From assembly GCA_015067895.1 (NCBI GenBank), contig SVLP01000001.1, positions 124,001 to 188,000 on the forward strand: a stretch of DNA of 64,000 bases, written 5' to 3'. Made by a program: the position numbers and the translations under genes. The stretch comes from Oscillospiraceae bacterium (lineage in GTDB: Bacteria; Bacillota_A; Clostridia; Oscillospirales; Oscillospiraceae). The notes below the pieces were generated by a model that was not told where the DNA came from, searched no databases, and saw only the letters and a list, made by a program, of their open reading frames with translations. Shown piece by piece: positions 1 through 64,000 of this stretch (the first letter of the stretch is position 1; every line of letters begins with the position of its first letter).

Positions 1-2
1 TA

Positions 3-1013
3 GGCGGCCTTGGGGGCGTCGGAGACGGTCAGCTCGCCGGTGGCTCCCAGAAGTACGCGCACCGCATGGTACGCCGGGGTCAGGTCGCCGGACTCGGTGA
101 GCAGGGCACAGTAATCGTAGCTGGTGATGGTGGGCTGGTACTGGCCCTGGGTGTGGTTCGCGCCGTTCAGGAAGCCGAAATTGGTGCCGCCGTGGAACAT
201 GTAGAAATTCAGGGACGCGCCGGTATCCACCAGCTCCTTCGTGGCGGCGGTGATGTCCTCCACGGTGCGGGTGTGATGGGGCCCGTACCAGTGGTCGAAC
301 CAGCCGCACCAGAACTCCCCGCAGAAGAGGGGGTCATCCCTGCGGAAGTCCCGGAGGGATTTGAAGTTTTCCACAGCACCGCTGCCGAAATTGACGGCGG
401 CGGGAAGCCCCGGCAGGGTGCCGCCGGAGAGCGTCCAGTCGCAGCTGCCGTCGGCGGTGAAGCGCAGGCAGTCGATGCCCCCCTCGTCGTAGATGGCGTT
501 CACGGCGGCCATGTAATCGTGGTCGTTGCCGTAGCTGCCGTACTCGTTCTCCACCTGCATGGCGATGATGGGGCCGCCGCGGGTAGCAAGCAGGGGCTTT
601 ACCAATTCGAATACCTTCAGCAGGTAGGGTCGAAGCTGGTTCAGGAACCGTGCGTCGTTGCAGCGCAGGGGGATGCTGTCTCGCAAAAGACGGCTGGGCA
701 GACCGCCCAGATCCCATTCGGCACAGATGTAGGGGCCGGGCCGCAGGATCACATTCAGGCCCAATTTCTGCGCAGTCCGGATGTATTTTACCAGATCCAG
801 CCGCCCGGAGAAGTCAAAAATGCCCTCTTTGCGTTCGTGGAGGTTCCAGCAGCAGTAGGTCTCCAGGGTGTTGAAGCCGCATTGCCTGAGCTTTTCCATC
901 CGGTCTTCCCAGTATTCCGGGCAGATGCGGAAATAGTGCATGGCGCCGGAGAGAATGCGGTAGGGCTTCCCATCCATGTGGAATTGTCCATTTTCAATGG
1001 TAAGAATGCCCAT
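3..1013 (-). CDS. Beta-galactosidase, glycoside hydrolase family 35 (partial, C-terminus off the left edge)
   Basis: This gene encodes the N-terminal 337 residues of a GH35 beta-galactosidase, which removes terminal beta-galactose from glycans. The start is the ATG at 1013, one base after the upstream gene's TGA. The TIM barrel shows the family signatures: an opening GQFHMDGKPYRILSGAMHYF, the acid/base region IAMQVENEYGSYG, and the nucleophile region FCGEFWCGWFDHW. No signal peptide is visible, so it is probably cytoplasmic and acts on imported galactosides. The 1-base gap suggests co-transcription with the membrane protein gene. Galactose could then enter the galK-galT pathway encoded at 29-32 kb. 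The family call is firm; the exact substrate linkage is not known. Confidence 0.9.
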   Translation of the reverse strand, partial: MGILTIENGQFHMDGKPYRILSGAMHYFRICPEYWEDRMEKLRQCGFNTLETYCCWNLHERKEGIFDFSGRLDLVKYIRTAQKLGLNVILRPGPYICAEWDLGGLPSRLLRDSIPLRCNDARFLNQLRPYLLKVFELVKPLLATRGGPIIAMQVENEYGSYGNDHDYMAAVNAIYDEGGIDCLRFTADGSCDWTLSGGTLPGLPAAVNFGSGAVENFKSLRDFRRDDPLFCGEFWCGWFDHWYGPHHTRTVEDITAATKELVDTGASLNFYMFHGGTNFGFLNGANHTQGQYQPTITSYDYCALLTESGDLTPAYHAVRVLLGATGELTVSDAPKAA

Positions 1014-1014
1014 G

Positions 1015-2082
1015 TCATGCCTCCTGTCCGGTGATGGTTCCTTCCCGCAGCTTCATGGCGGCCACCAGGGAGATGGGTAGCAGCAGCATGCCCAGCAGGC
1101 CAGCCAGCTTCAGACCCACGATCATGGCCACCAGAGTCGCCAGGGGGTGCAGGCCGATGGACTTGCCCACGATCCTGGGCTCCAGGGTGTGGCGGGTGGC
1201 GCAGATGGCCACGTAGAGAAGGATCACGCCCAGGCCGATCTTGAGCTTGCCCATGGCCAGAGCCACCGCGCCCCAGGGCAGCAGGATGCCTCCCACGCCC
1301 AGAATGGGCATCAGGTCGAACACGGCGATGCCGAAGGCCAGACCCAGCTTGTAGGGGATGTCCAGCAGCAGGAACGCGATCCACAGCTCCACGAAGGTGA
1401 TGCAGAACATGATGGAGTAGGACTTGATGTAGACCAGCACGGCAGTTCGGGCGTAGTTCACCACCTGCACCACGGAATCCCGGTGGGAGGCGGGGATCAG
1501 ACGCTTCAGGAACTCCACCACCGTCCGGTAGTCGGCGGCGATGTAGAAGGAGGCCACCACGGTGATGATGATGGTCAGCAGGGCAGCGGGGATGCTGATG
1601 ACGCCGCTGGCCAGGGCCTTGACCGCCCAGCCGGAGAATTGAGTTGCGTACTTGGCGATGGTGGAGGCGGCGGTCTTGCCCAACTCATTGACCAGCTGGG
1701 CCAGGGTCATGTCGATGGGCTCCAGGAACGTCTGGATCAGATCGCCCACCTGCCAGATCACGGGGTAGAGGTGGTCATAGACCAGATCCGGCACACTGGC
1801 GGCGAAATTGCTGATCTCCGAGATGACCTTCGCGGAGAAGAACACCATCGCCCACACCAGCAGCGCGTAAAAGACGATGCATAGGGCCACGGCGGCGTAC
1901 TTGTTGGTGCGCTGGTTCTTCAGCCGCAGCTGGCTCAGGGGCAGCTGGACGATGGAGGCGATCACGAAGCCGATGACGAAGGGCATCAAAATCGGCAGCA
2001 GATACTTCCAGAATACCACGATCAGCGCGGCGACGATGGCATAGAAGGCGGTGTTGATGACGAAATTTTTTTTCATTTCCAT
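1015..2082 (-). CDS. AI-2E/PerM-type membrane transporter (YtvI-like)
   Basis: This 355-residue polytopic membrane protein belongs to the AI-2E transporter (PerM/UPF0118) family. It has an N-terminal pair of helices (about residues 10-45), further helices near 65-85 and 155-185, and a C-terminal cluster (about 215-345). The conserved loop near residues 250-265 (GIAVFDLMPILGVGGILLPW) and the later TLEPRIVGKSIGLHP segment are typical. In Clostridia and Bacilli the closest named relative is the sporulation membrane protein YtvI, but PerM proteins are also linked to ion or autoinducer export, so the substrate is open. The start at 2082 follows an AGAAAGGA site. The beta-galactosidase gene follows immediately. 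Confidence 0.85.
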   Translation of the reverse strand: MEMKKNFVINTAFYAIVAALIVVFWKYLLPILMPFVIGFVIASIVQLPLSQLRLKNQRTNKYAAVALCIVFYALLVWAMVFFSAKVISEISNFAASVPDLVYDHLYPVIWQVGDLIQTFLEPIDMTLAQLVNELGKTAASTIAKYATQFSGWAVKALASGVISIPAALLTIIITVVASFYIAADYRTVVEFLKRLIPASHRDSVVQVVNYARTAVLVYIKSYSIMFCITFVELWIAFLLLDIPYKLGLAFGIAVFDLMPILGVGGILLPWGAVALAMGKLKIGLGVILLYVAICATRHTLEPRIVGKSIGLHPLATLVAMIVGLKLAGLLGMLLLPISLVAAMKLREGTITGQEA

Positions 2083-2123
2083 AAAGCGGGTCCTTTCTGT
2101 GTCGGGCCTGTTTTTCTGAGGCT

Positions 2124-2152
2124 ATTTTCTCATTTCTGACTGGTTCGGTCAA
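2124..2152 (-). promoter_or_regulatory. Candidate promoter of the PerM/beta-galactosidase pair
   Basis: Reading leftward, TTGACC (2147-2152) lies 17 bases from GAAAAT (2124-2129). The -35 is good and the -10 is weak. It points at the gene starting at 2082. Confidence 0.4.
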
Positions 2153-2166
2153 CCCTTTTTTTCGGT

Positions 2167-2183
2167 CTTAAGAATTTCTTAAG
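2167..2183. promoter_or_regulatory. Perfect palindrome next to the rubrerythrin promoter
   Basis: CTTAAGAATTTCTTAAG has perfect 8-base arms around one base and ends 2 bases before the -35 of the rubrerythrin promoter. It also lies upstream of the divergent PerM gene. It has the shape of an operator. A peroxide- or metal-responsive regulator would suit rubrerythrin, but the sequence is not a textbook PerR box. Confidence 0.45.
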
Positions 2184-2185
2184 CG

Positions 2186-2214
2186 TTGACTTTTTCACAA
2201 AAAATGGGTATGAT
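2186..2214 (+). promoter_or_regulatory. Promoter of rubrerythrin
   Basis: TTGACT (2186-2191) and TATGAT (2209-2214) are separated by 17 bases. Transcription would start about 45 bases before the rubrerythrin ATG. Confidence 0.7.
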
Positions 2215-2264
2215 GGTTCCAGGGAGAAACCCCCTGAATTTTCCATATGATGGAGGAGTTTACT

Positions 2265-2804
2265 ATGAGCAACAAGTACGCAGGCACCCAGACTGAGAAG
2301 AACCTGATGGCTGCATTCGCCGGTGAGTCCGAGGCCCGCAACAAGTATACCTACTTCGCCTCCAAGGCCAAGAAGGAGGGATACGAGCAGATCTCTGCCC
2401 TGTTCCTGAAGACCGCTGACAACGAGAAGGAGCACGCCAAGCTGTGGTTCAAGGAGCTGGGCGGCATCGGTGACACCGCACAGAACCTGCTGTCTGCCGC
2501 CGAGGGCGAGAACTACGAGTGGACCGACATGTACGCCGGCTTCGCCGAGACCGCCGAGGCCGAAGGCTTCGTGGAGCTGGCTGCCAAGTTCCGTCTGGTG
2601 GCCGCCGTCGAGAAGCACCACGAGGAGCGTTACCGTGCGCTGCTGAAGAACGTGGAGACCAAGACCGTCTTCGAGAAGTCCGAGGTCAAGGTCTGGGAGT
2701 GCCGCAATTGCGGTCACATCGTGGTCGGCACCGCCGCCCCCGAGGTCTGCCCCACCTGCGACCATCCCAAGGCTTACTTCGAGCTCCACGCTGAGAATTA
2801 CTAA
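2265..2804 (+). CDS. rbr: Rubrerythrin
   Basis: This 179-residue non-haem iron protein reduces hydrogen peroxide in the anaerobic cytoplasm, taking electrons via rubredoxin or NAD(P)H oxidoreductases. Residues 1-140 form the ferritin-like four-helix domain with di-iron ligands in [15 protein letters not shown] and EKHHEERY. Residues 145-179 form a rubredoxin-like domain with paired CRNC and CPTC motifs for one iron. The start was placed at 2265 because TGGAGGAG lies just upstream; an earlier in-frame ATG at 2247 would put that ribosome site inside the coding sequence. The gene is monocistronic, with its own promoter and a terminator at 2816. It is expected to respond to oxidative stress. Confidence 0.95.
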
Positions 2805-2815
2805 GCGCATCTGCT

Positions 2816-2843
2816 GCCCCCGGCATCCGCCGGGGGCTTTTTT
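2816..2843 (+). terminator. Rho-independent terminator after rubrerythrin
   Basis: GCCCCCGGC, loop ATCC, GCCGGGGGC, then a run of T. Confidence 0.9.
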
Positions 2844-2884
2844 GCACCGGGCAAATCCATGTATACAAAAATGCGCATAACCTA

Positions 2885-2914
2885 TTGACAAATGTCTTCC
2901 ATCTGTGGTATAAC
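2885..2914 (+). promoter_or_regulatory. Promoter of the trpBA leader
   Basis: TTGACA (2885-2890), an 18-base spacer and TATAAC (2909-2914). Transcription would begin near 2921, just ahead of the T-box. Confidence 0.7.
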
Positions 2915-2939
2915 AATCCCAACCGAATAAAACCGTTGA

Positions 2940-3184
2940 AGCGGAAATAACGGTGTGTCATGACCCCACAGAGAGTCCGGAAAGCTGAGAGCCGGGCGGG
3001 CCCCAGATCATCAAATGGCCCGCTGAGGGCGCGCGGGAACAGCATTTGCTCAGTATGGCGCGACGCGAAGGCTGCGTCAATGCCGGGGGTGTGCAGGCAC
3101 TCCGCAGAGGGCACGGGTCACACCGTGAAGCAAGGTGGCAGCGCGGAAGTTATTTCGTCCTTGACTATGTCAGGGGCGTTTTTT
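2940..3184 (+). promoter_or_regulatory. T-box riboswitch sensing tRNA-Trp
   Basis: This leader of about 245 bases senses uncharged tRNA and controls trpBA by transcription attenuation. The stem I signature CAGAGAGTCCGG...GCTGAGAGCCGG is present. The proposed specifier codon is TGG at 3016-3018, followed nine bases later by CTGAG. The thrS leader in this window has the same spacing after its ACC codon. The T-box bulge AAGGTGGCAGCGCGG (3132-3146) contains TGGC, which pairs with the GCCA end expected of bacterial tRNA-Trp (discriminator G73). The antiterminator (CAAGG...CCTTG) competes with a terminator at 3156-3184 (CGTCCTTGAC, loop TAT, GTCAGGGGCG, T run). Uncharged tRNA-Trp should therefore switch trpBA on. 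Confidence 0.92.
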
Positions 3185-3249
3185 GTTTGTCACCGCAATC
3201 TGATCCTCCCCCCTGCAAGGGGAGCAACCAACATTTGGGAGGTAATCAC

Positions 3250-4429
<1,180 letters not shown>

Positions 4430-4437
<8 letters not shown>

Positions 4438-5188
4438 TATTTACAAGGCATTTGAAAACGGGAAGGCCTTCATGCCCTTCTTCATCTGCGGTGACCCTGA
4501 CCTGGACACCACCGCCGCCGCCGTCAAGGCCGCCGTGGCCAATGGCGCCAGCCTGATCGAGCTGAACATCCCCTTCTCCGACCCCACCGCCGGTGACGGA
4601 AACATCCAGGAGGCCAACATCCGGGCCCTGAAGGGCGGCGTCACCACCGACAAGATCTTCGACCTGATCGAGGAGCTGCGCAAAGAGGTGACCGTTCCCT
4701 TCGTCATCTCCGGCTACGCCAACGTGGTCTTCTCCTACGGGCCTGACCGGTTCCTGAGCCGCTGTGCAAAGATCGGCGTGGACGGCCTGATCGTCCCCGA
4801 CCTGCCCTTTGAGGAACGAGAGGAATTTCTGCCCTGGTGCGAGCAGTACGGGGTTGACCTCATCGCCATGGTAGCCGCCACCTCCCGGGAGCGGGTGACG
4901 GCCATCGCAAGCGAGGCAAAGGGATTCCTGTATATCATGGCCTGCCCCGGCGGCACCACCCAGGAGCTGAGGGACATCGTGGAGGTCGTCCGCACGGTCA
5001 CCGACATCCCCTGCGCCGTGTGCCTGAGCTCCGAGGATGCCCCCCAGTTCTGGGAGACGGCGGAGCTGGTGGACGGTGTCATCGAGGATGCCCCCATCGT
5101 GGCACTGATGGGCCGCTTCGGCACCGCATCGCCCCGCCAGGTGGGCGCCTACACCCGCCGGGCCGTGAAGCAGCTGCAATCCATTTGA
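4430..5188 (+). CDS. trpA: Tryptophan synthase alpha subunit, divergent active site
   Basis: This 252-residue TIM-barrel protein normally cleaves indole-3-glycerol phosphate to indole and channels indole to TrpB. The fold, length and trpB-trpA overlap are typical, and the catalytic Glu in [10 protein letters not shown] (about residue 40) is kept. Compared with Salmonella TrpA, the LADGPTIQ loop carrying catalytic Asp60 reads TAGDGNIQ, so Gly sits at the Asp60 position and Asp is one residue later. The phosphate-binding GFGIS motif is replaced by VCLSSED, the SGSAIV motif by IEDAPIV, and SRSGVTG by ACPGGTT. It may be inactive as a lyase, have altered specificity, or act mainly as a TrpB activator. 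The start at 4430 follows GAGGGGAGG. Family assignment is firm; activity is doubtful. Confidence 0.88.
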
Positions 5189-5202
5189 TAATTTGACAGA
5201 AA

Positions 5203-5234
5203 AACCTGCCCCCGAGCGGGGCAGGTTCGTTTAT
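5203..5234 (+). terminator. Terminator after trpA
   Basis: AACCTGCCCC, loop CGAGC, GGGGCAGGTT, then a T-rich tail. Confidence 0.85.
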
Positions 5235-5242
5235 TTGGCATA

Positions 5243-5271
5243 TTGTAAATTGTATCCAAAAATGCTATTAT
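5243..5271 (+). promoter_or_regulatory. Promoter of the apgM-like gene
   Basis: TTGTAA (5243-5248), 17 bases, TATTAT (5266-5271), about 49 bases before the ATG at 5320. Confidence 0.6.
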
Positions 5272-5319
5272 GTTGAAACACAAGTGTTCGCGCTGCACGA
5301 ACAGATTGGAGCGTATATT

Positions 5320-6519
5320 ATGAAATACATCATCGTACTGGGCGACGGCATGGCCGACGAGCCCATCGAACAGCTGGGCGGCAAGACCCCCCTGGAATAT
5401 GCGAAGACCCCCGTCATGGATGAGCTGGCCAGCGGCGGCGAGATGGGTATGACCCAGAACGTCCCCCATGGCATGCATCCCGGCAGCGAGGTGGCGAACC
5501 TGGCTGTCATGGGCTATGACCCCGAAATCTACTTCACCGGACGATCTCCCATGGAGGCCCTGAGCGTGGGCGTCCAGATGGAGGAGAAGGACATCATCTT
5601 CCGGGCCAATGTGGTGACGCTGAGCGAGGAGGAGCCCTACGATCAGAAGACCCTGATCGACCACTCCGCCAGCGAGATCGACACCGCCGACACGGATATC
5701 CTGATGGACGCCATCCGGGCGGCCTTCAACTCTGACGAGATCCAGTTCTACACCGGTACCAGCTACCGCAACATCTGCGTGTGGAAGGGCGGCAAGCTGG
5801 TGGACATCGATCCTCCCCACGACCACCTGACCCAGAAGGTCACGGACATCCTGCCCACGGAGCCGATCCTGCGGGAAATGATGGAGAAGTCCTTCGACAT
5901 CCTCAACAACCATCCCCTGAATATCGAGCGGGCAAAGAAGGGCCTGAACAAGGCCAACTCCCTCTGGTTCTGGGGCGCGGGCACCAAGCCCAGCTTTGAC
6001 AGCTTCGAGGGCAAGACTGGCCTGAAGGGTGCCATGATCTCCGCCGTCGACCTGCTCAAGGGCATCGCCGTGGGCGCAGGATTGCTCGTCAAGGAGGTGG
6101 AGGGTGCCACCGGTTCCCTGCACACCAACTACGAGGGCAAGGCCCAGGCTGCCATCGACGCCCTGCTGAAGGACGGCTGCGATTTCGCCTACATCCACCT
6201 GGAAGGCCCCGATGAGATGGCCCACCAGGGTCTGACCATGGAGAAGGTGGAGTCCATCGAGTATCTGGACTCCCGGATCATCGCCCCCGTCAAGGCCGCT
6301 CTGGACGCGGCAGGGGAGAGCTACCGGTTCCTGATCCTGCCGGATCATCCCAACCTGCTGCGGCTGCGCACCCACACCCCCGACCCTGTGCCCTACATCC
6401 TCTACGATTCCACGAAGGTGCAGAAGAAAATCGCCCGTTACTCTGAGCGGGAAGCTGCCGCCACCGGCATTTTTGAGCCCAAGGGCCATAAGCTGATGGA
6501 GCGGTTCCTGAACCTGTAA
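5320..6519 (+). CDS. Cofactor-independent phosphoglycerate mutase family protein (archaeal type, ApgM-like)
   Basis: This 399-residue protein is of the alkaline-phosphatase superfamily. ApgM enzymes interconvert 3- and 2-phosphoglycerate through a phosphoserine and two metal ions. The opening KYIIVLGDGMADEPI is the first metal site, and PGSEVANLAVMGYDPE carries the nucleophilic Ser. YIHLEGPDEMAHQG and LPDHPN carry the later metal ligands. The start at 5320 follows TTGGAGCG. The downstream neighbours are serC and serA, which use 3-phosphoglycerate. Some comparative annotations place relatives of this family as a functional analogue of homoserine kinase, and no phosphoserine phosphatase is seen here, so the true substrate should not be taken as settled. 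Confidence 0.85.
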   Translation: MKYIIVLGDGMADEPIEQLGGKTPLEYAKTPVMDELASGGEMGMTQNVPHGMHPGSEVANLAVMGYDPEIYFTGRSPMEALSVGVQMEEKDIIFRANVVTLSEEEPYDQKTLIDHSASEIDTADTDILMDAIRAAFNSDEIQFYTGTSYRNICVWKGGKLVDIDPPHDHLTQKVTDILPTEPILREMMEKSFDILNNHPLNIERAKKGLNKANSLWFWGAGTKPSFDSFEGKTGLKGAMISAVDLLKGIAVGAGLLVKEVEGATGSLHTNYEGKAQAAIDALLKDGCDFAYIHLEGPDEMAHQGLTMEKVESIEYLDSRIIAPVKAALDAAGESYRFLILPDHPNLLRLRTHTPDPVPYILYDSTKVQKKIARYSEREAAATGIFEPKGHKLMERFLNL

Positions 6520-6530
6520 AACTGATTTCT

Positions 6531-6720
6531 CTTGCCTCCCTCTTTGAGGGAGGGGAACCGCGCAGCGGTGCTGCGCCCGCAGGCGCGTGCGGCGAGCAAC
6601 CGCCGTAGGCGGCTCTTAGCGAGCGTAGAGGGAGTGTCCTGAAATAGAACGTTCAGCGTCTATCGGACAACACTCCCCCAGTCAGCTGACGCTGACAGCC
6701 CCCTCTGGGAGGGGGCCAGG
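6531..6720. repeat. Intergenic palindromic repeat, family A (divergent copy)
   Basis: A roughly 190-base element begins CTTGCCTCCCTC and ends with GGGAGGGGGCCAGG, giving inverted ends. The interior contains several hairpins (CCGCGCAGCGG-like, ACACTCCC/GGGAGTGT). It shares its ends with the better-matched copies at 32681 and 49129. It lies between two same-strand genes and contains no convincing open frame. Confidence 0.65.
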
Positions 6721-6757
6721 AAAGCTACGTATTAATTTTCAATTTGGAGTGAATACC

Positions 6758-7837
6758 ATGTCCCGAGTTTATAATTTTTCCGCCGGCCCTGCTGTTCTGC
6801 CGGAGGAAGTTCTGATCGAAGCCGCAAATGAAATGCTGGATTACAACGGCACCGGCATGTCCGTCATGGAGATGAGCCACCGCTCCGCCGCCTACCAGGC
6901 CATCATCGATGCCGCCGAGGCTGACCTGCGGGAGCTGATGAACATCCCCGACAACTACAAAGTCCTGTTCCTCCAGGGCGGCGCCAGCCAGCAGTTCGCC
7001 GCGGTGCCCATGAACCTGATGAAGAACGGCGTGGCCGACTACATCATCACCGGCGTCTGGGCCAAGAAGGCCTGGCAGGAAGCCAAGCTGTACGGCAAGG
7101 CCAACGCCATCGCCTCCTCCGAGGATGAGACCTTCACCTACATCCCCGACTGCTCCGATCTGCCCATCTCCCCCGATGCGGACTACGTCTACATCTGCGA
7201 GAACAACACCATCTACGGCACCAAGTTCAAGACCCTGCCCAATACCAAGGGCAAGGATCTGGTCGCCGACGTGTCCTCCTGCTTCCTCAGCGAGCCTGTG
7301 GACGTGAGCAAGTACGCCGTCATCTACGGCGGCGTCCAGAAGAACATCGGCCCCGCCGGTGTGGTCATCGCCATCGTCCGCGAAGACCTGATCGGCGACT
7401 GCATCCCCGGCACCCCCACCATGCTCAAGTGGAAGACCCAGGCCGACAACGGCTCCATGTACAACACCCCTCCTGCCTACGGCATCTACATCTGCGGCAA
7501 GGTCTTCAAATGGCTGAAGAAAATGGGCGGCCTGGAGGCCATCGCCGAGCACAACCAGCGCAAGGCCAAGCTCCTGTATGACTTTCTGGATCAGAGCGAG
7601 ATGTTCCACGGCACCGTCCGCAAGGAAGACCGCTCCCTGATGAACGTGCCCTTCGTCACCGGCAACAAGGAGCTGGACGCCAAGTTCGTCAAGGAGGCCG
7701 AGGCCGCAGGCCTGAAGAACCTGAAGGGCCACCGCAGCGTCGGCGGCATGCGCGCCAGCATCTACAACGCCATGCCCATCGAGGGCGTGGAAGCCCTGGT
7801 CAAGTTCATGGCCGAGTTTGAGGCAGAGAATAAGTAA
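6758..7837 (+). CDS. serC: Phosphoserine aminotransferase
   Basis: This 359-residue fold-type I PLP enzyme transfers an amino group from glutamate to 3-phosphohydroxypyruvate, the second step of serine synthesis. It opens with the family signature RVYNFSAGPAVLPEEVL. The FLQGGASQQF segment (about residues 70-80) binds cofactor phosphate, and the PLP lysine is in YGGVQKNIGPAG (about 190-200). The start is ATG 6758, 8 bases after TTGGAG; an in-frame GTG at 6749 overlaps the ribosome site. The gene is followed, after a family B repeat, by serA on the same strand. Serine made here is also the co-substrate of TrpB. Confidence 0.96.
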   Translation: MSRVYNFSAGPAVLPEEVLIEAANEMLDYNGTGMSVMEMSHRSAAYQAIIDAAEADLRELMNIPDNYKVLFLQGGASQQFAAVPMNLMKNGVADYIITGVWAKKAWQEAKLYGKANAIASSEDETFTYIPDCSDLPISPDADYVYICENNTIYGTKFKTLPNTKGKDLVADVSSCFLSEPVDVSKYAVIYGGVQKNIGPAGVVIAIVREDLIGDCIPGTPTMLKWKTQADNGSMYNTPPAYGIYICGKVFKWLKKMGGLEAIAEHNQRKAKLLYDFLDQSEMFHGTVRKEDRSLMNVPFVTGNKELDAKFVKEAEAAGLKNLKGHRSVGGMRASIYNAMPIEGVEALVKFMAEFEAENK

Positions 7838-7847
7838 AAAACTTCCA

Positions 7848-7941
7848 TGTCATTGCGAGGCCGAAGGCCGTGGCAATCCCCGAAAGTTCCGGAATCTTTC
7901 GGGGATTGCCACGCCAGTGTGCGCACTGGCTCGCAATGACG
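7848..7941. repeat. Intergenic palindromic repeat, family B (copy 1)
   Basis: This roughly 94-base near-palindrome begins TGTCATTGCGAGGCC and ends GGCTCGCAATGAC. An inner hairpin is built on GCAATCCCCGAAAG and CTTTCGGGGATTGC. Four more copies occur at 19842, 36830, 54513 and 55695. It separates serC from serA. Confidence 0.85.
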
Positions 7942-7968
7942 GTGACTTTTTAGGAGAGGGAACCCATC

Positions 7969-9132
7969 ATGTATCATATCCATCAACTCAACAAGATCTC
8001 CCCCAAGGGCACTGAGCTGCTGACGGAGGAGTATACCAATACCGAGACCATTGAAAATGCCGAGGGCGTGCTGGTGCGCAGTGCCAATATGCACGACATG
8101 CACCTGCCCGAGAGCCTGCTGGCCGTGGCCCGTGCCGGTGCCGGCGTCAACAACATCCCTCTGACCTCCTGCGCCGACCAGGGCGTCGTGGTCTTCAACA
8201 CCCCCGGCGCCAACGCCAACTCCGTCATGGAGCTGGCCATCTGCGGCATGCTGCTGGGCAGCCGCGACATCGTCGGCGGCATCAACTGGGTGCAGTCCAT
8301 CAAGGGCAGCCCCGATGTGGCCAAGATCGTGGAGAAGGGCAAGAGCCAGTTCGCGGGCAATGAGCTTCGCGGCAAAAAATTAGGCATCATCGGTCTGGGC
8401 GCCATCGGCGGCCCCCTGGCCAACCGCTCCAGAAAGCTGGGTATGGATGTCTATGGCTGCGACCCCCACATCAGCGTGGACGCTGCCTGGCACCTGGATC
8501 GCCATGTCCAGAAGGTCAACGATCGGGAGGAGATCTTCCGCACCTGCGACATCATCACCATGCATGTGCCCCTGCTGCCTGCCACCAGGCACATGATTAA
8601 CGCCGAGACCATCGCCATGATGAAGGACGGCGTCATCATCCTGAACTTCGCCCGTGACGCGCTGGTGGACGACGATGCCATGGCCGAGGCCCTGGCAAGC
8701 CGGAAGGTCAAGTGCTACGTCACCGACTTCCCCAACGAGAAGACCGCCAATATGCCCGGCTGCATCGCCATCCCCCATCTGGGTGCCTCCACCGAGGAAT
8801 CTGAGGACAACTGTGCCAAGATGGCCGTCCGGCAGCTGATGGACTATCTGGAGAACGGCAACATCGTCAACTCCGTCAATTTCCCCACCTGCGACATGGG
8901 CGTCTGCCGCACCGCAGGCCGCATCACCATCCTGCACAAGAACATCCCCAACACCCTGAGCGCCTTCACCACCGCGATGGCCAATGAGAACATCAACATC
9001 GACGGTCTGATGAACAAGAGCCGGGGCGAGTACGCCTACACCATGCTGGATCTGGATCACACCCCTTCCGAGCACGCTGTGGAAGAGCTGAAGAAGATCA
9101 ACGGCGTCATCCGCGTCCGGGTCATTCGATAA
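7969..9132 (+). CDS. serA: D-3-phosphoglycerate dehydrogenase
   Basis: This 387-residue NAD-dependent dehydrogenase makes 3-phosphohydroxypyruvate from 3-phosphoglycerate, the committed step of serine synthesis. Residues about 1-90 and 280-310 form the substrate domain. The nucleotide-binding domain contains GKKLGIIGLGAIGGPLANR (about 125-145), the catalytic Arg lies in LNFARDALVDD, and the His in CIAIPHLGAS. A C-terminal ACT domain (about residues 310-387, from GRITILHKNIPNTLSAF) suggests feedback by serine or another amino acid. The ATG at 7969 follows AGGAGAGGG. It forms a functional unit with serC immediately upstream. Confidence 0.96.
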   Translation: MYHIHQLNKISPKGTELLTEEYTNTETIENAEGVLVRSANMHDMHLPESLLAVARAGAGVNNIPLTSCADQGVVVFNTPGANANSVMELAICGMLLGSRDIVGGINWVQSIKGSPDVAKIVEKGKSQFAGNELRGKKLGIIGLGAIGGPLANRSRKLGMDVYGCDPHISVDAAWHLDRHVQKVNDREEIFRTCDIITMHVPLLPATRHMINAETIAMMKDGVIILNFARDALVDDDAMAEALASRKVKCYVTDFPNEKTANMPGCIAIPHLGASTEESEDNCAKMAVRQLMDYLENGNIVNSVNFPTCDMGVCRTAGRITILHKNIPNTLSAFTTAMANENINIDGLMNKSRGEYAYTMLDLDHTPSEHAVEELKKINGVIRVRVIR

Positions 9133-9143
9133 TGCCAAAATTC

Positions 9144-9175
9144 ATCCCGCTGCACAAAGCTGCAGCGGGATTTTT
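9144..9175 (+). terminator. Terminator after serA
   Basis: ATCCCGCTGC and GCAGCGGGAT around an 8-base loop, followed by T residues. Confidence 0.85.
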
Positions 9176-9247
9176 GGTCGTTTTTCAGGTTGTATATAGG
9201 AACATTCTGCGATACAATAAAAAATAATAAAAAGAGAGGTGTTTGCC

Positions 9248-10006
9248 ATGGATAAGACCCAGCGTACCAATGTCCAGCGTCCCCAGAATGTCCGCCGCCG
9301 CCGGAAGAAGCGCAGAGCACCGGTGAAGGAGCTTGCCATCTGCGCGGCGATCATATTCCTGGCGGGCTTCCTGCTGGGCTTCCTGGTGCGGGGAGCCTTC
9401 CTTCCCAAGGAGGAAACGCCCACGCAGACCACCACGGAGCCCGTGCAGACCACCCAGACCCCATCCCCGGCTCCGGTGACGGACTGGCGGCTGGTGCTGG
9501 TCAACGCCGAAAATCCCCTGGCGGAGGACTTCTCCGTCAGTATGACCCAGCTCCCCGACGGGCTGGAGATCGACAAGCGGTGCTACTCGGATCTTCAGGC
9601 CATGCTGGACGCCTGCAAGGACGAGGGGCTGTATCCCAAGCTGGAGGCCGCCTACCGGACGGCGGAGCAGCAGTCGGAGCTCTTTGAGGCCCGGGTGCGG
9701 GAGCTTCAGGAGCAGGGCGTGAAGCCCGCCGAGGTGGAGCAGAAGGCGGCGCTGAGCGTTGCCGCTCCCGGACACAGCGAGCATCAGCTGGGTCTGGCGG
9801 TGGACATAGCGGACGCGGATGCCCAAGCCTGGCTCATGGAGCACAGCTGGGAGTACGGCTTCCTCCTGCGCTACCCCAGTGACAAGACCGCCCAGACCGG
9901 CCGCGACTACGACCCCGGCCATTACCGCTACGTGGGCCGCGAGGCCGCCGCCGAAATGTGGCAGGCGGGACTGTGCCTGGAGGAGTATCTGGCGCAGTTT
10001 CAATAA
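9248..10006 (+). CDS. Membrane-anchored D-alanyl-D-alanine carboxypeptidase (VanY/LAS family)
   Basis: This 252-residue protein has a very basic N-terminus (RRRRKKRR), one membrane helix (about residues 32-52), and a Thr/Pro-rich linker (about 57-75). The extracellular M15B peptidase domain carries the LAS zinc motifs: SxHQxGxAVDI (SEHQLGLAVDI, about residues 177-187) and the later WEYGFLLRYP and HYRYVG segments, which supply the catalytic Glu region and final His. It trims the terminal D-Ala from peptidoglycan stem peptides outside the membrane. The start at 9248 follows AGAGAGGTG with 6-base spacing. It stands alone, with terminators on both sides. Confidence 0.9.
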   Translation: MDKTQRTNVQRPQNVRRRRKKRRAPVKELAICAAIIFLAGFLLGFLVRGAFLPKEETPTQTTTEPVQTTQTPSPAPVTDWRLVLVNAENPLAEDFSVSMTQLPDGLEIDKRCYSDLQAMLDACKDEGLYPKLEAAYRTAEQQSELFEARVRELQEQGVKPAEVEQKAALSVAAPGHSEHQLGLAVDIADADAQAWLMEHSWEYGFLLRYPSDKTAQTGRDYDPGHYRYVGREAAAEMWQAGLCLEEYLAQFQ

Positions 10007-10019
10007 TGGATAGAGAATT

Positions 10020-10049
10020 CCCCGGATTTCGTCAGGAAATCCGGGGTGT
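10020..10049 (+). terminator. Terminator after the carboxypeptidase gene
   Basis: CCCCGGATTTC, loop GTCAG, GAAATCCGGGG, then TGTTT. Confidence 0.8.
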
Positions 10050-10078
10050 TTCAGTAAATTGAGCCAGTCTTCTGTTTT

Positions 10079-10288
10079 CTACTTTAGAGACCTGGGATCC
10101 TTGGTCAGCCCCAGAATATAGTCACAGGATACATTATAAAACTGGGCAAGCAGAATAAGCTTCTCTCCGCTGATGTCCGCCCGGCCCGTTTCGATCTTGC
10201 TGTACTGCTGCTGCGTCGTCTTCAGAACCTTTGCAATCTGTGCCTGGGTCAAGTCGCGATCCTCCCGCAGATCCCGGATTCGGTACAT
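10079..10288 (-). CDS. Small XRE-family helix-turn-helix regulator
   Basis: This 69-residue protein consists almost only of a Cro/CI-type helix-turn-helix. It opens with YRIRDLREDRDLTQAQIAKVL, then QQQYSKIETGRADIS (the recognition helix region), and ends with the LAQFYNVSCDYILGLT motif typical of the family. The start at 10288 was chosen because GGAGGTGTTTCT precedes it; the frame extends further upstream without a ribosome site. It is divergent from another tiny XRE gene, and their 108-base intergenic region holds palindromes likely to be operators. It probably represses itself and/or the divergent gene. No toxin partner or prophage is visible. Confidence 0.85.
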   Translation of the reverse strand: MYRIRDLREDRDLTQAQIAKVLKTTQQQYSKIETGRADISGEKLILLAQFYNVSCDYILGLTKDPRSLK

Positions 10289-10323
10289 AGAAACACCTCC
10301 ATTTGAATACATCCTACAATACA

Positions 10324-10365
10324 TCTGATAGGTGTATTGACTTTTACGCCTATTAGGTGTAAGCT
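10324..10365. promoter_or_regulatory. Operator-like repeats between divergent XRE genes
   Basis: TAGGTGTA occurs at 10329-10336 and 10354-10361, a spacing of 25 bases. Each lies inside an imperfect palindrome; the second is TTACGCCTATTAGGTGTAA (10344-10362). A -35-like TTGACT (10337-10342) lies between them and a weak -10 (TAAGCT, 10360-10365) overlaps the second. This is the arrangement expected for XRE autoregulation. Confidence 0.55.
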
Positions 10366-10396
10366 GGGTTTTATCAACAGAAGTAAGGAAGATATG

Positions 10397-10636
10397 ATGG
10401 AGCAGTCAAACCATAGAAGCGACCTGGAAATACTGTCCCACAATCTGCGCTGGCTTCGCAGACAGCATCGGTATTCCCAAAAAGAAATGGCGGTAATCCT
10501 GAAAATAGGCATTGGTTCCTTGTCCAAGCTGGAACGAGGGGAGATCCCACCCAGGCTGAGTGTGGACTTCCTGTTTGCCGCATATGACCATTTCAGGATC
10601 AAACCGTCGGTGCTGTTATCCGTATGGATGGAATAA
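10397..10636 (+). CDS. Small XRE-family helix-turn-helix protein
   Basis: This 79-residue protein has a helix-turn-helix at residues about 10-62: LSHNLRWLRRQHRYSQKEMA, then GIGSLSKLERGEIPPRLSV. It ends with a short helix that includes FLFAAYDHFRIKPS. It is distinct in sequence from the divergent XRE protein. Two adjacent ATG codons (10394, 10397) are possible; 10397 gives the better 7-base spacing from AAGGA. A role as transcription regulator is inferred from the fold; no target gene other than the divergent pair can be named. It runs toward aspS, which is on the opposite strand. Confidence 0.8.
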   Translation: MEQSNHRSDLEILSHNLRWLRRQHRYSQKEMAVILKIGIGSLSKLERGEIPPRLSVDFLFAAYDHFRIKPSVLLSVWME

Positions 10637-10668
10637 AAAACTCCCCGGATCTCACAGGAAATCCGGGG
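10635..10668 (-). terminator. Terminator of aspS
   Basis: CCCCGGAT and ATCCGGGG arms at 10643-10668. On the minus strand the stem is followed by TTTTTT. Confidence 0.8.
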
Positions 10669-10694
10669 AATTCAATTCATTCAGCACTCAGCAC

Positions 10695-12473
<1,779 letters not shown>

Positions 12474-12511
12474 GGTGTATTCCCTCTCTTGTAGTTTATT
12501 TTATCCGAACT

Positions 12512-12540
12512 ATTATTTCACAAATTGCAGGAAATGTCAA
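12512..12540 (-). promoter_or_regulatory. Promoter of aspS
   Basis: On the minus strand, TTGACA (12535-12540), 17 bases, AATAAT (12512-12517). Confidence 0.6.
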
Positions 12541-12632
12541 TCATTTGAAGGGAAATAAACGGATATCCCGTTTCTGATTCTAGAGACATTGTGTGCGGTT
12601 TTCGATAAGAACCGTTTTTGTGGAAAAATAGA

Positions 12633-12661
12633 TTGCAGGATTCACTCGATTATGCTAGAAT
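12633..12661 (+). promoter_or_regulatory. Promoter of the BspA/SLH surface protein gene
   Basis: TTGCAG (12633-12638), 17 bases, TAGAAT (12656-12661), 63 bases before the ATG. Confidence 0.6.
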
Positions 12662-12724
12662 TGTAACAAGGACAACGCTTTGCGAACCGCCCATTAATCT
12701 CACAAATGGAAAGGAAATGATACA

Positions 12725-15472
12725 ATGAAAAGACTTCTATCGCTGCTTCTGGTAATGTGTTGCCTGTTGATGAGTCTGTTCACCACAACCGCTGTTGCTG
12801 CGGAAACTACAGCAACCAACGGAGATTGGGAGTACAGTGTTGACTCGGGCATTGCAACAATTACCGGGTATAATGGTAAAGAATCCTATATCACTATACC
12901 GAATACCATTGATGGCTATGTTGTGACCAGCATTGGGGCGAAAGCGTTCCAGGACAAGACATTTCTTAAATCTGTTACATTTCCTGCCAATCTTCAGAAG
13001 ATTGGCAATTACGCTTTTTCCGGATGCATTGGCCTAACCTCGATCACGCTTCCCGAAAAGCTTACCTCACTGGGTTTCTTTGCGTTCAAAAACTGCACCA
13101 ATCTGACCACAATCACAGTGGACTCCGTAAAGCTCAACAACTTCGGCTGGAACAACAGCTATGATTCTTACGGTGAGCCGTTCTGCAAAGCTGGCATTGC
13201 CACAAATGGTGTCATCGTGGAATTCACTGAAAACTGCACTGTGGTTCCCAACCGAATGTTCTGGTCTGAGGAGAACAGCGGAGATGCACCTAATATTAAG
13301 GAGGTTGTAATTTCTGACAGCGTTACCACAATTGGTGAATACGCTTTCGGCAACATTTCTACCATAGAGACGGTCTCTTTCGGAAGGAATGTGGCATCAA
13401 TTGGAGCAAGGGCATTTTCTAATTGCGCGAACCTGAAAGCAGTTGAGTTCCCTGAGGCTTTGACTTCGATTGGTGTGTACGCTTTTTCCGGATGTGTTGA
13501 CCTGACTTCGGTCACGCTTCCCGAAAAACTCACTTCCCTGGGCTTCTTCGCGTTCAGAAACTGCACCAATCTGAGCACAATCACAGTGGACTCCGTAAAG
13601 CTTAACAACTTCGGCTGGAACAACAGCTATGATTCCTATGGCGAGCCGTTCTATAATGCGGGCATTGCCACAAACGGTGTCACCGTGGAATTCACCGAAA
13701 ATTGTACGGTGGTTCCCAACCGAATGTTCTGGTCTGAGGAGAACAGCGGATACGCACCCAATATCAAGAAGATCGTAATCTCTGATAGTGTTACCTCTAT
13801 TGGTGAATACGCTTTTACCAACATTTCTGCCATGGAAACGGTCTCCATCGGAAGGAATGTGGCATCGATTGGAGCAGGGGCATTTTCCAAGTGCACAAAC
13901 CTGAAAGCGGTTGAGTTCCCTGAGGCTTTGACTTCGATTGGGGCGTATGCTTTTTCCGGCTGTGTTGACCTGACTACGGTCACGCTTCCCGAAAAACTCA
14001 CTTCCCTGGGCTTCTTCGCGTTCAGAAACTGCACCAATCTGAGCACAATCACAGTGGACTCCGTAAAGCTCAACAACTTCGGCTGGAACAACAGCTATGA
14101 TTCCTATGGCGAGCCGTTCTATAATGCGGGCATTGCCACAAACGGTGTCACCGTGGAATTCACCGAAAATTGTACGGTGGTTCCCAACCGAATGTTCTGG
14201 TCTGAGGAGAACAGCGGATACGCACCCAATATCAAGAAGATCGTAATCTCTGATAGTGTTACCTCTATTGGTGAATACGCTTTTACCAACATTTCTGCCA
14301 TGGAAACGGTCTCCATCGGAAGGAATGTGGCATCGATTGGAGCAGGGGCATTTTCCAAGTGCACAAATCTGAAAGCGGTTGAGTTCCCAGATGCTTTGAC
14401 TTCGATTGGTGTGTACGCTTTTTCCGGATGTGTTGACCTGACTTCGGTCACGCTTCCCGAAAAACTCACTTCCCTGGGCTTCTTCGCGTTCAAAAACTGC
14501 ACCAATCTGACCACAATCACAGTGGACTCCGTAAAGCTCAACAACTTCGGCTGGAACAACAGCTATGATTCTTACGGTGAGCCGTTCTGCAAAGCTGGCA
14601 TTGCCACAAATGGTGTCATCGTGGAATTCACTGAAAACTGCACTGTGGTTCCCAACCGAATGTTCTGGTCTGAGGAGAACAGCGGAGATGCACCTAATAT
14701 TAAGGAGGTCGTAATTTCTGACAGCGTTACCACAATTGGTGAATACGCCTTTACAAATCTTACCGATCTGGATACACTACATATTGGATATCGAGTAAAC
14801 AATATTAAGAAATCCGCTTTTTATGGCTGTACATCGCTGAGCAATGTGATTTACAACGACTGCATCCATAGCTGGCAAGAGATCGTTGTACAAAGCAGTA
14901 ATGAGCCTCTGTTCAATGCAACGCTTACAACGAGAGCCTGTAATCCATTTACCGATGTCAGCAGAGATTCCTTCTACTATGATCCCGTTATGTGGGCCTA
15001 TGAAAACGGCATTACTTCCGGAACCTCCGCCACCACCTTCGGTCCCGGCACCGACTGCAACCGTGCCCAGGTAGTCACCTTCCTGTGGCGGGCCGCAGGA
15101 TGCCCTGAGCCCACCGCCACAGAGACACCCTTCATGGATGTGAAGGGAACGGACTTCTACTATAAGGCCGTCCTCTGGGCAGTGGAAAAGGGCATCACCA
15201 CCGGCACCGATGAAACCCATTTCAGCCCCAATATGAGCTGCAACCGGGCCACCGTAGTGACCTTCCTGTACCGGGCCATGCAGAGTCCCGAGGTCAGCAC
15301 CACCGACTGCCCTTTCACCGATGTGCAGGCCGGTCAATGGTATGAGCAGGCAGTCCTGTGGGCCGTGGAAAACAGCATCACCAATGGCATGTCCGCTGAT
15401 TCCTTCGGCGCAAACATCGTCTGCAACCGTGCCCAGGTGGTGACCTTTCTGTACCGGACTTATGTAAACTAA
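12725..15472 (+). CDS. BspA-type leucine-rich-repeat surface protein with three SLH domains
   Basis: This 915-residue secreted protein has a signal peptide at residues 1-27 (KRLLSLLLVMCCLLM core, cleavage near VAAET). Residues about 55-730 are LRR_5/BspA repeats of the form TSIGxYAFSGCxxLTSVTLPE. They contain four blocks of 156 residues spaced exactly 468 bases apart. Blocks 1 and 4 match each other (FCKAG, GDAPNIKEVV), as do blocks 2 and 3 (FYNAG, GYAPNIKKIV). Three SLH domains (about residues 740-915) would anchor it to cell-wall polymers. The likely role is adhesion or ligand binding at the surface; the ligand is unknown. Base composition of the repeat part is more AT-rich than its neighbours, which may reflect transfer. 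Confidence 0.92.
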   Translation: MKRLLSLLLVMCCLLMSLFTTTAVAAETTATNGDWEYSVDSGIATITGYNGKESYITIPNTIDGYVVTSIGAKAFQDKTFLKSVTFPANLQKIGNYAFSGCIGLTSITLPEKLTSLGFFAFKNCTNLTTITVDSVKLNNFGWNNSYDSYGEPFCKAGIATNGVIVEFTENCTVVPNRMFWSEENSGDAPNIKEVVISDSVTTIGEYAFGNISTIETVSFGRNVASIGARAFSNCANLKAVEFPEALTSIGVYAFSGCVDLTSVTLPEKLTSLGFFAFRNCTNLSTITVDSVKLNNFGWNNSYDSYGEPFYNAGIATNGVTVEFTENCTVVPNRMFWSEENSGYAPNIKKIVISDSVTSIGEYAFTNISAMETVSIGRNVASIGAGAFSKCTNLKAVEFPEALTSIGAYAFSGCVDLTTVTLPEKLTSLGFFAFRNCTNLSTITVDSVKLNNFGWNNSYDSYGEPFYNAGIATNGVTVEFTENCTVVPNRMFWSEENSGYAPNIKKIVISDSVTSIGEYAFTNISAMETVSIGRNVASIGAGAFSKCTNLKAVEFPDALTSIGVYAFSGCVDLTSVTLPEKLTSLGFFAFKNCTNLTTITVDSVKLNNFGWNNSYDSYGEPFCKAGIATNGVIVEFTENCTVVPNRMFWSEENSGDAPNIKEVVISDSVTTIGEYAFTNLTDLDTLHIGYRVNNIKKSAFYGCTSLSNVIYNDCIHSWQEIVVQSSNEPLFNATLTTRACNPFTDVSRDSFYYDPVMWAYENGITSGTSATTFGPGTDCNRAQVVTFLWRAAGCPEPTATETPFMDVKGTDFYYKAVLWAVEKGITTGTDETHFSPNMSCNRATVVTFLYRAMQSPEVSTTDCPFTDVQAGQWYEQAVLWAVENSITNGMSADSFGANIVCNRAQVVTFLYRTYVN
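13031..14770 (+). repeat. 468-bp tandem coding repeat, four copies in A-B-B-A order
   Basis: The segment around AACAACTTCGGCTGGAAC recurs at about 13133, 13601, 14069 and 14537. The copies are in frame and nearly identical in DNA; copies 2 and 3 are almost indistinguishable. This is suited to unequal recombination that changes protein length. Confidence 0.95.
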
Positions 15473-15484
15473 ATCACAAAACTG

Positions 15485-15513
15485 CACGGGACCCAGCCGG
15501 GTCCCGTGATTTG
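15485..15513 (+). terminator. Terminator after the surface protein gene
   Basis: CACGGGACCC, loop AGCC, GGGTCCCGTG. It lies between convergent genes and may serve both. Confidence 0.75.
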
Positions 15514-15948
15514 TCATTTCGCAGCCTGAAACACCAGCTCCTCATATCCCGTTTCTTCATCGAATTCCTTTTCGATGGCGGTGGCGGGAATTTCTGCAAT
15601 CACCAGCTCGCAGGTGGTGTTGACGATGCACCCTGCGCAGAGGTGGCCGCCGATGGTGGTGAGGTCTTCTTTGCTGAGGGCGATGTGGAGGTGGCAGCGG
15701 TTTTGACTGACGGTGCCGTTCAGACTGACGATCTCGCAGTGCTCGGTGATCTCCCGGACGGTGACGCCGCTGGCATCCCGGATGCGGCCCCGGGAGAGGC
15801 AGCCCACGGCGGAGAGCACCACGCCCGCGGCGATGTGCTTCTCGGCGCACAGTGCCTTGACGGATTCCAGCAGATCCGCGCCCCGGCGCAGCCGCAGAGC
15901 GTGGCAGACGAGGGGGCCGGAGCCCGTGACGATGGGTGGCAGGTTCAT
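15514..15948 (-). CDS. PPC/DUF296-domain protein
   Basis: This 144-residue protein is made of a single PPC (DUF296, PCC) domain. It shows HALRLRRGADLLESV, the AAGVVLSAVGCLSRGRIRD strand pair, the CEIVSLNGTVSQNRCHLHIALS core with metal-like His residues, and GGHLCAGCIVNTTCELVI. In bacteria such stand-alone PPC proteins are of uncertain function; plant relatives carry AT-hooks and bind DNA, but no AT-hook is present here. The start at 15948 follows AAGGAGAA; a frame extending further upstream would swallow that site. It converges on the surface-protein gene. The biochemical role is unknown. Confidence 0.8.
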   Translation of the reverse strand: MNLPPIVTGSGPLVCHALRLRRGADLLESVKALCAEKHIAAGVVLSAVGCLSRGRIRDASGVTVREITEHCEIVSLNGTVSQNRCHLHIALSKEDLTTIGGHLCAGCIVNTTCELVIAEIPATAIEKEFDEETGYEELVFQAAK

Positions 15949-16063
15949 ACAAATTCTCCTTCCATTTTGTATAAGTTCCATTATACGACTGCCAAAACCA
16001 TCCTGTCAACCGCAGGAAAATTTGTGGAAATCTTCGTATTTTGGGGGAAAAGGGAAATGAAGC

Positions 16064-16092
16064 TTGCTTTTTGCAGGGAGATATGGTACTCT
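16064..16092 (+). promoter_or_regulatory. Promoter of the hexosamine-kinase-like gene
   Basis: TTGCTT (16064-16069), 17 bases, TACTCT (16087-16092), 97 bases before the ATG at 16189. Confidence 0.45.
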
Positions 16093-16188
16093 AACAAATG
16101 TAAAATACATTTCTGCGCCCATTCGGGAAACGCCCGACCACTCGGCTTCGGCGCAGCCCCACCACATCACAAAGGAGAACATTTTCAT

Positions 16189-17259
16189 ATGGAAAAAGCG
16201 GTTTACGCATTCCGCCTGTGCGGCGAGCCCGTCAAATGCACCCCCTTTGGTCACGGGCACATCAATTCCACCTTCAAGATCGAGACCGACCAGGGCAATG
16301 AGTATGTCCTGCAGCGGATCAATACCTACGTGTTCAAGGATCCCATCGGCCTGATGAACAACGCCGGTGCCATCACCGACTACATCCGCGAGCGGGTCAA
16401 TGACCCCCGCCTGGCCCTGCACTTCCTGACCACCACCGATGGCCAGTTCTACTACGAGGACGAGAAGGGCGAATTCTGGCGGATGTACGATTTCGTCGGA
16501 GGCTTCTGCCTGGACACCCCCGAGCGGGAGGAGGACTTCTACCAGTCCGCCCTGGCCTTCGGCCGGTTCCAGCAGATGCTCAGCGAGTTCCCCGCCGAGA
16601 CCCTGACGGAGACCATCCCCGAGTTCCACAACACCATCGACCGCTACCGCCAGTTCAAGGAGTCCGTGGCCGCCGACCGGATGGGCCGTCTGGAGTCCTG
16701 CCGGGACGATGTGGAGTTCCTGCTTGCCCGGGAGGAGATGGGTTCCCGGCTCCAGAAGCTGCGCGAGGCCCAGGTGCTGCCCCTGCGGGTCACCCACAAC
16801 GACACCAAGCTCAACAACGTCCTGCTGGACAAGGTCACGAGAAAGTCCCTGTGCGTGCTGGATCTGGACACCGTCATGCCCGGCCTGAGTGCCTACGACT
16901 TCGGTGACTCCATCCGCTTCGGCGCCGCCACCGCCGCCGAGGACGAGCGCGACACCAGCAAGATGGAGATGGATCTGCACCTGTTCGAGGTCTACACCCG
17001 GGGCTTCCTGGAGGCCGCCACCAATCTGACCGACGAGGAGCTGAAGGCCCTGCCCATGGGCGCGTACACCATGACTCTGGAGTGCGCCACCCGGTTCCTG
17101 AAGGACTACCTGGACGGCGATGTCTACTTCAGCGTCAAGTACTCCGACCACAACCTGGTTCGGGCCCGCACCCAGATCAAGCTGGTGGCCGACATGGAGA
17201 CCAAGATGGACGAGATGAACGCCATCGTCGCCCGGGTCGCTGCCGAGATTCACAAGTAA
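16189..17259 (+). CDS. Phosphotransferase of the N-acetylhexosamine 1-kinase (NahK/APH) family
   Basis: This 356-residue protein has the aminoglycoside-phosphotransferase/choline-kinase fold. NahK phosphorylates GlcNAc/GalNAc at C1 in the lacto-N-biose and mucin-sugar pathway. The N-lobe begins with TPFGHGHINSTFKIETDQG. The C-lobe has the Brenner motif THNDTKLNNVLLD (about residues 204-216) with catalytic Asp, and the metal-binding VLDLDTVMPG (about 223-232). The start at 16189 follows AAAGGAGAA. A GalT-type uridylyltransferase at 30688 is the usual partner in the lacto-N-biose route, but no lacto-N-biose phosphorylase is visible in the window. Substrate is inferred from the family only. Confidence 0.78.
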   Translation: MEKAVYAFRLCGEPVKCTPFGHGHINSTFKIETDQGNEYVLQRINTYVFKDPIGLMNNAGAITDYIRERVNDPRLALHFLTTTDGQFYYEDEKGEFWRMYDFVGGFCLDTPEREEDFYQSALAFGRFQQMLSEFPAETLTETIPEFHNTIDRYRQFKESVAADRMGRLESCRDDVEFLLAREEMGSRLQKLREAQVLPLRVTHNDTKLNNVLLDKVTRKSLCVLDLDTVMPGLSAYDFGDSIRFGAATAAEDERDTSKMEMDLHLFEVYTRGFLEAATNLTDEELKALPMGAYTMTLECATRFLKDYLDGDVYFSVKYSDHNLVRARTQIKLVADMETKMDEMNAIVARVAAEIHK

Positions 17260-17267
17260 GTATATCG

Positions 17268-17295
17268 AAAGGCAGCGCGGACGCGCTGCCTTTTT
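17268..17295 (+). terminator. Terminator after the hexosamine-kinase-like gene
   Basis: GGCAGCGCG and CGCGCTGCC around a 2-base gap, then TTTTT. Confidence 0.85.
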
Positions 17296-17296
17296 C

Positions 17297-17381
17297 AGAG
17301 TGGAGATTGAAGATTGGAGAGTGGAGATCATGGATATCATGGATATCTTCACTCTCCAATCTCCACTCTTCAATCTCTTAC
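17297..17381. repeat. Inverted repeat built of short micro-repeats (GATTGGAGAGTG type)
   Basis: The left arm contains GAGATTGAAGATTGGAGAGTG-like units and the right arm CACTCTCCAATCTCCACTC-like units, with ATGGATATC duplicated in the centre. It ends just before the MATE ribosome site. Analogous elements with different unit sequences occur at 34743 and 44518. Confidence 0.75.
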
Positions 17382-17392
17382 GGGAGGTTTTT

Positions 17393-18760
17393 ATGACAAA
17401 CAAGCAATTCTACCGGCGTATTCTCGCCGTTGCCCTGCCCATGATGATCCAGAACGGCATCACCAATTTTGTCCAGATGCTGGACAACGTGATGGTGGGG
17501 CAGGTGGGCACCATCCCCATGAGCGGCGTTGCCATCGTCAACCAGCTCATGTTCGTTTTCAATCTGTGCATCTTCGGCGCGGCCTCCGGCGCAGGTATCT
17601 TCACCGCCCAGTTCAAGGGTAAGGAGGATCACGAGGGCATCCGCCACACCTTCCGGTTCAAGCTCCTGGTGGGTCTGCTCCTGAGCGCGGTGGGCATCGG
17701 CATCTTCCTGGGGTTCGGACGGCAGCTCATCGGGCTGTACCTGACCGGCGAGGGCACGGCCGAGGAGGCGGCCCTGACCATGGAATACGGTCTTCGCTAT
17801 CTGCAGGTCATGCTGCTGGGTCTGGTGCCCTTCGCCCTGAGCAACGCCTATTCGGGCACCCTGCGCGAAATTGGAGAGACCAGGGTGCCCATGATCGCGG
17901 GCATCTGCGCTGTGTTCGTCAACCTGATCGGCAACTACATCCTGATCTTCGGCCACTTCGGCGCACCGGCCCTGGGCGTGGTGGGTGCGGCGGCGGCCAC
18001 GGCCATCTCCCGGTATGTGGAGCTTGCCATCGTGGCGGTCTGGACGCACACCCATGGGAAGACCCATCCCTTCATCGTGGGCGCCCTGCGCAGCTTCCGG
18101 ATCCCCGGCAGACTCACCGCCAGCATTATCCGCAAGGGCATGCCCCTGCTCATCAATGAATTTTTGTGGTCTACCGGCATGGCCTTCCTGAGCCAGTGCT
18201 ACTCCACCCGGGGCCTGGATGTGGTGGCGGCCTTCAACATCGCCACCACCATCTCCCAGGTCACCAATGTGGTCTTCCTGTCCCTGGGCAACGCCGTGGG
18301 CATCCTGATGGGGCAGATGCTGGGCGCGGGAACTCCCGAGGAGCAGATCCGCCGGGACAACAAGCGGATGATCCGCCTCTGCGTGGCGGTCTGCTTCGGC
18401 GTGGGCGCGGTGGCCATCGCATTGTCCGGCGTGTTCCCCCGGCTCTACAACACCACCGACTCCGTCCGGGCCATCGCCGCGGGGCTGATCTGTCTGACGG
18501 CCGTCATGATGCCGGTGAACTCCTACAACAACGCCATGTACTTTACCCTCCGTTCCGGCGGCCAGACCTTCGTCACCTTCGTCTTCGACAGCGGCTTTTC
18601 CTGGTGCGTGTGTGTGCCGGTGGCCTATGTCCTGAGCCGGTTCACGGATATGCCCATCCTGCCGCTCTATGCCATCTGCGTGGGCGTGGATGTGTTCAAG
18701 ATCTTCATCGGCAAGCACCTGCTGGACAAGGGCGTGTGGATCCGCAGGATCGTGGATTGA
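17393..18760 (+). CDS. MATE-family efflux transporter
   Basis: This 455-residue protein has about 12 membrane helices arranged as two homologous halves of six. Features typical of the family are the early QNGITNFVQMLDNVMVGQVG segment (about residues 18-37), GAASGAGIFTAQFKG at the end of the first repeat, and the equivalent NVVFLSLGNAVGILMGQMLG region in the second half. It would export cationic drugs or metabolites using Na+ or H+ gradients. The start at 17393 follows GGGAGGT. The next gene is 48 bases downstream on the same strand, so the two may be co-transcribed. Substrate unknown. Confidence 0.92.
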   Translation: MTNKQFYRRILAVALPMMIQNGITNFVQMLDNVMVGQVGTIPMSGVAIVNQLMFVFNLCIFGAASGAGIFTAQFKGKEDHEGIRHTFRFKLLVGLLLSAVGIGIFLGFGRQLIGLYLTGEGTAEEAALTMEYGLRYLQVMLLGLVPFALSNAYSGTLREIGETRVPMIAGICAVFVNLIGNYILIFGHFGAPALGVVGAAAATAISRYVELAIVAVWTHTHGKTHPFIVGALRSFRIPGRLTASIIRKGMPLLINEFLWSTGMAFLSQCYSTRGLDVVAAFNIATTISQVTNVVFLSLGNAVGILMGQMLGAGTPEEQIRRDNKRMIRLCVAVCFGVGAVAIALSGVFPRLYNTTDSVRAIAAGLICLTAVMMPVNSYNNAMYFTLRSGGQTFVTFVFDSGFSWCVCVPVAYVLSRFTDMPILPLYAICVGVDVFKIFIGKHLLDKGVWIRRIVD

Positions 18761-18808
18761 TGGGGAGGCTTCGGGGAACTATGTTTTCAAAAGCAAGGAG
18801 GGATGCCC

Positions 18809-19711
18809 ATGCGGCCTGAGAAGCTTCGCATCGGCCCGAGAACCATCAAGACCGCTGCAGCGGTCATCATCGCCATGGTCATCGTGCATTTTTACGGGAC
18901 GACCACGTCCCGGCTGACCTTCGCCATGCTCGGTGCCATGGCGGCGGTGGAGCCCACTTTCAAGGATTCCCTGCGCTCGTGCATGGCCCAGATCGTGGGC
19001 GTGTTTTTCGGCTCGCTGGTGGGCGTGGTGCTGCTGGCCATCCCCATGCATCCGCTGCTGCGCACGGGCATCGGCATCGTGCTGGCCATCACGCTGTATA
19101 ATACCTTCCGGATCCGCTTTTCCCCGTCGCTGCCCTGTCTGATCGTGCTGACCCTGTGCATCACCCCGGACATCCAGCCCATGAGCTATGCCCTGGGGCG
19201 CATCTGGGACACGGCCATCGGTCTGGCGGTGGGACTGACCATCAATACCCTGGTCTTCCCCTATGACAACAGCCGCCAGATTCGGGATACCATCGAGAGC
19301 CTCGACCGGGAGCTGCTTCGGTTCCTGGAGGAGATGTTCGACGGGGACGAGGTGCTGCCCGACGCCGCCGAAATGGAACAGAAGGTGGGGGATATGGCCC
19401 GACAGCTTACGCTCTTTTCCGACCAGCGGCTCTGGATGCGCCGAAGCTCCCAGAAAAAGCAGATCGAATCCTTCCGGGTTTGCCAGGGCAAGGCCCGGGA
19501 GCTGCTGGCGAGGATGGAGATCCTCAGCCGTATGGAGCAGCCCGGACGGCTGAGCCGGGAGAACCGGAACCGGCTCCGGGCCTGCGGCGCGGTGATCGGG
19601 GATCGGCGGCCCCTGAAGAACCCCAAGGAGCGGGACATCGTGGTCAATTACCACGTGGCCCAGATCCTGAAGCTGCGCAGGGAGCTGCTGGAGGCCCTGC
19701 GGGAGAAATGA
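18809..19711 (+). CDS. Aromatic-acid exporter (FUSC/ArAE-type) family membrane protein
   Basis: This 300-residue protein has an N-terminal membrane domain (about residues 12-150) with repeated hydrophobic helices and the TFAMLGAMAAVEPTFKDSLRSC motif of the DUF939/FUSC family. It is followed by a soluble, highly charged helical C-terminal half (about 155-300) containing a DNSRQIRDTIESLDRELLRF coiled region. Such proteins are proposed to relieve accumulation of aromatic carboxylates. The start at 18809 is preferred over an ATG at 18803 because AAGGAGG is only one base from the latter. It follows the MATE gene on the same strand, which suggests an efflux unit. Confidence 0.8.
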   Translation: MRPEKLRIGPRTIKTAAAVIIAMVIVHFYGTTTSRLTFAMLGAMAAVEPTFKDSLRSCMAQIVGVFFGSLVGVVLLAIPMHPLLRTGIGIVLAITLYNTFRIRFSPSLPCLIVLTLCITPDIQPMSYALGRIWDTAIGLAVGLTINTLVFPYDNSRQIRDTIESLDRELLRFLEEMFDGDEVLPDAAEMEQKVGDMARQLTLFSDQRLWMRRSSQKKQIESFRVCQGKARELLARMEILSRMEQPGRLSRENRNRLRACGAVIGDRRPLKNPKERDIVVNYHVAQILKLRRELLEALREK

Positions 19712-19754
19712 CGGAAAAACGAGGGGATGTAAAGAAACGCATAGGGATCCAAAC

Positions 19755-19810
19755 AACATACAGCAGCAGTGACCACACAAACAAGTGGGACACTGCTGCT
19801 GTTTTCTATG
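19755..19810 (+). terminator. Terminator downstream of the MATE/FUSC genes
   Basis: CAGCAGCAGTG (19761-19771) pairs with CACTGCTGCTG (19791-19801), followed by TTTTCT. The stem extends outward with ACATA/TATGT. Confidence 0.75.
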
Positions 19811-19841
19811 TTGGATCAATCGGATCAGGTGACCACATCCA

Positions 19842-19947
19842 TGTCATCGCGAGCCCGTAAGGGCGCGGCGATCTCCTGGTACGATGTGCAGATTTGCGAC
19901 GCAGTACCAGGAGATTGCCGCGTCGCCTGTCGGCTCCTCGCAATGAC
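19842..19947. repeat. Intergenic palindromic repeat, family B (copy 2)
   Basis: Ends TGTCATCGCGAGCC and CTCCTCGCAATGACA, with an inner hairpin of TCTCCTGGTAC and GTACCAGGAGA. Apart from this element and the terminator, the 315-base gap between 19711 and 20027 holds nothing recognisable. Confidence 0.85.
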
Positions 19948-20026
19948 AGCGGCAGATGGTTCTTCTGATTGACTCATGCATGACCCGAATCCTTATTCAG
20001 GTTTCTTTACAGCCCCTTTGCTGTGT

Positions 20027-21373
20027 TTACTCGCCAACTGCCTTGTTGGTCAGCATGGTGAAAAGCAGCTTTGCCATGTTGGGCTTACCCATCCGGGTGT
20101 GGCCCTCGCCGAAGCGCATGGCCTCGTCGCCCGCCCGCTTCCAGGTGGGCAGTCCCTTGGCGTTGGGGCTGCCGGTCTTGACGAAGTTACAGAGGTAGGT
20201 GGTCATCTGGTCGCTGAGGAGCCGATCCTTGTCCGTCATGGGCCGCCAGCAGTTGTCCAGGGTGCCGAACCAGTACCACAGGTCGCTGGAGTGCCAGGCA
20301 CCGTTTTTGTCGCCGGGGAGCATCCGGTCGAAGAACCAGCAGTAGCTCTTGTGATCCTGCCGGGCGCACCAGTCCCGGGCCATGGTGAAGAGGATGGGGG
20401 GCATCATATCGTGGCTGGTGGAACCGGCCATGTAGGGGATGTGGCGGAATTCACCCTTTTCCGCCAGCTCCGCGCCGGAGCCCACCACGAAAGCACCGTC
20501 GATGCAGGGGAAGCAGCCGCCGCCCTTGACCTCCTTCTTCGTGGCCTGCCAGGCTTCAAAGAGGGCGGCAGGGGAGAGGGCGCGGAAGGCGGTCAGAGAG
20601 TCGCAGCCCGCCTTTTTCATGCAGGCGTCCCAGAAATCGTAGGTCTTCTCCGCAGGGACGGAGGCCAGGAGCTTGCTGACACCGCCGCCGCTGGACAGAA
20701 CCGCCCGGTGGAACAGGCCCTTGGTCAGGGGGCTCATGCAGTGCTGCTGGACGCTCATGGCACCGGCGCTCTGGCCCATGATGGTCACATTGTCCGGATC
20801 GCCGCCGAAGGATGCGATGTTGTCGCGCACCCACTGCATGGCAGTCATTTGGTCGTACAGGCCGTAGTTGCCGGTGTGTCCCGCCTCGGCCTTCAGCTCC
20901 GGCAGACACACGAAGCCCATGGGGCCCAGACGGTAATTGATGGTGACGCCGATGACGCCCTTGGCGGGCCACACGGGGCCGTCGAAGTGCTTTTCATGGC
21001 CGCAGCCGCCGGTGAAGCCGCCGCCGTGGATGTAGAAGAGGACGGGGAGAGCGTCGCCGGGCTTGGCGGTGTCCGGGGTGAAGATGTTCAGGAACAGGCA
21101 GTCCTCACTGTAGGTGTAGGTCTCGCCTTTGCGGAACTCGTTGTAGTAGAAGACCTTTTTCAGGTTCTCCTCCTCATTGTAGAAGGCCCGGGGCTGGTAG
21201 GAGCAGTGGCCGTAGCCGGTGGCGTCGTAGACGCCATCCCAATGGGTCACCTGCTTCGGATACTCCCAGCGGCCTGCGGTGGCGTAGCGGATGCCCTTGT
21301 AGGCGGCGGTTCCAGGAACCCGGCCAGCAGTGCCCCGCAGCGCACCGCAGGGGGTGTTGATGATGTAGTCCAT
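20027..21373 (-). CDS. Type-B carboxylesterase
   Basis: This 448-residue alpha/beta hydrolase is of the carboxylesterase B/cholinesterase family. The oxyanion-hole strand is LPVLFYIHGGGFTGG (about residues 107-121) and the nucleophile elbow is VTIMGQSAGAMSVQ (about 195-208) with Ser in GQSAG. SEDCLFLNIFTP (about 89-100) is also characteristic. No signal peptide is seen, so it probably hydrolyses small esters in the cytoplasm, such as acetyl groups from glycans or xenobiotics. The ATG at 21373 follows AGGAGGGA. It lies downstream of the pullulanase gene but is a separate unit on the same strand. Natural substrate unknown. Confidence 0.9.
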   Translation of the reverse strand: MDYIINTPCGALRGTAGRVPGTAAYKGIRYATAGRWEYPKQVTHWDGVYDATGYGHCSYQPRAFYNEEENLKKVFYYNEFRKGETYTYSEDCLFLNIFTPDTAKPGDALPVLFYIHGGGFTGGCGHEKHFDGPVWPAKGVIGVTINYRLGPMGFVCLPELKAEAGHTGNYGLYDQMTAMQWVRDNIASFGGDPDNVTIMGQSAGAMSVQQHCMSPLTKGLFHRAVLSSGGGVSKLLASVPAEKTYDFWDACMKKAGCDSLTAFRALSPAALFEAWQATKKEVKGGGCFPCIDGAFVVGSGAELAEKGEFRHIPYMAGSTSHDMMPPILFTMARDWCARQDHKSYCWFFDRMLPGDKNGAWHSSDLWYWFGTLDNCWRPMTDKDRLLSDQMTTYLCNFVKTGSPNAKGLPTWKRAGDEAMRFGEGHTRMGKPNMAKLLFTMLTNKAVGE

Positions 21374-21454
21374 GGGAATCCCTCCTGTTTTGTGATAGCT
21401 ATATTTTACCAGATAAAGCCGGGAATGTCGACCGTTTTTGAGGATGTTTCGGCA

Positions 21455-21482
21455 AAAAATGGGCGGCCCTTGCGGGCCGCCC
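21455..21482 (-). terminator. Terminator of the pullulanase gene
   Basis: GGGCGGCCC, loop TTGC, GGGCCGCCC. On the minus strand the stem is followed by ATTTTTT. Confidence 0.85.
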
Positions 21483-21503
21483 GGTGCTTAAGGGTTATGG
21501 GGA

Positions 21504-24500
21504 TCAGGGATTCATGGAAGCGTAGGGGGTCTTGGAGAAGGCCCAATCCTTGATGACCACATTGTCAGCGAAGGTCAGATTCTCCAGAGCGGAGCAGCCG
21601 TAGAAGGCACCCTCGCAGATGGTCTCCACGACCTCCAGGTTGATGGTGGTCAGGGTGGTGACGTTCTTGAAGGCGTAGTTGCGGATCTCCTCGATGGACT
21701 CGGGCAGGATCACGGTGGTCAGGTTGGGCAGCTCGTAGAAGGCCATCTGGCCGACAGCATTGACGCCCTCCTCGATGACGACGGTGGTGATCTGCTCAGC
21801 ATACTCGCCCCAGGGCAGGGTCAGGACGCCACCCACCTTATGGTAATTAGCCATGTTGCACTTGCCCTCGAAGCGCTCCTCGGTGGGAGACACGGTCAGG
21901 ACGCCGTCGGAGTTCAGCACCCAGGTGGTGTAGCCAGACCAGCCCTCGGCGATGACCTCGACATCGGCCTCCTCGGCCTTGACCAGGATCATGGCGGAGG
22001 TGGCGGCGACATTGACGGAGCCCTCGACGGTCTCGATGATCTCGGTACCGGCGGTGGCAGCGTTGACGTAGACGTTCCACTGGCCCTCGGGCAGGGCGAC
22101 GACGGCGTCAGTACCGGCGTTGATGACGGTCAGGATCTCGGCGTTCTCAACCTTGCCGCCCTTGTTCAGGATGGCGATGACGTTGTCGGAGCCGGTGTTC
22201 AGGGCGGACATGGCGGACAGGATCTCAGCCTGCTCGGTCATGCGCAGGGCGGGATGGGCCTTACGGAAGGCGATCAGACCCTTGTAGTAGTTGTAGGAGG
22301 CAGCGTTCAGCTCGTTCTGGAGCTCGGCCCACTTGAAGGAGTTGACGCCGTCGCCGGAGGAGTAGGAGTTGTGGTCGAAGACGAAGTTGTTCTCGGCGTC
22401 GACGGTGGGCTTGGAGCGGAGCATCTCCTCACCGGCGTGGATGAAGGGAACGCCCTGGGCGGTGATGTAGTAGGCAGCGGCCAGGTTGTTGTAGCGGGCA
22501 GCCTGCTCGGCGACGACGGCGGCGTTCTCAGCGGAGAGGGCCAGGCCGTTCAGATCCAGAGAATCGACGGTGAAGTTGTCGAACAGGGTGTAGTTGTCGT
22601 GGCAGGAGGCGTAGTTGACGGTCTGCAGGGGGGTGTCAACGCGCTCGGAGTTGGAGCCCCACTTGGAGTAGGCCATGTAGGAGTCGGTGACGGTCTGCTT
22701 GGTACCGCCGTTCATGCCGCAGACGAAGCCCTTGTCGGTGGCGGTGAAGACGCCGCCGTGGATGACGTTGCGGATGGTGTCGTTGAAGAAGGCGAAGACA
22801 CCGGCCTCGGTGGCTACCAGCTTGTCGTTGGGCTGGATGGTCATCTTCTTGGAGTAGGGATCGTTGGCCCACTCGCCCTCATCCTTGGTGGTCCAGGAGC
22901 ACATCTCCCAGCCCTCGCCGTAGAAGATGATGTCGGGGTTGACGGCATGGACAGCGGCCATGACGGCGTTGATGGTCTCGTAGTCGATCAGGCCGACCAG
23001 ATCCCAGCGGAAGCCGTCGATGTGGTACTCCTCGCACCAGTACAGGACGGAGTCGACGATGTACTTGCTGACCATGCTGCGCTCGGAGGCGGTGTCGTTG
23101 CCGCAGCCGGAGTTGGACTGGTAGGAGCCATCGTCATGGACGCGGGAGAAGTAGCCGGGAACGATCTGGTTGAAGCAGAACTGACCTGCGTCAGCAACGT
23201 GGTTGTAGACAACGTCCATGATGACGCCGATGCCGTTGTCATGCAGGGACTGAACCATCTGCTTGAACTCATTGACGCGGACGGCACCGTTGTAGGGATC
23301 GGTGGAGTAGGAGCCCTCGGGAACGTTGTAGTTCTTGGGATCGTAGCCCCAGTTGTAGCCGCCGGTGGTCTCGTCGACGGAGTTGATGTCGTAGACGGGC
23401 AGCAGGTGGACGTAGTTGACGCCCAGGTCGACCATGTAGTCAACACCGGTGGAGATCTCGGTACCGGGAACGGTGGTGCCCTCCTCGGTGAAGGCCAGGA
23501 ACTTGCCCTTGTTCTCCATGCCGGAGGACTCGTCGATGGAGAAGTCGCGGACGTGCAGCTCCCAGATGACAGCGTCGGTGTAGTTGGACTGGGTCACGTA
23601 GTCGTCCTCAGCCCAGCCCTCGGGATCGGTGGAATCCAGGTCAATGACCATGGCGCGGTTGCCGTTGACGCCGGTGGTGCGGGCGTAGGGATCGCAGGCC
23701 TCGACGGTCTCGCCCTTGCGGGTGACGGAGTAGGTGTAGTAGGTGCCGTTCAGGTCGCCCTCGACAGTGGCGATCCAGGTGCCGTTGACATCCTTGGTCA
23801 TCTCGACCTGGCCCAGGCTCTCGCCGCCCTCACCGGCGGTGTACAGGTTCACAACGACCTGGGCAGCGGTGGGAGCCCACAGGCGGAAGGTGGTAGCCTC
23901 GGCAGTCCAGGTGGCGCCCAGGTCATCGCCCTCGTAGGTGTACTCAGCCTCGAAATCGGAGGTGGAGTAGGTGTTGGGGATGGTGACGACGCAGGGGACA
24001 TCGCCGAAGTACAGGGTGTAGACATTCATCTCGTCGATGATGCCCTCGTAGGTCAGCTTATAGGTGGTCTCGTCGATGACCTCAATGGCGGAGATGGTCA
24101 TCTGGCCGTCGGGGCCCTCCAGACGGAAGGTATCGACGGTGGGGTTCTCGATGGGGTAGGAGGTGGTGACCTCGATGGTGGAGGTCTTGTAGTCGTAAAC
24201 GGCAGCGGTGACCTTGGCACCCAGGACAGCCTGGGACTTGTCGGTCACGAAGTCGTTCAGAGCGGAGCCGGAGACGGCGTAGACATTGACAGTGCCGCCG
24301 GTGACATCGGAGATGTCGATGTGACGGTCGCCGTCGGGATCCTTGGTCCAGGCGGGAGTCTTGATGATGAAGCCGACCCAGGTATCGGAGGCATCGGCGT
24401 AGTAGGTAGCGACCTTCCACTGCTTGCCCTCGTACTCGACGGTCTCATCGGCGAACTTCCGGGTGGAGCTCAGGGACTCGACGCCGTTCCACATGTGGAC

Positions 24501-25235
24501 TTCCCAGTTGGAGTAGTCGCCGTCGGGACGGTAGTAGTGGACGTTGATGGTGATGTCGTACTCCACGGGCTCAACCACGGGAGGAGTGGTGGGCTCGGAG
24601 AGGATCTGGGTGGTCTCCAGAGTCTCGGTGTTCCAGGTGATGGTCACATCGGCCAGCTCGGTGGTGGTGAAGGTGAAGTTGCCGCCGTTGGCGCCGCCCT
24701 CGCCCCAGTTGGTGCCCCAGTCAGCGCCGGTGATCTTGTACTCATGGGTACCGGGCTCGACACTCTGGAAGGTCTTCTTGTACAGACCGTCAGCATCCAG
24801 GAACATCTTGTTCTCGGCATAGCCGGGAGTCCAGCCCACGCCGCACAGGGAATCGGAACCGGCGACATACAGATCGGCAATGTCGATCAGCTCCACGCCG
24901 ATCTCGGTGGTCTCGGCGTTGAAGGTAATGACGATGTTCTGAACCTTGGTGGTGTCCAGAACGTAGTTGCCGCCGTCCATGCCCCAGGAATTGCTCCAGG
25001 TGCCGTCGGTGACCTTGAACTCATGATGACCGGCGGGGACGTTGACGAAGTACTTCTCGTACAGGCCGTCCTCGTTCAGGGTCATCTTGTTGTTGACATC
25101 GCCGGGATTCCAGCCGCTGCCGCACAGCTCTTCGGTGCCGGCAACAGAATAATAGGCTTCCTCAGCGGACACGCTGGCGGGAACGAAGCTCAGCAGCATC
25201 GCGAACACCAGCAGCCAACTCATCAGCTTTTTCAT
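21504..25235 (-). CDS. Secreted type I pullulanase (GH13) with starch-binding modules and C-terminal LRR
   Basis: This 1243-residue extracellular enzyme hydrolyses alpha-1,6 branches of pullulan, starch or glycogen. The signal peptide is residues 1-24 (KKLMSWLLVFAMLLS, cleavage near VSAEE). Two tandem X25-like modules follow (about 28-115 and 120-200; both carry GWxPG...NKM...GLY). Next is a CBM41-type module (about 220-330, from ITINVHYYRPDGDYSNWEV) and a CBM48-like domain (about 450-560). The GH13 barrel has the type I signature YNWGYDP, catalytic Asp in GFRWDLVG, acid in FYGEGWEM and third Asp in CHDN. Residues about 1150-1243 are BspA-type LRR, unusual as a tail on a pullulanase. No SLH or sortase signal is visible. 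The start at 25235 follows GGAGGA; a LacI-type operator pair controls it. Confidence 0.93.
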   Translation of the reverse strand: MKKLMSWLLVFAMLLSFVPASVSAEEAYYSVAGTEELCGSGWNPGDVNNKMTLNEDGLYEKYFVNVPAGHHEFKVTDGTWSNSWGMDGGNYVLDTTKVQNIVITFNAETTEIGVELIDIADLYVAGSDSLCGVGWTPGYAENKMFLDADGLYKKTFQSVEPGTHEYKITGADWGTNWGEGGANGGNFTFTTTELADVTITWNTETLETTQILSEPTTPPVVEPVEYDITINVHYYRPDGDYSNWEVHMWNGVESLSSTRKFADETVEYEGKQWKVATYYADASDTWVGFIIKTPAWTKDPDGDRHIDISDVTGGTVNVYAVSGSALNDFVTDKSQAVLGAKVTAAVYDYKTSTIEVTTSYPIENPTVDTFRLEGPDGQMTISAIEVIDETTYKLTYEGIIDEMNVYTLYFGDVPCVVTIPNTYSTSDFEAEYTYEGDDLGATWTAEATTFRLWAPTAAQVVVNLYTAGEGGESLGQVEMTKDVNGTWIATVEGDLNGTYYTYSVTRKGETVEACDPYARTTGVNGNRAMVIDLDSTDPEGWAEDDYVTQSNYTDAVIWELHVRDFSIDESSGMENKGKFLAFTEEGTTVPGTEISTGVDYMVDLGVNYVHLLPVYDINSVDETTGGYNWGYDPKNYNVPEGSYSTDPYNGAVRVNEFKQMVQSLHDNGIGVIMDVVYNHVADAGQFCFNQIVPGYFSRVHDDGSYQSNSGCGNDTASERSMVSKYIVDSVLYWCEEYHIDGFRWDLVGLIDYETINAVMAAVHAVNPDIIFYGEGWEMCSWTTKDEGEWANDPYSKKMTIQPNDKLVATEAGVFAFFNDTIRNVIHGGVFTATDKGFVCGMNGGTKQTVTDSYMAYSKWGSNSERVDTPLQTVNYASCHDNYTLFDNFTVDSLDLNGLALSAENAAVVAEQAARYNNLAAAYYITAQGVPFIHAGEEMLRSKPTVDAENNFVFDHNSYSSGDGVNSFKWAELQNELNAASYNYYKGLIAFRKAHPALRMTEQAEILSAMSALNTGSDNVIAILNKGGKVENAEILTVINAGTDAVVALPEGQWNVYVNAATAGTEIIETVEGSVNVAATSAMILVKAEEADVEVIAEGWSGYTTWVLNSDGVLTVSPTEERFEGKCNMANYHKVGGVLTLPWGEYAEQITTVVIEEGVNAVGQMAFYELPNLTTVILPESIEEIRNYAFKNVTTLTTINLEVVETICEGAFYGCSALENLTFADNVVIKDWAFSKTPYASMNP

Positions 25236-25278
25236 GTTGAATTCTTCCTCCATTGTAAGTTTTTTGCGCAGTCGGCTC

Positions 25279-25331
25279 CGCAACCGATTGCGCTCAACAC
25301 ACATTATACGCACAACCGATTGCGCATGTAA
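25279..25331 (-). promoter_or_regulatory. Pullulanase promoter flanked by two LacI-family operators
   Basis: Minus-strand TTACAT (25326-25331) and TATAAT (25303-25308) are 17 bases apart. Near-palindromic operators CGCAACCGATTGCG (25279-25292) and CACAACCGATTGCG (25311-25324) lie 32 bases apart, about three helix turns. One sits at the start site and the other inside the promoter spacer. The CGCAAnCG core is typical of LacI-family sugar repressors (MalR-like). No LacI-family gene is in the window. Confidence 0.8.
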
Positions 25332-25463
25332 ATAGCTTTTCACGGGTTTATGAAAATTCTGGGAATCGAACAAAAAGAAGTCACAATTTTGTAACAATTT
25401 GACCATGGAAGTTGCGCGAGTGTTGCGCAGAAAAATGCCCGATTACAGGGGGGCGACACACGG

Positions 25464-25489
25464 AAGGCCCCGCCGGTTGGCGGGGCCTT
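25464..25489 (-). terminator. Hairpin after the PstS-like lipoprotein gene
   Basis: AAGGCCCCGCC, loop GGTT, GGCGGGGCCTT; a strong stem but a poor T tract. Confidence 0.6.
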
Positions 25490-25495
25490 GGAGGA

Positions 25496-27811
25496 TCATT
25501 CGAAGTTTACATAATCAACAGGGACGGTGAAGGAGTAGAGGATGTTCCCGTCGGCAAGGCAGACGTTCAGGGAGCCGTCGCGCTGGGGATAGATGCTTTC
25601 GATGGCCATGTCCTGCTCGGGCAGGGGGACATCCACGTATTCCGGGGACTTGCTGGCGGTGGGGACACCGTCGCGCCAGTTGTCCTTGACAAGCACCGTC
25701 CAGGGTACCTGCTTGCCGGATCCCAGATCGTAGAGGAAGAAGGTCTCGTGGGGGTAGACGATCCGATCCTCCACCTCGTCGGCCATGTGGTAGGGGCTGC
25801 CGCCCTGGAACACCAGGTACTTGCCGCCCAGATTCCACAGATCCCAGTCCAGCATCCAAATTTCCACATCGGAGACGTCCACACCGTACTCGGCGTAGAA
25901 ATCGCTGATGACCGCTTCGGTGAACCAGGTGTTCAGATGCTCCATGACCTCAGCGTTGATCTTCGCGGCGTTGGGGTGTACCTCCTCCTTCAGGAAGCCG
26001 CAGGAGACGAGGGCATCGGAATTATAGGCGTAGCGGCTGTCCCGGTCGGTGATGCGCCAGTTTTGGTGGGCGAGGATGTTTTCATGGAGGACGGCATCGC
26101 CAAAGTCCCGGGACTGCTCACAGACCAGCGTCCCGTCCGGGAGCTTGCTGAGGGGGATGCGCTCGCCGGTGAGGAAATAGGGGTTGTCCTGGTCGATGTA
26201 GATGGCATCGTGGGTCACGTGCCAGCCGGTCAGGGGCAGTCCCGCGAAGTCCTGCTTCATGTCCGGGTACACGCCCCAGTCGTCCATGGGATTCAGGGAG
26301 TAGCTGCGCACTGCTTCATTGAGCGCGGCATCCGCATCCACACCCTGACAGAAGAGGTCTTCCACAGCCAGCCGTCTGCCGGTCAGCAGATCCCAGGTGG
26401 CGGTCTCGGTGCGCCAGGGGAGGTAGGCACTGCCCATCTGGTTGTTGCTGCCGCAGACGGTGACAGCCACGGAGAGATAGCCGTTCTTTGCGGTGACGAT
26501 GCAGCTGTACTGCGCGCCCTCGGGGGTGGCGGCGGCGATCTCCCAGGGCACCTGGGAGGCGTACTGGCCGAACTCCCGGCCCCGGTTCTGGAGCTGGATC
26601 CACTGCTCCAGCTCCTGCCGGGCGGCGGGGATCCATTCCATCTGAGCCGCGATGAAGGCGTTGATCTCCTCGGCCAGGGCCTGGTCGGTCAGACCCACGA
26701 TCCGGGCAACCCCGTCCACATACTCCACGGGCAGAAATTCGGAGAACTCATCGCCCCAGTCGGTGTGGGTGACCTGGGACAGGTTCCACTCGCTGGTGTC
26801 GGGCGCGTCGGCGGCGGAACCGGTGCCGGTGCCCTGCCAGAGGGTGAGCTTCTGCTCTTCGTAGTCGAAGCCGATGTCCTCCAGGGTGACATAGCCAGCC
26901 TTCGCGATGGCGGTCTGGCCGTCGTAGGAGGTGATCCAGCGAACCAAGGCCCGCACGATGCTGTCCTCCGGCTCGTCGGCGCGGAAGATGGCGTAGTTTT
27001 CGCCCAGCAGGGGGTATTCTCCGGCGGCCATGGTTCGCTTGCTGGGGGCAACGCCGTCGACCTGGATGAACTTGATCTCGTCGCCGTTGCCGTACATGTC
27101 GGCGGCGTAGGCGTAGACGGAATAGCCGATGGCTCCGGCGGCGTTGTCGTTGACGGCCACCACGTCCATCAGACCCTCCATGGTGGCGGGCTGCCACTCC
27201 CTGGGCGCGTGCATCAGGGGCACATCGCCCATGAACTGCACCATATAGTTCTGGGAGCCGGAGTCATAGTTGCGCTGGTAGGGGATGATCGGGAGGTCTT
27301 CACCGCCGACCTCCTTCCAGTTGGTGATCTTGCCGGAGTAGATGTCCCGCAGCTGCTGCTGAGTCAGGGTATCCACGGGATTGTCGGCGTTGACCACGAA
27401 GACGAAGCCCTCTCTGGCCACGGGGACGGCTTCCAGCTCCACGTCCTGCTCCTTCGCGATGTCCCACTGATCCTGGGAGGGAGGCGTGGAGAAGATCAGC
27501 TGGACGGTGCCGTCGAGGAGGTTGTAGAAGGAGCTCCAGGTGGTGGAGTGGGCCACCTGGGCGGTGGCTTCTTCCAGGTCAATGTCGAAAATGGCGGCCC
27601 GGATTCCGGCTTCCAGGGGGATCAGGGAGGTGGAGCCGTCCATGGCGGGCAGGTTCTCACGCAGAGCCAGCAGATCCGCACCGGTGGCGGCGGAGGGAAC
27701 GGTGGACTCGATGGGAAGGGTGGTTTCGTTCGGAATGGTCGTTTCTGTCGGCGGCGTGGTGCAGCCGGTCAGCAGAAGCAGAGCAAGCAGGATGCACAGC
27801 AGGCGTTTCAT
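25496..27811 (-). CDS. Lipoprotein with PstS-like phosphate-binding domain and DUF3298-like C-terminus
   Basis: This 771-residue protein has a lipoprotein signal (LLLLTGC, Cys near residue 17) and a Thr-rich linker. A PstS-type periplasmic-binding domain follows (about residues 48-330). It shows GSTSLIPLEAGIR and the QQLRDIYSGKITNWKEVGG and YDSGSQNYMV motifs typical of phosphate binders. Residues about 350-771 form a second region containing TWDLLTGRRLAVEDLFCQG, the signature of DUF3298 (RsiV-like) domains. A phosphate-binder fused to such a domain is not a standard transporter subunit, and no pstCAB genes are adjacent. A role as sensor or surface-bound ligand binder is inferred. The start follows GGAGGGAT. 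Confidence 0.82.
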   Translation of the reverse strand: MKRLLCILLALLLLTGCTTPPTETTIPNETTLPIESTVPSAATGADLLALRENLPAMDGSTSLIPLEAGIRAAIFDIDLEEATAQVAHSTTWSSFYNLLDGTVQLIFSTPPSQDQWDIAKEQDVELEAVPVAREGFVFVVNADNPVDTLTQQQLRDIYSGKITNWKEVGGEDLPIIPYQRNYDSGSQNYMVQFMGDVPLMHAPREWQPATMEGLMDVVAVNDNAAGAIGYSVYAYAADMYGNGDEIKFIQVDGVAPSKRTMAAGEYPLLGENYAIFRADEPEDSIVRALVRWITSYDGQTAIAKAGYVTLEDIGFDYEEQKLTLWQGTGTGSAADAPDTSEWNLSQVTHTDWGDEFSEFLPVEYVDGVARIVGLTDQALAEEINAFIAAQMEWIPAARQELEQWIQLQNRGREFGQYASQVPWEIAAATPEGAQYSCIVTAKNGYLSVAVTVCGSNNQMGSAYLPWRTETATWDLLTGRRLAVEDLFCQGVDADAALNEAVRSYSLNPMDDWGVYPDMKQDFAGLPLTGWHVTHDAIYIDQDNPYFLTGERIPLSKLPDGTLVCEQSRDFGDAVLHENILAHQNWRITDRDSRYAYNSDALVSCGFLKEEVHPNAAKINAEVMEHLNTWFTEAVISDFYAEYGVDVSDVEIWMLDWDLWNLGGKYLVFQGGSPYHMADEVEDRIVYPHETFFLYDLGSGKQVPWTVLVKDNWRDGVPTASKSPEYVDVPLPEQDMAIESIYPQRDGSLNVCLADGNILYSFTVPVDYVNFE

Positions 27812-27903
27812 GGGGATCCCTCCTTATACGATCTTGGATAATCCTATGATATCATCCCGGCGGGGAGGGGGCAAGGGGTGCGGCGGAAATTCAGAATTCT
27901 TCA

Positions 27904-27931
27904 GAAAAAGGGGCCCGCAGACGCGGGCCCC
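27904..27931 (-). terminator. Terminator of the phosphoribosyltransferase gene
   Basis: GGGGCCCGC, loop AGAC, GCGGGCCCC. On the minus strand it is followed by a T run. Confidence 0.85.
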
Positions 27932-27944
27932 TGGTGTGGAATGA

Positions 27945-28577
27945 TTACAGCTTGGAGTAGCCGTGGGAGTTGACCAGAGCGTCCAGACGGCGGCCGTCCT
28001 TGCAGAAGGGGCAGTCGTTGTGGTCGAAGCTGCGGTAATCGGGCAGATCGGCGGGCTCGAAGACGGAGACCAGCTTCACATCCCGGTACTCCAGATGATC
28101 CACGGCCCGGAACAGACCGGCGACGCCGACCACGTTGCCGCCGTAGTACTTGGTGCCCTGGATGCCGCGCTTGGCGGTGAAGCCGGTGGAGATGGAGGCC
28201 ATCAGAACCAGAACGTTCTTCTCCCGGACGTAGGTCTGGACATTGTCACGGAAGGTCATCTGGTTGTAGGAGTTGTACTCGGGCTCAATGACAGCGATCT
28301 CGCCCGCGTTTGCAGCGGGACGGCTGCCCTGGCACAGGGCATCGGCCAGGCAGGCACCCACCAGGGTCATGCCGTCCAGGCACAGGATGGTGTCCACCCT
28401 GGTGTTGGAGAACTTGGCAGCCAGCTCCTTGGCCACGGCCTTGGCCTCGGCCAGGCGGGTCTTCTGGGTGGTGATATCGATGAAGTAATTGATATGGCTG
28501 TGATTGGTGGCAAAATGACCCTTCGCAGCCCGCAGGGGCACGCCGCCTCTGGTAGCAATGACTTTCGTTTCAAACAT
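27945..28577 (-). CDS. Phosphoribosyltransferase-family protein (orotate PRTase-like)
   Basis: This 210-residue type I PRTase-fold protein resembles stand-alone orotate phosphoribosyltransferase relatives found in Clostridia. The hood is followed by VDTILCLDGMTLVGACLADAL (about residues 62-82). The place of the PRPP loop reads VLVLMASISTGFTAKRGI (about 121-138), where classical enzymes have a DD/ED acidic pair before TTG; here the acidic pair is missing. A CPFCKDG motif near the C-terminus (about 192-198) could bind metal. The ATG at 28577 follows GGAGGTACC. It has its own promoter and a terminator-like leader hairpin, which suggests attenuation. The loss of acidic residues makes the exact reaction uncertain. 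Confidence 0.75.
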   Translation of the reverse strand: MFETKVIATRGGVPLRAAKGHFATNHSHINYFIDITTQKTRLAEAKAVAKELAAKFSNTRVDTILCLDGMTLVGACLADALCQGSRPAANAGEIAVIEPEYNSYNQMTFRDNVQTYVREKNVLVLMASISTGFTAKRGIQGTKYYGGNVVGVAGLFRAVDHLEYRDVKLVSVFEPADLPDYRSFDHNDCPFCKDGRRLDALVNSHGYSKL

Positions 28578-28602
28578 GATAGGTACCTCCATTTGTTGCA
28601 AA

Positions 28603-28668
28603 TAAAAAACGCGCTCCACTGCCGACCACCCGGGCACAGACGTTTCCGGGTGGCAGGTGGAAAACGCT
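28603..28668 (-). promoter_or_regulatory. Leader hairpin/attenuator before the phosphoribosyltransferase gene
   Basis: The transcript would begin almost at this hairpin. AGCGTTTTCCAC pairs with GTGGAGCGCG, an inner CCACCCGG pairs with CCGGGTGG, and a run of T follows (28604-28609). It lies between the promoter and ribosome site, so as it stands it would terminate most transcripts. It may be a small ligand- or protein-responsive attenuator; it matches no riboswitch I can name. Confidence 0.6.
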
Positions 28669-28675
28669 TTTTTTC

Positions 28676-28704
28676 ATTGTATAATTTTGAAAAGATTTTT
28701 GCAA
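28676..28704 (-). promoter_or_regulatory. Promoter of the phosphoribosyltransferase gene
   Basis: On the minus strand, TTGCAA (28699-28704), 17 bases, TACAAT (28676-28681). Confidence 0.65.
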
Positions 28705-28755
28705 GAAAAATCTGGATTCGAAATGACAAAATTGGAATTGAAAAATTGTGTAAAT

Positions 28756-29346
28756 TTACCCAAGTGCCCCGATGGCGGCGGTGAGGGCGGAAATGATGTC
28801 CGAAAGAGCCATGCCGGGAGCGCCATCCTTCGCCTGTTCGGGAAGATACGGCACGTGGATAAAGCCCGCCCGGGTCAGGGTATGCGCATAATGATGCAGG
28901 AGCCGGTAGAGGGTGTCATTGCAGACGAAGGTACCGGCGGTGTTGGACACCTTTCCGGGCAGGCCTGCGGCTGTGATGGCGTCGGCCATGGCGCGGACGG
29001 GGACGGTGGCGAAGATGCCGTCGGGGCCATCCGGGAGGACGGGCTGTTCCACGGGCAGAACGCCTGCGTTGTCGGGCGATTTCGCGTCCATGAGATTGAC
29101 GGCGATCCGCTCCGGGGTCACCTCGGCCCGGCCACCGGCCTGCCCGACGCAGAGGATCACATCGGGGGCATCCAGGGCGGCGGCGGCCAGGACGGTCTCG
29201 GCGGCGGTGCGGAAGATGGTGGGGATCTGCAGCTTCGTCAGGCGGTAGTCTCCGATGGTGTCGGGGAGCCGGGAGACGGCCTCCCAGGCGGGGTTGACGG
29301 TCTCGCCGCCGAAGGGGTCAAAGCCGGTGATGAGCAGGTGTTTCAT
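28756..29346 (-). CDS. pcp: Pyroglutamyl-peptidase I
   Basis: This 196-residue cysteine peptidase (family C15) removes N-terminal pyroglutamate from peptides in the cytoplasm. The opening ITGFDPFGGETVNPAWEAV is diagnostic. The catalytic triad is visible: Glu in TPERIAVN (about residue 79), Cys in SNTAGTFVCN (about residue 141) and His in GFIHVPYLPEQ (about residue 163). The length is slightly below the usual 200-215 residues but complete. The start at 29346 follows AGGAGGCC. It is divergent from galK, with 133 bases between the starts. Confidence 0.95.
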   Translation of the reverse strand: MKHLLITGFDPFGGETVNPAWEAVSRLPDTIGDYRLTKLQIPTIFRTAAETVLAAAALDAPDVILCVGQAGGRAEVTPERIAVNLMDAKSPDNAGVLPVEQPVLPDGPDGIFATVPVRAMADAITAAGLPGKVSNTAGTFVCNDTLYRLLHHYAHTLTRAGFIHVPYLPEQAKDGAPGMALSDIISALTAAIGALG

Positions 29347-29383
29347 GGCGGGCCTCCTTGCGTTTTGTCCATACTACCATAAT

Positions 29384-29412
29384 TTTGTGCAAAAAACAAG
29401 AAATTGCACAAA
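29384..29412. promoter_or_regulatory. Inverted repeat in the pcp-galK intergenic region
   Basis: TTTGTGCAA (29384-29392) and TTGCACAAA (29404-29412) form perfect 9-base arms, about two helix turns apart centre to centre. They lie 30 bases upstream of a TATAAT (29442-29447) for galK. The same half-sites occur upstream of nagA (60295 and 60336). Candidate sugar-regulator operator. Confidence 0.5.
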
Positions 29413-29479
29413 TTGGTCTTCCATTTTCGAGAGCAAGATTGTATAATAGTTCCGAACGAATATGACAGGAGGAGTCCCT

Positions 29480-30688
29480 ATGTCTGCACTTATTCTGAAT
29501 TCCACCCAGAAGTCCGTTCTGGACGCCGGTTTTGCCGCCTGCTTCGGCGGCGCGCCCGAGCGGTATTTCTCCGCGCCGGGCCGTACCGAGATCAGCGGCA
29601 ACCACACCGATCACCAGCGGGGCCGTGTCCTGGCCGGTGCGGTGAATCTGGACACCGTGGCCGCCGTCCGGGTCAACGGAACCGACACCATCCGCATCCA
29701 GTCCAAAGGCTATCCCATGTGTGAGGTCAATATCCGGGAGCTGGAGCCCGTGGAGGCCGAGATCAACTCCACCCCCGCCCTGATCCGGGGCGTGGCCGCC
29801 CGCTTTGCACAGATGGGCTGTGAGGTTCGCGGCTTCGATGCCTACTGCGAGTCCACGGTGCTGCCCGGCTCCGGTCTGAGCAGCTCCGCCGCCTACGAGG
29901 TGCTCATCGGCACCATCATCAACCATCTGTTCTTCGAGGGCAAGGTATCCCAGCCGGAGATCGCCCAGATCGGCCAGTACGCCGAGAATGTCTTCTTCGG
30001 CAAGCCCTGCGGCCTGATGGATCAGACGGCCTCTGCCGTGGGCGGTCTGGTGACCATCGACTTCGCCGACAAGGAAAAGCCCGATATCCGGCCCGTGAAG
30101 TTCGACTTCGCTTCCTGCGGCCATGCCCTGTGCATCATCGACAGCCGGGCCGACCATGCCGACCTGACCGACGAGTACGCCGCCGTCCCCGGTGAGCTGA
30201 AGGCCGTCTGCGCCCACTTCGGCAAGGAGGTCACCACCGAGATCGACGAGGCCGAGTTCTATGCTGCCATCCCCGCCCTGCGGGTCAAGTGCGGTGACCG
30301 GGCGGTCATGCGCGCCATCCACGAGTACAACGAGAACCGCCGGGTGCCCCAGCAGGTTGCGGCGCTGGAGGCCGGTGATTTTGACACCTTCCTGGCTCTG
30401 ACCAAGGAAAGTGGCTTCTCCAGCTGGATGTATCTGCAGAACGTGATCCCTGCCGGTTATGTAAACCAGCAGGCCATGGCCGTGGCTCTGGGTCTGTGCG
30501 AGCATTACCTGATGGGCCGGGGTGCCTACCGCGTCCACGGCGGCGGCTTCGCCGGTACGGTGCAGGCCTTCGTGCCCAACGACATTCTGGATTCCTTCGT
30601 GGCGGGCATCGATGCCGCGCTGGGCGAGGGAGCATGCCATGTTTTGTCCATCCGTCCCCAGGGCGGAGTTGAGATGGAGGTAGAATGA
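29480..30688 (+). CDS. galK: Galactokinase
   Basis: This 402-residue GHMP kinase phosphorylates galactose at C1 with ATP, the first step of the Leloir pathway. The galactokinase signature is near the N-terminus (GRTEISGNHTDHQRGRVLAG, about residues 33-52). The ATP-binding motif is LPGSGLSSSAAYEVLIG (about 131-147), and motif 3 is HGGGFAGTVQAFV near the C-terminus. The start at 29480 follows AGGAGGAG; an in-frame ATG at 29462 would include that site. The stop overlaps the start region of galT. Expected regulation by galactose through the upstream inverted repeat is inferred. Confidence 0.96.
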   Translation: MSALILNSTQKSVLDAGFAACFGGAPERYFSAPGRTEISGNHTDHQRGRVLAGAVNLDTVAAVRVNGTDTIRIQSKGYPMCEVNIRELEPVEAEINSTPALIRGVAARFAQMGCEVRGFDAYCESTVLPGSGLSSSAAYEVLIGTIINHLFFEGKVSQPEIAQIGQYAENVFFGKPCGLMDQTASAVGGLVTIDFADKEKPDIRPVKFDFASCGHALCIIDSRADHADLTDEYAAVPGELKAVCAHFGKEVTTEIDEAEFYAAIPALRVKCGDRAVMRAIHEYNENRRVPQQVAALEAGDFDTFLALTKESGFSSWMYLQNVIPAGYVNQQAMAVALGLCEHYLMGRGAYRVHGGGFAGTVQAFVPNDILDSFVAGIDAALGEGACHVLSIRPQGGVEMEVE

Positions 30689-32175
30689 TGAAAATCGAAA
30701 CTTATATTGATTCCTTGATCGCTTATGCGATGAACTGTGGTCTGACGGAGCCGGAGGATCATATTGTTGCGACGAACCGGATCCTGGATCTGCTGCGGCT
30801 GGATGACTACACCCCCAGCGATGAGCTGCTGATCGAGGATCTGGAGGAGATCCTGGCGGGCATCCTGGCCTATGCTGTGGAGAAGGGTCTGTGCGATGAC
30901 GGCATCACCGCCAAGGACATCTTCGACACCCGGATCATGGGCGCCCTGACGCCCATGCCCCGGGAGGTCATCGCCACCTTCCGTGCCCTGTATGAGCAGA
31001 GCCCCGAGATGGCCACCGACTGGTATTATCAGTTCTCCTGTGATACCGACTACATCCGCCGTTACCGTATCGCCAAGGATATGCGCTGGAAGTACGACTC
31101 CGAGTACGGCGAGCTGGACATCACCATCAACCTGAGCAAGCCTGAGAAGGATCCCAAGGCCATCGCCGCTGCCAAGAACGCCCCCCAGACCGCCTATCCC
31201 AAGTGCCAGCTGTGCATCGAAAATGAGGGCTACGCAGGCCGCATGAACCATCCCGCCCGCTCCAACCACCGCATCGTGCCCATCGAGGTCTGCGGCGAAA
31301 GCTGGCGGCTCCAGTACAGCCCCTACGTCTATTATAATGAGCACTGCATCGTCTTCAACTCCCAGCACATCCCCATGAAGATCGACAAGTCCGCCTTCGA
31401 GAAGCTGCTGAGCTTCGTGGGTGCCTTCCCCCATTACTTCGTTGGCTCCAACGCCGATCTGCCCATCGTGGGCGGCTCCATCCTGAGCCATGAGCATTTC
31501 CAGGGCGGCCACTATGAGTTCGCCATGGAGCGGGCCGAGGTCGTGGAGGAGCTGACCTTCCAGGGCTTCGAGGATGTCTCCGCCGGTATCGTGAACTGGC
31601 CCATGAGCGTCATCCGTCTGCGGGGCTCCGAGCCCGCCCGGATCGCAGATCTGGCGGACAAGATCCTTGGCATCTGGCGGGGCTACTCCGACGAGTCCGT
31701 CGGCGTCATCGCCTTCGACGGCGAGCCCCACAACACCATCACCCCCATCGCCCGCCGCCGCGGCGAGGACTACGAGCTGGATCTGGTGCTGCGCTGCAAC
31801 ATCACCACCGCTGAGCATCCCCTGGGCGTGTTCCACCCCCATGCGGACAAGCACCACATCAAGAAGGAGAACATCGGTCTGATCGAGGTCATGGGTCTGG
31901 CCGTCCTGCCCAGCCGCCTGAAGGGCGAGCTGACGCTGCTGGCTGAGACCGTCGCAAAGGGCGAGGAGCTGACCGGCGAGCTGGAGAAGCATGCCGCGTG
32001 GATCGAGGAGCTGAAGAAGTCCTACACCTTCACCGCCGAGAATGCCCTGGACATCATCCTGCAGGAGACCGGCAGAGTCTTCGCCGCCGTTCTGGAGGAT
32101 GCGGGCGTGTACAAGAACACCGCTGAGGGCCGGGAAGCCTTCCGGGCCTTCGCCGCCAAGGTCAATGAATTTTGA
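30688..32175 (+). CDS. galT: UDP-glucose--hexose-1-phosphate uridylyltransferase (Firmicutes type)
   Basis: This 495-residue GalT class II enzyme exchanges UMP between UDP-glucose and galactose-1-phosphate. The N-terminal domain holds the KCQLCIENEGYAGR metal-like motif (about residues 173-186) and the HCIVFNSQHIPMKI strand. The domain containing SILSHEHFQGGHYEFAM (about 264-280) has the active-site HxH-type residues. The length of about 495 matches the Gram-positive family rather than the 350-residue E. coli type. ATG 30685 and 30688 are both possible; 30688 gives 7-base spacing from GGAGG and overlaps the galK stop by one base. Translation is coupled to galK. Confidence 0.95.
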   Translation: MKIETYIDSLIAYAMNCGLTEPEDHIVATNRILDLLRLDDYTPSDELLIEDLEEILAGILAYAVEKGLCDDGITAKDIFDTRIMGALTPMPREVIATFRALYEQSPEMATDWYYQFSCDTDYIRRYRIAKDMRWKYDSEYGELDITINLSKPEKDPKAIAAAKNAPQTAYPKCQLCIENEGYAGRMNHPARSNHRIVPIEVCGESWRLQYSPYVYYNEHCIVFNSQHIPMKIDKSAFEKLLSFVGAFPHYFVGSNADLPIVGGSILSHEHFQGGHYEFAMERAEVVEELTFQGFEDVSAGIVNWPMSVIRLRGSEPARIADLADKILGIWRGYSDESVGVIAFDGEPHNTITPIARRRGEDYELDLVLRCNITTAEHPLGVFHPHADKHHIKKENIGLIEVMGLAVLPSRLKGELTLLAETVAKGEELTGELEKHAAWIEELKKSYTFTAENALDIILQETGRVFAAVLEDAGVYKNTAEGREAFRAFAAKVNEF

Positions 32176-32214
32176 GTGACCATTCTGTGAAGAGACTGTA
32201 AAAACAGGAATAAG

Positions 32215-32258
32215 GAACCATCCGTTCAAGAAATTGTAACGGATGGTTCTTTTTTTTG
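32215..32258 (+). terminator. Terminator of galK-galT
   Basis: GAACCATCCGTT and AACGGATGGTTC with an 11-base loop, then eight T. It isolates galT from the peptide cassette downstream. Confidence 0.92.
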
Positions 32259-32410
32259 TCAAATCCGGCGGGTAAGATACCCCCATCGATCCGCTGAGGT
32301 CGATTGACAGGCTGATAGAAAACACGCCACCCCTTCGGCATTCCTGCCGATCCATATATGCCCCGGCGGTGGGCCTGACCGCCAATTGAAACGAAAGGAG
32401 TTTTGCCAAT

Positions 32411-32494
32411 ATGAAGAAGATCCTGAAGCTGCTGGTGCAGGGTATGAGCAATTGCTACACCTCTGCTCTGGACAACTATTACATGATCCATTGA
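32411..32494 (+). CDS. Small peptide, copy 1 (27 residues)
   Basis: This short gene follows a strong AAAGGAG site by 11 bases. The peptide starts with a cationic amphipathic stretch MKKILKLLVQGMS, then NCYTS, then ALDNYY, and ends MIH. Copy 2 shares the first 13 residues exactly and the ALDNYY block, while the five residues between and the last three differ. That pattern of fixed N-terminal half and variable C-terminal half resembles a leader-plus-core peptide or a signalling peptide. I recognise no known family. No modification enzyme, transporter or peptide receptor lies beside it; an ECF sigma factor gene begins 445 bases downstream. Confidence 0.7.
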   Translation: MKKILKLLVQGMSNCYTSALDNYYMIH

Positions 32495-32573
32495 TCGTGC
32501 AGTCCAAACAGCAAACCGTATATGCCCCGGCGGTGGGCTTGACCGCCAATCGAAACGAAAGGAGTTTTGCCCC

Positions 32574-32657
32574 ATGAAGAAGATCCTGAAGCTGCTGGTG
32601 CAGGGTATGAGCTATGGCTACTATCCCGCTCTGGACAACTACTACGCCATTGGCTGA
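32574..32657 (+). CDS. Small peptide, copy 2 (27 residues)
   Basis: This is the second member of the tandem pair, preceded by the same hairpin and AAAGGAG site (10-base spacing). It reads MKKILKLLVQGMS, then YGYYP, then ALDNYY, and ends AIG. It is rich in Tyr (five of 27), with no Cys, whereas copy 1 has one Cys. The exact conservation of frame, length, start context and stop position between the copies argues that both are translated. There is no signal peptide of normal length, so export, if any, would need another route. Function unknown. Confidence 0.72.
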   Translation: MKKILKLLVQGMSYGYYPALDNYYAIG

Positions 32658-32680
32658 TAAATATCAAATTGTAGAAACCC

Positions 32681-32842
32681 CTTGCCTCCCCCATTTATGG
32701 GGGAGGTGGCCGAGCGAAGCGAGGTCGGAGGGGGTCTGCCCGCTTTTCGCAGAAAAGCGGGCATTTTCGCATATTTGCAAAGCAAATATGCGGACTCCCC
32801 CCTGGCCTGCGGCCATCCCCCCTCATAAATGCGGGGGGCAAG
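32681..32842. repeat. Intergenic palindromic repeat, family A (full copy)
   Basis: This 162-base element begins CTTGCCTCCCCCATTTA and ends GGGGGGCAAG. The interior has GGTGGCCGAGCGAAGCGAGG, a hairpin of CCCGCTTTTC/GAAAAGCGGG, and a second hairpin on GCATATTTGC/GCAAATATGC. It matches the copy at 49129 closely, including the flanking AAAGGAAGCT. Confidence 0.88.
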
Positions 32843-32907
32843 AAAGGAAGCTTTTTCAAAGGTCGTGCCGGTTTTTTTGTGACCTGTGCGATCCTTTCTG
32901 CGTCTGG

Positions 32908-32913
32908 TATAAT
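32908..32913 (+). promoter_or_regulatory. Extended -10 promoter of the sigma factor gene
   Basis: TATAAT preceded by TGG, an extended -10 (TGnTATAAT), 26 bases before the ATG at 32939. No good -35 is seen. Confidence 0.5.
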
Positions 32914-32938
32914 GAAAACAGAAGAAAGGAGGCGGCTG

Positions 32939-33472
32939 ATGGAGGACGGGAAGATCATCGAGCTTTATTTTGACCGGTCGGAGTCGGCCATTGCGGAGAC
33001 GGAGCGGAAATACGGACGCTACTGCCGCGCCATTGCCGGGCGCATTTTGTCCAATGATGCCGATGCGGAGGAATGCGTCAGCGACACCTGGCTCCGGGCC
33101 TGGAACGCCATGCCGCCCAACCGGCCGGAGCGGCTGGGGGCGTATCTGGGGCGCATCACCCGGAATCTGGCTCTGGATCGGCTGCGCGCGGACAAGGGTG
33201 CGGTGCAGGAGGAGCTGGGCGAGTGCCTGTCGGCGGGAGACCCCACGGCGGCGATGGTGGATCGGGTGGTGCTGACGGAGGCACTGAACCGGTTCCTGGC
33301 GGGACTGCCGGCGAAGCGGCGGAAGCTTTTCCTGCGGCGGTACTGGTATTTTTCCACCGTGGAGGAGCTGGCCCGGGACTTTGGTATGAGTCAGAGCAAC
33401 GTGAAGATGACCCTGCTGCGGCTGCGGCGGGAATTGAAGGAGCAACTGAACCAGGAGGGGATCGAACCATGA
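32939..33472 (+). CDS. ECF-type RNA polymerase sigma factor
   Basis: This 177-residue sigma-70-family factor has region 2 at about residues 20-85 (NDADAEECVSDTWLRAWNAMP, then ERLGAYLGRITRNLALDRLR). Region 4 is at about residues 120-170 (LAGLPAKRRKLFLRRYWYFSTVEELARDFGMSQSNVKMTLLRLRREL), with a clear helix-turn-helix. There is no region 1 or 3, as expected for ECF factors. The start at 32939 follows AAAGGAGG; the longer frame upstream has no ribosome site. The stop overlaps the start of the next gene (ATGA), a probable membrane anti-sigma factor. The stimulus is unknown. Confidence 0.92.
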   Translation: MEDGKIIELYFDRSESAIAETERKYGRYCRAIAGRILSNDADAEECVSDTWLRAWNAMPPNRPERLGAYLGRITRNLALDRLRADKGAVQEELGECLSAGDPTAAMVDRVVLTEALNRFLAGLPAKRRKLFLRRYWYFSTVEELARDFGMSQSNVKMTLLRLRRELKEQLNQEGIEP

Positions 33473-34389
33473 ACGAAAAAGACATTCTCTACGCATTGAC
33501 GGATATCCGGGCGGACTTCATCCGGGAGGCCGCCCCCGTCCGGCGCAGGCCTGCCCGGCGGGTGCTGATGACGGCGGTGGCGGCATCGCTGGCTCTGCTG
33601 CTGATGGGCGCGGGCATCATCTATGGCGACAGCATCCAAAGCTGGATGGACGGGCGGTGGAGCCGGGAAAACGGCAAGACCATGAGCCAGGGGCAGGCCG
33701 CGCTGGTGGATGCCATGAGCCAGGAGATCGGGCTGTCGGAGACCATCGGAACGATCACCGTGGATGTGGATTCTGCGATTTTTGAGGATCGGGGATTCCG
33801 GATCCTGGTGCGGGTCAGGGGACGGCAGTTTGGCCATGGCGATGGTGTCTGCTTTGACCGCTGGAGCATGGAGCTGGAGCCGGATCCCACCACCGGCATG
33901 GGTCACGGACGGGGATGGGAGCATGCGGGCTTTGACGGCGACGGCTCCTGGCTGCTGTTTTTCCGGTGCGATTGGGATCAGGGGAGACGGCCGGAGGAGC
34001 CCTTTACGGTGCGGCTGGGCATGTCCGATCTGATCCTGACCGGCGCGGGCGGCGAGACGGTGGAGACCGTCCAGGCGGGCAGCTGGGAGTTTGAATTCCC
34101 GCTGGAGGTCACCGGTGTGCCGGAGCCCATCGCCCTGCCCGACTGCACCGTGAAAACAGAGACGGGCGCGGAGCTGGAGCTGAGAAACCTGATGCTCTAC
34201 AGTACGGGCCTTACCTACGAAAAGACGGGAGACGGGGACGTTGCGGTGACTGTCCTTCTGGAGGACGGCAGCTCCATCGATGCCACCCTGGGCATCGGGG
34301 ACAGCCAATGGTGGGATGTGCCCGTGGATCCGGCACAGGTGCGTGCCCTGCGGATCGGGGAGACGACCATCGAGGTGCCCGAAGGATAA
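33469..34389 (+). CDS. Probable anti-sigma factor, membrane-anchored (DUF4179-like)
   Basis: This 306-residue protein has a short cytoplasmic N-terminus (ILYALTDIRADFIREAAP), a basic stretch, and one membrane helix at about residues 30-48 (VLMTAVAASLALLLMGAG). A large extracellular beta-rich domain follows. The arrangement and 4-base overlap with the ECF sigma gene are those of Clostridial sigma/anti-sigma pairs whose extracellular domains carry DUF4179. The extracellular part includes DVDSAIFEDRGFRILVRVRG and ends with the IGETTIEV strand. It would hold the sigma factor at the membrane until a signal is sensed. The role is inferred mainly from context. Confidence 0.78.
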   Translation: MNEKDILYALTDIRADFIREAAPVRRRPARRVLMTAVAASLALLLMGAGIIYGDSIQSWMDGRWSRENGKTMSQGQAALVDAMSQEIGLSETIGTITVDVDSAIFEDRGFRILVRVRGRQFGHGDGVCFDRWSMELEPDPTTGMGHGRGWEHAGFDGDGSWLLFFRCDWDQGRRPEEPFTVRLGMSDLILTGAGGETVETVQAGSWEFEFPLEVTGVPEPIALPDCTVKTETGAELELRNLMLYSTGLTYEKTGDGDVAVTVLLEDGSSIDATLGIGDSQWWDVPVDPAQVRALRIGETTIEVPEG

Positions 34390-34393
34390 AACG

Positions 34394-34428
34394 AAGCCCG
34401 GCACGACGAAAGTCGTGCCGGGCTTTGC
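34394..34428 (+). terminator. Terminator after the sigma/anti-sigma pair
   Basis: AAGCCCGGCACGAC, loop GAAA, GTCGTGCCGGGCTT. Confidence 0.9.
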
Positions 34429-34496
34429 ATATTCTTCCCGGATATTTGCAAAAACCCTTTGACAGAACCGAAAAAGTGTGCTATCCTAAAAAAGCA

Positions 34497-34732
34497 TAAG
34501 GCAGTGATGAAGACACGCCCCGGCGGATGATGCCCAGAGAGGAGCCTACATGGTGCAATGGCTCTGCATTCGGAGACCGGCGGATACCACTTCTGAGCCG
34601 CTGACCGGAAATGGTCAGACGGGTGCGCCCGTTACAGCGTCAATGAGTGGCTCTGCAGGCAGAGCAACCAGGGTGGAACCGTGGAATACTGATGTATCCC
34701 ACCCCTGTTTCGTCAGGGGATGGGAATTTTTT
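34497..34732 (+). promoter_or_regulatory. T-box riboswitch sensing tRNA-Thr
   Basis: This leader of about 235 bases controls thrS by tRNA-dependent antitermination. The stem I motif CAGAGAGGAGCC...GGCTCTGC is present. The specifier codon ACC (Thr) is at 34586-34588, followed by ACTTCTGAG. The T-box bulge AACCAGGGTGGAACCGTGG (34666-34684) offers TGGA for pairing with a UCCA tRNA end. The competing terminator is ATCCCACCCCTG, loop TTTCGT, CAGGGGATGGGA and a T run ending at 34732. Threonine starvation should raise thrS expression. Confidence 0.95.
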
Positions 34733-34742
34733 ATACCCTCCC

Positions 34743-34822
34743 CAATGTAAGAGTGCTGAATGCATAGTGCTGAGTGCTGAATTGTGGCAATCACTCAGCA
34801 CTCAGAACTCAGCACTAAAAAC
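34743..34822. repeat. Inverted repeat built of TGAGTGC micro-repeats
   Basis: The left arm has AGTGCTGA units (AGTGCTGAGTGCTGA) and the right arm ACTCAGCACTCAG and CTCAGCACT, with a 12-base loop. It lies between the T-box terminator and the thrS ribosome site, so it would be transcribed in the 5' leader. A lone half-element (TCAGCACTCAGCACTT) lies at 10680, at the end of aspS. Confidence 0.8.
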
Positions 34823-34837
34823 AAGGAGGAACACAAC

Positions 34838-36628
34838 ATGGAAAACAACTTCACCTTCGAGAATCCTGAGTACCGGAAGCTCTTCTGGCACACCAGCTCC
34901 CATGTGATGGCCCAGGCCGTCAAGCGGCTGTGGCCCGAGGTGCAGCTGGCCATCGGCCCCGCCATTGACGAGGGCTGGTACTACGACTTCGACGCGCCCT
35001 TCGCCTTCACCCCCGATCACCTGAAGCAGATCGAGGGCGAGATGAAGAAGATCGTCAAGGAGCGCATCAAGCTCGAGCGCAGCGAGATGTCCCGTGAGGA
35101 CGCCCTCCGTTGGGCCGACGAGCACAACGAGCCCTACAAGCGGGAGCTGATCGAGGATCTGCCCGCCGACGCTGTTATTTCTTTCTACACCCAGGGCGAT
35201 TTCACCGACCTGTGCGCCGGCCCCCATCTGGATCACACCGGCCGTCTGCGCCACAACGGCTTCAAGCTGACCAAGTCCTGCGGTGCCTACTGGCGCGGCG
35301 ACTCCAACCGCAAGATGCTCCAGCGCATCTACGGCATCGGCTTCCCCAGCAAGGACGAGCTGGACGAGTACCTGCGCAAGCAGGAGGAGGCTCTGAAGCG
35401 GGATCACAACAAGCTGGGCCGTGAGCTGGAGTTCTTCACCACCGTCGAGGAGATCGGCCAGGGTCTGCCCATCCTGCTGCCCAACGGCTCCCGCGCCATC
35501 CAGCTGCTGCAGCGTTGGATCGAGGACGAGGAGCAGAAGCGGGGCTATATCCTGACCAAGACCCCCCTGATGGCCAAGCGGGATCTGTACAAGATCTCCG
35601 GTCACTGGGATCACTATCTGGACGGCATGTTCATCCTGGGCGATCCCCACGATGAGACCAAGGAGTGCTTCGCCCTGCGTCCCATGACCTGCCCCTTCCA
35701 GTATCAGGTCTATCTGAACAAGGCTCGCTCCTACCGTGATCTGCCCCTGCGCTACGGTGAGACCTCCACCCTGTTCCGCAACGAGGATTCCGGCGAGATG
35801 CACGGCCTGATCCGTGTCCGCCAGTTCACCATCTCCGAGGGTCACCTGGTGCTCCGTCCCGACCAGCTGGAGGAGGAGTTCCGGGGCTGTCTGGATCTGG
35901 CCAAGTACTGCCTGGAGACCCTGGGTCTGGAGGAGGACTGCTCCTACCGCTTCTCCCAGTGGGATCCCGCCAAAGCCGGCATCAAGTACGAGGGTACTGC
36001 CGAGCAGTGGGAGCTGGCTCAGTCCACCATGAAGGAGATCCTGGACAACATCGGCATCAACTACACCGTGGGCATCGATGAGGCCGCCTTCTACGGCCCC
36101 AAGCTGGATATCCAGATCAAGAACGTCTTCGGCAAGGAGGACACCCTGATCACCATACAGATCGATATGCTGCTGGCCCAGAAGTTCGGCATGGAGTACA
36201 CCGACTCCGATGGTCAGAAGAAGATCCCCTATATCATCCACCGCACCTCCATGGGCTGCTACGAGCGTACCCTGGCTCTGCTGATCGAGAAGTACGCCGG
36301 TGCCCTGCCCCTGTGGCTGATGGGTACCCAGGTCAAGGTGCTGCCCATCACCGACCGCGCCCACGCCTACGCCAACGAGCTGACCCAGAAGCTGAAGGAT
36401 TTGGGCATCCGCGCCGAGAGCGACTGCCGCTCCGAGAAGCTGGGCTACAAGATCCGCGAGGCTCAGGTCAAGAAGATCCCCTACATGCTGGTCATCGGCG
36501 ACCGGGATATGGAGAACGGCACCGTCTCCGTCCGTACCCGCAAGGGCGAGGACCTGGGCGCCATGACGCCCGATGCCTTCATCGCCAAGTGCCTGATGGA
36601 GATCGCCACCAAGAGCAAGGAAGTCTGA
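34838..36628 (+). CDS. thrS: Threonyl-tRNA synthetase lacking the TGS domain
   Basis: This 596-residue class II synthetase charges tRNA-Thr. It begins almost directly with the editing domain: HTSSHVMAQAVKRLWP (about residues 16-31) carries the HxxxH site and SCGAYWRGD (about 147-155) its partner. The catalytic core has MTCPFQYQVY (about 288-297), RYGETSTLFRNEDSG and HRTSMGCYERTLALLIE (motif 3). The anticodon-binding domain occupies about 495-590. The usual N-terminal TGS domain of about 60 residues is absent, and nothing upstream encodes it. The ATG at 34838 follows AAGGAGGA. Expression is controlled by the T-box upstream. Confidence 0.96.
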   Translation: MENNFTFENPEYRKLFWHTSSHVMAQAVKRLWPEVQLAIGPAIDEGWYYDFDAPFAFTPDHLKQIEGEMKKIVKERIKLERSEMSREDALRWADEHNEPYKRELIEDLPADAVISFYTQGDFTDLCAGPHLDHTGRLRHNGFKLTKSCGAYWRGDSNRKMLQRIYGIGFPSKDELDEYLRKQEEALKRDHNKLGRELEFFTTVEEIGQGLPILLPNGSRAIQLLQRWIEDEEQKRGYILTKTPLMAKRDLYKISGHWDHYLDGMFILGDPHDETKECFALRPMTCPFQYQVYLNKARSYRDLPLRYGETSTLFRNEDSGEMHGLIRVRQFTISEGHLVLRPDQLEEEFRGCLDLAKYCLETLGLEEDCSYRFSQWDPAKAGIKYEGTAEQWELAQSTMKEILDNIGINYTVGIDEAAFYGPKLDIQIKNVFGKEDTLITIQIDMLLAQKFGMEYTDSDGQKKIPYIIHRTSMGCYERTLALLIEKYAGALPLWLMGTQVKVLPITDRAHAYANELTQKLKDLGIRAESDCRSEKLGYKIREAQVKKIPYMLVIGDRDMENGTVSVRTRKGEDLGAMTPDAFIAKCLMEIATKSKEV

Positions 36629-36644
36629 TTCCAAGAAATAAAAA

Positions 36645-36676
36645 AATCCGCCATGGGAGACCATGGCGGATTTTTT
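36645..36676 (+). terminator. Terminator of thrS
   Basis: AATCCGCCATGG, loop GAGA, CCATGGCGGATT, T run. Confidence 0.92.
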
Positions 36677-36689
36677 GGATCAAAATTCT

Positions 36690-37009
36690 GTAGGGCGGGT
36701 GGCACTTGAATCAAGGTGTGATTGCCCCCGGCAATCATTGGATTATGGATTCGCTGCGCGGAGCACCACCCCGCCGAGCAGCTTGCGTGATTTCTGGTGT
36801 TGGTAAGAAGAACCGTGTTACAATTACGATGTCATTCCGAGGGCGTAAGCCCGTGGGAATCTCCTGGTACTGCACTCTGAATCGTACATTCCGGCAGGAG
36901 ATTGCCACGGCCTTACGGCCTCGCAATGACGTGGTGGTTTTGGGCTGGCCCCTCTGGTTTGGCTGGGCAGTTGTCCCACCTGGTCGGCGGGGTCATGACC
37001 CCGCCCTAC
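36690..37009. mobile_element. 320-bp MITE-like composite repeat (family C containing a family B palindrome)
   Basis: The element has perfect 10-base terminal inverted repeats, GTAGGGCGGG at 36690-36699 and CCCGCCCTAC at 37000-37009. Near the right end lies CCTGGTCGGCGGGGTC followed by GACCCCGCCC. A family B palindrome (36830-36930) sits inside. The right-hand portion (family B plus the CCTGGTCGGCGG tail) recurs at 54513-54696 and 55695-55879 without the left end. There is no coding capacity, so mobility in trans by a transposase elsewhere is inferred. No clear target-site duplication is seen. Confidence 0.75.
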
Positions 37010-37013
37010 AAAA

Positions 37014-37050
37014 GAAAATCCGCTATGGATGCGTCCATAGCGGATTTTTT
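37014..37050 (-). terminator. Terminator between the MITE and the YitT gene (works in both directions)
   Basis: AAAATCCGCTATGGA, loop TGCG, TCCATAGCGGATTTTTT; A and T runs on both sides suit either strand. Confidence 0.85.
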
Positions 37051-37060
37051 GTCAGATGTA

Positions 37061-37927
37061 TCAGTGCTTCCGGTTCATCCACACCCGCTCCAGGGTGTAG
37101 CCCTGGCCGTTGACGTTTTTCACGTCGGAGGCGATGATGAAGGCGGTTTTGTCGATTTTCAGGGCGGCATCCCGGATCTCGGGGTACTTCTTGGCGTAGA
37201 CCACGCTGAGGATGGCCTGGCGCTTTTCGCCGGTCATGCCGGTCTGGATGTCGATCATGGTGACGCCGCAGTTGATGTTGTCCAGGATCTCGCGGCGGAT
37301 GCGCTCGTACTCCGGGGAGATGATGATGAGCTGCACCGTGGCCTCGCCGGAGACGATGGTGTGGTCGATGACGGCGGAGGTCAGCACCAAAATCAGCAGG
37401 GAGTAGAGGATGCCGTCGGTGCCCTTGAGCAGCACCTGGGCGGCGATGATGATGCCGTCGAAGACCATCAGGGACTTGCCCACGGGGATGCCCCGGTACT
37501 TCTGCAAAATGACCGGCGGGATGTCCATGCCGCCGGTGGAGCCGCCCACCCGAACCACCAGGCCGATGCCCACGCCGATGAGGACGGCGCAGTAGAGGGC
37601 GCAGATCAGCTTGTCCTCACCGACAAACATGGTGCCCACGGGGGTGACCTCCATGATGCCCATGATGATGGGGTAAATAATGGTGGACAGCAGGGAATTG
37701 GCGGCGAATTTCCAGCCCATGAAGGCCCAGCCCAGGCAGAACAGGCTGACGTTGGTCACAGCCGTGATGACGGACAGCCGGACGGGCAGGAAATACTGGG
37801 TCGTCAGGGCGATGCCGCTGGAGCCGCCCAGCATGAAGTCCTGGGGCACGATGAAGGCGCAGACGGCGAAGGCCAGCATGGTGTTGCCCAGGAGGGTGAA
37901 CAAAAGGACTTTGAGTTGTTGTTTCAT
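37061..37927 (-). CDS. YitT-family membrane protein (DUF161/DUF2179)
   Basis: This 288-residue protein has five to six membrane helices in residues 8-195, with the family motif FMLGGSSGIALTTQYF (about 31-46) and the GLVVRVGGSTGGMDIPPVIL segment (about 123-142). A soluble C-terminal DUF2179 domain follows (about 200-285: IDIQTGMTGEKRQAILSVV, AFIIASDVKNVNGQGY). The family is widespread in Firmicutes and its transport substrate is unknown. The start at 37927 follows GAGGGGAG. It is transcribed separately from the GNAT gene upstream. Confidence 0.9.
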   Translation of the reverse strand: MKQQLKVLLFTLLGNTMLAFAVCAFIVPQDFMLGGSSGIALTTQYFLPVRLSVITAVTNVSLFCLGWAFMGWKFAANSLLSTIIYPIIMGIMEVTPVGTMFVGEDKLICALYCAVLIGVGIGLVVRVGGSTGGMDIPPVILQKYRGIPVGKSLMVFDGIIIAAQVLLKGTDGILYSLLILVLTSAVIDHTIVSGEATVQLIIISPEYERIRREILDNINCGVTMIDIQTGMTGEKRQAILSVVYAKKYPEIRDAALKIDKTAFIIASDVKNVNGQGYTLERVWMNRKH

Positions 37928-38008
37928 AGTAGCTCCCCTCGATCTCCGGTGACCGGATTTCTAACCCCTCTATTATCGGGGAAAAGGCGGGAAAATGCAA
38001 GATAAATT

Positions 38009-38740
38009 TCAGTCCAATGCCAGCCCCAGATAGACCGGCGGCTCTGCGCCGACAGCCATGGCGAGGGGGCGGCCATCGCCGGGGGTACGGACGCTGGCGA
38101 ATTCCAGCCCAAGGGAAGCAAGAAGGCCGGGGCCGTCGCCGGGGTCGCCGAGAAGCTCCCAGACCATGTTGTCCGTGACTGCCGCGACGGCGTTTTCAGT
38201 GGCGTAAAAGCTGGCATAGCCCGAGAAAAGGTCGAGACAGGGGCCCTCCTGAAGGAGGGAATGTTCGGGAAGATACACCCGGCGAAGCGCTGCATATTCC
38301 GCAGTGGACAGCCTTCGGATGGGCAGGGGAGTCCCGGCGGTGACGCGCTCCTCGCAGATGGTGGAGACGGTGCGGAAGCCGAACCGCTCGTAGTAGCCGA
38401 AGAGGGATACTTCGGCGGGGACGAGGAGGATGACTTCAAAGCCCATCCGTTTCAGATATTCCACGCCCTCCTGCACCAGTTGGGAGCCGAAGCCCTTGCC
38501 CCGATGCTTTTGGAAGGCCGCGATGCCGTAGAGGTAGGCGGCTTTTTTGCCGTCCAATGTGCCATCGAACCAGTGCTGGGCAGCGAGGATGTCACCATCC
38601 GCAGCCACCAGACAGCGGTCGGGGGAGAAGCCGGTACGGAAAAACAGGTCGGTGAAATCGGCGTCGCCGAAGGCTTCCGTGAAGAGGGCGCGAAGCTGGG
38701 CTTCCTCGCCGGGCCGGGGCGGACGGAGCTCAATAGTCAT
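38009..38740 (-). CDS. GNAT-family N-acetyltransferase
   Basis: This 243-residue protein has an N-terminal GNAT domain (about residues 1-130). The acetyl-CoA loop is in FQKHRGKGFGSQLVQEGVEYLKRMG (about 77-101), and SLFGYYERFGF is the typical final strand. The C-terminal half (about 140-243) is a further domain with an SCP2/GNAT-like look. It starts inside the end of the upstream gene (11-base overlap), which suggests translational coupling to the DUF2156 protein. That partner also has a GNAT-type fold. The acceptor substrate is unknown. Confidence 0.85.
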   Translation of the reverse strand: MTIELRPPRPGEEAQLRALFTEAFGDADFTDLFFRTGFSPDRCLVAADGDILAAQHWFDGTLDGKKAAYLYGIAAFQKHRGKGFGSQLVQEGVEYLKRMGFEVILLVPAEVSLFGYYERFGFRTVSTICEERVTAGTPLPIRRLSTAEYAALRRVYLPEHSLLQEGPCLDLFSGYASFYATENAVAAVTDNMVWELLGDPGDGPGLLASLGLEFASVRTPGDGRPLAMAVGAEPPVYLGLALD

Positions 38741-39635
38741 GGAACTCCTCCGTCGTCAGGTGGGCCCAGCATTTTTCCACCATGTGGTGGGGGTGATAGC
38801 TGAGCTTGGCCTTGCGCAGACCCTCCAGACCCATGTCGTCCTCCCGGTTCAGGAATTTCACGGCGGGGTACTTGTCCCGGAGGTGGCGGGCGAAGGCCCG
38901 GTTGATGACGGCGTAGGCGCCGGGGTAGTCGGTGTCCGCTTTCTCGAAGTGGACGTCCACGGTCTCGTCGTCCAGGAAGGAGCCCATGGTCATGGCCACC
39001 ACCTGACTGCCTACGTACATCACCAGACCCTCCAGACCCAGTTCCTTCCAGTGGGCGAAGGCCCGGCTCAGAGCCGCGTGCTCCATGGCGGCGTCCTCCT
39101 CGGCGGTGCGCCGCTGGTACCAGCGGTCGGCCAGAGCCCGGGCGTCGGGGAGGGTCTCGTCGGACAGGGGGCGGATGACTGCGTCGGGGTACTCGGCCAG
39201 GAAGCGGTTGACATGGTTGCGCTTGGACTGGTAGCGTTTGCCCTTCAGGTCGGCCAGGTCGTCGATGGCATAGACGTATTCGTGGCCCTCCCGACCGCAG
39301 TGGAACCGGAACTGACCGGGGTACCAGCGTTCGAGATCCTCCACATCGTGGGTGTTCAGACCCGCCAGCCGCAGGGGGATGCCCCGCTCTTTCGCGTCGG
39401 CCATGAGCAGATCGATGGTATCCTTCGTCACGCTGGGCCCGGCGGGGTAGGGGTACATGGTCTTGCCCTGGAAATGGGAGAAGAGCAGAAGATTATCGCC
39501 CACCTTCGCGGCGCACTGGCGGCCCCAGAGGTAGAGGTTGGCGAAGGAAAAGGCGCAGCCCCGGTGGGCGGCGCGGCGCAGGAGCGCGTCGTATTCGGGC
39601 TTTTTGTCAAAGGTCAGGCGTTCGAATGGGATCAT
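38730..39635 (-). CDS. DUF2156 (phosphatidylglycerol lysyltransferase C-terminal-like) protein
   Basis: This 301-residue soluble protein matches the DUF2156/LPG-synthase C-terminal family, with two GNAT-like halves. Visible features are FSFANLYLWGRQCAAKVGDNLLLF (about residues 28-51), GKRYQSKRNHVNRFLAEYPD (about 135-154), LGLEGLVMYVGSQVVAMTMGS and KFLNREDDMGLEGLRKAKLSYHPHHMVEK at the end. No membrane domain is attached, so it is not a full MprF. Clostridial relatives are annotated only as DUF2156 or phosphatidylglycerol lysyltransferase-domain proteins. The start at 39635 follows AGGAGAA; the upstream frame contains no valid start. It is coupled to the GNAT gene. Confidence 0.82.
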   Translation of the reverse strand: MIPFERLTFDKKPEYDALLRRAAHRGCAFSFANLYLWGRQCAAKVGDNLLLFSHFQGKTMYPYPAGPSVTKDTIDLLMADAKERGIPLRLAGLNTHDVEDLERWYPGQFRFHCGREGHEYVYAIDDLADLKGKRYQSKRNHVNRFLAEYPDAVIRPLSDETLPDARALADRWYQRRTAEEDAAMEHAALSRAFAHWKELGLEGLVMYVGSQVVAMTMGSFLDDETVDVHFEKADTDYPGAYAVINRAFARHLRDKYPAVKFLNREDDMGLEGLRKAKLSYHPHHMVEKCWAHLTTEEFHDY

Positions 39636-39706
39636 ATGAGGTTCTCCTATATTTATTTGACGTTGGGGCGGATGCGGTTGGCACGCAGTACGAATTCGCC
39701 GGAGCG

Positions 39707-39782
39707 TGGAAGAAAAATGCAGTGCAGCACTGCACCTCACCCGGCCCTGCGGGCCACCCTCCCCAAAGGGGAGGGCATGATT
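39707..39782. repeat. Short palindromic repeat fragment
   Basis: GCAGTGCAGCACTGC followed by GGCCCTGCGGGCC and CTCCCCAAAGGGGAG makes three nested hairpins. The style resembles family A ends, but no full copy is present. It fills the gap between the DUF2156 and HAD genes. Confidence 0.5.
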
Positions 39783-39793
39783 GCGTGATAGGA

Positions 39794-40594
39794 TTACTGA
39801 AGTGCGTCCAAAATCTCCCCTGCGTCTTCCAGGACGAAGTGGGGCTTGATGTCGGAGGCGTCCAGGATCTCCCGGGTGGTCTCGCCGTTGAGGACGAGCA
39901 TGGTGGTGATGCCCGCGTTGAGCCCGCAGCGGATATCGGTGTAGATCCGGTCGCCGATGCAGCAGCTTTCCTCCGGGGCGATGCCAAGACGCTCCATAGC
40001 GAGCTTCGGCATCAGGGCCTCGGGCTTGCCGATGACCAGAGGACGCTTTTTCGTGGCATTGTAGATCATGTCGCAGACGCTGCCGCAGTCGGGGACGGAG
40101 CCGAACTCCGTGGGGCAGACGTAGTCGGGATTGGTGGCGATGTAGGGGATGTCCCGGGTCAGCAGAAGCCTGCTCACATCCCAAAGCTTCTGGAAGGTCA
40201 GCTCCGTGTCAAAGCCCATGACGATGCACTGGGCCTTATCGGGATCCTCCACCACCTCGAAGCCCGCCCAGCCCAGCTCCCGCTTCAATGAGACGGTGCC
40301 GCAGACATAGAGCCGCTTGCCGGGGTGATGCTGCTGGAGGTAGTAGGCCGTGGCCTGGGCGGAGGTGATGAAGTCCTCCCGGGTGGAGAGGATGCCGAGC
40401 TTCCTGAGCTTGCGGATATAGTCCTCCACGCCCTTGGAGGAGTTGTTGGTCATGAAGAGATATTTGCCGCCGGTCTGGCGGATCCGACGCAGCAGGGGGA
40501 TGGTGAAGTCGAAAAGCCGGTCGCCCAGGTAGAGTGTCCCGTCCATGTCGAACAGGAACAGCTTCATGGAGCGGATGGTATCGCGTTTGTTCAT
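39794..40594 (-). CDS. HAD-IIA family hydrolase (NagD-like)
   Basis: This 266-residue HAD phosphatase of subclass IIA hydrolyses small phosphate esters such as nucleotides or sugar phosphates. Motif I is FLFDMDGTLYLGD (about residues 12-24), motif II lies in YLFMTNNSSKG (about 45-55), and motifs III-IV are in VIGKPEALMPKLA and CCIGDRIYTDIRCGLNAG. The start at 40594 was selected for its GGAGGATCC site; the frame continues far upstream without one. It is the first of a minus-strand run (HAD, DUF2156, GNAT, YitT). The natural substrate cannot be deduced. Confidence 0.9.
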   Translation of the reverse strand: MNKRDTIRSMKLFLFDMDGTLYLGDRLFDFTIPLLRRIRQTGGKYLFMTNNSSKGVEDYIRKLRKLGILSTREDFITSAQATAYYLQQHHPGKRLYVCGTVSLKRELGWAGFEVVEDPDKAQCIVMGFDTELTFQKLWDVSRLLLTRDIPYIATNPDYVCPTEFGSVPDCGSVCDMIYNATKKRPLVIGKPEALMPKLAMERLGIAPEESCCIGDRIYTDIRCGLNAGITTMLVLNGETTREILDASDIKPHFVLEDAGEILDALQ

Positions 40595-40742
40595 AGGATC
40601 CTCCGAATATTGATTCTTTTTGTCATTGTACGGCAAGGCGCGGCGGTTGTCAAATCCTTCTTGGTATTGTGCCCAAGCGGCGGACAAATGTCTCTGGGAT
40701 TTTGTGGAAAAGGGATAAAAATGCAGGAATACAAAAGTACAC

Positions 40743-40771
40743 TTGCAATTGAAGCCGAAATCAGGTATCAT
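40743..40771 (+). promoter_or_regulatory. Promoter of the alanine symporter gene
   Basis: TTGCAA (40743-40748), 17 bases, TATCAT (40766-40771), 44 bases before the ATG. Confidence 0.55.
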
Positions 40772-40815
40772 TGGTTCATAATTTTTTCATAAATTGAAAG
40801 AGAGATGATCCGTTC

Positions 40816-42225
40816 ATGAAAATTGAAGAAATCGTCAGCTGCCTCAAAGATGTCGCCTGGGGCCCCTGGATGCTCCTGCTGCTGGTGGGCACCGGCGTGT
40901 ACCTGAGCTGCCGGGTGGGCTTTATCCAGTTCCGGAAATTTGGATATGCCATGCGCAACACCATCGGCAAGATCTTCCGGAAGTCCGAGGCCGGCGCCGG
41001 TGAGATCACACCCTTCCAGGCCGTCTCCACTGCGCTGGCCGCCACTGTCGGCACCGGCAACATCGCCGGCGTCACCGGTGCCATCTGCGTGGGCGGCCCC
41101 GGTGCCGTGTTCTGGATGTGGATCAGTGCCCTGTTCGGCATGGTCACCAAGTACGCCGAGGTCGTGCTGGCGGTTCGCTACCGGGAGCGCAATGCCCAGG
41201 GCGACTGGGTCGGCGGCCCCATGTACTACATCCGCAACGGTCTGGGCAAACGCTGGAACTGGCTGGCCTGCGTGTTCTGTGTGCTGGGCGCTCTGGCGGC
41301 CTTCGGCATCGGCAACATGACCCAGGTCAACACCATCGCCTCCTCCATCAACACCGCCATCGACTCCTTCGGCGGCAGCACCGCCGCCTATACCGTCCAG
41401 CTCTTTGGCCAGACGGTTCCCATCTCCTCCGCCATGACCGGTGCTGTGGTCGCCATGATCGTGGGCATGGTGCTCTTCGGCGGCATCAAGCGCATCGGCG
41501 CCGTTGCCGAGCGGATGGTTCCCGTGATGGCAGCCATCTACATCCTCGCTTCCCTGATCGTGGTGGGCGGCAACCTGGGCAAGCTGGGAGATGTGTTCGC
41601 CATGATCTTCCAGGGTGCCTTCAACGCCGAGGCCGCGTTGGGCGGTGCCTTCGGCATCACCATCATGACCACCATCCAGAAGGGCGTCGGCCGGGGCGTC
41701 TTCTCCAACGAAGCGGGCCTGGGCTCCGCTCCCATGGCCCATGCGGCTTCCTCCGAGCGCGACCCCGTGAAGCAGGGCCTGTACGGCATCTTCGAGGTCT
41801 TCATGGACACCATCGTCATCTGCACCCTGACCGCCCTGACCCTGCTGTGCGGCGCGGGTGACAAGATCGTCTGGGGCCAGAGTGCCGGTGCGGAGCTGAT
41901 CGCGGCCTCCTTCTCCAGCATCTTCGGTGCCCAGGTGGGCTCCATGCTGGTGGCCGTGGGCATCACCCTGTTTGCCCTGAGCACTATCCTGAGCTGGAGC
42001 CTGTACGGCACCCGCTGCTGCGAGTTCCTGCTGGGCGGCAAGGCGGCCACCGTCTATCAGGTCATCTTCGTCTGCGTGATCCTGGTGGGCGCGACGCTGG
42101 AGCTGGAGCTGGTGTGGGACATCGCCGACATGCTCAACGGCTTCATGGCAGTTCCCAACCTGGTGGCGGTGCTGGGTCTGAGCCCCGTGGTCATCAAGCT
42201 GACCAAAGACCATTTCGCCAAATAA
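40816..42225 (+). CDS. Sodium:alanine (AGCS-family) symporter
   Basis: This 469-residue transporter has about 11 membrane helices and takes up alanine or glycine with Na+. Family signatures are AVSTALAATVGTGNIAGVTGAICVGGPGAVFWMW (about residues 67-100), KYAEVVLAVRYRE (about 110-122) and GVFSNEAGLGSAPMAHAAS (about 295-313). The N-terminus begins directly with a short amphipathic region and the first helix at about 14-32. The ATG at 40816 follows AGAGAGATG. It is flanked by its own promoter and terminator. Confidence 0.95.
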   Translation: MKIEEIVSCLKDVAWGPWMLLLLVGTGVYLSCRVGFIQFRKFGYAMRNTIGKIFRKSEAGAGEITPFQAVSTALAATVGTGNIAGVTGAICVGGPGAVFWMWISALFGMVTKYAEVVLAVRYRERNAQGDWVGGPMYYIRNGLGKRWNWLACVFCVLGALAAFGIGNMTQVNTIASSINTAIDSFGGSTAAYTVQLFGQTVPISSAMTGAVVAMIVGMVLFGGIKRIGAVAERMVPVMAAIYILASLIVVGGNLGKLGDVFAMIFQGAFNAEAALGGAFGITIMTTIQKGVGRGVFSNEAGLGSAPMAHAASSERDPVKQGLYGIFEVFMDTIVICTLTALTLLCGAGDKIVWGQSAGAELIAASFSSIFGAQVGSMLVAVGITLFALSTILSWSLYGTRCCEFLLGGKAATVYQVIFVCVILVGATLELELVWDIADMLNGFMAVPNLVAVLGLSPVVIKLTKDHFAK

Positions 42226-42230
42226 AAACG

Positions 42231-42266
42231 AAGGAAGTGTCCCGAAAACAGGACACTTCCTTTTTT
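42231..42266 (+). terminator. Terminator of the alanine symporter gene
   Basis: GGAAGTGTCC, 8-base loop, GGACACTTCC, six T. Confidence 0.92.
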
Positions 42267-42282
42267 GCATGGATTAGGTTGG

Positions 42283-42402
42283 AAGAAAGGCCCCCTGTCC
42301 CGCTGCGACTGAGGGGGCGGTCAACGCATAGGCCCCCTCCGACCTCGCTTCGCTCGGCCACCTCCCCCATTTGGCTAACGCAAAACAGGGGAGGCATGAG
42401 GT
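42283..42402. repeat. Family A repeat, partial inverted copy
   Basis: CCTCCGACCTCGCTTCGCTC, then GGCCACCTCCCCCATTT, is the reverse complement of the conserved inner block of the copies at 32681 and 49129. Outer parts are degraded. Confidence 0.7.
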
Positions 42403-42413
42403 TTTTGGGAATT

Positions 42414-42929
42414 TTACACGTCCTTAAAGATCCGCCGCCCCAGGCTGCCCCGGGTCAGGGCGCGGCAGAGGAGCCAGCCCAGGGTGAACATCACGATCAG
42501 CTCCCCGGCGGCCACATAGGCGGCGTTGATCCAGAAGGCGGCCATGGTGAAATCCGTGTCGCCCAGATAGATGGTAAGCTCCCAGCCCACCAGCACCGCG
42601 TTGAACACCGCAGGCATCGTCAGGCCCAGCAGGGGGAACCGCCGCATAAGCCGCATGGCGCCCGTGGACAGGAAGGTGGCGAAGCTGCCCACCAGGAAAT
42701 CCAGGGGCAGGGCCCCGGCGAAGCTGAGGTTGAACAGCAGGCAGCCGATGGTCAGGCCCGGGATCGCAGCCGGGGTGAAGAGGGCCAGCACACACAGCGC
42801 CTCGGCGGCCCGGCACTGGATGACCCAGCTGGCGGAGCCGGGGAGCAGCAGATTCTGCAGATGGGTCAGGGCAAAGTACATGGCGCCGATGATGGCGGCA
42901 TGGGTGATGGTTTTCGTCTTTTTCTGCAT
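42414..42929 (-). CDS. queT: QueT-family queuosine precursor transporter
   Basis: This 171-residue membrane protein has five to six helices and belongs to the QueT (PF06177) ECF substrate-binding family, which imports queuosine precursors such as preQ1. It opens with TKTITHAAIIGAMYFALTHL and has WVIQCRAAEALCVLALFTPAAIPGLTIGC, both characteristic. The ATG at 42929 follows AAGGAGC. The leader carries a probable preQ1 riboswitch with a terminator. That supports the function and predicts shut-off when preQ1 is plentiful. No queuosine biosynthesis genes are in the window. Confidence 0.92.
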   Translation of the reverse strand: MQKKTKTITHAAIIGAMYFALTHLQNLLLPGSASWVIQCRAAEALCVLALFTPAAIPGLTIGCLLFNLSFAGALPLDFLVGSFATFLSTGAMRLMRRFPLLGLTMPAVFNAVLVGWELTIYLGDTDFTMAAFWINAAYVAAGELIVMFTLGWLLCRALTRGSLGRRIFKDV

Positions 42930-42968
42930 GAAAAAATGCTCCTTTTGGACAGACCATCCCCATGAAAC

Positions 42969-43046
42969 AAAAAATGGGCGCAAAACGCCCATCCGAAGTC
43001 CCTAGTTTTGTTTACCGACAGGATGGTTTCGAACTGTCCTATTGAT
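42969..43046 (-). promoter_or_regulatory. Probable preQ1 riboswitch with terminator
   Basis: Read on the minus strand, a hairpin of GACAG and CTGTC encloses the 12-base loop TTCGAAACCATC. It is followed by the A-rich tail GGTAAACAAAACTAGGG, the layout of compact preQ1 aptamers. The loop CCATCC is complementary to GGATGG just before the terminator (ATGGGCG, loop TTTT, CGCCCAT, T run). Ligand binding would therefore free the terminator. The queT gene immediately downstream supports the assignment. The class (I or III) is not decided. Confidence 0.8.
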
Positions 43047-43054
43047 TTTGAAAT

Positions 43055-43083
43055 AGTATAGCGTTTTTTGGCGGAATTGTCAA
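43055..43083 (-). promoter_or_regulatory. Promoter of queT
   Basis: On the minus strand, TTGACA (43078-43083), 17 bases, TATACT (43055-43060). Start predicted near 43048. Confidence 0.8.
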
Positions 43084-43179
43084 CCGGAGAATCTTAGCCG
43101 AAGTTTTGCTCTATGGAACGATACTGTGCACTATAATGTATCCGTCGATATGACACAAAATTCTGTAAAGGAGTAATCC

Positions 43180-44460
43180 ATGACACTTGCAATCGTTCTT
43201 TTTGCTGCTACTTATGTTTTGATGCTGACCTTCAGCAAGTATCGCCCTTACTTCGCCCTGGCCTCCGGCGCACTGTTCATCGGGCTCGGGATGCTGCCTG
43301 TGGAGGAGATCCTGGGTGCCCTGGATTTCAACGTGCTGCTGATGATCGGCGGCACCATGGGTCTTGTGCAGCTGTTCATTGACAGCCGGATGCCCGAGCG
43401 GATGGCAGACATGATTATGGCCAAGGTGCCCAACGTCCAGTGGGCCGCCGTGTGCCTGAGCCTGTTCGCCGGCATCATCTCCGCCTTCGTGGACAATGTG
43501 GCCACGGTGCTGATGATCGCCCCTGTCGCCATCGAGATCTGCAAAAAGCTGAAGACCAACCCTGTGCCCTTCATCATCTCCATCGCCGTCTCCTCCAATC
43601 TCCAGGGCGCGGCCACCCTGGTGGGTGATACCACCGCCATCATGCTGGGCTCTGCCCTGGACATGACCTTCATGGACTTTTTCTTCTACAAGGGAAAGCC
43701 CTCCATGTTCTTCGTGGTGGAGCTGGGCGCGGTGCTGTCCGCGCTGATCGTGCACTTCGTCTTCCGGAAGGAGAAGGGTGCCATCCCCAAGTCCGGTCAT
43801 ATGACCGAGGTCAGCGACTATGTGCCCACGGTGCTGCTGTTCGGTGCCATCGGTCTGCTGATCCTGGCCTCCTTCGCCCCTGAGAGCTGGAATCTGCCCG
43901 CAGAGACCAACGGCCTGATCTGCTGCATCCTGCTCATCGTCGGCCTGATCTACAATTACGCCAGAAATAAGAACCTGGAGGCCATCACCGGCCCCCTGAA
44001 GGCCATCGACTTCGAGACCCTGGGTCTGCTGGTGGGCCTGTTCCTGATGATCGGCGGCATCTCCCACGAGGGTGTCATCGATGCCCTGGCCCATCTGCTG
44101 GCGAAGCTGGGTGCGGGCAATCCCTTCCTGATGTACACCATCATCGTCTGGGCTTCCGTGCTGATCTCCGCCTTCATCGACAACATCCCCTATGTTGCCA
44201 CCATGATCCCCGTCATTGCGGGCATCGCCGCCGAGATGGGCATCGACTCCACCGCGCTGTACTTCGGCCTGCTGTCCGGCGCGACCCTGGGCGGCAACTG
44301 TACCCCCATCGGCGCCAGCGCCAACATCACCGGCATCGGCATCCTGCGCCGCAACGGCCACGAGGTGACGAATTCCGACTTCTTCCGGATCGGCATCCCC
44401 TTCACCATGGCGGCCATCATTCCCGCCTACATCCTGATCTGGGTGATCTACGGCGTTTGA
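43180..44460 (+). CDS. SLC13/ArsB-NhaD superfamily ion transporter
   Basis: This 426-residue protein has about 11 membrane helices and two similar halves. The motifs SAFVDNVATVLMIAPVAIEI (about residues 106-125) and SAFIDNIPYVATMIPVIAG (about 328-346) are the paired signature of the ArsB/NhaD/CitT ion-transporter superfamily. AVSSNLQGAATLVGDTTAIMLG and GATLGGNCTPIGASANI are the matching substrate-site loops. It may be a Na+/H+ antiporter or a dicarboxylate/arsenite-type transporter; the sequence does not decide. The gene stands alone, divergent from queT and convergent with the nitroreductase gene. Confidence 0.88.
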   Translation: MTLAIVLFAATYVLMLTFSKYRPYFALASGALFIGLGMLPVEEILGALDFNVLLMIGGTMGLVQLFIDSRMPERMADMIMAKVPNVQWAAVCLSLFAGIISAFVDNVATVLMIAPVAIEICKKLKTNPVPFIISIAVSSNLQGAATLVGDTTAIMLGSALDMTFMDFFFYKGKPSMFFVVELGAVLSALIVHFVFRKEKGAIPKSGHMTEVSDYVPTVLLFGAIGLLILASFAPESWNLPAETNGLICCILLIVGLIYNYARNKNLEAITGPLKAIDFETLGLLVGLFLMIGGISHEGVIDALAHLLAKLGAGNPFLMYTIIVWASVLISAFIDNIPYVATMIPVIAGIAAEMGIDSTALYFGLLSGATLGGNCTPIGASANITGIGILRRNGHEVTNSDFFRIGIPFTMAAIIPAYILIWVIYGV

Positions 44461-44473
44461 TCGCTGCATGACC

Positions 44474-44504
44474 AAAGCCCACCGGCGAGCCGGTGGGCTT
44501 TTTT
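44474..44504 (+). terminator. Terminator of the ion transporter gene
   Basis: AAGCCCACCGG, loop CGAG, CCGGTGGGCTT, T run. Confidence 0.92.
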
Positions 44505-44517
44505 GCGGTGCTGTGCT

Positions 44518-44592
44518 TAGATATTAGATATGAGTTATGAGATATTAGATATAAGATGATCTCTGGTCAAAGCATATCTTATATCTCATATC
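44518..44592. repeat. Inverted repeat built of AGATATTAGATAT micro-repeats
   Basis: The left arm is made of TTAGATATTAGATATGAG- and GAGATATTAGATATAAG-type units; the right arm is ATATCTTATATCTCATATCT. It is AT-rich in a GC-rich setting and abuts the stop of the nitroreductase gene. Confidence 0.8.
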
Positions 44593-44595
44593 TTT

Positions 44596-45120
44596 TCAGC
44601 CGACCTTGACAATGCGGCCCTCCTTGCGGGGGGCGGGGGTGGGATGGTCGCAGGCGGGGTAGCCCAGGATGCAGTTGCCCACGCCCCGCAGGTGCTCGGG
44701 CAGACCCCACTTGCGCAGGAGCTCCTTACCCTCGGGGGCGTCGAAGACCTGCTTCGCCCGGTGGATCCAGCAGCTGCCGAGACCCAGTGCATAGGCGGCG
44801 TTCATCAGGTTGCCCATGGCGAGAGCACCGTCCTCCACCCAGCCGCCGTAAATTTCAGGATCGGCCAGAACCACGATGACGCAGGGGGCACCGTAGAAGG
44901 GGTCAGAGGTGGCGTTCATGACGGCGGCGTTGAGCTTCGACATCAGGGCGATGGTCTCTGCGTCCCGGACGGCAACCAGGCGGACACCCTGGGTGTTCAT
45001 GCCGCTGGGGGCGTGGATGCCTGCGGCCAGGACGATGTCCAGCAGCTCATCGGGCACGGGGCGGGAGTCGTACTTGCGGATGGAGCGGCGGTTCATAAGC
45101 GTATGGATGGATTCGTTCAT
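44596..45120 (-). CDS. Nitroreductase-family flavoprotein
   Basis: This 174-residue FMN-dependent oxidoreductase resembles the compact nitroreductases of Clostridia. The FMN phosphate-binding region is NRRSIRKYDSRPVPDELLDIVLAAGIHAPSGMNTQ (residues about 10-45). The second conserved part is WVEDGALAMGNLMNAAYALGLGSCWIHRAKQ (about 95-125), and ILGYPACDHP lies near the end. It would reduce quinones, nitro compounds or flavins using NAD(P)H. The start at 45120 follows AAGGAGGAC. A longer upstream frame is not preceded by a ribosome site. It is divergent from the NhaC gene. Confidence 0.92.
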   Translation of the reverse strand: MNESIHTLMNRRSIRKYDSRPVPDELLDIVLAAGIHAPSGMNTQGVRLVAVRDAETIALMSKLNAAVMNATSDPFYGAPCVIVVLADPEIYGGWVEDGALAMGNLMNAAYALGLGSCWIHRAKQVFDAPEGKELLRKWGLPEHLRGVGNCILGYPACDHPTPAPRKEGRIVKVG

Positions 45121-45211
45121 GGGGGGTCCTCCTTGGCGTTTTTCTTTAGTATACGGTGGGCAGTGACAAAAGTCAACGCGGAGAATGCCCAACTTTTGTC
45201 ATTGGCACCGA

Positions 45212-45240
45212 TTGACTTGTGTCCAATGGAGTGCTACAAT
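45212..45240 (+). promoter_or_regulatory. Promoter of the nhaC-like gene
   Basis: TTGACT (45212-45217), 17 bases, TACAAT (45235-45240). Confidence 0.7.
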
Positions 45241-45286
45241 AATCCTTGATTTTGAACGAAAATAGACTGAAAACGGAGGAATTTCA

Positions 45287-46594
45287 ATGAAAAAAGGCAA
45301 TCCCATTGCCCTGCTGCCGATCCTGGTGTTCCTGGTGCTGTACCTGGGACTGGGCCTGTGGTTCGAGTACGGGCTGAAGATCCCCATGGGCTTTTACAAC
45401 ATCCCCATCATCATCGCCTTCCTGGTGGCGATCCTGGTGGCCTGCCTGCAGAATCGCAGATTGAGCTTTGACGAGAAGCTCACCATCATGGGTCAGGGCG
45501 TGGGCGACAAGAACATCATCACCATGCTGCTGATCTTCCTGACCGCCGGTGCCTTCGTCGGTGTCGTGGGCCGCAGCTCCGCCCAGAGCGTGGCCTACTT
45601 CATGCTGCACATCATCCCGCCCAAGTTCGCCGTGGCGGTGCTGTTCCTGGTGGCCTGCTTTGTCTCCACCGCCATGGGCACCTCCGTCGGTACCATCACG
45701 CTGCTGACTCCCATCGCCGTGGAGGTCGCCAATGCCTCCGATTTTGCCGTTGCTCTGTGCGTGGGCACCGTTGTCGGCGGTGCCATGTTCGGCGACAACC
45801 TGAGCTTCATCTCCGACACCACCATCGCCGCCTGCAACGGCCAGGGCTGCGCCATGAAGGATAAGTTCCGGGGCAATTTCTTCATCGCCCTGCCCGCCGC
45901 CATCGTGACCATGGCTCTGGTGCTGGTCATCACCATGCGCCAGGAGACCGCACCCATCGACCAGCCCTACAATCTGGTGCAGATCATCCCCTATGTGCTG
46001 GTGCTGGCCGGCGGCATCGTGGGCATCAATGTCTTTGTGGTGCTGCTGGTGGGCATCGTCTCCGGTGCGGTCATCATGCTGCTGACGGGCCAGACCGACG
46101 CCACCGCGCTGCTGTCCTCCATGGGCTCCGGTGCAGCGGGCATGTTTGAGACCTCCATGGTCGCCATTCTGGTTGCCGCCATGTGCGGTCTGATCCGGGT
46201 CTACGGCGGCTTCGATGCGCTGCTGTACCTGATCCGCAAGCTCTTCAAGGGCAACAAGGGCGGCCAGCTGGGCATGGGCCTGCTGGTTGGCACCATGGAC
46301 ATCGCCACCGCCAACAACACCGTCGCCATCGTCATGGCCAACCCCATTGCCAAGGAGATGAGCTCGGACTACGGCATCAGCCCCAAGCGGGCCGCCTGTC
46401 TGCTGGACACCTTCTCCTGCATCTTCCAGGGCGTCATCCCCTACGGTGCCCAGATGCTGGTGGCCATCTCCGCCTGCGCCGAGATGGGCGTGCAGATCTC
46501 TGCCTTCGACATCATGGGCTATCTGTACTATCCGTATCTGCTGCTGGTCAGCTCCCTGATCGCTATTTTCGTGGTCGGCGAGAAGAAAAAGTAA
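45287..46594 (+). CDS. Na+/H+ antiporter, NhaC family
   Basis: This 435-residue transporter has about 11 to 12 membrane helices. Family signatures include VSTAMGTSVGTITLLTPIAVEVA (about residues 125-147), VVGGAMFGDNLSFISDTTIAAC (about 165-186) and the C-terminal CLLDTFSCIFQGVIPYGAQMLVA (about 366-388). It exchanges Na+ and H+, or possibly organic ions as in malate-lactate NhaC relatives. The ATG at 45287 follows ACGGAGGA. It has its own promoter and terminator. Confidence 0.92.
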   Translation: MKKGNPIALLPILVFLVLYLGLGLWFEYGLKIPMGFYNIPIIIAFLVAILVACLQNRRLSFDEKLTIMGQGVGDKNIITMLLIFLTAGAFVGVVGRSSAQSVAYFMLHIIPPKFAVAVLFLVACFVSTAMGTSVGTITLLTPIAVEVANASDFAVALCVGTVVGGAMFGDNLSFISDTTIAACNGQGCAMKDKFRGNFFIALPAAIVTMALVLVITMRQETAPIDQPYNLVQIIPYVLVLAGGIVGINVFVVLLVGIVSGAVIMLLTGQTDATALLSSMGSGAAGMFETSMVAILVAAMCGLIRVYGGFDALLYLIRKLFKGNKGGQLGMGLLVGTMDIATANNTVAIVMANPIAKEMSSDYGISPKRAACLLDTFSCIFQGVIPYGAQMLVAISACAEMGVQISAFDIMGYLYYPYLLLVSSLIAIFVVGEKKK

Positions 46595-46600
46595 GGCTGA

Positions 46601-46627
46601 GGCACCCCGCGAGGGGTGCCTTTGTTG
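46601..46627 (+). terminator. Terminator of the nhaC-like gene
   Basis: GGCACCCC and GGGGTGCC around a 4-base loop, then TTTGTT. Confidence 0.75.
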
Positions 46628-46747
46628 CGAAGATATTGGAAATATGATACACTGAGGAGGCTCAGAAAATTTGCCCATCGAGGTCAAATTTTCTGCCGGA
46701 ACGGTCGATGCCCGTTCCCTACACTGGTTTTCGGAGAATGCGAAGAT

Positions 46748-48136
46748 ATGAAACAAAGAGGAATCCAAATCAATAAGGCCATGGTCGTGACGATTTTGGC
46801 CTTGGCCTGGCCGACGATGCTGGAGCAGCTGATGCAGACGGCGGTGCAGTATATTGACACCGCCATGGTCGGCTCCCTGGGTACCCAGGCCACGGCGGCG
46901 GTGGGAGCCACCTCCACGGTCAACTGGCTCATCGGAAGCTCCGTGTCCGCCCTGGGCGTGGGCTTTCTGAGCTTCATCGCCCAGGCCTACGGCGCAAGGG
47001 ACAGGGAGGCCGCGTCGAAGGCGGTCATGCAGGCGGTGCTTGTGACGGTTGTCTGCGGCCTGTTCTTCACGGCGGTGACCCTGGGGCTGTCTGCACGTGT
47101 CCCCGTGTGGATGCAGGTGGACGAGTCCATCCGGGCTTTGGCGGGGCAGTATTTCTTCATTTTGTACCTGCCCATGCTGCCGAGGGCTGCGTCCATCATT
47201 TTCGGCACGGTCTTGCGGGCGGCGGGGGATACCAAGACCCCCATGAAGATCGGCGTGGGCGTGAACCTCATCAACGTGGTGCTGAATTTTCTGCTGATCT
47301 ATCCCACCAGAGAGGTGGGTAAATTCGTGATCCCCGGCGCGGGGCTGGGCGTCATCGGCGCGGCCATCGCCAGTGCCGCCGCCTTCACCTTCGGCGGCGT
47401 GGCCATCACGGTGGTGCTCTGGCGGCATCCGCTGGTGTCCCCCAGGGGGCAGAAATTCCGGCCCGATTGGGCCATCCTGCGGCCCTGTCTGAAGGTAGCC
47501 ATGCCCAATATGCTCCAGCGGTTCGGCACGAGCCTTGGCTATGTGGCCTTCGCCAGCATGATAAACGCCCTGGGCGATGTGGCGACCGCAGCCCACACCA
47601 TCGCAAATACCGTCGAATCTGCCTTCTACATCCCCGGCTACGGCATGCAGACCGCCGCCGCCACCCTGGCGGGCAACGCCTACGGGGCGCGGGATCGCAA
47701 AAGACTTCAGGATCTGGCGGCCATGTTCATCCCCATCGAGATCGGGCTCATGATCCTCTCCGGCGGCGCGCTGTTCGCGGCGGCTCCGGCGCTGATGGAC
47801 ATCTTCTCCAACAGTCCGGAGGTCATCGGCCTGGGCACCACGGTGCTCCGGATGGTGGCGATTTCCGAGCCCGCCTACGGCTTCTCCATCATCATCGAGG
47901 GCATGATGCTGGGTGTGGGCAACACGAAGGAGCCCTTCTTCTACAACATTCTCGGCATGTGGGGCGTACGGATCGTGGGCACGTTCCTTTGCACCACCTT
48001 CCTGGGCGGCGGTCTGGTGGCTGCCTGGGGCTGTATGATCGCCCACAATCTGCTGCTGTTTGTGCTGTTTTTGATCTGTTATCTCCGGGGACGTTGGAAC
48101 CCCATGAAACTGGAACGGAGAAAGAGAGGTCTGTGA
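46748..48136 (+). CDS. MATE-family efflux transporter (second copy)
   Basis: This 462-residue protein of about 12 helices is distinct in sequence from the MATE protein at 17393. It opens with MVVTILALAWPTMLEQLMQTAVQYIDTAMVGSLG (about residues 13-46), the classic first-helix MATE region. The second half carries SLGYVAFASMINALGDVATAAHTIANTVESAFYIPGYGMQTAAATLAGNAYGA. The start at 46748 follows GGAGAA. The next gene begins one base after its stop, followed by a third, so MATE-EamA-acetyltransferase likely forms an operon. Substrate unknown. Confidence 0.92.
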   Translation: MKQRGIQINKAMVVTILALAWPTMLEQLMQTAVQYIDTAMVGSLGTQATAAVGATSTVNWLIGSSVSALGVGFLSFIAQAYGARDREAASKAVMQAVLVTVVCGLFFTAVTLGLSARVPVWMQVDESIRALAGQYFFILYLPMLPRAASIIFGTVLRAAGDTKTPMKIGVGVNLINVVLNFLLIYPTREVGKFVIPGAGLGVIGAAIASAAAFTFGGVAITVVLWRHPLVSPRGQKFRPDWAILRPCLKVAMPNMLQRFGTSLGYVAFASMINALGDVATAAHTIANTVESAFYIPGYGMQTAAATLAGNAYGARDRKRLQDLAAMFIPIEIGLMILSGGALFAAAPALMDIFSNSPEVIGLGTTVLRMVAISEPAYGFSIIIEGMMLGVGNTKEPFFYNILGMWGVRIVGTFLCTTFLGGGLVAAWGCMIAHNLLLFVLFLICYLRGRWNPMKLERRKRGL

Positions 48137-48137
48137 T

Positions 48138-48551
48138 ATGTGGTTTCTGTTCGCCCTTGGCTCTGCGGTCTTCGCGGCTCTGACCTCCATCCTGGCCAAG
48201 ATCGGCATCGAGGGAGTCAATTCCAATCTGGCCACCGCCATCCGGACAGTGGTGGTGGTCGTCATGTCCTGGGGCATGGTGTTCCTGACCAACGCGCAGC
48301 ATGGCCTCGGGGACATCAGCCGGAAGAGCTGGCTGTTTCTGATCCTGTCGGGTCTGGCCACCGGCGCGTCCTGGCTGTGCTACTACCATGCGCTCCAGAT
48401 CGGCAAGGCCAGCAAGGTTGTCCCCGTGGACAAGCTCAGTGTGGTCATCACCCTGATCCTGGCCTTCGTGTTCCTCCACGAGGAATTCACCGCCAAAAGT
48501 CTGATCGGCTGCCTGCTCATCACGGCGGGCACATTAATTATGGTACTGTAA
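48138..48551 (+). CDS. EamA/DMT-family small membrane transporter
   Basis: This 137-residue protein has four to five membrane helices and a single EamA repeat. It opens MWFLFALGSAVFAALTSILAKIGI and ends with EEFTAKSLIGCLLITAGTLIMVL. Full DMT transporters have two such repeats, so this one probably works as a dimer, as small multidrug-resistance-like proteins do. The start is one base after the MATE stop. An RBS-like GAGAAAGAGAGG lies within the end of the MATE gene. Translational coupling is likely. Confidence 0.88.
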   Translation: MWFLFALGSAVFAALTSILAKIGIEGVNSNLATAIRTVVVVVMSWGMVFLTNAQHGLGDISRKSWLFLILSGLATGASWLCYYHALQIGKASKVVPVDKLSVVITLILAFVFLHEEFTAKSLIGCLLITAGTLIMVL

Positions 48552-48561
48552 GGAGAATGTT

Positions 48562-49119
48562 ATGACGGAAAGAGAAAAAATGCTGGCGGGGGAGCTCTAC
48601 GACGCGAATTTTGACCCCGATATCCTGAAGGAGCGGATGAAGGCCGAGACCCTGACCTGGGAATTCAATTCCCTCCGGCCCGACGATCCCCGGAAAAACG
48701 AGCTGCTGCGGCAGATCATGGGGGATCTGCAGGAGGGCGTGACGGTGCTCAGCCCCGTGTACTTTGACTACGGCCCCCTGACGAAGCTGGGCAAGGGCAC
48801 CTTTGTGAATCACGGCTGTTACTTCATGGACGGCGGCACGGTGACCATTGGAGAAAACGTGTTCATCGGCCCCTTCACGGGCTTCTACACCGCCACCCAT
48901 CCCACGGACTACACCCGGCGCAACGCCGGTCTGGAGTGGGCCAAGCCCATCCGGGTGGGCGACAACTGCTGGTTCGGAGCAAACTGCTCCGTGATGCCCG
49001 GCGTGACCATCGGCAGCGGCTGCGTCATCGCGGCGGGCAGCGTGGTCACCACGGACATCCCCGACAATTCCATCGCGGCGGGTGTGCCCGCGGTGGTGAA
49101 AAAGAGGATCGAACAGTAA
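48562..49119 (+). CDS. Sugar O-acetyltransferase (maltose/galactoside acetyltransferase type)
   Basis: This 185-residue left-handed beta-helix protein acetylates the 6-hydroxyl of sugars using acetyl-CoA. The N-terminal MAC domain is seen in MTEREKMLAGELYDANFDPDI. Hexapeptide repeats follow from about residue 75, with the catalytic His in YTATHPTDYTRR (about residues 110-121) and the CoA-binding loop in IAAGSVVTTDIPDNSIAAGVPA. It starts 10 bases after the EamA stop behind AAGGAGAA. Such enzymes may detoxify non-metabolised sugars before export, which would suit a transporter operon. Confidence 0.94.
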   Translation: MTEREKMLAGELYDANFDPDILKERMKAETLTWEFNSLRPDDPRKNELLRQIMGDLQEGVTVLSPVYFDYGPLTKLGKGTFVNHGCYFMDGGTVTIGENVFIGPFTGFYTATHPTDYTRRNAGLEWAKPIRVGDNCWFGANCSVMPGVTIGSGCVIAAGSVVTTDIPDNSIAAGVPAVVKKRIEQ

Positions 49120-49128
49120 AGAAAACCT

Positions 49129-49288
49129 CTTGCCTCCCCCATTTAGGGGGAGGTGGCCGAGCGAAGCGAGGTCGGAGGGAGTCTGCCCGCTTTTCCATGA
49201 AAAGCGGGCATTTCCGCATATTTGCTTTGCAACTATGCGAACTCCCCCCTGGCCTGCGGCCATCCCCCCGCATTTATGAGGGGGCAAG
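49129..49288. repeat. Intergenic palindromic repeat, family A (full copy)
   Basis: This 160-base element begins CTTGCCTCCCCCATTTA and ends GGGGCAAG. The inner GGTGGCCGAGCGAAGCGAGG block and the CCCGCTTTTC/GAAAAGCGGG hairpin are conserved with the copy at 32681. Confidence 0.88.
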
Positions 49289-49358
49289 AAAGGAAGCTGT
49301 TTCGCTTGACAGCCATGATATGATAAACTTGCAATCTGAAAGAAAAAGAGGGTTCCTT

Positions 49359-49547
49359 ATGAAAAACAGAAAGACAGTTCGGCTGCTGGCACTGGTGCTG
49401 GCGTTTGTGATGCTGTTTGCGGTGCCTGTGGCAGCGGAGGAGGAGACGATGTGGTCATCGTCCTGGATCCCGGCCACGGCGGCCTGGACAGCGGCTGCGA
49501 GATGGAGTATGACGGCACAGAGGTCTGGGAATCGGAGCGGTGCCTGA
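49359..49547 (+). pseudogene. N-terminal fragment (signal peptide) of the SLH amidase, frameshifted
   Basis: The ATG at 49359 encodes a clear signal peptide (KNRKTVRLLALVLAFVMLFA, cleavage near VAAEE). The frame then runs out of register and stops at 49547. The amidase domain continues in the next frame from about 49445. A single missing base between about 49430 and 49450 explains the break: restoring it would give one 587-residue secreted protein. There is no homopolymer at the spot and no obvious slippery heptamer. Confidence 0.8.
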
Positions 49548-51121
49548 AGATCGCGGAGGCTTGCCGGGACTACCTGCTGGAGCACTACGAGAACGTGGAG
49601 GTGCTTCTGACCCGGGAGGAGGATGTGAAGGTCACCCTGGATGAGCGGGTGGACTTCGCGGTGGCCCATGATGCGGATTATCTGCTGAGCATCCATCTGA
49701 ATTACAGCAATGGCTACGCCCACGGCGCGCTGGCGCTGGTGCCCCGGGGCAGGTACCGCCCGGAGCAGGCAGAGGCCTCCATCGCTACTGCGGAGGCCAT
49801 CCTGGCACAGTTCGAGCTGCTGGGGCTGGCCAACAGGGGCACGACCTACCGCCTGGGCACCGACCGGTATCCCGATGGCAGCTATGTGGACTCCCTGGCC
49901 ATCATCCGGGGCTGTGTCCGGAACAACATCCCCGGCATCATCATGGAGCATGCCTTCCTGGACAATGAGGGCGACTACCGGAATTTCCTGAGCACCGAGG
50001 AGCAGCTGGCAGCTCTGGGCAAGGCTGACGCCCTGGGCCTGGCCGAGACCCTGGGGCTGGAGGAGCTCCGGCGGCCCAGCTCGGCGGAGCTGGGGGACAC
50101 GCCTTTCGAGGATGTGCTGGAGGGCGACTGGTTCTACGACGACGTGACCTATGTCTGGGAGCAGGGGCTGATGCAGGGCATCAGCGACGCTGAGTTCGGC
50201 CCCGCCCTGAGCGCTAACCGGGCCATGGTGGTGACGCTGCTGTACCGGCTGGACGGCGCGGAGCTGTACCCCGAGGAGTCGAGCTTTGAAGATGTGGAGC
50301 CGGGGAGCTGGTATCATGCCCCGGTGGAATGGGCCCTGGAGCAGGGCATCACCACCGGCGTCAGCGAGACCGAATTCGCTCCGGGCCGGAACGTGATCCG
50401 GGAGCAGTTCGTCACCTTCCTGCACCGCTATGCAGGCGCTCCGGAGCCGGCTGAACTCCCCGAGCACTTTGCCGACTGGGACAGCGTCAGCGGCTATGCC
50501 CAGAACGCCGTGGCCTGGGCCGTGGAGGTCGGGCTGATGACGGGCTACGAGGACGGAACCGTGCGGCCCCTGCGGGAGCTGAACCGGGCGGAGCTGGCGG
50601 TGCTGATGCATCGGTTCCACCGGTGGTGGCTCCACGATCAGGGAGAGCTCACCTACGAGTGGACACAGTCCGAGACGGAAAAGGCCCTCTATGTGGGCGA
50701 GTCCTTCCAGCTGACCCTGGTGAACCAGTACGGCGAGCAGGCCAAGGCGGAATGGATCCCCGACTGCGAGGGCGTGGTGGAGGTCGACGGCACCACCGTC
50801 ACCGCCCTGGGCGCAGGCACGGTGCTCCTGAGCTGCGAGTGGGACGGCATGATTTTCGACTGCCTGGTGGAGGTCACGGAAAAGGTGCACACCTGGCGCA
50901 TCTCCCACGAGGACGTGACCATCAAGGTGGGCGAGTCTTTCTATCTCAAGGTCAAAAATGAGGAGGGCGAGACCGCCGATGTGGACTGGTCTGCCAGCAA
51001 GTCCGGCTATGTCTCCATCAGCGGCAACAAGATCACAGGCCGCGCCAAGGGTACCGTCACCGTGTCCTGCGAATTTGAGGGCCAGACCTTCGAATGCATC
51101 GTCCGGGTCAAGAGCGCGTAA
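49451..51121 (+). CDS. N-acetylmuramoyl-L-alanine amidase with three SLH domains (body, detached from its signal peptide by a frameshift)
   Basis: These 556 residues contain an Amidase_3 domain (about 1-190): VIVLDPGHGGLDSG with the first zinc His, YLLSIHLNYSNG with the second, and IIMEHAFLDNEGDYRNF with the catalytic Glu. The enzyme cuts the MurNAc-L-Ala bond of peptidoglycan. Three SLH repeats follow (about 215-385), which would tether it to the cell wall. Two Big-2-like bacterial Ig domains (about 400-556) follow, each with a VGESFxLxLVN-type start. The only in-frame start near the beginning is GTG 49451, without a ribosome site, so translation depends on the upstream fragment. Either the gene is inactivated or the frameshift is an assembly error. 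Confidence 0.85.
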   Translation: MVIVLDPGHGGLDSGCEMEYDGTEVWESERCLKIAEACRDYLLEHYENVEVLLTREEDVKVTLDERVDFAVAHDADYLLSIHLNYSNGYAHGALALVPRGRYRPEQAEASIATAEAILAQFELLGLANRGTTYRLGTDRYPDGSYVDSLAIIRGCVRNNIPGIIMEHAFLDNEGDYRNFLSTEEQLAALGKADALGLAETLGLEELRRPSSAELGDTPFEDVLEGDWFYDDVTYVWEQGLMQGISDAEFGPALSANRAMVVTLLYRLDGAELYPEESSFEDVEPGSWYHAPVEWALEQGITTGVSETEFAPGRNVIREQFVTFLHRYAGAPEPAELPEHFADWDSVSGYAQNAVAWAVEVGLMTGYEDGTVRPLRELNRAELAVLMHRFHRWWLHDQGELTYEWTQSETEKALYVGESFQLTLVNQYGEQAKAEWIPDCEGVVEVDGTTVTALGAGTVLLSCEWDGMIFDCLVEVTEKVHTWRISHEDVTIKVGESFYLKVKNEEGETADVDWSASKSGYVSISGNKITGRAKGTVTVSCEFEGQTFECIVRVKSA

Positions 51122-51144
51122 CCGTTTCTGTCTTATTCTTGCGG

Positions 51145-51173
51145 TTGCGTTCCGGGAAAAAGGGCGCTATAAT
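51145..51173 (+). promoter_or_regulatory. Promoter of the CD3324-type regulator and its leader peptide
   Basis: TTGCGT (51145-51150), 17 bases, TATAAT (51168-51173). Confidence 0.7.
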
Positions 51174-51201
51174 GGAGAAAATGATTCAGGAGGAAGGGTA
51201 T

Positions 51202-51228
51202 ATGATCCGCTATGTGCTGACCGTGTAA
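51202..51228 (+). CDS. Possible 8-residue leader peptide (MIRYVLTV)
   Basis: A strong AGGAGGAAGGG site precedes an ATG followed by eight codons and TAA. Immediately after lies a hairpin of GGCGGCG (51229-51235) and CGCCGCC (51256-51262), then the ribosome site of the regulator gene. A translated mini-gene in front of a hairpin suggests translational or attenuation control. Translation is not proven. Confidence 0.45.
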   Translation: MIRYVLTV

Positions 51229-51287
51229 GGCGGCGTACAAATCCAACATCTCGTATCGCCGCCTGTCCAAGCAACACAGGAGGAAAC

Positions 51288-51551
51288 GTGCGATATCAGA
51301 AAGCAGAGGACATTCTGCCCGCCCAGCTTCTGGCCGAGATCCAGAGGTACGCGGACGGGGTCTATCTTTACATCCCCCGGCGGGCCGACCATCGGCAGAG
51401 CTGGGGCAACAGCACCCGGTATCGGGAGGAGCTGCGGCAGAGGAACGAGTCCATCCGATATTTGCATGACGAGGGACTCGGGACAGAGGAGCTGGCGGAG
51501 CAATTTCACCTGTCGGTGAAGACCATCCAGCGGATCCTGCGGCAGAAATGA
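51288..51551 (+). CDS. CD3324-family / Mor-like helix-turn-helix protein
   Basis: This 87-residue protein begins at a GTG (51288) after CAGGAGGAAAC. It opens RYQKAEDILPAQLLAEIQRYADGVYLYIPRR, the conserved start of the Clostridial CD3324 family. A helix-turn-helix lies near the end (LGTEELAEQFHLSVKTIQRIL, about residues 63-83), similar to Mor activators. It probably binds DNA; targets are unknown. It has its own promoter, a possible leader peptide and a strong terminator. Confidence 0.82.
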   Translation: MRYQKAEDILPAQLLAEIQRYADGVYLYIPRRADHRQSWGNSTRYREELRQRNESIRYLHDEGLGTEELAEQFHLSVKTIQRILRQK

Positions 51552-51555
51552 GCAG

Positions 51556-51583
51556 ACGCGCCGGGGTGACCCGGCGCGTTTTT
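51556..51583 (+). terminator. Terminator of the CD3324-type gene
   Basis: ACGCGCCGGG, loop GTGA, CCCGGCGCGT, T run. Confidence 0.9.
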
Positions 51584-51599
51584 CAGAAGGAGGAACATA

Positions 51600-52463
51600 A
51601 TGAACATCATCCACGGCTACCGCAGCGACAAGGGGCTGCGGGACAGCTTCAACGCTCTGGCAGAGCAGACCTTCGACGGTCTGAACTTCGAGGGGTGGTA
51701 TCAGAACGGCTTCTGGGGGGACAATTACGATCCCCACAGCATCGTCCTCGACGGCAAGGTCGCAGCCAACGTGTCCGTCAACCGCACCGATTTGATGATC
51801 GGCGGAAAGCGGTACAAAATTTTGCAGCTGGGCACGGTGATGACCGCACCGGAGCACCGGGGCAGGGGATATGGCCGCGAGATCATGGAGTACATCGACC
51901 GGGAGTATGCCGATGTTGACGGCATCTATTTGTTTGGCAACGACTCGGTGGTGGACTACTACCCGAAGTTCGGCTTCCGTCCCGGACGGGAGATGGAATA
52001 CCGCAAGGCCGTTTCCCAGACCGGTGAGAATAAGGCCGTACAGGTAAGGATGAACGGCCCCGCCGGGTGGAGCCGGTTGGCGGAGGCCATGGGGAAAAGC
52101 ACCTTCCGGGAGGGCTGCAGGATGGTGGACAACCCCGGGCTGATCTTCTTCTATGTCAGCCAGTTCATGCAGGAGGCGGTGTGGCATCTGCCGGAGCTGG
52201 ATGCCTGGGCCGTGGCGGAGCTGGAGGACGGGACGCTGACGCTGCACAATGTCTTTGCCGATGCATCCGTCACGGTGGACGATGTGGTCGAAGCTTTCGG
52301 CACGGAAGTAAAGGATGTGGTGTTGGGCTTCGCGCCGGAGCACACCGACGGCTGGGAGCTGAGGGAGCTTCGGGAGGAGGACTGCCATTTCTTCGTCAAG
52401 GGCGCGGTCTTCGGGGAATTCGAGGAGCGGCAGCTGCGGATCCCCAGCCTGAGTCATGCATAA
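51600..52463 (+). CDS. GNAT-family N-acetyltransferase
   Basis: This 287-residue protein has a GNAT domain in residues about 40-145. QLGTVMTAPEHRGRGYGREIMEYID (about 80-104) contains the acetyl-CoA loop, and YYPKFGFRPG is the last strand. The region after about residue 150 is a second domain (YVSQFMQEAVWHLPELDAWAVAELEDGTLTLHNVFADASVTVDDVV), probably another GNAT-like half. The ATG at 51600 follows AAGGAGGAA. It is monocistronic, between two terminators. Acceptor unknown. Confidence 0.88.
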   Translation: MNIIHGYRSDKGLRDSFNALAEQTFDGLNFEGWYQNGFWGDNYDPHSIVLDGKVAANVSVNRTDLMIGGKRYKILQLGTVMTAPEHRGRGYGREIMEYIDREYADVDGIYLFGNDSVVDYYPKFGFRPGREMEYRKAVSQTGENKAVQVRMNGPAGWSRLAEAMGKSTFREGCRMVDNPGLIFFYVSQFMQEAVWHLPELDAWAVAELEDGTLTLHNVFADASVTVDDVVEAFGTEVKDVVLGFAPEHTDGWELRELREEDCHFFVKGAVFGEFEERQLRIPSLSHA

Positions 52464-52474
52464 TTGTATACAAG

Positions 52475-52500
52475 AAAGGAGCCGGTTTTCGGCTCCTTTT
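52475..52500 (+). terminator. Terminator of the GNAT gene
   Basis: AAAGGAGCCG, loop GTTTT, CGGCTCCTTT. Confidence 0.85.
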
Positions 52501-52531
52501 GGCTATCCTGCACACATATGTGCGTCAGCGG

Positions 52532-52560
52532 TTGACAGATGTACAAAATTGCGGTATACT
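52532..52560 (+). promoter_or_regulatory. Promoter of lysA
   Basis: TTGACA (52532-52537), 17 bases, TATACT (52555-52560), 38 bases before the ATG. Confidence 0.85.
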
Positions 52561-52598
52561 TCTGTCATTGTTGTATAAAAAGAGAGGAAGAAATCCCC

Positions 52599-53861
52599 AT
52601 GAGAAAGATCCCCTTCGTGACTCTGGACAAGGCCAGAGAGATCGCAGAAGTCATCCCCACCCCCTTCCACCTCTATGACGAGGCGGGCATCCGTCAGCGG
52701 GCCCGTGACCTGAAGGCAGCCTTCGCCTGGAATCCGGGCTTCAAGGAGTATTTCGCCGTCAAGGCCACCCCCAACCCCTACATCCTGAAGATCCTCCATG
52801 AGGAGGGCTGCGGCTGCGACTGCGCCAGCTATTCCGAGCTCCTGCTGGCCGAGGCCGCAGGCGTCACCGGCAAGGACATCATGTTCAGCTCCAACGTCAC
52901 CCCCGCCCTGGATATGAAGAAGGCCTACGACATGGGCGCCTACATCAACCTGGACGACGCCACCCATGTGGAGTTCCTGGAGAAGGTGGCGGGCGTGCCC
53001 GAGGCCGTCTGCTGCCGCTACAACCCCGGCGGAAGCTTCTCCCTGGGCAACACCATCATGGACATGCCCCGGGACGCCAAGTACGGCATGACCGAGGATC
53101 AGATGGCCGGTGCCTTCCTGCGCCTGAGCAAGCAGGGCTGCAAGCACTTCGGCATCCACGCCTTCCTGGCCTCCAACACCGTCAGCAATGAGTATTACCC
53201 CGAGCTGGCGGGCCAGCTGTTCCGGCTGGCTGTCCGGCTGCGCAACGCCACCGGTGTGCACATCGCCTTCATCAACCTCTCCGGCGGCGTGGGCGTGGAC
53301 TACCGTCCCGAACAGCCCAGCTCCAACATCGCCGTCATCGGTGAGGGCGTCCGCCGTCAGTTTGAGAACATCCTGGTGCCCGCAGGCATGGGCGACATCG
53401 CCATCTTCACCGAGCTGGGCCGGTTCATGCTGGCTCCCTACGGCCACCTGATCTCCACGGTGCTCCACAAGAAGCACATTTACAAGGAGTATGTGGGTTT
53501 GGATGCCTGCGCCGCCAACCTGATGCGCCCCGCCATGTACGGCGCCTACCACCACATCACCGTCCTGGGCAAGGAGGACGAGATCCTCGACCACGTCTAC
53601 GACGTGACCGGCGGCCTTTGCGAGAACAACGACAAGTTCGCCATCGACCGCTCCCTTCCCGCCATCAAGGTCGGCGACATGGTCTGCATCCACGACACCG
53701 GCGCCCACGGCTTCTCCATGGGCTACAACTACAACGGTAAGCTCCGTTCTGCCGAGGTGCTGCTGCATCCGGACGGCTCCTTTACCAAGATCAGAAGAGC
53801 CGAGACACCTGCCGATTATTTCGCGACGTTTGATGAGACGCCCTTTAAGTTTGGTAACTAA
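52599..53861 (+). CDS. lysA: Diaminopimelate decarboxylase
   Basis: This 420-residue fold-type III PLP enzyme decarboxylates meso-diaminopimelate to L-lysine. The PLP lysine is in KEYFAVKATPNPYILKIL (about residues 48-65). The glycine-rich phosphate region is in INLSGGVGVDYRPEQ, and the active-site Cys/Glu region in DVTGGLCENNDKFA. The C-terminal beta domain ends with the DYFATFD motif. The length and HLYDEAGIR opening are typical. The ATG at 52599 follows AGAGAGGAAG; the longer upstream frame lies within the promoter. No other lysine or DAP genes are adjacent. Confidence 0.93.
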   Translation: MRKIPFVTLDKAREIAEVIPTPFHLYDEAGIRQRARDLKAAFAWNPGFKEYFAVKATPNPYILKILHEEGCGCDCASYSELLLAEAAGVTGKDIMFSSNVTPALDMKKAYDMGAYINLDDATHVEFLEKVAGVPEAVCCRYNPGGSFSLGNTIMDMPRDAKYGMTEDQMAGAFLRLSKQGCKHFGIHAFLASNTVSNEYYPELAGQLFRLAVRLRNATGVHIAFINLSGGVGVDYRPEQPSSNIAVIGEGVRRQFENILVPAGMGDIAIFTELGRFMLAPYGHLISTVLHKKHIYKEYVGLDACAANLMRPAMYGAYHHITVLGKEDEILDHVYDVTGGLCENNDKFAIDRSLPAIKVGDMVCIHDTGAHGFSMGYNYNGKLRSAEVLLHPDGSFTKIRRAETPADYFATFDETPFKFGN

Positions 53862-53868
53862 ATGAATG

Positions 53869-53902
53869 GCACCCCCTGCATTCGCAGGGGGTGCTGCTGT
53901 TT
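53869..53902 (+). terminator. Terminator of lysA
   Basis: GCACCCCCTGC, loop ATTC, GCAGGGGGTGC, with TGCTGTTT following. Confidence 0.8.
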
Positions 53903-54401
53903 ATCCGCGATAAAGGACATCATCGAATTGGGTGACGGGGATGCCATTGGCATCCAAGACGGCCCAGATGGTGTATTCCTGACTGGCGTTGAAATGGATG
54001 GAGACATTGGGACAGCTGAGGGAGCCGCTGGGCTTCAGGCCCCGCTCATTGCAGTAACTGTCAATAGTTCCGTGTTTGAGCACAGCGACAGCCGTGGGCG
54101 GCACGGTGCGGCCCCGGTGTCCGGCATAGGCAGGGATCAGGACGAAGCCGACCACCTGTTCCATAGGAATGCGCCGGATGGGGATGCCTGCAATTCGGAG
54201 AACCAGTTTCTCAGGGTAGACTGACAGGGAACGGCAGGCGACATAACACAAGGGCAGAAGCAACAGGGAACAGAGGAGTGTTACCGTGCTCAGGTGATGC
54301 CCGGAAATCACTGCGGCCTGGGCAATGGCCAGGGGCAGAACCGAAATGACTGTCGAGGGCCAGTGCGGCCAGATGTGCAGAAGACAGGGCTTTTTCTCCA
54401 T
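53901..54401 (-). CDS. Small membrane protein of unknown function (PH-like domain possible)
   Basis: This 166-residue protein has two membrane helices in its first half (about residues 15-33 and 37-56). A soluble domain follows, opening SLSVYPEKLVLRIAGIPIRRIPMEQV; the RRIPMEQVVGF wording resembles bacterial PH-domain proteins. The end has SIHFNASQEYTIWAVLDANGIPV. No enzymatic motif is seen. The ATG at 54401 follows AAGGAGGTG, an excellent ribosome site. It converges on lysA. Function unknown. Confidence 0.75.
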   Translation of the reverse strand: MEKKPCLLHIWPHWPSTVISVLPLAIAQAAVISGHHLSTVTLLCSLLLLPLCYVACRSLSVYPEKLVLRIAGIPIRRIPMEQVVGFVLIPAYAGHRGRTVPPTAVAVLKHGTIDSYCNERGLKPSGSLSCPNVSIHFNASQEYTIWAVLDANGIPVTQFDDVLYRG

Positions 54402-54456
54402 TTCAACACCTCCTTTTTTCTGTAATTATATCGTTTTTTTGTATGAAGTCAAGAAA

Positions 54457-54491
54457 TGGTCAGCGAAAAGATTTCGCTGACCATTTTCTTT
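54457..54491 (+). terminator. Strong hairpin with T run, orphan
   Basis: TGGTCAGCGAAA, loop AGA, TTTCGCTGACCA, then TTTTCTTT. It lies upstream of the minus-strand gene at 54401 with no plus-strand gene directly before it, so it may close read-through or an unannotated small RNA. Confidence 0.6.
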
Positions 54492-54512
54492 GAACTATGT
54501 TGCCTATTCCAC

Positions 54513-54696
54513 CGTCATTGCGAGGCCCATCGGGCCGTGGCAATCTCCTGGAACCGGGTGCGAATACGAATGCAGTACCAGGAGATTGCCACGCCCTTAC
54601 GGGCTCGCAATGACAGAGGTGGCTTTTGGTTTATCCTTCTGGTTCGACTGGGCAATCATTGTACCTGGTCGGCGGGGTCAGTGACACCCGCCCTAC
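54513..54696. repeat. Family B palindrome plus family C tail (copy 4)
   Basis: The family B part (54513-54615, CGTCATTGCGAGGCC to GCAATGACA) is followed by the family C right end, ACCTGGTCGGCGGGGTC to CCCGCCCTAC (ends 54696). The left terminal repeat is absent. Confidence 0.85.
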
Positions 54697-54716
54697 GGGG
54701 ATGCCGCGCAGAACAA

Positions 54717-54747
54717 AGACGGCCCGCCGAATTGGCGGGCCGTTTGT
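54717..54747 (-). terminator. Terminator of the aldose epimerase gene
   Basis: ACGGCCCGCC, loop GAATT, GGCGGGCCGT. Confidence 0.8.
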
Positions 54748-54759
54748 GTATGCAGGAGA

Positions 54760-55638
54760 TCAGCGCACGAAAGAAGTGCTCAGGGTGGTAGACCAGGCTT
54801 CGCCGGGCTCCAGGATGGCGGCGTGGGCCTTTTCGTCCCACTTGCGGCTGCCGCCCTCGAAGCTGGGCAGGCTCTGCCAGGGCTCGATGCAGACGAACTT
54901 CGGCATGCCCTTCTTGCTCCAGATCAGGGTGTAGGGGAACTCCCGGATGTCGCAGACCACGCCGCGGCCGGTGCCCTTCTCGTAGATGCCAAGGGTGGCG
55001 GAGCGGAGGTTGCACATGCAGTGGCTGTCGTTGGCGAAGAGGTTCTCGTCGACCGGGATGGAAGTGATGTTGTTGCCCAGGACGTAATGATTGGGCTGGA
55101 CCAGACCGGTGGGCAGGCAGTTGAGACAGATGGGGGACTCGGCCTCAGAAAAGCGCAGCTCGTAGTCGGTGGCAACGTGCTTGTCGTCGAAGGGGACGGT
55201 GAAGGCGGGGTGGTAGCCGATGCCGAAGCCCATCTTCTCCTCGTCCAGATTCTCCACGGTCAGGGTGTGGTGGAGGGTGTCGTTCTCCAGGGTGAAGGTG
55301 GACACCAGACGGAACTCGTAGGGGAACCGCTCCAGCAGCTCGGGGGAGGAGCAGAGCTCCAGGACGATGGTGTCGTCGGACTGCTCGACAAAGGTGTGCT
55401 CGGAGGTTCTGGCGAAGCCGTGCTGGCCGGAGGGGTACTCCTTGCCTTTGGCCTCGATGATGCCGTCCACCACCTTGCCCGCGTGGGGGAAGAGGATGGG
55501 GGCATGGTAGCCCCAGACGGACTTGTCCGCCTGCCAGATGTGCTCCACGCCGTCGCACTTGCGGATGACGCTCTTGACCTGGGCACCCCAGGTGGTGACG
55601 GTCACCTTGAGATATTCGTTTTCGATGATGTATTCCAT
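54760..55638 (-). CDS. Aldose 1-epimerase family protein (GalM/YeaD type)
   Basis: This 292-residue beta-sandwich protein is of the aldose-1-epimerase superfamily, closer to the Firmicutes LacX-type branch than to E. coli GalM. The opening YIIENEYLKVTVTTWGAQVKSVI, PILFPHAGKV and HGFARTSEHTFVEQSDDTIVLEL are typical. The catalytic His is in GFGIGYHPAFTVPF (about residues 150-163), and the Glu in the late KFVCIEPWQSLPSFEGG. It would interconvert alpha and beta anomers of galactose or related sugars, feeding galK. The start at 55638 follows AAGGAGGC; the frame extends into the family B repeat upstream, which is unlikely to be coding. Confidence 0.88.
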   Translation of the reverse strand: MEYIIENEYLKVTVTTWGAQVKSVIRKCDGVEHIWQADKSVWGYHAPILFPHAGKVVDGIIEAKGKEYPSGQHGFARTSEHTFVEQSDDTIVLELCSSPELLERFPYEFRLVSTFTLENDTLHHTLTVENLDEEKMGFGIGYHPAFTVPFDDKHVATDYELRFSEAESPICLNCLPTGLVQPNHYVLGNNITSIPVDENLFANDSHCMCNLRSATLGIYEKGTGRGVVCDIREFPYTLIWSKKGMPKFVCIEPWQSLPSFEGGSRKWDEKAHAAILEPGEAWSTTLSTSFVR

Positions 55639-55694
55639 TGTGAGAATAGCCTCCTTGTAGTAGTGAAAAAGAAAGACCAGCTGCCGTCTGCCTT

Positions 55695-55879
55695 TGTCAT
55701 TGCGAGGCCGCAGGCCGTGGCAATCTCCTGGTACTGCCTGAAAAATATGTACAATGTACCAGGAGATTGCCACGTCGCCTGTCGGCTCCTCGCAATGACA
55801 TGTTAGTGGGTACCTGGTGCTTCTGCTGATACAGGGCAGTGGTCGAACCTGGTCGGCGGAGCCATGGCACCCGCCCTAC
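55695..55879. repeat. Family B palindrome plus family C tail (copy 5)
   Basis: TGTCATTGCGAGGCC to CCTCGCAATGACA (55695-55800), followed by ACCTGGTCGGCGG to CCCGCCCTAC (ends 55879). It lies just upstream of the aldose epimerase gene. It and the neighbouring hairpin explain most of the 314-base gap. Confidence 0.85.
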
Positions 55880-55904
55880 AGTTGGGATCCGCAGATTCAA
55901 CATT

Positions 55905-55933
55905 GCCCCAGTCCGCATTTCGCGGGCTGGGGC
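55905..55933. terminator. Hairpin after ptsI
   Basis: GCCCCAGTCCGC and GCGGGCTGGGGC with a 5-base loop; the T tract is better on the plus strand. Confidence 0.55.
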
Positions 55934-55952
55934 GTTGTTTTGATTCAGAAAA

Positions 55953-57632
55953 TCAGAACTTGGGGGTCTCGTCGCCTTCGATGGCAGCGATGATGGCGGG
56001 AGCGGTCTCGCTCACGTCGGTGCTGCGAACCTTGTTGCGCAGAGGCAGTACGGCTCTGGGGGTGACGGACAGCTCGTCGACACCGATGGCCAGGAAGGTC
56101 TCGGTCATCTCCAGGTCTGCGCCCAGCTCGCCGCAGATGCCCACCCAGACGCCGTTCTTGTGGGCGTTCTCGACGACCATCTTCAGCAGACGGACGACGG
56201 ACAGGTGGTGGGGATCGTAGAACCGGCCCAGGTCGTTGTTCTGGCGGTCACAGGCCAGGGTGTACTGGGTCAGGTCATTGGTGCCGCAGGAGAAGAAGTC
56301 GACCTCCTTGGCCAGCCGGTCGGACAGGATGGCGGCGGCGGGAGTCTCGATCATGATGCCGATCTCCACGTGGTCGGAGTAGGGCAGCCCCTCCTCGGTC
56401 AGCTCCTTCTTGACGGACTCGATGAGCTTCTTGGTCTCACGGACTTCCCAGACGGAGGTGACCATGGGGAACATGATGCCCAGGTTGCCATAGGCGGAGG
56501 CCCGGTACAGGGCCCGCAGCTGGGTGCGGAAGAAGCCGGGGCGGCTCAGGGAGATACGCAGGGCGCGCATACCCATGGCGGGGTTCTCCTCCTTGGGCAG
56601 CTCGAAGTAGTCGATCTGCTTGTCCGCGCCGATGTCGCAGGTGCGGATGATGACTTCCTTGTCGCCCATGCTGGTCAGAACCTTCTTGTAGGCCTCGAAC
56701 TGCTCGTCCTCGGTGGGATAGGTCTTGGAGTTCAGGTACAGGAACTCAGAGCGGAACAGGCCGATGCCGCCGCCGTCGTTCAGAAGAACGGAGTCCACAT
56801 CCTCGGGGGAGCCGATGTTGCAGTAGATGCGGATGGACTTGCCATCCTTGGTGATGTTCTCCTGACCCTTCAGCTGCTCCAGCAGAGCCCGCTGAGCCAG
56901 CTGCTCCTCGCGCTTACGGACGAAGTCGGCCATGACATCCTCGGTGGGGTCGATGATGACGGCACCGGTGGCACCGTCCACCACCACCTGACGGCCCTCG
57001 TAGATGGGATCGAGCTGATCGCCCAGACCAACGACAGAGGGGATGCCCAGGGTACGGGCCAGGATGGCGGTGTGGCTGGAGGAGGAACCGAAGCTGGTGA
57101 CGAAGCCCAGGATCTTGGTCTTGTCCAGCTGGATGGTCTCGGAGGGAGCCAGATCGTCGGAGGCCAGCAGCACGGGAACGGGGGAGTCGATGCCGCCCTG
57201 GACCACGCCGCAGAGGATGCCCAGGATCCGGGAGCTGACGTCCTTGACGTCGGCGGCGCGGCCCTGCATATAGGCATCGTCCATGGAAGCGAACATCTCG
57301 GCGAACTGAGCGGCGGTCTGATCGACGGCGTACTCGGCGTTGTGGCCGTCCTCGATCATGGCCTGAATGGCCTCTTCGTAGTCCAGATCCTCTGCCATCA
57401 TCTGGTGGGTCTCGAACAGGAAGGCGGCCTCGTCGCCGGCTTCCACCCGGGCCTTCTCAGCCAGCTCGCCCAGCTGATCGATGGCCACGGACTGGGCGCC
57501 CTTGAAGCGCAGCCACTCGGCGTTGGTATCTTCAACAGTGTAATTGGGGATCTCGGTCTTGGCGCGGCGGTAGAAATACAGGGGGCCCATGCCGATGCCG
57601 GTGGAGACACCCTTGCCTTGAATGGTAATCAT
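55953..57632 (-). CDS. ptsI: Phosphoenolpyruvate--protein phosphotransferase (PTS enzyme I)
   Basis: This 559-residue cytoplasmic enzyme takes phosphate from PEP and passes it to HPr, starting all PTS sugar uptake. The N-terminal HPr-binding domain spans about 1-140. The phospho-His is in SFGSSSSHTAILARTLGIP (about residues 180-198). The C-terminal PEP-binding barrel contains GGGIGLFRSEFLYL (about 288-301), NPAMGMRALRISL, SCGTNDLTQYTLACDR and the active-site Cys in GICGELGAD (about 493-501). The start at 57632 follows AAGGAGTG. It is the last gene of nagA-nagB-ptsH-ptsI, so PTS phosphocarriers are placed with amino-sugar catabolism. Confidence 0.96.
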   Translation of the reverse strand: MITIQGKGVSTGIGMGPLYFYRRAKTEIPNYTVEDTNAEWLRFKGAQSVAIDQLGELAEKARVEAGDEAAFLFETHQMMAEDLDYEEAIQAMIEDGHNAEYAVDQTAAQFAEMFASMDDAYMQGRAADVKDVSSRILGILCGVVQGGIDSPVPVLLASDDLAPSETIQLDKTKILGFVTSFGSSSSHTAILARTLGIPSVVGLGDQLDPIYEGRQVVVDGATGAVIIDPTEDVMADFVRKREEQLAQRALLEQLKGQENITKDGKSIRIYCNIGSPEDVDSVLLNDGGGIGLFRSEFLYLNSKTYPTEDEQFEAYKKVLTSMGDKEVIIRTCDIGADKQIDYFELPKEENPAMGMRALRISLSRPGFFRTQLRALYRASAYGNLGIMFPMVTSVWEVRETKKLIESVKKELTEEGLPYSDHVEIGIMIETPAAAILSDRLAKEVDFFSCGTNDLTQYTLACDRQNNDLGRFYDPHHLSVVRLLKMVVENAHKNGVWVGICGELGADLEMTETFLAIGVDELSVTPRAVLPLRNKVRSTDVSETAPAIIAAIEGDETPKF

Positions 57633-57733
57633 CGCGTTACACTCCTTTTCCGCGGGAGCTTTCCCGCGAGATGAAAGGAAGCTCTGAATGAATCGGCAAG
57701 AGCAGGTGGCGAGGGATTTTGGCACAGATAAAA

Positions 57734-57777
57734 GTTAGAAAACGAAGGAATACTTTGTGTATTTCGAGTTTTCTAAC
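57734..57777 (-). terminator. Hairpin between ptsH and ptsI
   Basis: GTTAGAAAAC and GTTTTCTAAC are perfect 10-base arms around 24 bases. On the minus strand TTTTATC follows. A second small hairpin (CGCGGGA/TCCCGCG, 57651-57668) lies just before the ptsI ribosome site. It may lower ptsI expression relative to ptsH. Confidence 0.6.
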
Positions 57778-57834
57778 TGCATAGCTGGGGCAAAAGACCC
57801 GCCAACTGCCGCCGACGATTTGTTCAGAGTTTCC

Positions 57835-58092
57835 TTAAAAGTTGGCCTTGAAGAACTCCTCGATGATGGGAGCGACGGTAGCCTCGTCCTCACCCTCGAT
57901 GGTGACCTTGACGGTCTCGCCGCACTTGACGCCCAGCTGCATCAGAGCCATCAGACGCAGGACGTTGGCAGACTTCTCGCCCTTGTGGACGATGATGGCG
58001 GACTTGTACTTGCGGGCCTCCTTGTTCAGCATGCCGGCGGGACGGGCGTGGATGCCAACGGAATCGGTGATAACATACTCAAAGCTCTGCAT
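57835..58092 (-). CDS. ptsH: HPr phosphocarrier protein with Arg at position 46
   Basis: This 85-residue PTS carrier passes phosphate from enzyme I to EIIA domains. The active-site His15 is in SVGIHARPAG. In Gram-positive HPr, Ser46 (in NLKSIMGVMSLG) is phosphorylated by HPr kinase to trigger CcpA repression; here the matching segment is NVLRLMALMQLG, so residue 46 is Arg. Enzyme I-dependent transport should work, but the classical Ser46-P signal cannot form on this protein. The start follows AAGGAGAA. It lies between nagB and ptsI. A second HPr-like gene elsewhere in the genome is possible. Confidence 0.95.
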   Translation of the reverse strand: MQSFEYVITDSVGIHARPAGMLNKEARKYKSAIIVHKGEKSANVLRLMALMQLGVKCGETVKVTIEGEDEATVAPIIEEFFKANF

Positions 58093-58134
58093 AATAATTT
58101 CTCCTTATTTGTAAATGAATGTTGTTTTTTTGGA

Positions 58135-58863
58135 TCAGACCAGGCTCAGGGCAGCCTCATCGGCGACCAGAGTGAAGTCGGGGTGCATCTGCAGGATGGA
58201 AGCGGGAACCTCGGGGGTGACGGGGCCGAAGAAGGACTTCTTGATGATCTCAGCCTTGTCCTTGCCGGAGGCGATCAGCAGAACCTTGCGGGCGTTCATG
58301 ATGGTGCCGACGCCCATGGTGTAGGCCTGGCGGGGAACGTCGTCGCGGGAGGCGAAGAAGCGCTTGTTGGCCTCGATGGTCTCCTCGGTCAGATCGACGC
58401 AGTGGGTGCCCACGGGGAAGTGGTCAGCGGGCTCGTTGAAGCCGATGTGGCCGTCATGGCCGATGCCCAGCAGCTGCAGATCCACGCCGCCGACAGCCTT
58501 GATGATGGCGTCGTACTCAGCGCAGGCGGCCTCGGCGTCGGGGTTCTCACCGTTGGGAACGTGGACGGCGTCGGGACGGACGTCAACGTGGTTGAACAGG
58601 TTCTCATGCATGAAGTACCAGTAGCTCTGGTCGTTGGTACGGGGCAGGCCGCGGTACTCGTCCAGATTGACGGTGGTGACCTCAGCGAAGCTCAGATCGC
58701 CGACCTTGTACCAGTCCTCGATCAGGCTCTTGTAGGTGCCAACGGGGGTGCCGCCGGTGGCCAGACCCAGAACGCAGTTGGGCTTGGCGACGACCTGGGC
58801 AGCGATGATGTTGGCGGCCTTGCGGGACATCTCTGCGTAGTCCTTGGCTTTGATGATTCTCAT
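58135..58863 (-). CDS. nagB: Glucosamine-6-phosphate deaminase
   Basis: This 242-residue enzyme converts glucosamine-6-phosphate to fructose-6-phosphate and ammonia. The opening MRIIKAKDYAEMSRKAA and the LGLATGGTPVGTYKSLIEDW phosphate-binding loop (about residues 32-51) are diagnostic. Further motifs are VNLDEYRGL with the catalytic Asp, LGIGHDGHIGFNEPAD (about 131-146) with the ring-opening His, and the C-terminal MNARKVLLIASGKDKAEII. The length matches the short Firmicutes form, without the allosteric tail of the E. coli enzyme. It lies downstream of nagA and upstream of ptsH. Confidence 0.97.
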   Translation of the reverse strand: MRIIKAKDYAEMSRKAANIIAAQVVAKPNCVLGLATGGTPVGTYKSLIEDWYKVGDLSFAEVTTVNLDEYRGLPRTNDQSYWYFMHENLFNHVDVRPDAVHVPNGENPDAEAACAEYDAIIKAVGGVDLQLLGIGHDGHIGFNEPADHFPVGTHCVDLTEETIEANKRFFASRDDVPRQAYTMGVGTIMNARKVLLIASGKDKAEIIKKSFFGPVTPEVPASILQMHPDFTLVADEAALSLV

Positions 58864-59049
58864 GATGAATGTGCTCCTTCCTGATATTCCTTAAAAAGTG
58901 GATGTTGTTTCAGTTGGGCCTGACGGGCAGACCCGGTGGGCAGAACTCTGCCCAGACAGGACTATACTACCACATTTTGGTTGCTTTGGCAAGTTATATT
59001 GTACCAAAACGTGAAATATCTGTGCGAAATACCGAAATGGCTGTGGAGA

Positions 59050-60177
59050 TTACATTTCCTGACCGGCCAGGAAGACGCGCTTGTCGGCGTAGTCTGCGGA
59101 GCAGACCAGGAAGTCGGCGACCAGACCCTCGGCGATGGAGCCGACGGTATCCTGAACGCCCAGGGCGCAGGCGGGATTGTAGGTGGCGGCGCGGACGGCC
59201 TCCTCCTCGGGAACGCCCCAGGAGAGCACGTTGCGCAGGCAGGTCCACATGTTGGAAGCGGAGCAGGCGATGGTGTTGGTGCCCACCAGCTTGGCGACGC
59301 CGCCCCGGAGCTCGGCCATCTGGCCGCCCAGCTCGAACTGGTAGCCCTCGTCCTTACCGGCGCAGCGGCCGGAGTCGGAGACCAGAACCATGCGATTCTT
59401 GAACATGGTGAAGGCCAGGCGGACGGAGGCGGGATGGATGTGGAAGCCGTCGCAGATCAGCTCGGCCTGGACGTTGGGGTTCTCAACACAGGCGGGGATG
59501 ACACCGGGGTTGCGGTGGTGGATGCCGGGCATGGCGTTGTACAGGTGGGTCAGGTGGGTGACGCCTGCGTCAACGGCAGCACGGGCGTGGTCGTAGTCGG
59601 AGTCGGTGTGGGCGATGGAGACGGTGCACAGCTTGCTGGCCTTCTCCACGAATTCGGCAGCGCCGGGCAGCTCAGGAGCCACATCGACGATGCGCACCAG
59701 ACCGCCGCAGTCCTCGTACAGCTTCTTGAAGCCCTCAAAATCGGGGGCCTTCAGGTAGTCGGGGTTCTGGGCGCCGCGCTTGGCGTAGGAGAAGTAGGGG
59801 CCCTCCATCTGGATGCCCCGCAGACGGGAGCAGCCGGCGGGCTGCTCGTCCACGATGCGCCTGGCGGTGGCGAAGGCCGTCTCCAGCACGTCGTAGGGCA
59901 GGGTCATGGAAGCGGGGGCGAAGGAAGTGACGCCGCAGCTGAGGTAGAACTTGGCCATCTCCACCAGGCCCTCATAGGAGCCGTCGGAGAAGTCGTAGCC
60001 AGCAGCGCCGTGGCTGTGCACCTCGATCAGGCCGGGGATGACGGTGGCACCGCCCAGATCGATGGCGTCGGCGGGAACGTTCTCAGGCAGGATGGCACCG
60101 AATTTGCCGTCCACGACCTCGAAGGCACCCGTGCGGAATTCGTTGTTGACGAAGATTCTTGCATTGGTATAAAACAT
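59050..60177 (-). CDS. nagA: N-acetylglucosamine-6-phosphate deacetylase
   Basis: This 375-residue amidohydrolase removes acetate from GlcNAc-6-phosphate to feed NagB. The metal site is seen in IPGLIEVHSHGAAGYDF (HxH, about residues 47-63), with Glu in GIQMEGPYFSYAKRGAQNP. His residues lie in SIAHTDSDYDHA and THLTHLYNAMPGIHHRNPG, and the catalytic Asp in MVLVSDSGRCAG. The HxH pair matches the Bacillus-type two-metal enzyme. The start at 60177 follows AGGAGGGAT. It heads nagA-nagB-ptsH-ptsI and is divergent from a ROK repressor gene that probably controls it. Confidence 0.95.
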   Translation of the reverse strand: MFYTNARIFVNNEFRTGAFEVVDGKFGAILPENVPADAIDLGGATVIPGLIEVHSHGAAGYDFSDGSYEGLVEMAKFYLSCGVTSFAPASMTLPYDVLETAFATARRIVDEQPAGCSRLRGIQMEGPYFSYAKRGAQNPDYLKAPDFEGFKKLYEDCGGLVRIVDVAPELPGAAEFVEKASKLCTVSIAHTDSDYDHARAAVDAGVTHLTHLYNAMPGIHHRNPGVIPACVENPNVQAELICDGFHIHPASVRLAFTMFKNRMVLVSDSGRCAGKDEGYQFELGGQMAELRGGVAKLVGTNTIACSASNMWTCLRNVLSWGVPEEEAVRAATYNPACALGVQDTVGSIAEGLVADFLVCSADYADKRVFLAGQEM

Positions 60178-60212
60178 GGATATATCCCTCCTATTCTTGT
60201 TTTCATTCACTA

Positions 60213-60241
60213 ATTTTACCATAGGGCAGGAAAGAATTCAA
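60213..60241 (-). promoter_or_regulatory. Promoter of the nag-pts operon
   Basis: On the minus strand, TTGAAT (60236-60241), 17 bases, TAAAAT (60213-60218). Confidence 0.65.
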
Positions 60242-60294
60242 TGGAACGCGGACAGGGAAAAACTGGTACTGTGTAGAAAAACCACATTGCAGGA

Positions 60295-60343
60295 TTGTGC
60301 AAGGTGGATACCACTCCAAAAACCGGGGGATGAAATTGCACAA
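60295..60343. promoter_or_regulatory. TTGTGCAA/TTGCACAA sites upstream of nagA
   Basis: TTGTGCAA (60295-60302) and its inverse TTGCACAA (60336-60343) lie 41 bases apart centre to centre, upstream of the nagA promoter. The same half-sites flank galK (29384-29412). Apart from these and the promoter, the 466-base nagA-ROK gap has no gene I can support. Confidence 0.4.
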
Positions 60344-60643
60344 AAGGCACGAAAAATACCATTCTGAAACAAATTTCACGCCGTTGGCGCAGGCTGCGGT
60401 GCGCAGGGGTGCCCCATCGGTGCCCTTGATGAGACCGGTGGAGACGGCCCGGTTCCTGGCGTTATAGTCGTGGATCCTTATCAGAGAAGGCAGGGGAGCT
60501 GTAAGAAACTTTATGCATAGCTTACAAAAAAGGAGAAGTGGAGCTGTACGAATGGTAAAAATGCATCCGATTGTGCGCGACTTGCTTGTGTTCAAACGAC
60601 TCGTGTGGTATCCTGAAAATGAGATCGTATCGGAGGTGGTTCT

Positions 60644-61878
60644 ATGCAGCAATTTGACACCGTACCCACCAGCACTGCCCAGGTTCGCAGAGCCAACCGG
60701 ATCCAGGTGCTGCGGGGATTCCTGGGCAGCGGCCCGAAATCGGCGGGAGATGTGGCGGAACAGGTGGGCCTGAGCCGCCAGACGGTGATGAAGTCCATCC
60801 AGTTCTTCCTGCGTACCGGGCTCCTGGTCTCCGGGGGCAAGGGGGAGTCCACCACCCTGGGCGGCAAGCGTCCGGAGCTCTTCGAGCTGACCCGGATCGG
60901 TTCTTCCTGTGCATCACCATGTGGCCGGAGTATCTGCATATCCACCTTGCCACCGTGGGCGGCATCGTCGTGGCCGACCTGGTTCGGACAGAATCACTGG
61001 GCAGAGAACCGAAGCATGCCCTGGGCCGCGTTGGCAGACTCTGCGCCGAGCTGGTTCGGGACAACGGCATCCGGATGGAGAAGGTGGCGGCGGTGAGCGT
61101 CTCCACTGCGGGAATCATGGACTATACCACCGGTACCCTGCGCTACAGCTCCCAGTCTCCCGACTGGGGGAATGATGTGCCGCTGAAGGAGTATCTGCGG
61201 CCCTGGTTCCCGGAGGAGACCCTGATCTTCGCAGAGAACACGGGCAAAATGGCGGCCCGGCCCTTCCTGCTGGAGCCGGAGCTGATGGACAAGCGGGTGA
61301 TGGTCATCTTTTCGTGCTGGGGGCTGTCCGGCTGTCTGTTGGATCGGGGCAGCATCCTCAGCGGCGGCAACTCCCTGATCGGGGAGATCGGCCACATGAC
61401 CATCGACCCCGGCGATCCGGAGGTCTGCGGCTGCGGCAGCCGGGGCTGCCTGGAGCGGCTGGTCAGTGCCCGACGGCTGCGGGAGCTGGCGGCTCAGTGG
61501 GCGGGGGAGCACCCTGCCTCCAGTCTGACAGATTCGCAGGAGCTGACGGTGCAGCAGGTCTTCGCCGCCTCGGAGCAGGGGGACAGTCTGGCTCAGGCAC
61601 TTTCCCGGTATCTGGGGGAGCGGTTCGCGGTGGCACTGCGGAACGTGAGCCTGGTCTTCGATCCGGATGTGGTGGTCTTCCAGGGGGATTATGCCCATGG
61701 AGACGAGGTGTTCCGGCAGACGCTGCTGGCGCATGTGGCGGATTTCCGATACTTCCCGGCCCGGGGGCCCTTCGAGCTCCGCTTCGACCGGCGGGAGCTG
61801 ACGGAAATGGACACAAAGGGCGCGATCATCGCCCTGACCCGACGGTATTTTGGCAGGGAAGAGCTGTACACGGAGTAA
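60644..61878 (+). pseudogene. ROK-family transcriptional repressor (NagC-like), frameshifted
   Basis: The first frame (60644 to about 60905) encodes a winged helix-turn-helix (KSAGDVAEQVGLSRQTVMKSIQFFLRTG) ending in GGKRPELFELTRIG. The ROK sugar-binding domain continues one frame back, from about 60906 (FFLCITMWPEYLHIHLATVGG) to 61878. It has the zinc motif VCGCGSRGCLE and the IGEIGHMTIDPGD signature. Adding one base near 60903 would restore a 411-residue protein, the normal length of ROK repressors. Divergence from nagA suggests it represses the nag operon in the absence of amino sugar. As it stands the repressor would be inactive, or the base loss is an assembly error. Confidence 0.85.
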
Positions 61879-61880
61879 AA

Positions 61881-61912
61881 ATTCGCCCGTTCCGAAGCCG
61901 GAACGGGCGAAA
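61881..61912. terminator. Terminator between the ROK and HAD genes (works in both directions)
   Basis: TTCGCCCGTTCCG, loop AAGC, CGGAACGGGCGAA, between convergent genes. Confidence 0.85.
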
Positions 61913-61917
61913 ATGTT

Positions 61918-62736
61918 TTACAGGCAGTACCGCTCGATGGCGATGGCGGCGCCGTCGTTTTCATTTGTATCGGTGACGGCATCGGCGATGGAGCGGATGT
62001 GGGCCGGGGCGTTGCCCATGGCTACGCCGAGACCGGCGGCGCGGAGCATGGACTCGTCGTTGCCGCTGTCGCCCAGGGCCATGGTCTGGGCGATGGGGAT
62101 GTCCAGAAGGCGGCACAGCTGGGCAAGCCCATTGCCCTTGTTGGCATCGGGGTGGGTGATCTCCATGCTGGTCTTGGAAGCCCAGACGGCGCTGACGGCC
62201 ACATCCTTCAGCGCCGCTTCCACGTCCTGCCCGATCTCGGGCGGGATCCAGGGCAGCTGGGCCTTTTCCACGGGCAGACGGCATATGGGCTCCAGAGAAT
62301 CGACGATGACGCCGCTCTGGGCCAGAATGGTGTGCACATGGAAATCGAGGTTCCTGTGGGGGAGCTGGGCGTCGTAGGAGCGCTGCGTCAGATGCAGACG
62401 GCTGTCCACAGACATCTCGATGGGGATGTCGAAGCGTTCCGCGATCTCCAGAAGCTGCCCCAGGGCAGCTTCTTCGATGTGCAGACCATAGAGCCGCTCG
62501 CCGGTGCCCAGCTTGAGGATCTGGCCGCCGTTGCAGGTGACCACAAGGGTCTCCCAGACGGGGTGCCCCGTCACCGCCGGGGGCAGCAGGCCGTACTGCC
62601 GTCCCGTCACGGGGACGACGGCGATGCCCTTCGCATGGGCCAGCTCCAACGCGGCATTCAGCCGGGGGGAGAAGGTCTTGCGGTCGGACTGGAGGGCGGT
62701 GCCGTCCAAGTCCATACAGATCAGCTTGATGTCCAT
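61918..62736 (-). CDS. Cof-type HAD-IIB sugar phosphatase
   Basis: This 272-residue HAD phosphatase has motif I in IKLICMDLDGTALQSD (about residues 3-18), motif II Thr in VVPVTGRQYG, motif III Lys in DANKGNGLAQLC, and motif IV in TMALGDSGNDESMLRAAG. The IIB cap domain lies between. It probably dephosphorylates a sugar or cofactor phosphate. It starts one base after the mupG stop (62738), so it belongs to the EIIC-mupG-HAD operon, and an amino-sugar phosphate substrate is plausible. The start at 62736 follows GGAGGTAT. Confidence 0.9.
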   Translation of the reverse strand: MDIKLICMDLDGTALQSDRKTFSPRLNAALELAHAKGIAVVPVTGRQYGLLPPAVTGHPVWETLVVTCNGGQILKLGTGERLYGLHIEEAALGQLLEIAERFDIPIEMSVDSRLHLTQRSYDAQLPHRNLDFHVHTILAQSGVIVDSLEPICRLPVEKAQLPWIPPEIGQDVEAALKDVAVSAVWASKTSMEITHPDANKGNGLAQLCRLLDIPIAQTMALGDSGNDESMLRAAGLGVAMGNAPAHIRSIADAVTDTNENDGAAIAIERYCL

Positions 62737-62737
62737 A

Positions 62738-63784
62738 TCATACCTCCACCAGCATGAATTTCGCGCCCCGGTCGATCCGGTCGATCAGGAGCCACGCGTT
62801 TTCCGGCACAGCGCCGATGACGTTGACCCGCCCGTCGGCGGGGAGCTCCTCCCGGATGAGCATCAGCTCGCCGGAGTAGCGGCCATAGTTTTGGTTGTCC
62901 ACGGTGATGACGCCCCGACGGCGTTCCACGCAATTGTGGGGCTCGACGACATCGCCCTGGCAGGAGTAGATCCGCGACTCCTGGAACCGGATCAGCCACC
63001 GGGGGGAGTCGATGCGGCAGGTGAAGACCTTGCCGTAGAGATGCTTCCAGTCCTCGTCCAGCTGCGCCGGGACGCAGATGACGCCTGTTTTGCAGAAGTG
63101 GGCGATGCGCTGCTGCTCCTTGTCGCTGAGGCCCGGATCGGCAAGGAAGATGTCGTCCATGCCGAAGCGCAGAGCCATGTCCACAAAGGCCGCCGAGGGG
63201 AGCGCATGCCGGTGGGCCTCCAGGGTGGGCAGTCCTTCATGGAGCGGCCCCCGCAGGAGGGTGTCGCCGGGGATGAAGGCCTGCACGGAAAGCCCTGCCT
63301 CCCGCAGACGCTGGGTGGTCTGCGTCAGCAGCTCCTCGTCAAGGCCCGTCTCGGGCCGGGGATAGAAATTGTGCAGGGCAAAGACCTCCTGACCCTTGGC
63401 CGCGATCCGCCGGGCATCGGCGGGGGAGGTGGTGGAGGCGTTGAGAACGATGGGCATTTGGGTCGCCATCTCCTCGATCTCCCGGGCGGTGAACCCGTAG
63501 TCGATGCGCAGTCCCCAGAGCTTCAGTTCCTTTGCCAACTCCGTGAGACTTTCGCAGCCGAATTGCTGCAGGGTCTTCACGGAAACGTCCGCAATGGTTC
63601 TGAAACCGAAAACTGCCAGCAGGTGACAGATCTCTCTGGCCCGCTGGCAGTAGGTTGCATCGAACTCCTCGCTGATGTGCAGCGAGAGGAAGATCGGGGC
63701 CCCCGTACCTGCCCAGAGATCCAACGCGGGGCGCTGGGTCTCAAAGGTGGACAGGTACAGGGAAAACCCCAGTGTTTTACTCAT
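62738..63784 (-). CDS. mupG: MupG/DUF871-family 6-phospho-N-acetylmuramidase
   Basis: This 348-residue protein has an N-terminal TIM barrel opening KTLGFSLYLSTFE and a C-terminal cyclophilin-like domain (about residues 240-348), the layout of DUF871. In Staphylococcus and Bacillus MupG cleaves MurNAc-6-phosphate-GlcNAc, a peptidoglycan recycling disaccharide taken up by a PTS. Conserved pieces seen here include VLNASTTS, ALHNFYPRPETGLDEELL and GLPTLEAHRHALP. The start overlaps the stop of the upstream PTS EIIC gene (TAATG), showing translational coupling. Products GlcNAc and MurNAc-6P would join the nag pathway nearby. Confidence 0.9.
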   Translation of the reverse strand: MSKTLGFSLYLSTFETQRPALDLWAGTGAPIFLSLHISEEFDATYCQRAREICHLLAVFGFRTIADVSVKTLQQFGCESLTELAKELKLWGLRIDYGFTAREIEEMATQMPIVLNASTTSPADARRIAAKGQEVFALHNFYPRPETGLDEELLTQTTQRLREAGLSVQAFIPGDTLLRGPLHEGLPTLEAHRHALPSAAFVDMALRFGMDDIFLADPGLSDKEQQRIAHFCKTGVICVPAQLDEDWKHLYGKVFTCRIDSPRWLIRFQESRIYSCQGDVVEPHNCVERRRGVITVDNQNYGRYSGELMLIREELPADGRVNVIGAVPENAWLLIDRIDRGAKFMLVEV

Positions 63785-63999
63785 TAGGCGTTGGCAACTT
63801 CCTCAGCCTTCAGGGTGAAGTTGGTGATGATGAAGCCCATGATGTAGGAGATGACCAGGCCGACACCGTAGAAGGCCATCTGCATGGCGGGGTTGGAGCC
63901 GCCAGCGGTCATGATGGGGAAGGCCAGGACACCGGAGGGGCCCCAGGTGGTAGCAGCGACCATGTTGGCCATACAGAAAGCACCACCGAAGCCAGCGCC
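63784..63999 (-). CDS. PTS system EIIC component, C-terminal end (cut by the right edge)
   Basis: Only the last 71 residues are in the window. They show a glycine-rich hydrophobic segment (GAGFGGAFCMANMVAATTWGPSGVLAFPIM), a final membrane helix (MAFYGVGLVISYIMGFIITNF) and a short charged tail. This fits the C-terminus of a glucose/sucrose-superfamily EIIC. Overlap with mupG makes a MurNAc- or MurNAc-GlcNAc-specific permease (MurP-like) the likely identity, but that rests on context. The gene is open at the edge. Confidence 0.7.
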   Translation of the reverse strand, partial: GAGFGGAFCMANMVAATTWGPSGVLAFPIMTAGGSNPAMQMAFYGVGLVISYIMGFIITNFTLKAEEVANA

Positions 64000-64000
64000 C

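Follow-up and report, generated by a model that had tools for sequence, protein, structure and literature searches.

The 64,000-nucleotide stretch of an Oscillospiraceae genome analysed here (the window) carries two very short open reading frames in tandem behind galT, and the locus raises the question of whether these are genes and, if so, what their products might do. A first-pass annotation had described tandem 27-codon ORFs, each behind a common hairpin and Shine-Dalgarno sequence, and had taken them for members of a new peptide family in which the N-terminal half is fixed and a Tyr-rich tail is diversified. The physical layout is confirmed by our analysis, and the interpretation of the two halves has to be revised.

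Two small genes and their flanking signals

The repeated features of the locus are as follows.

32360..32383, + strand: RNA element, copy 1 (GCCC 32360-32363; stem GGCGGT 32365-32370 / ACCGCC 32378-32383; loop GGGC 32371-32374)
32396..32400, + strand: Shine-Dalgarno AGGAG, copy 1
32411..32494, + strand: peptide gene 1, MKKILKLLVQGMSNCYTSALDNYYMIH (ORF list, repeat search, codon comparison)
32524..32547, + strand: RNA element, copy 2 (GCCC 32524-32527; stem 32529-32534 / 32542-32547; loop GGGC 32535-32538)
32560..32564, + strand: Shine-Dalgarno AGGAG, copy 2
32574..32657, + strand: peptide gene 2, MKKILKLLVQGMSYGYYPALDNYYAIG (ORF list, repeat search, codon comparison)

Each ORF is exactly 27 codons (84 nt) long. 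The first 72 nt of the pair are 89% identical without gaps at an offset of 163 nt, and the 56 nt of 5' flank (32352-32407 and 32516-32571) are 95% identical at an offset of 164 nt, in agreement with the copy spacing of about 164 bp originally proposed. Also as described, both hairpins have the stem GGCGGT/ACCGCC and differ by a single loop base, and the DNA encoding residues 1-13 is identical (39/39 nt), with all 15 differences falling within codons 14-27; the statement that residues 14-18 differ holds for four of them, residue 16 being Tyr in each. Identity over the first 39 nt would point to recent duplication or gene conversion rather than to a fixed leader. Two copies in one window that differ at 15 positions, nonsynonymous codon changes outnumbering synonymous ones, might in themselves be put down to a non-functional duplication or a sequence artefact, but this explanation is contradicted by the six other genomes, the covarying RNA and the synonymous paralogue divergence described below, and we regard it as extremely improbable. 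Judged by these comparisons, the window pair is more than a chance duplication.

The RNA element precedes 12 of the 20 ORFs found in the window and six related genomes. Over these 12 copies, with the alignment rows split by hand, 71 of 72 stem pairs form (shuffled mean 50.7), a value equalled by 0 of 100000 shuffles in which the arms were dealt anew and corresponding to P 7e-5 for the 9 distinct arm pairs. In the uncorrected machine alignment 90.8% of stem cells pair, against a shuffled mean of 80.0, and the stem covariation score is 0.402, compared with 0.203 for shuffles and a maximum of 0.236 when slid; the covariation shuffles do not correct for kinship of the copies, and two of the five covariation measures (both-sides-changed pairs and further pair types) did not rise above shuffles. 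Hairpin stability in the window is ordinary (z about 0 vs shuffles), so that folding energy alone lends no support and the support comes from covariation in the relatives. By this pairing pattern the hairpin is a conserved element. In helix 1, where GCCC faces the loop GGGC, 47 of 48 pairs form and there is hardly any variation, so it is complementarity that suggests a possible H-type pseudoknot. An mRNA pseudoknot next to the ribosome site is known from the phage T4 gene 32 leader, which the arrays resemble in having a small pseudoknot-like fold upstream of the Shine-Dalgarno sequence. Unlike that leader, the array element is repeated before successive ORFs and finds no Rfam match: the whole window gave none at gathering score, and the sub-threshold matches, in the window stretch and in five loci of the relatives, fall outside the RNA elements.

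Three further features lie between galT and the first copy.

32209..32255, + strand: probable terminator behind galT, an inverted repeat and T run (arms 32209-32226 / 32238-32255)
32273..32278, + strand: possible -10 TAAGAT of the array promoter (inferred by eye)
32282..32328, + strand: conserved 5' leader CCCATCGA...TTGACAGGCTGATAGAAAACACGCC (25-mer kept in array carriers; possible hairpin 32285-32304)

The terminator that had been placed between galT and copy 1 is represented by the inverted repeat and its T run (18-nt arms, 89% complementary, 11 nt between them), but it is unlisted in a terminator scan limited to loops of 3-8. The upstream region can be aligned in all seven loci (the window and six genomes), and by eye TAAGAT, TAGAAT or TAGTAT stands directly before CCCATCGA in each of them; the promoter scan did not report the TAAGAT site, and no -35 was identified. 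All 7 pairs of the possible leader hairpin can form in the window, where the predicted fold contains it. The CCCATCGA...TTGACAGGC hairpin is possible in 6/6 loci having both parts, with UA, UG, CG and AU at its sixth position across loci; it appears in the predicted fold of five loci, with the register shifted by one in G1099, and only in G1108 is the leader folding energy out of the ordinary (z -0.7 to -2.7). Together these features support a small transcription unit, in which a conserved upstream region and leader are followed by two short genes, each preceded by a conserved, structured RNA element and by a Shine-Dalgarno sequence that is strong.

Several other signals were seen around the arrays. 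The promoter scan of G1090 and G1163 reported TTGACA with CATATT at 18 nt spacing (10/12 matches); TTGACA in the leader, a possible -35, was kept outside the main model, the scan giving no such match in the window, G1099 or G1108. By eye, the aligned region of all seven loci has GTTCA-type boxes farther 5' than the possible -10, and repeated boxes of the GTTCAC/GTTAAC type, possibly operator sites, were noticed ahead of the arrays in L118, L150, L151, L173 and L121. On the minus strand of the window a promoter-like site at 32262-32233 (11/12 consensus matches) is aimed from the array into the galT 3' end, and by eye G1096 does not preserve the -35 hexamer of this site. A long imperfect palindrome (32680-32843) adjoins peptide gene 2 on its 3' side, and the predicted fold of 32670-32819 is much more stable than those of shuffled sequences (z -6.9).

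Occurrence and gene neighbourhood of the arrays

Related arrays were sought with the RNA-element pattern over 136 genomes of the genus to which the nearest relatives found belong, with 70 loci examined (some coincident), and then with a covariance model, which also covered the pattern matches outside the examined loci. Other genomes do carry the unit, a check that the earlier annotation had proposed together with one of copy number: clear members occur in 6 of the 136 (G1090, G1096, G1099, G1108, G1163, G1185), where the conserved upstream region and 5' leader are followed by 1-5 small ORFs, giving 20 ORFs of 19-35 codons when the window is included. With its poor ribosome site, the third ORF of G1185 is a doubtful member. 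The pattern was positive in 55 genus genomes, most of them judged to be chance; the 70 examined loci showed a small ORF behind a complementary stem in five genomes only, and at a few other pattern loci short frames followed loose ribosome-site matches without such a stem. The covariance model gave 10 matches in the genus at E < 1e-5, the next best being 0.0057, and at E up to 1 it matched something in 35/136 genomes, which is chance level. In a family sample of 118 it returned G1099 and otherwise six weak matches, and no array was present at the weak matches inspected in the genus (6) or the family (6, about 170 nt each). The leader 25-mer TTGACAGGCTRATANARAACACGCC has an exact match in 5/136 genus genomes, every one an array carrier; the leader of the G1185 array has diverged, and G1189 shows a 3-mismatch match and no array. 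In a family sample of 200 the 25-mer was found only in G1099 and at one 3-mismatch site in a different setting. Array presence is patchy, and the count is a lower bound because ORFs without the RNA element escape.

The genome of the window was placed by its ThrS and GalT. The best ThrS identity is 71% in a class sample (291 genomes) and 86% in an order sample (394), and GalT identity in a genus sample (101 genomes) is 91% for G1096 and G1113 and 84% for G1099. Behind galT of G1099, the element TTGACAGGCTAATACAGAACACGCC, also present in the window, precedes five small ORFs, and G1096, whose contig starts in the last galT codons, carries a single copy, MKKIVKLLLKAMSYGYYPELNNVSHMQ. G1113, equally close by GalT, has a hairpin and T run with no array in the stretch viewed and no leader element within 1500 nt. 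Among 30 galT loci listed, one (L071) has the leader element downstream, and L069 has only 120 nt of sequence there.

Searches farther afield returned no arrays. In a viral collection, exact patterns for the N-terminal codons, hairpin, ribosome-site region and leader 25-mer, as well as a gapped hairpin, gave 0 matches each; phage and plasmid similarity searches gave only 25-35 nt pieces, and E. coli genomes nothing. A degenerate N-terminal pattern, which would miss G1096 with its different fifth codon, had 2 matches in representative genomes, and these were taken as chance because those stretches hold no comparable small ORF. In one family, DNA searches at E up to 1 matched 81 of 87 genomes, of which 20 loci were inspected; in the right family, at E up to 0.01 and with only 2 candidates scored per genome, 55 of 400 genomes matched, and 30 loci were inspected. 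These were ribosome-site lookalikes and within-gene matches, with enolase leaders among them. In enolase genes of the wider family (L033-L038, L040, L053; the start of one confirmed by Pfam, the others identified by eye), CGAAAGGAG and the start codon are immediately preceded by a hairpin-like stretch, a layout like that of the cassette leader with a different stem. Since these enolase leaders have CGAAAGGAGTTTT and a hairpin in common, ACGAAAGGAG is here ordinary translation start context and was dropped as a special signal.

The arrays sit behind galT in the window, G1096 and G1099 and elsewhere in G1090 and G1185; that of G1108 lies between a putative esterase and an aminoacyl-tRNA-editing protein gene, and that of G1163 occupies, by eye, the corresponding place, with an aminoacyl-tRNA-editing protein also nearby. 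The window array has GalK, GalT, an ECF sigma factor and ThrS as neighbours, and Pfam assigns ABC-transporter parts near the G1163 array, a DctM transporter and an AraC-type response regulator near that of G1185, FeoB and DUF5714 near that of G1090, and a flippase-like protein near that of G1099. No one of these neighbours recurs at every array. The transporters near three arrays look ordinary, and no transport or immunity gene is common to the arrays among ten neighbours searched against Pfam and the window genes. Downstream in the window (32939-34386, array strand) the ECF sigma gene precedes a gene whose DUF4179 match stays under the cut-off and which may encode the anti-sigma partner; in G1185 the gene after the array on the same strand (L201:6272-7207, minus strand) encodes the response regulator with the AraC-type domain.

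Short ORFs in a structured leader, with a same-strand regulator downstream in the window (ECF sigma) and G1185 (response regulator), could be leader peptides (uORFs) that regulate the downstream gene by their translation. Evidence against leader peptides is that in G1096, G1099, G1108 and G1163 the first ORF downstream to reach 100 codons with a good codon score lies on the opposite strand, and that the arrays of G1090 and G1099 have terminator-like sites behind them; directly behind the arrays of the window, G1108 and G1163 the scan found none on the array strand. We consider regulation of this kind very improbable.

Coding evidence and properties of the peptides

Codon differences between duplicated ORFs, counted over alignable stretches only, argue for translation. 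G1090 copies 2/3 differ by 5 synonymous codons and 1 nonsynonymous codon over 25, and in G1099 the counts are 6 and 0 over 15 codons for copies 2/3, 10 and 2 over 18 for copies 2/4, and 6 and 3 over 14 for copies 3/4. For the two 2/3 pairs together, 11 of 12 nucleotide differences fall at third positions (binomial P 5e-5). This nearly exclusively synonymous divergence supports purifying selection on a translated product, and the 1-5 genes per array in the relatives would accordingly be selected as proteins. Elsewhere the balance is different, with 2 synonymous and 6 nonsynonymous codon differences in the window pair, 4 to 6 and 3 to 10 between the window copies and G1096, and 3 and 7 between G1108 and G1163. 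Positive selection on the tails was considered and found no evidence (window pair dN 0.16, dS 0.45).

The proposal of a new peptide family stands, given the six carrier genomes, the synonymous paralogue divergence and the lack of any family-library match. Neither window peptide matches Pfam, NCBIfam or PHROGs at E up to 10, and a PDB search with peptide 2 gave nothing at E up to 10; among the relatives, nine peptides searched against Pfam gave a single sub-threshold match (SpdB, E 0.049, below cut-off) and ten searched against NCBIfam gave none. A full-text literature search with peptide words and small-ORF arrays with hairpins or pseudoknots returned no title or abstract describing such arrays, and passages of PMC6429828 contain no description of them. 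Judged by literature titles and abstracts and by family libraries, the peptide family is apparently undescribed.

The fixed N-terminal half with its diversified Tyr-rich tail does not survive comparison with the relatives. G1096 differs from the window in both halves (MKKIVKLLLKAMS-YGYYPELNNVSHMQ), the N-terminal half is also variable in the other relatives, and Tyr-rich tails are rare. Because YGYYP is common to copy 2 and G1096, copy 1 would be the changed copy, and it looks derived relative to copy 2. These comparisons bear on the idea that the ORFs encode peptide signals or modified-peptide precursors of pheromone or RiPP-like type, which would fit the identical N-terminal halves and different tails of the window pair and the AraC-type response regulator after the G1185 array. 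The conserved leader sequence of such precursors is not seen, however, the N-terminal half being unconserved outside the window; by eye the 20 peptides have no cleavage motif in common, and the precursor-like picture loses further ground in that no modification enzyme, peptidase or single transporter type is common to the arrays among the genes examined. We regard signals or precursors as unlikely.

In their physical properties half of the peptides stand out as amphipathic, and the set is not strongly hydrophobic. The 18-residue hydrophobic moment exceeds 95% of a peptide's own shuffles in 10 of 20 cases (combined P 9e-9 for the whole set and 1e-7 after removal of 3 near-duplicates), and the remaining 10 are not significantly amphipathic. 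Net charge ranges from -1 to +4, the first decapeptide being positive in 17/20 and the last 13 residues neutral or negative in 19/20. As a rule of thumb, a transmembrane span requires a hydropathy of 1.6 over 19 residues; the best 19-residue values here run from -0.53 to 1.50 and stay below 0.9 in 18/20.

The hydropathy values bear directly on whether the array could be one of type I toxin-antitoxin genes, with small toxic peptides repressed by RNA. Such tandem arrays exist, and PMC8309996 describes very short ORFs in tandem copies with a structured 5' region by the ribosome site for ZorO, Ibs and Ldr, a layout the present arrays match with their very short tandem ORFs and structured leader. 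Unlike these toxins, the array peptides are not strongly hydrophobic, and all 20 fall short of the level of a transmembrane helix. Weak minus-strand promoter-like sites (9/12) that face the array, as an antisense RNA would demand, occur in 2 of 5 loci scanned (G1090, L151 2301-2272; G1099, L118 2067-2038), but the window and the stretches scanned in G1108 and G1163 showed none, and shuffles alone yield 0.5-1.3 such sites per stretch. A toxin array is, in our estimate, quite unlikely.

More serious is the possibility that these are small proteins with a regulatory or accessory role inside the cell, each docking on and tuning a membrane protein or enzyme, with paralogues for several partners. 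Their length, amphipathic helix, good Shine-Dalgarno sequences and purifying selection between some paralogues would all fit, as would the lack of a transport gene common to the arrays; patchiness (6/136) and strong between-species divergence, on the other hand, would be unusual for a fixed partner. We consider this role doubtful, if worth keeping in mind.

A proposed function and systems of similar design

The explanation we favour, tentatively and at a little under an even chance, is that the arrays encode co-expressed, unprocessed amphipathic peptides that are membrane-active or act at surfaces, a function we infer from their sequences. Unprocessed amphipathic helices are favoured by the amphipathicity of 10/20 peptides together with the fact that no peptide reaches a hydropathy of 1.6. 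A regulated promoter would give one transcript of the whole array, on which the RNA element may shield the 5' side of the ORF behind it from degradation or set the usage of its ribosome site, so that several peptides would be produced together at high level. The finished products would be unprocessed amphipathic helices of about 25 residues acting at membranes or surfaces, either after export without a signal peptide or by contact with the cell's own membrane, in a manner perhaps like that of phenol-soluble modulins or leaderless bacteriocins.

By analogy, these are the two systems that the arrays resemble most in design, and we claim membership in neither. Phenol-soluble modulins of staphylococci, such as those of the psm-alpha operon, are short amphipathic helical peptides made from an operon without a signal peptide, according to PMC2712073. 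The likeness, drawn by description and not by sequence, would lie in short amphipathic peptides from tandem genes, amphipathicity exceeding shuffles at 0.05 in only 10/20 array peptides; array ORFs of 19-35 codons with no common cleavage motif by eye may be set beside the missing signal peptide of the modulins. Unlike modulin genes, the arrays have an RNA element before many ORFs and a common leader. Leaderless bacteriocins, according to PMC11580447, are active as translated and can have multiple core peptides per cluster, and the arrays would be analogous to the multi-peptide type in their several peptides per cluster. The array peptides are shorter than aureocin A53 (51 residues; PMC11580447) and have a charge of at most +4, and whereas leaderless bacteriocin clusters include a membrane-associated immunity or transport protein, the arrays have no membrane-protein gene in common among the neighbours examined.

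In broader terms, the arrays may constitute an undescribed peptide system, possible in our view but short of an even chance, in which a regulated operon with a structured leader and repeated pseudoknots before successive ORFs would control fast-evolving secreted or membrane-active miniproteins. If this is true, the peptide family and the two RNA motifs are all new. At 84 nt, genes are shorter than gene finders usually accept, so annotation can easily overlook arrays of this kind; their repeated RNA element offers a precise covariance-model handle for finding them genome-wide. Sequence turnover and patchy presence would fit involvement in competition or in behaviour at surfaces better than a housekeeping function, and if the peptides are secreted or membrane-active, they would be candidate mediators of either in these bacteria.
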